Origin: an uncultured Ideonella sp.
Lineage (GTDB): Bacteria; Pseudomonadota; Gammaproteobacteria; Burkholderiales; Burkholderiaceae
DNA: 10,757 nt
Reading direction: 5' to 3'
NCBI GenBank assembly: GCA_946479475.1
Contig: CAMLGG010000181.1
Location: 1 to 10,757 of the forward strand
Shown: piece by piece, positions 1 to 10,757 of the stretch
Layout of the letters: the number at the start of each line of letters is the position of its first letter
Position numbering within the stretch: position 1 is the stretch's first letter
The notes under the pieces: model-generated
Told to the model about the DNA's origin: nothing
Database searches by the model: none
Seen by the model: only the letters and a program-made list of their open reading frames with translations
Position numbers and translations under genes: made by a program

Positions 1-368
1 GCGCGCATTTCCACCGTGCTCCCCGTCGCCGCGTGCGTGCCGGCGCCGGGCCAGTCGCCCTCGCCATACACCCCGCCGCGGAACTCGCCGCCGGCGCGGC
101 CGCCGAACTGCGAGCCGCCGAAGCCCTGGTCGGGCCGGCCGGATCGCATGGGCGGCACGTCCACCCGGCCGGCGAAGGGGCTCACGTAGGCCGGATCGCC
201 GCTGCCGAACACGCCGCGCTCGTCGGCGTTCGCGTCGCGGCCGGCATCCGAGGCGCCGTGCGCGGCGCCGGCCGCGCCGGCATAGGGGCCGCCGCCCGCG
301 AAGCCGCGCTCGGCGCCGGCGCCATCGAATTGGTCCTCGTCGTGCGGATCGTGCTGCCGTGGCTGCAT
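1..368 (-). CDS. Gly-rich hypothetical protein, N-terminal part (runs off left edge)
   Basis: An open frame of 122 codons runs without a stop from an ATG at 368 to the left edge. The start is well supported: AAGGAG lies at 375-380, six bases before the ATG, and a -24/-12 type promoter core lies at 405-418. Codons end mostly in G or C, as in the neighbours. The visible part is hydrophilic, starts with a His/Asp/Glu-rich stretch (MQPRQHDPHDEDQFDG), and continues with many Gly, Ala, Arg and Tyr residues (for example FGGSQFGGRAGGEFRGG around residues 82-98). There is no signal peptide or membrane segment, and it looks disordered. I do not recognise the family. Gly-rich N-termini of this type precede BON or other small domains in some Burkholderiales proteins, but the part that would decide this lies outside the window. 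Confidence 0.72.
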   Translation of the reverse strand, partial: MQPRQHDPHDEDQFDGAGAERGFAGGGPYAGAAGAAHGASDAGRDANADERGVFGSGDPAYVSPFAGRVDVPPMRSGRPDQGFGGSQFGGRAGGEFRGGVYGEGDWPGAGTHAATGSTVEMR

Positions 369-404
369 CCGGGTCTCCTTGATCGGGTCGGTCAGCATCG
401 GCCG

Positions 405-418
405 GCAAGGGCCGTACC
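405..418 (-). promoter_or_regulatory. -24/-12 (sigma-54 type) promoter of the Gly-rich gene
   Basis: On the minus strand the core reads GG-TACGGCCCTT-GC followed by C. GG is at 418-417 and GC at 406-405, with exactly ten bases between. The predicted transcript start is near 393, leaving a leader of about 25 bases with the AAGGAG site. It is one of twelve matching cores in the window. Its GG lies only 25 bases from the GG of the divergent promoter at 444-457. Confidence 0.68.
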
Positions 419-443
419 CAGGCTGGCGGGGCGGTGCCGCAGC

Positions 444-457
444 GGCATCCGGATTGC
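444..457 (+). promoter_or_regulatory. -24/-12 (sigma-54 type) promoter of the PIG-L/GT2 operon
   Basis: The core reads GG-CATCCGGATT-GC followed by C. GG is at 444-445 and GC at 456-457. The predicted transcript start is near 469, 20 bases before the ATG at 489. This position rules out the long upstream reading that begins at base 33. Confidence 0.68.
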
Positions 458-488
458 CGCGCAGCGCCGTGCGCGACGGACCGACGAC

Positions 489-1187
489 ATGAACGAAAGC
501 ACCGACCTCGCAGGCCTCGCGCTCATCGTCTCCGCGCACCTGGACGATGCCGTCTTCAGCTGCGGCGAGTGGATGGCCGCGCGGCCCGGCGCGCAGGTGG
601 TGACGGTCTTCGCAGGCTCGCCCGCCGACACCACCGTGACCACGCAATGGGACGCGGCTTGCGGCTTCGTCAATGCACGACAGGCCCTGCAGATGCGCCG
701 GCTCGAGGACAGGCAGGCGCTGGACGTCCTCGGCGCGCGGCCGCATTGGCTGGAGCACGCCGATGACCAGTACGGACAGGCCCGCGATGCGCAGCAGATA
801 GCCGCCACGCTGGTGCCGGTGCTCGAGAGCGTCGCGCCTGCGCGGGTGCTGCTCCCGCTGGGCCTGTTCCACCGCGACCACCTGCTCGCGCACGAAGCCA
901 CGCTGCAGGCGCTGGCCGCCTGGGCCCGGCCCGTGCAGGTCTGGGCCTACGAGGACGTCCCCTATCGACGACGCGGCGGCTTGCTGCAAAACCGCCTGTG
1001 CGAATTGCGGCAAGCGGGCGTTGTCGCCACCCCCTTGCCCGACCTCGACCCGCCGCCCGGTGCACTGAAGGACCGGGCCGTCTCGGCCTACGTCAGCCAG
1101 TGGCGCGCGCTCGGCGACGAGGCTCGCCGGGACACGCGCCGACCCGAGCGCTTCTGGTCGATCGAACGGCCGTCGATGGAGCGCTGA
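489..1187 (+). CDS. PIG-L (LmbE-like) family deacetylase
   Basis: This 232-residue protein belongs to the PIG-L family of zinc-dependent N-acetyl hydrolases, which remove acetyl groups from N-acetylglucosamine-type sugars (as in GPI precursors, mycothiol or bacillithiol). The metal-site motif near the N-terminus is AHLDD at residues 16-20 (usually AHPDD, so Pro is replaced by Leu). The second metal motif is HRDH at 128-131. There is no signal peptide, so it should be cytoplasmic. The frame is open back to base 33, but 489 is chosen because a sigma-54 type promoter at 444-457 places the transcript start near 469 and the protein starts right at family homology. The Shine-Dalgarno site is weak. 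The glycosyltransferase gene follows after 7 bases, so the two are almost certainly cotranscribed and may act on one glycan or glycolipid. The substrate cannot be named from sequence. The family is certain; the exact reaction is not. Confidence 0.9.
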   Translation: MNESTDLAGLALIVSAHLDDAVFSCGEWMAARPGAQVVTVFAGSPADTTVTTQWDAACGFVNARQALQMRRLEDRQALDVLGARPHWLEHADDQYGQARDAQQIAATLVPVLESVAPARVLLPLGLFHRDHLLAHEATLQALAAWARPVQVWAYEDVPYRRRGGLLQNRLCELRQAGVVATPLPDLDPPPGALKDRAVSAYVSQWRALGDEARRDTRRPERFWSIERPSMER

Positions 1188-1194
1188 AACGCCG

Positions 1195-2067
1195 ATGACC
1201 GATCCGCAGCTCATCACCGTCGTCGTGCTGACCCACAACCGGGTTGGCGAACTGCTGCGGACGCTGGACCGGTTGCACGAACTGCCCGAGCCGCCGCCGG
1301 TCATCGTCGTCGACAACGCATCCACCGACGGCACGGCGGCCGAGGTGGGGCGTCGCTTCCCGCAGGTCCGCCTGGTCGCACGCCCGGCGAACGAAGGCGC
1401 TGCCGGCCGCAACGCGGGCGTCTCCCGCGTCCAGACGCCCTATGTGGCCTTCTGCGACGACGACACCTGGTGGGATCCGGGCTCGCTGGAGCGAGCCGTC
1501 ACCATGATGGAGGCCTGCCCCCGGCTCGCGGCGCTTTCGGCCCGCGTGCTGGTCGGCACGTCCCGGCAGCTCGATCCGACCTGCGCACGGATGGCCGAGA
1601 GCCCGTTGCCTGCAGAGGCGCTGCCCGGTCCCGCGCTGGTGGGCTTCATGGCCGGCGCGTCGGTATTGCGCACCCGGGCCTATCGCGAGGTGGGCGGCTA
1701 CGAGCCGCGGCTGTTCATCGGTGCGGAGGAGTCGCTCATGAGCCTCGACCTGCTCTCGCGCGGCTGGCGAATCGCGTATGCCCCTCAGCTCGTCTGCCAC
1801 CACCACCCCTCGCCTGCCCGCAATGCGTCGCGCCGGCGCTGGCTGCTCGCCCGCAACCGCCTCTGGGTGGCCTGGCTGCGCCTGCCGGCGAGGCTGGCGT
1901 GGCAGGAGACCCGCATGGCGCTGCGGGAGGCCCTGCGGGATGGCGCCGCCTGGGGGGCGCTGTCGGCGGCGATCGCGGGCCTGCCGTGGGTCGTGCGCTG
2001 CCGCGGCGTCGTCCCGAGGGAGGTCAGCACGGCCTGGATGCAGGTGCGGGCCGCGCGCCGGGCGTGA
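1195..2067 (+). CDS. Glycosyltransferase family 2 (GT-A fold)
   Basis: A 290-residue inverting glycosyltransferase of family GT2, which transfers a sugar from a nucleotide-sugar donor. The N-terminal beta-alpha start is TVVVLTHNR (8-16, approximately), followed by the nucleotide-binding VVDNASTDGT (38-47) and NEGAAGRNAG (66-75). The metal-binding acidic motif is CDDDTWWD (87-94, DxD-like at 88-90). GAEES (176-180) sits where the catalytic acidic residue of GT2 enzymes usually lies, and a His cluster CHHHP follows at 201-205. The last 80 residues are Arg/Trp/Ala-rich and may lie along the membrane, but there is no clear transmembrane anchor. The ATG at 1195 lies 7 bases after the deacetylase stop, so the two genes form one operon. 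No acceptor is evident. Similar proteins work on cell-surface glycans or lipid-linked sugars. Confidence 0.9.
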   Translation: MTDPQLITVVVLTHNRVGELLRTLDRLHELPEPPPVIVVDNASTDGTAAEVGRRFPQVRLVARPANEGAAGRNAGVSRVQTPYVAFCDDDTWWDPGSLERAVTMMEACPRLAALSARVLVGTSRQLDPTCARMAESPLPAEALPGPALVGFMAGASVLRTRAYREVGGYEPRLFIGAEESLMSLDLLSRGWRIAYAPQLVCHHHPSPARNASRRRWLLARNRLWVAWLRLPARLAWQETRMALREALRDGAAWGALSAAIAGLPWVVRCRGVVPREVSTAWMQVRAARRA

Positions 2068-2082
2068 CTCGTGCAGCGCAGC

Positions 2083-2096
2083 GGAACGCGGCTTGC
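2083..2096 (+). promoter_or_regulatory. -24/-12 (sigma-54 type) promoter of the 70-residue gene
   Basis: The core reads GG-AACGCGGCTT-GC followed by C. GG is at 2083-2084 and GC at 2095-2096. The predicted start is near 2108, 18 bases before the ATG at 2126. The core is identical, base for base, to that of the DUF883 gene at 5456-5469. It begins 15 bases after the glycosyltransferase stop, so any activator site further upstream would lie inside that gene. Confidence 0.68.
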
Positions 2097-2125
2097 CGAC
2101 GGCGTGACAGCCACTGGAGTACCGC

Positions 2126-2338
2126 ATGACCTCGTCCGATCCCGAGCATTCGCTGGCGGTCTGCCTCGCCGATTCGCTGCGCCTGCGTTGCTTCGCGCTC
2201 GAGGAGACGCTGCGGCAGAGCGGCGGCCCCGACCTGATGCTGGCACTGCTGAAGGACATCCGCCGCCTGTCGACCGAGCTGAGGACGGCGATCGACGCCG
2301 AGGATGCGCTCGACCGCATCCGCCACGACGTCGCCTGA
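2126..2338 (+). CDS. Small hypothetical protein, 70 residues
   Basis: The ATG at 2126 is preceded by a good Shine-Dalgarno site (CTGGAG, about seven bases upstream) and by its own -24/-12 promoter core at 2083-2096, which together make this a real gene despite its size. The protein is predicted to be mainly helical. It has a Leu/Arg-rich first half (ADSLRLRCFALEETLRQ, about 15-31) and a second amphipathic helix (LLKDIRRLSTELRTAIDAED, about 40-59). It has no signal peptide, membrane segment or metal motif. It is separated by 58 bases from the glycosyltransferase and converges on the glycine-zipper gene with a 13-base gap. I do not recognise the family; a small cytoplasmic helical-hairpin or coiled-coil protein is all that can be said. 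Confidence 0.75.
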   Translation: MTSSDPEHSLAVCLADSLRLRCFALEETLRQSGGPDLMLALLKDIRRLSTELRTAIDAEDALDRIRHDVA

Positions 2339-2351
2339 GCGCGCTCGTCGT

Positions 2352-2642
2352 TCAACGAGGGCGGCGCAGGTCCGTCGCGCCCGGGAAGCCGGTCGCCAGC
2401 AGGACGCCGGCCACCAGGCCGACGACCGCACCCGCCAGGCTGCCCAAGGGCCCCGCGGCCAGCCCGATCAAGCCGCCGATCGCCAGCCCGGCGATGGCAC
2501 CGACGACGGCGCCCAGCGGGTGCTCTGCCAGTGCGTGCCCGAGCGTGTTTCCGCGCATCGCGGGCTTGGCTGCGGGATCGACCGATGGGCCGGCGCGTGC
2601 GCCGGGCTCACGCCCTGGAAGATCAGGCCTGTCATCGCTCAT
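2352..2642 (-). CDS. Glycine-zipper membrane protein, 96 residues
   Basis: The protein has a hydrophilic, Pro/Arg/Asp-rich N-terminal part (1-40) and then a long Gly/Ala/Leu/Val stretch (about 43-86) in which glycines recur every three to four residues (GAVVGAIAGLAIGGLIGLAAG and onward). This is the pattern of glycine-zipper segments, which pack as a pair of membrane helices. It ends with a short basic tail (DLRRPR). There is no cleavable signal peptide, so it is probably an inner-membrane protein. The start at 2642 has a Shine-Dalgarno site (GAGGTG, about six bases upstream) and a -24/-12 promoter core at 2676-2689. The stop lies 13 bases from the convergent small gene. No enzymatic role is apparent; related small proteins are often part of envelope stress sets, which is inference here. 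Confidence 0.82.
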   Translation of the reverse strand: MSDDRPDLPGREPGARAGPSVDPAAKPAMRGNTLGHALAEHPLGAVVGAIAGLAIGGLIGLAAGPLGSLAGAVVGLVAGVLLATGFPGATDLRRPR

Positions 2643-2675
2643 GGCTTCACCTCGCTGTGCTCGCCCTTTTGCCGG

Positions 2676-2689
2676 GCAAGCTGCATTCC
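2676..2689 (-). promoter_or_regulatory. -24/-12 (sigma-54 type) promoter of the glycine-zipper gene
   Basis: On the minus strand the core reads GG-AATGCAGCTT-GC followed by C. GG is at 2689-2688 and GC at 2677-2676. The predicted start is near 2664, 22 bases before the ATG at 2642. Confidence 0.66.
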
Positions 2690-2776
2690 GCGCCAGGCCT
2701 GTGCCGACCCTGCGGCCGGATGCAGGAGGTGTCCATCGTGTCCGCCCGTACCCGGCTTTTCGGCAAGCGATGCATG

Positions 2777-2812
2777 AAAAAAGGCCCTTCGCCGTTGCCG
2801 GCTCCGGGCCTT
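2777..2812 (-). terminator. Rho-independent terminator of the Gln/Arg-rich repeat gene
   Basis: Read on the minus strand, arms AAGGCCC (2812-2806) and GGGCCTT (2787-2781) pair. A smaller inner hairpin (CGGC 2802-2799 with GCCG 2794-2791) lies in the loop, and the outer arm runs directly into six T residues (2782-2777). It begins about 20 bases after the stop of the gene ending at 2833. This is a classical intrinsic terminator. Confidence 0.85.
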
Positions 2813-2832
2813 CGGGTGCGAGCCGTTCAGGC

Positions 2833-3084
2833 TCAGCGTTGGCCGCCGCGGTTCGCGTCGGAGGTACGCGAGCCTTGCTGTTCGCGACCGGCTTCGCTGC
2901 TGCGTGAGCCTTCCTGTTCGCGACCGGCTTCGTTGCTGCGCGAGCCCTGCTGTTCGCGGCTGCCCTTCTGCTGCTGCTGGTCCTGGCCGCGGTTCATGTC
3001 GCTGCCGCCTTGCTGGCCGCTGCGATTGCCTTGCTGTTGCTGCTGCTGGTCGCGTTGCTGATCACGGTTCTGCTGCTGGGGCAT
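2833..3084 (-). CDS. Gln/Arg/Gly/Ser-rich disordered protein with three 12-residue repeats
   Basis: This 83-residue, extremely hydrophilic protein has no hydrophobic core and is predicted to be disordered. Residues 1-40 are dominated by Gln runs with Arg, Asp and Asn. Residues 44-79 are three tandem 12-residue repeats: EQQGSRSNEAGR, EQEGSRSSEAGR and EQQGSRTSDANR. They are encoded by a 36-base tandem DNA repeat (2848-2955). The ATG at 3084 is chosen over the one at 3135 because AGGAG lies seven bases upstream of it and because 3135 lies upstream of the -12 element of the promoter at 3132-3145. A strong terminator follows at 2777-2812, so this is a single-gene unit. The composition resembles small stress proteins of the KGG/hydrophilin kind, but the KGG motif itself is absent, so that likeness is weak. 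The opposite strand is also open here and encodes a Leu/Cys-rich shadow, which I reject. Confidence 0.8.
   Translation of the reverse strand: MPQQQNRDQQRDQQQQQQGNRSGQQGGSDMNRGQDQQQQKGSREQQGSRSNEAGREQEGSRSSEAGREQQGSRTSDANRGGQR
2848..2955 (-). repeat. Three tandem copies of a 36-base coding repeat
   Basis: On the plus strand the copies share AGCC(T/C)TGCTGTTCGCG as their most constant part. Units starting at 2871 and 2907 are nearly identical over 36 bases. The unit nearest the stop codon is the most diverged. The repeat is in frame, so gain or loss of a unit would change the protein by 12 residues without a frameshift. Confidence 0.85.
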
Positions 3085-3131
3085 GCTGGGACTCCTGTTG
3101 CAAATCGGCCGATTGCCGCATCCGGGAGGTG

Positions 3132-3145
3132 GCAAACACGATACC
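3132..3145 (-). promoter_or_regulatory. -24/-12 (sigma-54 type) promoter of the Gln/Arg-rich repeat gene
   Basis: On the minus strand the core reads GG-TATCGTGTTT-GC followed by C. GG is at 3145-3144 and GC at 3133-3132. The predicted start is near 3120, 36 bases before the ATG at 3084. The -24 half (GGTAT) is less like the classical TGGCAC than others in the set. Confidence 0.62.
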
Positions 3146-3176
3146 CGCCCGCGTATCTCGTCGACCCCTTGCCCGA

Positions 3177-3190
3177 GGCATGCGGCTTGC
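3177..3190 (+). promoter_or_regulatory. -24/-12 (sigma-54 type) promoter of the HHE protein/response regulator pair
   Basis: The core reads GG-CATGCGGCTT-GC followed by C. GG is at 3177-3178 and GC at 3189-3190. The predicted start is near 3202, 35 bases before the ATG at 3237. Its GG is 31 bases from the GG of the divergent promoter at 3132-3145, so the two units may be coregulated from a shared or distant activator site. Confidence 0.68.
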
Positions 3191-3236
3191 CGGATACGGG
3201 CCTGCCAACCCTTACTGGACTTGACAGGAGATCCCC

Positions 3237-3710
3237 ATGCCCGCGACCGAGAAGACCGATGCCATCAAGCTGCTGACCGAGGACCACAAGGAGGTCAAGA
3301 AGCTCTTCGACGAGTACAAGAAGCTGTGCGACAACGAGGCTTCGCCGGACGAACGCCAGGCGTTGGCCGGGCAGATCTGCAGCATGCTGACCGTGCACAC
3401 CACGATCGAGGAGGAGCTGTTCTACCCCCTGGCGCGCGAGGCGCTGGGCGAGGAGGCCGACCTGATCGACGAGGCCACGGTGGAGCACGCCAGCGCCAAG
3501 GACCTGATCGCGCAGATCGAGTCCTCGTCGCCCGACGAGCCGCTTTACGACGCGAAGGTCACGGTGCTGGGCGAGTACATCCAGCACCACGTGAAGGAGG
3601 AGGAAGACGAAATCTTCCCGAAGATCAGGAAGACCGAGCTGGATCTGGCGGTTCTGGGCAGCGAAATGGCCGAGCGCAAGCAGGCCCTGAGTTCCGCCGT
3701 GGCCTCCTGA
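3237..3710 (+). CDS. Hemerythrin HHE cation-binding domain protein (first copy)
   Basis: A 157-residue single-domain protein of the HHE/hemerythrin-like family, a four-helix bundle that binds a di-iron centre and has been linked to oxygen, nitric oxide or iron handling. Likely ligands are visible in the usual order: H17 (EDHKE), H54 and E58 (HTTIEEE), H84 (VEHAS), and H117/H118 with E122 (QHHVKEEEDEIFP). There is no signal peptide, so it should be cytoplasmic. The ATG at 3237 is preceded by AGGAG seven bases upstream and by a -24/-12 promoter core. The response regulator gene starts 37 bases downstream and is probably cotranscribed. A clear paralogue lies at 8637-9263. The iron-binding family call is firm; the ligand sensed or carried is not known from sequence. 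Confidence 0.93.
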   Translation: MPATEKTDAIKLLTEDHKEVKKLFDEYKKLCDNEASPDERQALAGQICSMLTVHTTIEEELFYPLAREALGEEADLIDEATVEHASAKDLIAQIESSSPDEPLYDAKVTVLGEYIQHHVKEEEDEIFPKIRKTELDLAVLGSEMAERKQALSSAVAS

Positions 3711-3747
3711 CGCACGCGCCCGCTCGGCGCCACCCGCAGGGCGGCCC

Positions 3748-5040
3748 ATGGCCTGCGACTTCGGCGAACTGCTCCAGCAGGTGGCACGTGGACTGGAGCG
3801 CCGCGCCCATCAGCGCGCGATCCACTTCGCCTTCGACAGCCGGGGCCCCGGGCTGCTGCTGGACAGCGACGGCATCCGTCTCGGCTGCGGCCTGCACCGC
3901 CTCAGCCTGGGCGTGCAGGAGTTGATCCGTCACGGTGCCATGATGCTGGACGGCCGCGTGCGCCGCTCGCGCAGCGGCCAGGCCATGGTGACCGTGCGCC
4001 TGTGGGCCACCGGCGTGCTCGACGGCGACACGGCCACCGAAGCGGTGCTGCGCAGGCTCGCGCTGCACGATTGCGCCGACACGGCCCCGGGCGAGCTGCA
4101 CCCGCAGCCGCGCCTGAGACGACTCGAGGGCGAGTGCCCCTGCACGGGGGCGCACATCCGCCTGGCGCGTTCTCCCGCACAGGGGGTGGTTGCGGTCTCC
4201 GAAGGCCGCTTCGAGGTCGACGAGCATGGGCCGGCCGGCAGCGCCGACGAGCCTCAGGCGGCCGAGGCGCCAGCCTGGGTGATCGCCGCCGACGCTGTCT
4301 CGGGCGACTCCCTGGCGCAGCGCCTGAAGAGGCTCGGCTGGGCTCCCAGGCGCTTCGAGCGTGCGGCCGATGCGATCCGGCGCCTGCGCGTGCCGCGGCC
4401 GGGCGGTCGCGGCGAGGCGCCGGTGCTGGTGCTGCTGCTCGATGGCGACGGCGACAGCGAGACGCAGCAGGCCGCGCGGCGCCTGGGCGAACTGCTTCCA
4501 CCCGAGGTACGCAAGGTGCTTGCCGTGGTGCTGGGCTCCGCGGCTCTCGCCGGCGGGCCGCGCAGCGACGGTTTCGAGGTGATCCCCTTGCCGCTGGGCG
4601 CGACGCTCCTGCGCCGCCTCACCGCCGACGCTGTCCAGTCGCCCTTGCCGCTTCCGCACCCCTCCAGCCATCGGCCGCTGCTGGTGGTCGACGACGAGCC
4701 GATCAATCGCTCGGTGGCGGTGCAGACTCTCCATCGGATGGGGGAGATCGCCGAGGAGGCCGGCGACGGCCTGGAGGCGATCGCCCGATGCCGCGTGACC
4801 CATCCCTCGCTCGTGCTGATGGACGTGGACATGCCGCACCTGGACGGCATGGGAGCCACCCGGGCCCTGCGCGAACTTCAGGCCCGCGGCGAGGTTTCAC
4901 CCTGCCCCATCGTGGCGGCGACGGCCTCGCTCGATCCATCGCGGCTGGGCGCGTGCATCGAGGCCGGCATGGACCAGGCCATGCTCAAGCCGCTGACGCC
5001 CGCCATGCTGCGCGAGACGATGGATCGGTGGCTGTGCTGA
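3748..5040 (+). CDS. Response regulator with degenerate kinase-like N-terminus and C-terminal receiver domain
   Basis: The last 120 of 430 residues are an intact receiver (REC) domain: acidic pair D315-D316 (LLVVDDEPIN), phospho-acceptor D359 (LVLMDVDMPHLDG), T392 (VAATA) and K414-P415 (LKPL). Residues 176-295 resemble a second receiver that has lost its acidic and phosphorylation residues (starts AWVIAADAV, central VLVLLLDGDGDS). Residues 25-95 have a faint resemblance to the ATP-binding domain of hybrid histidine kinases (LLLDSDGIRLGCGLHRLS in the place of the N-box region), but no HisKA phospho-acceptor helix and no glycine-rich ATP lid are visible. The architecture is that of a BarA/GacS-type hybrid kinase stripped of its kinase core. 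It has no DNA-binding or AAA+ domain. It has no promoter core of its own and follows the HHE gene by 37 bases. It probably acts as a phosphate acceptor or protein-interaction switch for an external kinase. A large opposite-strand open frame here is a shadow. Confidence 0.88.
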   Translation: MACDFGELLQQVARGLERRAHQRAIHFAFDSRGPGLLLDSDGIRLGCGLHRLSLGVQELIRHGAMMLDGRVRRSRSGQAMVTVRLWATGVLDGDTATEAVLRRLALHDCADTAPGELHPQPRLRRLEGECPCTGAHIRLARSPAQGVVAVSEGRFEVDEHGPAGSADEPQAAEAPAWVIAADAVSGDSLAQRLKRLGWAPRRFERAADAIRRLRVPRPGGRGEAPVLVLLLDGDGDSETQQAARRLGELLPPEVRKVLAVVLGSAALAGGPRSDGFEVIPLPLGATLLRRLTADAVQSPLPLPHPSSHRPLLVVDDEPINRSVAVQTLHRMGEIAEEAGDGLEAIARCRVTHPSLVLMDVDMPHLDGMGATRALRELQARGEVSPCPIVAATASLDPSRLGACIEAGMDQAMLKPLTPAMLRETMDRWLC

Positions 5041-5085
5041 GGGCCGGGGCGGGCCAGGCGCGCCAGGTCCCGGGGCCCCGTTCCC

Positions 5086-5409
5086 TCAGCGCGACAAGCG
5101 CCCGATGAGCACGCCGAGAAGCAAGGCCCCGGCGATGTAGCTCAAGGGGTTCTCGCGGACCCGCACGCGGCAGGCGTCGGCGCACTCCTGCTCGAAGTCG
5201 GAGAAGCGCTGGGCCTGGGTGCGCAGCTTCTCGGCGGCCTGCTGGACCGACTCGGCCGCCGTGTCGACCGCCTCGTGCGCGCCGCTGACCACGCGTTCGA
5301 ACCGGCGCTCCATCGCGGCCGGGTCCATGCCGCCGCCGGCGGCACTGTCGTTGGTCTTGCCGGCGGGCGGGATCGCCGGGTTCTCGGGCAGGGGCATTTC
5401 ACTGGCCAT
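5086..5409 (-). CDS. DUF883 (ElaB/YqjD-like) membrane-anchored protein
   Basis: This 107-residue protein has the build of the DUF883 family (ElaB, YqjD and YgaM in E. coli). A variable N-terminus (1-30, Pro/Gly-rich) is followed by a long charged helix (about 31-85, Glu/Ala/Gln-rich, FERVVSGAHEAVDTAAESVQ). One C-terminal membrane helix (PLSYIAGALLLGVLIGRL, about 88-105) is preceded by the typical RENP turn. E. coli family members anchor stationary-phase ribosomes to the inner membrane and are induced in stress. The start at 5409 has GAGGAG eight bases upstream and a -24/-12 promoter core at 5456-5469. Two Cys (76 and 80) in the helix are unusual for the family. It converges on the response regulator with 45 bases between and is not cotranscribed with the dehydrogenase, because its own promoter lies in the gap. 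Confidence 0.9.
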   Translation of the reverse strand: MASEMPLPENPAIPPAGKTNDSAAGGGMDPAAMERRFERVVSGAHEAVDTAAESVQQAAEKLRTQAQRFSDFEQECADACRVRVRENPLSYIAGALLLGVLIGRLSR

Positions 5410-5455
5410 GGTGCGCGCTCCTCATCGAAGGCAGGGAAGGTGGATCCTCCGGATG

Positions 5456-5469
5456 GCAAGCCGCGTTCC
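5456..5469 (-). promoter_or_regulatory. -24/-12 (sigma-54 type) promoter of the DUF883 gene
   Basis: On the minus strand the core reads GG-AACGCGGCTT-GC followed by C. GG is at 5469-5468 and GC at 5457-5456. The predicted start is near 5444, 35 bases before the ATG at 5409. It is identical to the core of the promoter at 2083-2096. Confidence 0.68.
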
Positions 5470-5495
5470 GACGCTCTGCCCCCGCTCACGCCTGC

Positions 5496-6686
5496 TCACG
5501 CTTTCCTCAGGGGGTCGGAGCCGCCCGGGCTGAGCACCACCTTGCGGCAATCCTCCAGCTTGTTGGCGAACAGCTCGTAGCCCTGTGCCGCCTCCTCCAG
5601 CGGCAACTGGTGGCTGATGATCTGCTCGGGCTTGAGCTCGCCCCGGCCGATGCGCTCGAGCAGTTCGGGCATGTGCTGCTGCACGTGCGTCTGCCCCATT
5701 CGGAAGCTCAATCCCTTCTCGAAGGCATCGCCGAAGAGAAAGCCGTGGATGAAGCCGGCGTAGACGCCCGGCACGCTGACGATGCCGCCGCGGCGCGTCG
5801 CCGCCATGGCCTGGCGCAGGGCGCTGCCGCTGGAGCCCTCGACCTTGAGCGCGGTCATCACGGTCTCCAGCCGGCTGCCCTTGGCCTCGAAGCCCACCGC
5901 GTCGATGGCTGCGTCCACGCCGCGGAACTGCGTCTGCTCGATGATGTGCTGGGCGGGATCGTCGACGCGGCCGAAGTTCACCAGCTCGACATCCCAGGTG
6001 GCCTTGGCGAAGGCGAGGCGGTAGTCGTGGTGATCGACCATGAAGATCCGCTCGACGCCCAGCATGCGCGCGCAGGCCGCGGCCATCATGCCCACCGGGC
6101 CGGCGCCGAAGATCGCCAGCGTGCGCCCCGGGCCGGCCTCGGCGTTGACCACCGCCTGGTAGCCGGTGGGCAGGATGTCGGAGAGGAACAGGACCTGCGC
6201 ATCCGAAAGCGCGCCGGGCACCGGCAGCGGGCCGGTGTTGGCCATGGGCACCCGCACGTACTCGGCCTGGCCACCGGGCAGGCCGCCGTAGAGGTGGGTG
6301 TAGCCGAACATGGCGGCGCCGGGCCGCAGGTCCTTCCGGTTCAGGATGGCGCCGCGGCCGTCGTTGGTGGTCTCGCAGGCGGCGAAAAGCCTGCGCTGGC
6401 AGAAATAGCACTCGCCGCAGGCGACGACGAAGGGCACCACCACCCGGTCGCCGCGCTTGACGCGTGTCACCGCCGCGCCGGTTTCTTCCACGATGCCCAT
6501 GAACTCGTGGCCGAGGATGTCGCCCTCCTTCAGGCCCGGCACCTTGCCGCGGTACAGGTGCAGGTCGGATCCGCAGATCGCGGTGGCGGTGACCCGCAGG
6601 ATGATGTCCTGCGGATCCTGGACGACGGGGTCGGGCACGGTCTCGACGCGGACGTCGCGGGTGCCGTGGTAGGTGAGAGCTCGCAT
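5496..6686 (-). CDS. Zinc-dependent alcohol dehydrogenase, formaldehyde-dehydrogenase-like (MDR superfamily)
   Basis: A full-length 396-residue medium-chain dehydrogenase that should oxidise an alcohol or aldehyde adduct with NAD(P). The catalytic zinc motif is C38 ([11 protein letters not shown]) with H60-E61 (GHEFMG). The structural zinc Cys are C90, C93, C96 and C104 ([16 protein letters not shown]). The nucleotide-binding GAGPVG is at 194-199, followed by the strand ending in D218 (FMVDHHD), which favours NAD. The long insert after residue 105 and the motif LPTGYQAV match the glutathione-independent formaldehyde dehydrogenase-like subgroup rather than ordinary ADH. The start at 6686 has AAGG seven bases upstream and a -24/-12 promoter core at 6720-6733. 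It stands as a single gene. The physiological substrate is not fixed by the sequence; a detoxifying role in stress fits the neighbours but is inference. Confidence 0.93.
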
Positions 6687-6719
6687 GGACTTGCCTTTCG
6701 CAACCTTTCCCTGCGACTG

Positions 6720-6733
6720 GCAACCGCGGTGCC
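6720..6733 (-). promoter_or_regulatory. -24/-12 (sigma-54 type) promoter of the dehydrogenase
   Basis: On the minus strand the core reads GG-CACCGCGGTT-GC followed by CA. GG is at 6733-6732 and GC at 6721-6720. The predicted start is near 6708, 22 bases before the ATG at 6686. It is among the best matches to the classical TGGCAC-N5-TTGC. The inverted repeats at 6764-6834 lie upstream, where activator sites are often found. Confidence 0.72.
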
Positions 6734-6763
6734 GGAACGGTGAGCGGCGAGCCCGTCGTCACT

Positions 6764-6855
6764 CATGCTGGAGCCTGCCTCTCGGAGGCAGGCTGGTGGG
6801 AGCCCACTGCATGCTGGAGCCCCGCTCTCGGAGGGGGCCCGGGGGAGCTCGGTTC
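6764..6855. repeat. Imperfect tandem repeat of 46-base period containing a 9-bp hairpin
   Basis: CATGCTGGAGCC occurs at 6764-6775 and again at 6810-6821. CTCTCGGAGG occurs at 6779-6788 and 6825-6834. Both pairs are 46 bases apart. In the first copy GCCTGCCTC (6773-6781) and GAGGCAGGC (6785-6793) form a perfect nine-pair hairpin with a TCG loop; in the second copy the pairing is broken. The repeat lies between the dehydrogenase promoter and the end of the sigma-54 gene. It could be a REP-like element, a pair of activator sites or part of a transcription end. Confidence 0.6.
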
Positions 6856-6867
6856 ACCGCCACCGGC

Positions 6868-6891
6868 GGTAGCCGGCGACTGCCGGCTACC
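6868..6891. repeat. Perfect 10-bp inverted repeat over the sigma-54 gene stop codon
   Basis: GGTAGCCGGC (6868-6877) and GCCGGCTACC (6882-6891) pair perfectly around a GACT loop. The stop codon of the sigma-54 reading frame (TAG, 6889-6887) lies inside the right arm. No T run follows on the minus strand, so an intrinsic terminator is only one possibility. Confidence 0.6.
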
Positions 6892-8313
6892 TCCGCCGGC
6901 GCCGCTCGACGGACTCGATGTGCAGCATCTGCCGGTACTTGGTCACCGTCCGCCGCGCCACCATCAGCCCCTGGCCGACCAGCTGGCGCCGGATCTCGGC
7001 GTCCGAAAGCGGATGGGCCGGGTTCTCGGCCTCGATGATGTCCTTGATGAGGCCGCGGATGGCCGTGCCGGAACAGGCGCTGCCGTTGGACGACACGATG
7101 GCCCGCGAGAAGAAGTACTTCAGCTCGAACACGCCGATCGGCGTGGCCATGTACTTGTTGTTCGTCACCCGCGACACGGTCGACTCGTGGATGCCGCACT
7201 CCTCGGCGATCTCGCGCAGCAGCAAGGGCTTCATCGCCATCGGGCCGTAGTCGAGGAAGTGGCGCTGGCGGCGCACGATGGCCCCGGCCACGTCGAGGAT
7301 GGTCGAGAAGCGCTGCTCGACGTTGCGCAGGGTCCAGCGGGCGTCCTCCAGGTGGCCGGCCATCTCGGCGTTCTCCGCCTTGCGGTGGCGCTGGAACAGC
7401 TCGGCATAGACCCGGTTCAGCCGGATGCGCGGCACCACTGCCGGATTGAGCAGCACCGTCCACTGGTTGCGGCGCTTCTTCACCACCACGTCGGGGATGA
7501 CGTAGGTGATGTTCGCCGGGCCGAAGCGCCAGCCGGGCCGCGGGTCCAGCCGGCGGATGCGGTCGCACACCTCCTTGACGCGGCTGTGGTCGCGCCGAGG
7601 CTCGAGGCCAGCGCGTTGACGTCCCGGGCGGCGAGCGCAGGCAGGTGCTCGTCGACGATGGTCCGTGCCATGCCGCGCAACTCGGGGCAGTCTATCGAGG
7701 CGAGCTGCAGCCGCAGGCACTCCCCCACGCTGCGCGCGCCGACGCCAGCCGGGTCCAGCGACCGCACGCGTCTCAGCGCGATCTGCATCTCCTCGATCGT
7801 CGCGGGCGGGTCGATCGGGGCGATGGCGATCAGTTCCTCCAGCGGCGTGCGCAGGTACCCGTCGTCGTCGAGCGACTCGACGACGGTGCGCGCCAGCATC
7901 AGGTCGCGCGGCATCAGCGGCAAGACGTTGAGCTGGCCGTGCAGGTGCATCGCGAGCGTCGTCTCGACGGCCATCATGTCCATGGCCGTGAGGTCGCCGT
8001 CCTCGGCCCGGCGTGTCAGGCCGGTGCGATCGGCCTGCCAGAGCGCGCGGTCGTCGCCGTCCATCGGTTCCATCGAGACATCGGCGTTGCCGCCATCGAG
8101 GTCCGGCTCGGCCAGGCCCGTTTCCGGGCCCAGCGGACTGCCGGGTTCGGCGGACGGCTCCTCGTCCTCCAGGAACGGGTTCTCGCCGAGCTTGCTTCGC
8201 ACGATGGCGGCAAAGTCCAGCGACGACATCTGAAGGAGCTTCACCGCGTGTTGCAGACGCGGAGACAGCGTCTGCACCTGCCGGTGCTCCGCCCGCAGTT
8301 CGATGGATCCCAC
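6887..8313 (-). pseudogene. rpoN: Sigma-54 factor RpoN (second-type paralogue), broken by a one-base frameshift
   Basis: Two adjacent minus-strand frames together give a complete 475-residue sigma-54, close to the usual 470-500. The start is the GTG at 8313 (GAGGAGG seven bases upstream), giving a Gln/Leu-rich activator region I (VQTLSPRLQHAVKLLQMSSL), an acidic region II (about 48-110) and a core-binding region. After codon 242 (ACC, 7590-7588) the frame is lost, and homology continues one base over as HSRVKEVCDRIRRLDPRPG. Adding one C at 7588 restores everything, including the helix-turn-helix LREIAEECGIHESTVSRVT (about 366-384) and the RpoN box ARRTVTKYRQ (453-462; canonical ARRTVAKYRE). 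As written, translation would stop at 7480, giving 277 residues without the promoter-binding half. The rest of the gene is intact, so a recent mutation or a read error in a C run are both possible. The gene has its own -24/-12 promoter. Region I wording (QMSSLDF) differs from the usual housekeeping RpoN, which suggests an RpoN2-like paralogue. Confidence 0.9.
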
Positions 8314-8379
8314 GTTCTCGCCTCCTCTACCGGTCGTGGCCGCCCGCGGCACCACTGGCCACGGGAAGCACACGCTCAG

Positions 8380-8393
8380 GCAAGGCCTGTGCC
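8380..8393 (-). promoter_or_regulatory. -24/-12 (sigma-54 type) promoter of the rpoN-like gene
   Basis: On the minus strand the core reads GG-CACAGGCCTT-GC followed by C. GG is at 8393-8392 and GC at 8381-8380. The predicted start is near 8368, giving the longest leader of the set (about 55 bases to the GTG at 8313). It rules out the upstream ATG at 8454. It implies that sigma-54 makes its own paralogue or itself. Confidence 0.7.
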
Positions 8394-8575
8394 GGGCGCT
8401 GCCGGCACGGGGCATGGTTCGAAAAAGGCCGGACTGGCGCACACTTGGCGCCACGCACGGCGTTCCTTCGGCGCCCGGAACGCACGGAAGCTCCGCCCGG
8501 GCACCGAATTTGCCGTAATCCGTGCGCGGCCGGTTGAACTTTTCACCCGTGCGCCCTCGAGGCGCTTACGCCGAC

Positions 8576-8589
8576 GGCACGGCACTTGC
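8576..8589 (+). promoter_or_regulatory. -24/-12 (sigma-54 type) promoter of the second HHE gene
   Basis: The core reads GG-CACGGCACTT-GC followed by C, the closest in the window to classical TGGCACG-N4-TTGC. GG is at 8576-8577 and GC at 8588-8589. The predicted start is near 8601, 36 bases before the ATG at 8637. The core lies in a perfect inverted repeat (8576-8584 with 8587-8595). Confidence 0.72.
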
Positions 8590-8636
8590 CGTGCCTGCCA
8601 GCAGAAGGTCCGCGAGGCGGCCCGAGGAGACCCACC

Positions 8637-9263
8637 ATGCCCGATCCCGCCAAGAGCACACGCGTGACGCGTGCGGCCACCGCCGCGCGCAGCCAGATCA
8701 TCGACCAGCTGAAGGAAGACCACCGGCGCATCAAGCGCGCGTACCGCGAGTTCCTGCGCCTGGACGCCGACCGCAACGGCGACCAGTGCGAATCCATCGT
8801 CCGCCGCACCCTTTCGCTGCTGCGCGTGCACAGCGTGCTCGAGGAGGAGCTGATCTATCCGGTGATGCGCCCGATCGTCAGCGAGGCGGAAGCGGTCGAC
8901 GAGGCCGAGGTCGAGCACGAGATCGTCCGCTATCTCGGCGAGCAGCTCGAATCGGCCAGCGCGGTGGACGACAAGTTCTCCGCCCGGTTCGCGGTGCTGT
9001 GCGAGTACGTGCTGCATCACGTGAAGGAAGAGGAAGGCGAACTCTTCCCGCAGCTCAAGCGCGCCAAGCTCGACTGGGAAGGCCTGTGCAACGAGTTCAC
9101 CGAAAGGCGTGAAGCGCTGCTGACCGAGGAGGGCGCCCACGACACCCTCACCGGCATGAACAGCATCCTGCCCACCGACGAGACCGGCGTGCTGATGACC
9201 GGCCACGAGGTCGGCCGCTACCCCCAGCGCGAAGCCGGCTCGATCACGAGCCGGAAGATTTAG
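8637..9263 (+). CDS. Hemerythrin HHE cation-binding domain protein (second copy)
   Basis: A 208-residue HHE-family protein, with the four-helix di-iron domain at about 20-160. Likely metal ligands are H29 (EDHRR), H65 and E69 (HSVLEEE), H94 (VEHEI), and H127/H128 with E132 (LHHVKEEEGELFP). The spacing and wording match the first copy at 3237-3710, but this protein adds an N-terminal basic extension (1-20) and a 45-residue C-terminal tail rich in Thr, Glu and Gly with no recognised domain. The ATG at 8637 has GAGGAG seven bases upstream. The in-frame ATG at 8585-8587 region is excluded because it overlaps the promoter -12 element. It is divergent from rpoN and followed by G+C-rich hairpins. 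It is probably cytoplasmic; oxygen, nitric oxide or iron sensing are all possible. Confidence 0.92.
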   Translation: MPDPAKSTRVTRAATAARSQIIDQLKEDHRRIKRAYREFLRLDADRNGDQCESIVRRTLSLLRVHSVLEEELIYPVMRPIVSEAEAVDEAEVEHEIVRYLGEQLESASAVDDKFSARFAVLCEYVLHHVKEEEGELFPQLKRAKLDWEGLCNEFTERREALLTEEGAHDTLTGMNSILPTDETGVLMTGHEVGRYPQREAGSITSRKI

Positions 9264-9271
9264 GCCCCCAC

Positions 9272-9305
9272 GGCCCCCTGCCAGGGGCCTGCCCCCCATG
9301 GGGGC
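9272..9305 (+). other. Two adjacent G+C hairpins after the second HHE gene
   Basis: GGCCCC (9272-9277) pairs with GGGGCC (9284-9289), and GCCCCC (9291-9296) pairs with GGGGGC (9300-9305). They start nine bases after the stop at 9263. There is no T run, so they may slow polymerase or protect the 3' end rather than act as a classical terminator. The rest of 9306-9396 shows no feature I can name. Confidence 0.45.
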
Positions 9306-9396
9306 TCGCGCAGCGGACCGGCAGAGCCGGATCCGCGCACGCCCTGGTATGGGTCGCAGGTGGTGGCGGATTCAAGGGGCAGAAGTGAATCCACCG

Positions 9397-9410
9397 GGTC
9401 CGCCGTTTGC
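9397..9410 (+). promoter_or_regulatory. -24/-12 (sigma-54 type) promoter of the BON lipoprotein gene
   Basis: The core reads GG-TCCGCCGTTT-GC followed by T. GG is at 9397-9398 and GC at 9409-9410. The predicted start is near 9422, 23 bases before the ATG at 9445. It is the most divergent of the set in the -24 half (no A at the second base after GG), but the -12 half TTTGCT is close to classical. Confidence 0.6.
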
Positions 9411-9444
9411 TGGTTAGAGGTCCCGATACTTCACGGAGCTTTCC

Positions 9445-9774
9445 ATGAACAAGCATTCCCTGATCGTCGCGATGATGGTGGCCTGCGGCGTGGTGACCTT
9501 GTCCACCATGGCCGGCTGTGCAGTGACCAGCGGCCAGAGCAGCGTCGGCCAGTACGTCGACGACAAGACCATCACCGCACGCGTCAAGACCCGCATGGCT
9601 GCCGATCCCACGGTCAGCGCAATGCGCATCGACGTGACCACCCTGAACGGCACGGTCCAGCTCTCGGGCTTCGCGACCAGCCCGACCGAGAAGGCCAAGG
9701 CCGGCGAGATCGCCGCCGCGGTCCCGGACGTGAAGTCGGTCCGCAACGACATCGTGGTCAGGGCAGCGCAGTAA
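9445..9774 (+). CDS. BON-domain lipoprotein
   Basis: A 109-residue exported lipoprotein with a signal sequence (MNKHSLIVAMMVACGVVTLS) and a lipobox ending at C25 (STMAGC). The residue after the Cys is Ala, which favours transport to the outer membrane. One BON domain follows (about 38-107), with the typical DDKTITARVKTRM start, the central LNGTVQLSGF with conserved Gly at 69 and 75, and VPDVKSVRNDIVV at the end. BON domains bind phospholipid surfaces, and family members such as OsmY and DolP act in envelope stress and integrity. The start has CGGAG seven bases upstream and a -24/-12 promoter core. A bidirectional terminator follows 23 bases after the stop. It is well supported; its partner in the envelope is unknown. 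Confidence 0.93.
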   Translation: MNKHSLIVAMMVACGVVTLSTMAGCAVTSGQSSVGQYVDDKTITARVKTRMAADPTVSAMRIDVTTLNGTVQLSGFATSPTEKAKAGEIAAAVPDVKSVRNDIVVRAAQ

Positions 9775-9797
9775 CGCCGGTGTTTGACACACAGCGA

Positions 9798-9821
9798 AAA
9801 GGGCCGGTGCGCCGGCCCTTT
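9798..9821. terminator. Bidirectional intrinsic terminator
   Basis: A ten-pair stem forms between AAAGGGCCGG (9798-9807) and CCGGCCCTTT (9812-9821) around a TGCG loop. T residues end the plus-strand arm, and four A residues before it give a T run on the minus strand. It serves both the BON gene (+) and the barrel protein gene (-), which converge here. Confidence 0.88.
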
Positions 9822-9856
9822 CTGGCGCCTGCCGCCTCGATCAGCGGCATGACCCC

Positions 9857-10519
9857 TCAGAACTGGTACCTGTAGCCGAAGGTCGTGAGCTGGACGTCGT
9901 GCTTGCCGACGCCGGGGAAGCGAAGATCGTGGCGTTCCCACTCGACGACCAGCGCGGAGCTGCGGGCCAGCTCGTAGCTCATCCCCACGCCGTACGAAGC
10001 GCCCCAACCCTTGGCGCGCCCGGTGGGCACGCCGGAGACCGGATCGGCCGAGACCTCGGTGCGCCCGTAGGTCGCCCCGAGCTTGAAATGGGCGCTGAAG
10101 GCGCCGGCCGGCCAACGGCCCAGAAGGCTGAGGTTCAGGCCCTTCGCCGAGGTGGTCCCGCCGGCACGGTCGGCGTCGCCCAGGTGGAGGTAGCCGATCT
10201 CGGCGCCGAGGTAGCGGTTGAACAGCCCGCCCACGTGGGCGCGGCCGGCAAGGTCGGGGTTCTTGCAGCGATAGCCGCCGAAGCCGCAGCCGGTGGAGTA
10301 GCGGGCCTGGCCGAAGTCGATGCCGAGCCACGCCCGCTTGTCGGCCGGTGTCAGGAGGAAGCTGCCTTGCGGCGCGGGTGGCTCCTGTTCGGCCGCGGGG
10401 GAACCCGGGGCGGCCGGGGCCTGTGCCAGGGCAAGGGATTGAACGACAGCCGCCGAGAGCGCACAAACGGCACGGGCGGCCGGCCCCCGGCGACTGCTGC
10501 AGCGTCGAAGCGAATCCAT
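9857..10519 (-). CDS. Outer membrane beta-barrel protein (OmpA/OmpW-like barrel)
   Basis: A 220-residue protein with a signal peptide (basic n-region to R16, hydrophobic AVCALSAAVVQSLALA, likely cut after AQA near 34). A short Pro/Ala/Glu-rich linker (35-55) precedes an eight-strand-like barrel of alternating residues, such as AWLGIDFGQARYS, YLGAEIGYLHLG and GASYGVGMSYEL. The last residue is Phe after a typical closing strand (LTTFGYRYQF), the signature recognised by the BAM machinery. C78 and C85 (GCGFGGYRC) probably form a loop disulfide. ATG 10519 is chosen for its AAGGA site six bases upstream and a transcript start predicted near 10559. ATG 10546 is possible but would leave a 13-base leader, and the longer reading from 10654 begins upstream of the promoter. 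No plug or OmpA peptidoglycan domain is present. The function beyond a small barrel is unknown. Confidence 0.85.
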   Translation of the reverse strand: MDSLRRCSSRRGPAARAVCALSAAVVQSLALAQAPAAPGSPAAEQEPPAPQGSFLLTPADKRAWLGIDFGQARYSTGCGFGGYRCKNPDLAGRAHVGGLFNRYLGAEIGYLHLGDADRAGGTTSAKGLNLSLLGRWPAGAFSAHFKLGATYGRTEVSADPVSGVPTGRAKGWGASYGVGMSYELARSSALVVEWERHDLRFPGVGKHDVQLTTFGYRYQF

Positions 10520-10570
10520 GCCACATCCTTTCAACATGAAGCGCATCGCACATCTCCCGGCAATATGGTG

Positions 10571-10584
10571 GCAAACGCAATGCC
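10571..10584 (-). promoter_or_regulatory. -24/-12 (sigma-54 type) promoter of the barrel protein gene
   Basis: On the minus strand the core reads GG-CATTGCGTTT-GC followed by CA. GG is at 10584-10583 and GC at 10572-10571. The predicted start is near 10559, 40 bases before the ATG at 10519. Confidence 0.66.
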
Positions 10585-10671
10585 CCCCGGCTGTCGGACG
10601 GTGCCGCGCGGGCGCACCCGACTCGTCCGCTCCTGCTGACGGACGGCTCCTCAAGGGAGGAGCGGATTAAA

Positions 10672-10757
10672 GTGCGCGTCCCGATGCCGATCTCCATCCG
10701 TTCCCGCCTGCTCCTGCTGGTGATGTCGGTGCTGCTGCCCGCGATGGCCGGCGCGCT
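10672..10757 (+). CDS. N-terminus of a membrane protein, possibly a sensor kinase (runs off right edge)
   Basis: The frame is open to the right edge. GTG at 10672 is chosen because GGAG lies nine bases upstream; ATG at 10684 is in the same frame but lacks a good site. The visible residues (MPISIRSRLLLLVMSVLLPAMAGA from the ATG) form a short basic start followed by a strongly hydrophobic helix ending in LLPA. This opening is common in sensor histidine kinases and diguanylate cyclases of Burkholderiales, but only some 28 residues are seen, so the product is a guess. Unlike the other transcription units, no GG-N8-TTGC core is visible in the roughly 90 bases upstream. Confidence 0.6.
   Translation, partial: MRVPMPISIRSRLLLLVMSVLLPAMAGA

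Follow-up and report, generated by a model that had tools for sequence, protein, structure and literature searches.

The window considered here is a stretch of 10,757 nt, from contig CAMLGG010000181.1 (GCA_946479475.1) of an uncultured Ideonella sp. whose nearest relatives are Burkholderiales, and its G+C content is 70%. It was claimed in an earlier note that twelve transcription units in it start with a sigma-54 type (-24/-12) core, GG-N8-TTGC when read on the strand of the downstream gene. All twelve cores were found at the coordinates and on the strands claimed, each on the coding strand, with gaps of 29, 31, 33, 33, 34, 36, 46, 46, 47, 47, 51 and 66 nt between the GC and the start codon, the claimed range of 29-66 nt being correct.

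At the left of the window the core at 405..418 (-) lies before a gene starting at 368 (-), and the core at 444..457 (+) lies before a pair of genes (489-2067) that encode a PIG-L family deacetylase (489..1187, +) and a family 2 glycosyltransferase (1195..2067, +). The core at 2083..2096 (+) precedes the gene of a 70-aa protein (2126-2338), that at 2676..2689 (-) a gene whose product is Gly-zipper-like, below the Pfam cut-off (2352-2642), and that at 3132..3145 (-) the gene of a small Q-rich protein (2833-3084). A hemerythrin that is PA2171-like but under the NCBIfam cut-off (3237..3710, +) and a protein with a receiver domain at its C-terminus (3748..5040, +) follow the core at 3177..3190 (+). 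The core at 5456..5469 (-) stands before the gene of a 107-aa protein (5086-5409), for which a Pfam search gave no match and which by eye is DUF883/YqjD-like, and the core at 6720..6733 (-) before a zinc alcohol dehydrogenase with a sub-cut-off likeness to glutathione-independent formaldehyde dehydrogenase (5496..6686, -). The core at 8380..8393 (-) precedes rpoN2 (6887..8313, -), encoding a sigma-54 paralogue, and is a possible site of autoregulation. Further right, the core at 8576..8589 (+) lies before a second hemerythrin (8637..9263, +), that at 9397..9410 (+) before a BON-domain lipoprotein that is OsmY-like at a sub-cut-off score (9445..9774, +), and that at 10571..10584 (-) before an outer-membrane beta-barrel protein (OMP_b-brl, OmpA_membrane; 9857..10519, -).

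The claim that every unit has a core holds for these twelve units but not for a thirteenth gene at the right edge, for which the 220 nt of leader before the start (ATG 10684, +) contain no GG-N8-TTGC, so that the count becomes 12 of 13. Only 24 codons of this gene are inside the window, and by eye they resemble a hybrid kinase of the related locus L001.

The core was present in all twelve 100-nt leaders, whilst in 2000 dinucleotide shuffles it occurred in a mean of 0.59 leaders and at most in 4; the chance estimate of about 0.3 made previously was of the right order. There are 14 matches in noncoding DNA of the window (8.1/kb) against 5 in coding DNA (0.55/kb). Altered spacers (N5, N6, N7, N10, N11) gave 1-3 noncoding matches and N9 gave 5, the latter partly because GGG satisfies N9 as well. 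The textbook sigma-54 core has A or T at -11, the base after TTGC, unlike the window, where 11 of the 12 cores have C there.

Cores in related islands and across one genome

A rearranged version of the island is found at L001, in a groundwater Burkholderiales MAG. The sites are conserved there, with a core before all ten of the L001 genes compared, of which eight were matched by tblastn and two, the counterparts of the gene starting at 368 (-) and of the small Q-rich protein, by eye. The comparison also took in the units of the 70-aa, Gly-zipper-like and 107-aa proteins, both hemerythrins, the BON-domain lipoprotein and the beta-barrel protein. When window and L001 leaders are aligned on the core, identity is 0.68 and 0.66 in two ten-base blocks counted from the GG and 0.23-0.40 elsewhere; GG and TTGC agree because they define the alignment, each of the eight inner positions agrees in 4-8 of the 10 pairs and -11 in 9 of 10. 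Comparison with relatives shows that the cores are not due to chance. An annotated island of Burkholderia multivorans has 11 cores in noncoding DNA (3.7/kb) and 10 in coding DNA (0.29/kb), with G at -11 in 7 of the 11 and other bases at this position elsewhere. At a further island, L006, where gene calling is poor, none of nine unit heads has a core.

Raw motif counts over whole genomes were rejected as evidence, as they are equally high in genomes without the pair of RpoN2 and activator described below. GGNAYN5TTGCC exceeds its reversed control in G001-G007, G001 being the genome of L001, but it is also in excess in pair-less genomes such as the control G009 (198 vs 40), whilst for GGNAYN5TTGCW the excess in G001 is slight (40 vs 33). 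The position of matches relative to leaders was therefore used instead. Of all 94 stricter matches in the genome of this one relative, G001, 49 fall within leaders, whereas of 41 matches sampled in G009 none does. Outside the island contig of G001 the figure is 39 of 81, and the sites thus reach beyond the island.

Two further noncoding matches in the window, at 3088+ and 8500+, serve no start and fall outside the otherwise regular scheme of a single core for each gene start. They are what might be expected if the cores were a dispersed repeat or an uptake-type sequence between genes, a reading that is highly improbable given that each of the twelve cores has the orientation of the gene it precedes and lies 29-66 nt from its start, that the inner bases of the cores vary, and that in G001 stretches 0 of 14 matches to spacer variants lie in leaders. 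Slighter still is the likelihood that the matches arose by chance in GC-rich leaders, or are extracytoplasmic-sigma promoters beginning GGAAC; the G+C content is high and GGAAC does begin 2 of the 12 cores, but the shuffles, the fixed N8 spacing, the conservation and the empty leaders of the control genome stand against it. The repeat, the extracytoplasmic-sigma promoters and chance were all dropped, on grounds of orientation, N8 spacing, shuffles, conservation and the control genome.

RpoN2 and a candidate activator

The block had also been said to include an rpoN gene. A sigma-54 gene is indeed present, but it is frame-shifted and split over the frames 7480-8313 (-) and 6887-7720 (-), which overlap at 7480-7720, with the AID and most of the CBD in one and the end of the CBD and the DBD in the other. 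In a tree of 66 rows the window RpoN groups with that of L001 (100/99), and 32 island-type or extra RpoNs fall outside an RpoN1 clade of 33 rows (93/100). Judged by its sequence, the RpoN encoded in the island is not the housekeeping protein but a paralogue of it, RpoN2. A core is found in the leaders of 27 of 32 RpoN2 genes against 3 of 33 RpoN1 genes, whilst rpoN2 of B. multivorans has none within 200 nt.

An orthologue of one NtrC-type activator was found in 31 of 300 genomes and at least two rpoN matches in 33 of 300, the two together in 24 (Fisher p 5e-22, uncorrected for kinship). In 7 of the 31 the activator is present with a single rpoN match, and 9 genomes have extra rpoN matches without it. 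Where rpoN2 and the activator are both present they lie 0.3-22 kb apart in 25 of 29 genomes. The activator has a receiver domain, an AAA+ domain with GSFTGA (found in all 11 of the relatives' orthologues that were examined) and a Fis-type helix-turn-helix, and in relatives a hybrid kinase adjoins it or stands near. The activator gene itself is outside the window, and in the genome of L001 it is on a separate contig.

A weak search of 50 leaders (window and G001) for enhancer dyads, covering gapped 4-mers as well as inverted repeats of 5-mers, gave no clear excess over Markov shuffles, and pairwise footprinting of window against L001 leaders, also a weak search, found no stretch that was conserved at a constant distance. 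As two promoter pairs in the window stand back to back, their -24 elements separated by just 25 and 31 nt, the activator might act from solution or via very short enhancers.

The cores might still be real sigma-54 promoters that are read by the housekeeping RpoN1, with RpoN2 just another target or non-functional here. The frame-shift in the window rpoN2 would fit this, as would the published account of Ralstonia, in which rpoN2 expression is reported to require rpoN1 and no phenotype could be linked to rpoN2 (PMC4371752). It is nonetheless unlikely, since RpoN2 and one activator occur together and are linked, RpoN2 differs from RpoN1 in the RpoN box and recognition region, and 11 of the 12 cores have C at -11, a position that separates RpoN1 from RpoN2 promoters in Cereibacter (PMC11999139). 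We infer that RpoN2, and not RpoN1, is the sigma factor of the island.

A predicted stress and envelope regulon

The proposal of a sigma-54 regulon island whose products are of envelope, redox and stress type is the best reading, and it is supported by the L001 cores, by the RpoN paralogue with its co-occurring and usually linked activator and by the restriction to leaders in G001. The twelve cores are very probably sigma-54 promoters that serve an autoregulated regulon of stress and envelope genes, run by RpoN2 and the activator. A sensor phosphorelay involving the hybrid kinase would phosphorylate the activator, which would open RNA polymerase carrying RpoN2, the second sigma-54, at the cores. 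As the rpoN2 leader has its own core, a small amount of RpoN2 (or RpoN1) could start a positive loop at rpoN2. This loop would turn on the envelope proteins of BON/OsmY-like and Gly-zipper-like type, the hemerythrins, the glycosyltransferases and the dehydrogenase, together with units at other places in the genome, among them those of DksA/TraR and the stressosome. The phosphorylation, the signal, the direction of regulation and stress as the occasion are predictions from sequence.

It is possible, though rather doubtful, that the regulon is instead a nutrient or envelope-biogenesis programme with some stress-like genes. Units with a core in G001 include glycosyltransferase, polysaccharide export, lipase, sulfatase and P450 genes, minimal medium is reported to induce Ralstonia rpoN2 (PMC4371752), and no clear core belongs to the Ku, LigD and catalase genes of relatives' islands. 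Yet these last genes are present in the islands, and cores in the window and relatives stand before hemerythrins and BON/OsmY-like, DksA/TraR, general-stress-26-like, DUF3606 and stressosome RsbRS genes, which favours a stress regulon.

The RpoS general stress response involves some of the same families, such as OsmY-like BON proteins, but RpoS is of the sigma-70 class and needs no activator, whereas the system proposed here is of sigma-54 type with a candidate activator. Of 29 genomes with the pair just 4 have an RpoS that passes the cut-off, and among genomes of at least 3.5 Mb RpoS is present in 4 of 24 with the pair against 57 of 109 others (p 0.0015, uncorrected for kinship). These counts hint that the RpoN2-activator pair has replaced RpoS as partner, and it stays a hint given the kinship, the possible incompleteness of some genomes and the finding of RpoS in 3 of 7 activator-only genomes. 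Tentatively, many RpoS-less Burkholderiales might run their general stress response via sigma-54, with an activator fed by a stressosome or kinase and an autoregulated RpoN2 in place of RpoS, which suggests an ATP-gated alternative to RpoS.

Sigma-54 is usually pictured as serving scattered genes, each activated separately; if a dedicated RpoN2 and activator run the island, a stress response would be headed by sigma-54. A literature search (titles and abstract openings, subscription papers mostly outside its coverage) found no description of this regulon. Paralogues with a division of labour are described for Cereibacter (Rhodobacter) sphaeroides, where there are four rpoN genes, each of RpoN1, RpoN2 and RpoN3 is paired with a separate activator, and position -11 distinguishes the promoters of RpoN1 from those of RpoN2 (PMC11999139, PMC3162934). 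Those paralogues serve nif, flagellar and xrpA genes, whereas the window holds stress and envelope units whose promoters are crowded into an island. A second Burkholderiales rpoN product, likened here by its published description, is RpoN2 of Ralstonia solanacearum. It is reported not to be equivalent to RpoN1, yet restores growth on C4-dicarboxylates (PMC4371752, PMC4676750), and its role, without an assigned regulon, is termed enigmatic by the authors (PMC4371752). Given a dedicated activator, cores set densely in an island and, in one genome, some 49 sites in leaders, a concrete and testable job can be proposed for the RpoN2 paralogue.

A last likeness is to Bacillus, and concerns the island contig of G001, where an operon begins with genes for homologues of RsbR and RsbS. 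The Bacillus stressosome acts through RsbR, RsbS and RsbT and feeds SigB, whereas the G001 operon itself sits behind a sigma-54 core.

Promoter cores in the window and its nearest relative

All twelve GG-N8-TTGC cores of the -24/-12 (sigma-54) type reported in the window by the earlier note match exactly in position, and the 29-66 nt between core and start codon are likewise confirmed. The claim that every unit has such a core holds for the twelve named starts, but not for a further gene start at 10684(+), which is without one. Within 100 nt upstream of the start, 12/12 leaders carry the core, against an average of 0.59 leaders, and never more than 4, in 2000 dinucleotide shuffles. Motif density is unequal, with 14 matches in 1737 noncoding bases (8.1/kb) and 5 in 9020 coding bases (0.55/kb), the two surplus noncoding matches being at 3088+ and 8500+. 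The base right after TTGC (-11) is C in 11 of the 12 cores.

The window products identified by Pfam and NCBIfam are a PIG-L deacetylase, a glycosyltransferase, two hemerythrins (with likeness to the PA2171 family, below cut-off), a receiver-domain protein, a zinc alcohol dehydrogenase, a BON lipoprotein, an outer-membrane barrel and sigma-54. A small glutamine-rich protein with repeats is also encoded (2833-3084), with likenesses found by eye in relatives near L001 14080, L003 12823, L004 1601, L005 12249 and L007 1312.

An N-terminal piece of RpoN used as query found eight loci, one of them a distant outgroup. In L001, a rearranged island of a groundwater Burkholderiales genome (G001), nine window genes are matched by tblastn in a different order, including rpoN and, weakly, the receiver-domain protein, with two further small-protein counterparts judged by eye; PIG-L, the glycosyltransferase and the alcohol dehydrogenase have no tblastn counterpart there. 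The sites are conserved, as the core is found in 10/10 L001 leaders compared (8 counterparts from tblastn, 2 by eye). When the leaders are aligned on the core, the two ten-base blocks starting at GG show identities of 0.68 and 0.66, with GG and TTGC identical by construction, and all remaining blocks 0.23-0.40; the eight inner core bases are identical in 4-8 of the 10 pairs, with 9/10 for the -11 base.

No enhancer motif was found in 50 leaders (window and G001) or in pairwise footprints of leaders. The -24 elements of the facing window promoters 405/444 and 3132/3177 are 25 and 31 nt apart, thus an enhancer there would have to be very short or lie within what the partner transcribes, unless none is needed.

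Placing of cores in genomes and islands

Placing all 94 matches to GGNAYN5TTGCC in G001 gave 49 in leaders, defined as lying 5-150 nt upstream of a gene on the same strand, 33 within genes and 12 in neither, with gene calls from a codon-usage script trained on the window and starts approximate. Leader matches make up 10/13 on the island contig and 39/81 elsewhere. In the single control genome placed (G009, with one rpoN match and no activator orthologue), 0 of 41 placed matches are in leaders and 39 are within genes (Fisher p 1e-10 against G001), these 41 of 198 matches coming from the first 40 stretches listed. With the spacer changed by one or two bases in either direction, the G001 stretches yielded 14 matches, 0 in leaders, and with A, T or G at -11 they yielded 8, of which 3 are in leaders. 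By raw genome-wide motif counts, genomes with and without the pair of RpoN2 and its activator are not distinguishable.

Unit heads have a core in 35/86 cases in L001-L007 and 72/228 in 15 further stretches, against 2/60 in G009; five stretches with an activator and a single rpoN, or with one pair member only, are excluded from the sum (L137 2/10, L142 1/8, L143 0/6, L146 1/16, L147 1/6). The N9 variant is likewise elevated in islands (18/86, 34/228), partly since GGG suits both spacings, and N6, N7 and N10 variants are found at 3-6 of 86 and 8-13 of 228 heads. Among the cases examined the highest density is that of the window, whose starts were set by hand. Stretches with directly adjacent rpoN2 and activator vary in their surroundings, with core-bearing heads at 3/16 (L131) and 1/17 (L144) in two genomes and at 4/13 (L138) and 7/19 (L139) in two others.

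The second sigma-54 and its probable activator

The window rpoN2 (6887-8313, minus strand) is split over two frames, 7480-8313(-) encoding the activator-interacting and most of the core-binding domain and 6887-7720(-) the remaining core-binding part and the DNA-binding domain. L001 rpoN2 is open throughout, and the frame change in the window may reflect a sequencing error or a genuine mutation or loss. In a maximum-likelihood tree of 66 rows, midpoint-rooted and with some long branches, 33 housekeeping RpoN1 rows form one clade (93/100, slightly under the tool's star), outside of which are 32 island-type or extra RpoNs and the outgroup. Window RpoN, its row covering 47% of columns, groups with L001 (100/99) within an 11-row clade (100/100). 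The RpoN box is ARRTVTKYRQ in the window and L001 and ARRT(V/I)AKYRE in the RpoN1 rows listed, and the residues following SRVT or SRAT also differ.

G001 has three rpoN matches and G002-G007 two each; a third sigma-54 of G001 (L016, contig C100) has 65% identity to RpoN2 over the matched part and a leader without a core. In G002-G007 the island rpoN has an NtrC-type activator gene at a distance of 2-11 kb in every case; the G001 orthologue is on a separate contig, next to a hybrid kinase and close to LigD and topoisomerase IB genes. Two orthologues scanned have Response_reg, Sigma54_activat and HTH_8 domains, and GSFTGA is found in 11/11 checked. At a threshold of at least 400 bits (best match in any other genome 331) the orthologue is present in 31/300 genomes of the order, and two or more rpoN matches, some maybe split genes, in 33/300. 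Of the 300, 24 have both, 7 only the activator, 9 only extra rpoN and 260 have neither (odds ratio 99, p 5e-22, a statistic that ignores kinship). With G002-G006 added, 29 genomes have both, at a distance of 0.3-22 kb in 25 and on separate contigs in G001, G150, G243 and G261. In three genomes (L149 27726-30485; L129 7466-10225; L132 6658-9211) the receiver-bearing activator has a smaller, second sigma-54 activator (313-347 aa, receiver domain absent by eye) as its back-to-back neighbour, and G213 has two receiver-bearing orthologue-type activators on separate contigs (405 and 381 bits).

Possible autoregulation of rpoN2 is indicated by a core within 180 nt before the start in 27/32 RpoN2-type leaders against 3/33 RpoN1 leaders, with script-set starts, poor -24 parts in a few of the 27 and three short RpoN1 leaders (38-74 nt). 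A Comamonadaceae plasmid carries rpoN and the activator gene close together in divergent orientation, and a core precedes rpoN by 37 nt. The -11 base is G in 7/11 noncoding Burkholderia multivorans cores and mixed in other relatives; in Cereibacter it distinguishes RpoN1 from RpoN2 promoters, according to PMC11999139 and PMC3162934.

Published studies record second rpoN genes in Burkholderiales in 2011 (PMC3162934) and more than one rpoN in some 5% of organisms (2025 survey, PMC12316311). For Ralstonia they state that rpoN2 expression needs rpoN1, with the role of rpoN2 termed enigmatic (PMC4371752), and that RpoN2 restores, among growth defects tested, only those on C4-dicarboxylates (PMC4676750). 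Comamonadaceae, Delftia and general stress gave no match in the main text of the 2025 survey (PMC12316311), and no account of this proposed RpoN2 regulon was found in the literature searched. A sigma-54 paralogue with its own activator is an already known type of system; what is probably new is its use here.

Candidate targets and a possible role in stress

Leader sites of G001 outside L001 give 43 first genes (42 scanned, 33 with a Pfam match). They include a third hemerythrin, DksA/TraR, a pyridoxamine-oxidase-like protein resembling general stress protein 26, an alcohol dehydrogenase, heme oxygenase, a mechanosensitive channel, a zinc peptidase, DUF3501, glyoxalase-like and phospholipase-D-like proteins and UvrB, as well as glycosyltransferases, polysaccharide export, lipases, a sulfatase, a P450 and a transposase-type integrase. 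The topoisomerase IB gene is preceded by a TTGCA core, and the core of a DUF3606 gene was excluded from the count as overly near the called start. On the island contig C132 an RsbR-RsbS operon has a core 57 nt before RsbR; this stressosome-like operon (L026 11978-13400; L025 1-4177) continues with RsbT/RsbX-like genes, partly recognised by eye, and histidine kinases.

RpoS (TIGR02394) is above cut-off in 4/29 pair-bearing genomes and 129/300 of the order, and at genome sizes of at least 3.5 Mb in 4/24 pair-bearing against 57/109 others (p 0.0015), a scarcity that may be kinship only. A tentative reading, to which we give somewhat less than even odds, is that many RpoS-less Burkholderiales run a general stress response via sigma-54, with the activator and an autoregulated RpoN2 replacing RpoS. 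A non-stress programme of nutrient use or envelope biogenesis that contains some stress-like genes is given only slightly lower odds. The odds of this programme were set a little higher, and those of RpoS replacement a little lower, because Ku, LigD and catalase genes are neighbours and at most putative targets. The Delftia island region additionally has Ku and a long catalase, with the core absent or poor in both leaders. An annotated 37 kb of a B. multivorans replicon holds LigD, Ku, RpoN2, DUF892, CBS, PRC, UdgX, BON, DUF4142, an alcohol dehydrogenase, a PIG-L/glycosyltransferase pair and two activators. Its LigD, Ku, PIG-L and rpoN2 have no core before them; cores precede BON, CBS, UdgX, an SDR operon and others, with 11 noncoding (3.7/kb) against 10 coding (0.29/kb).

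A core of the GGCACG type stands 85 nt ahead of the called start of a further NtrC-type activator gene of G001 (L086 1636-3000, plus strand), raising the possibility of a cascade.
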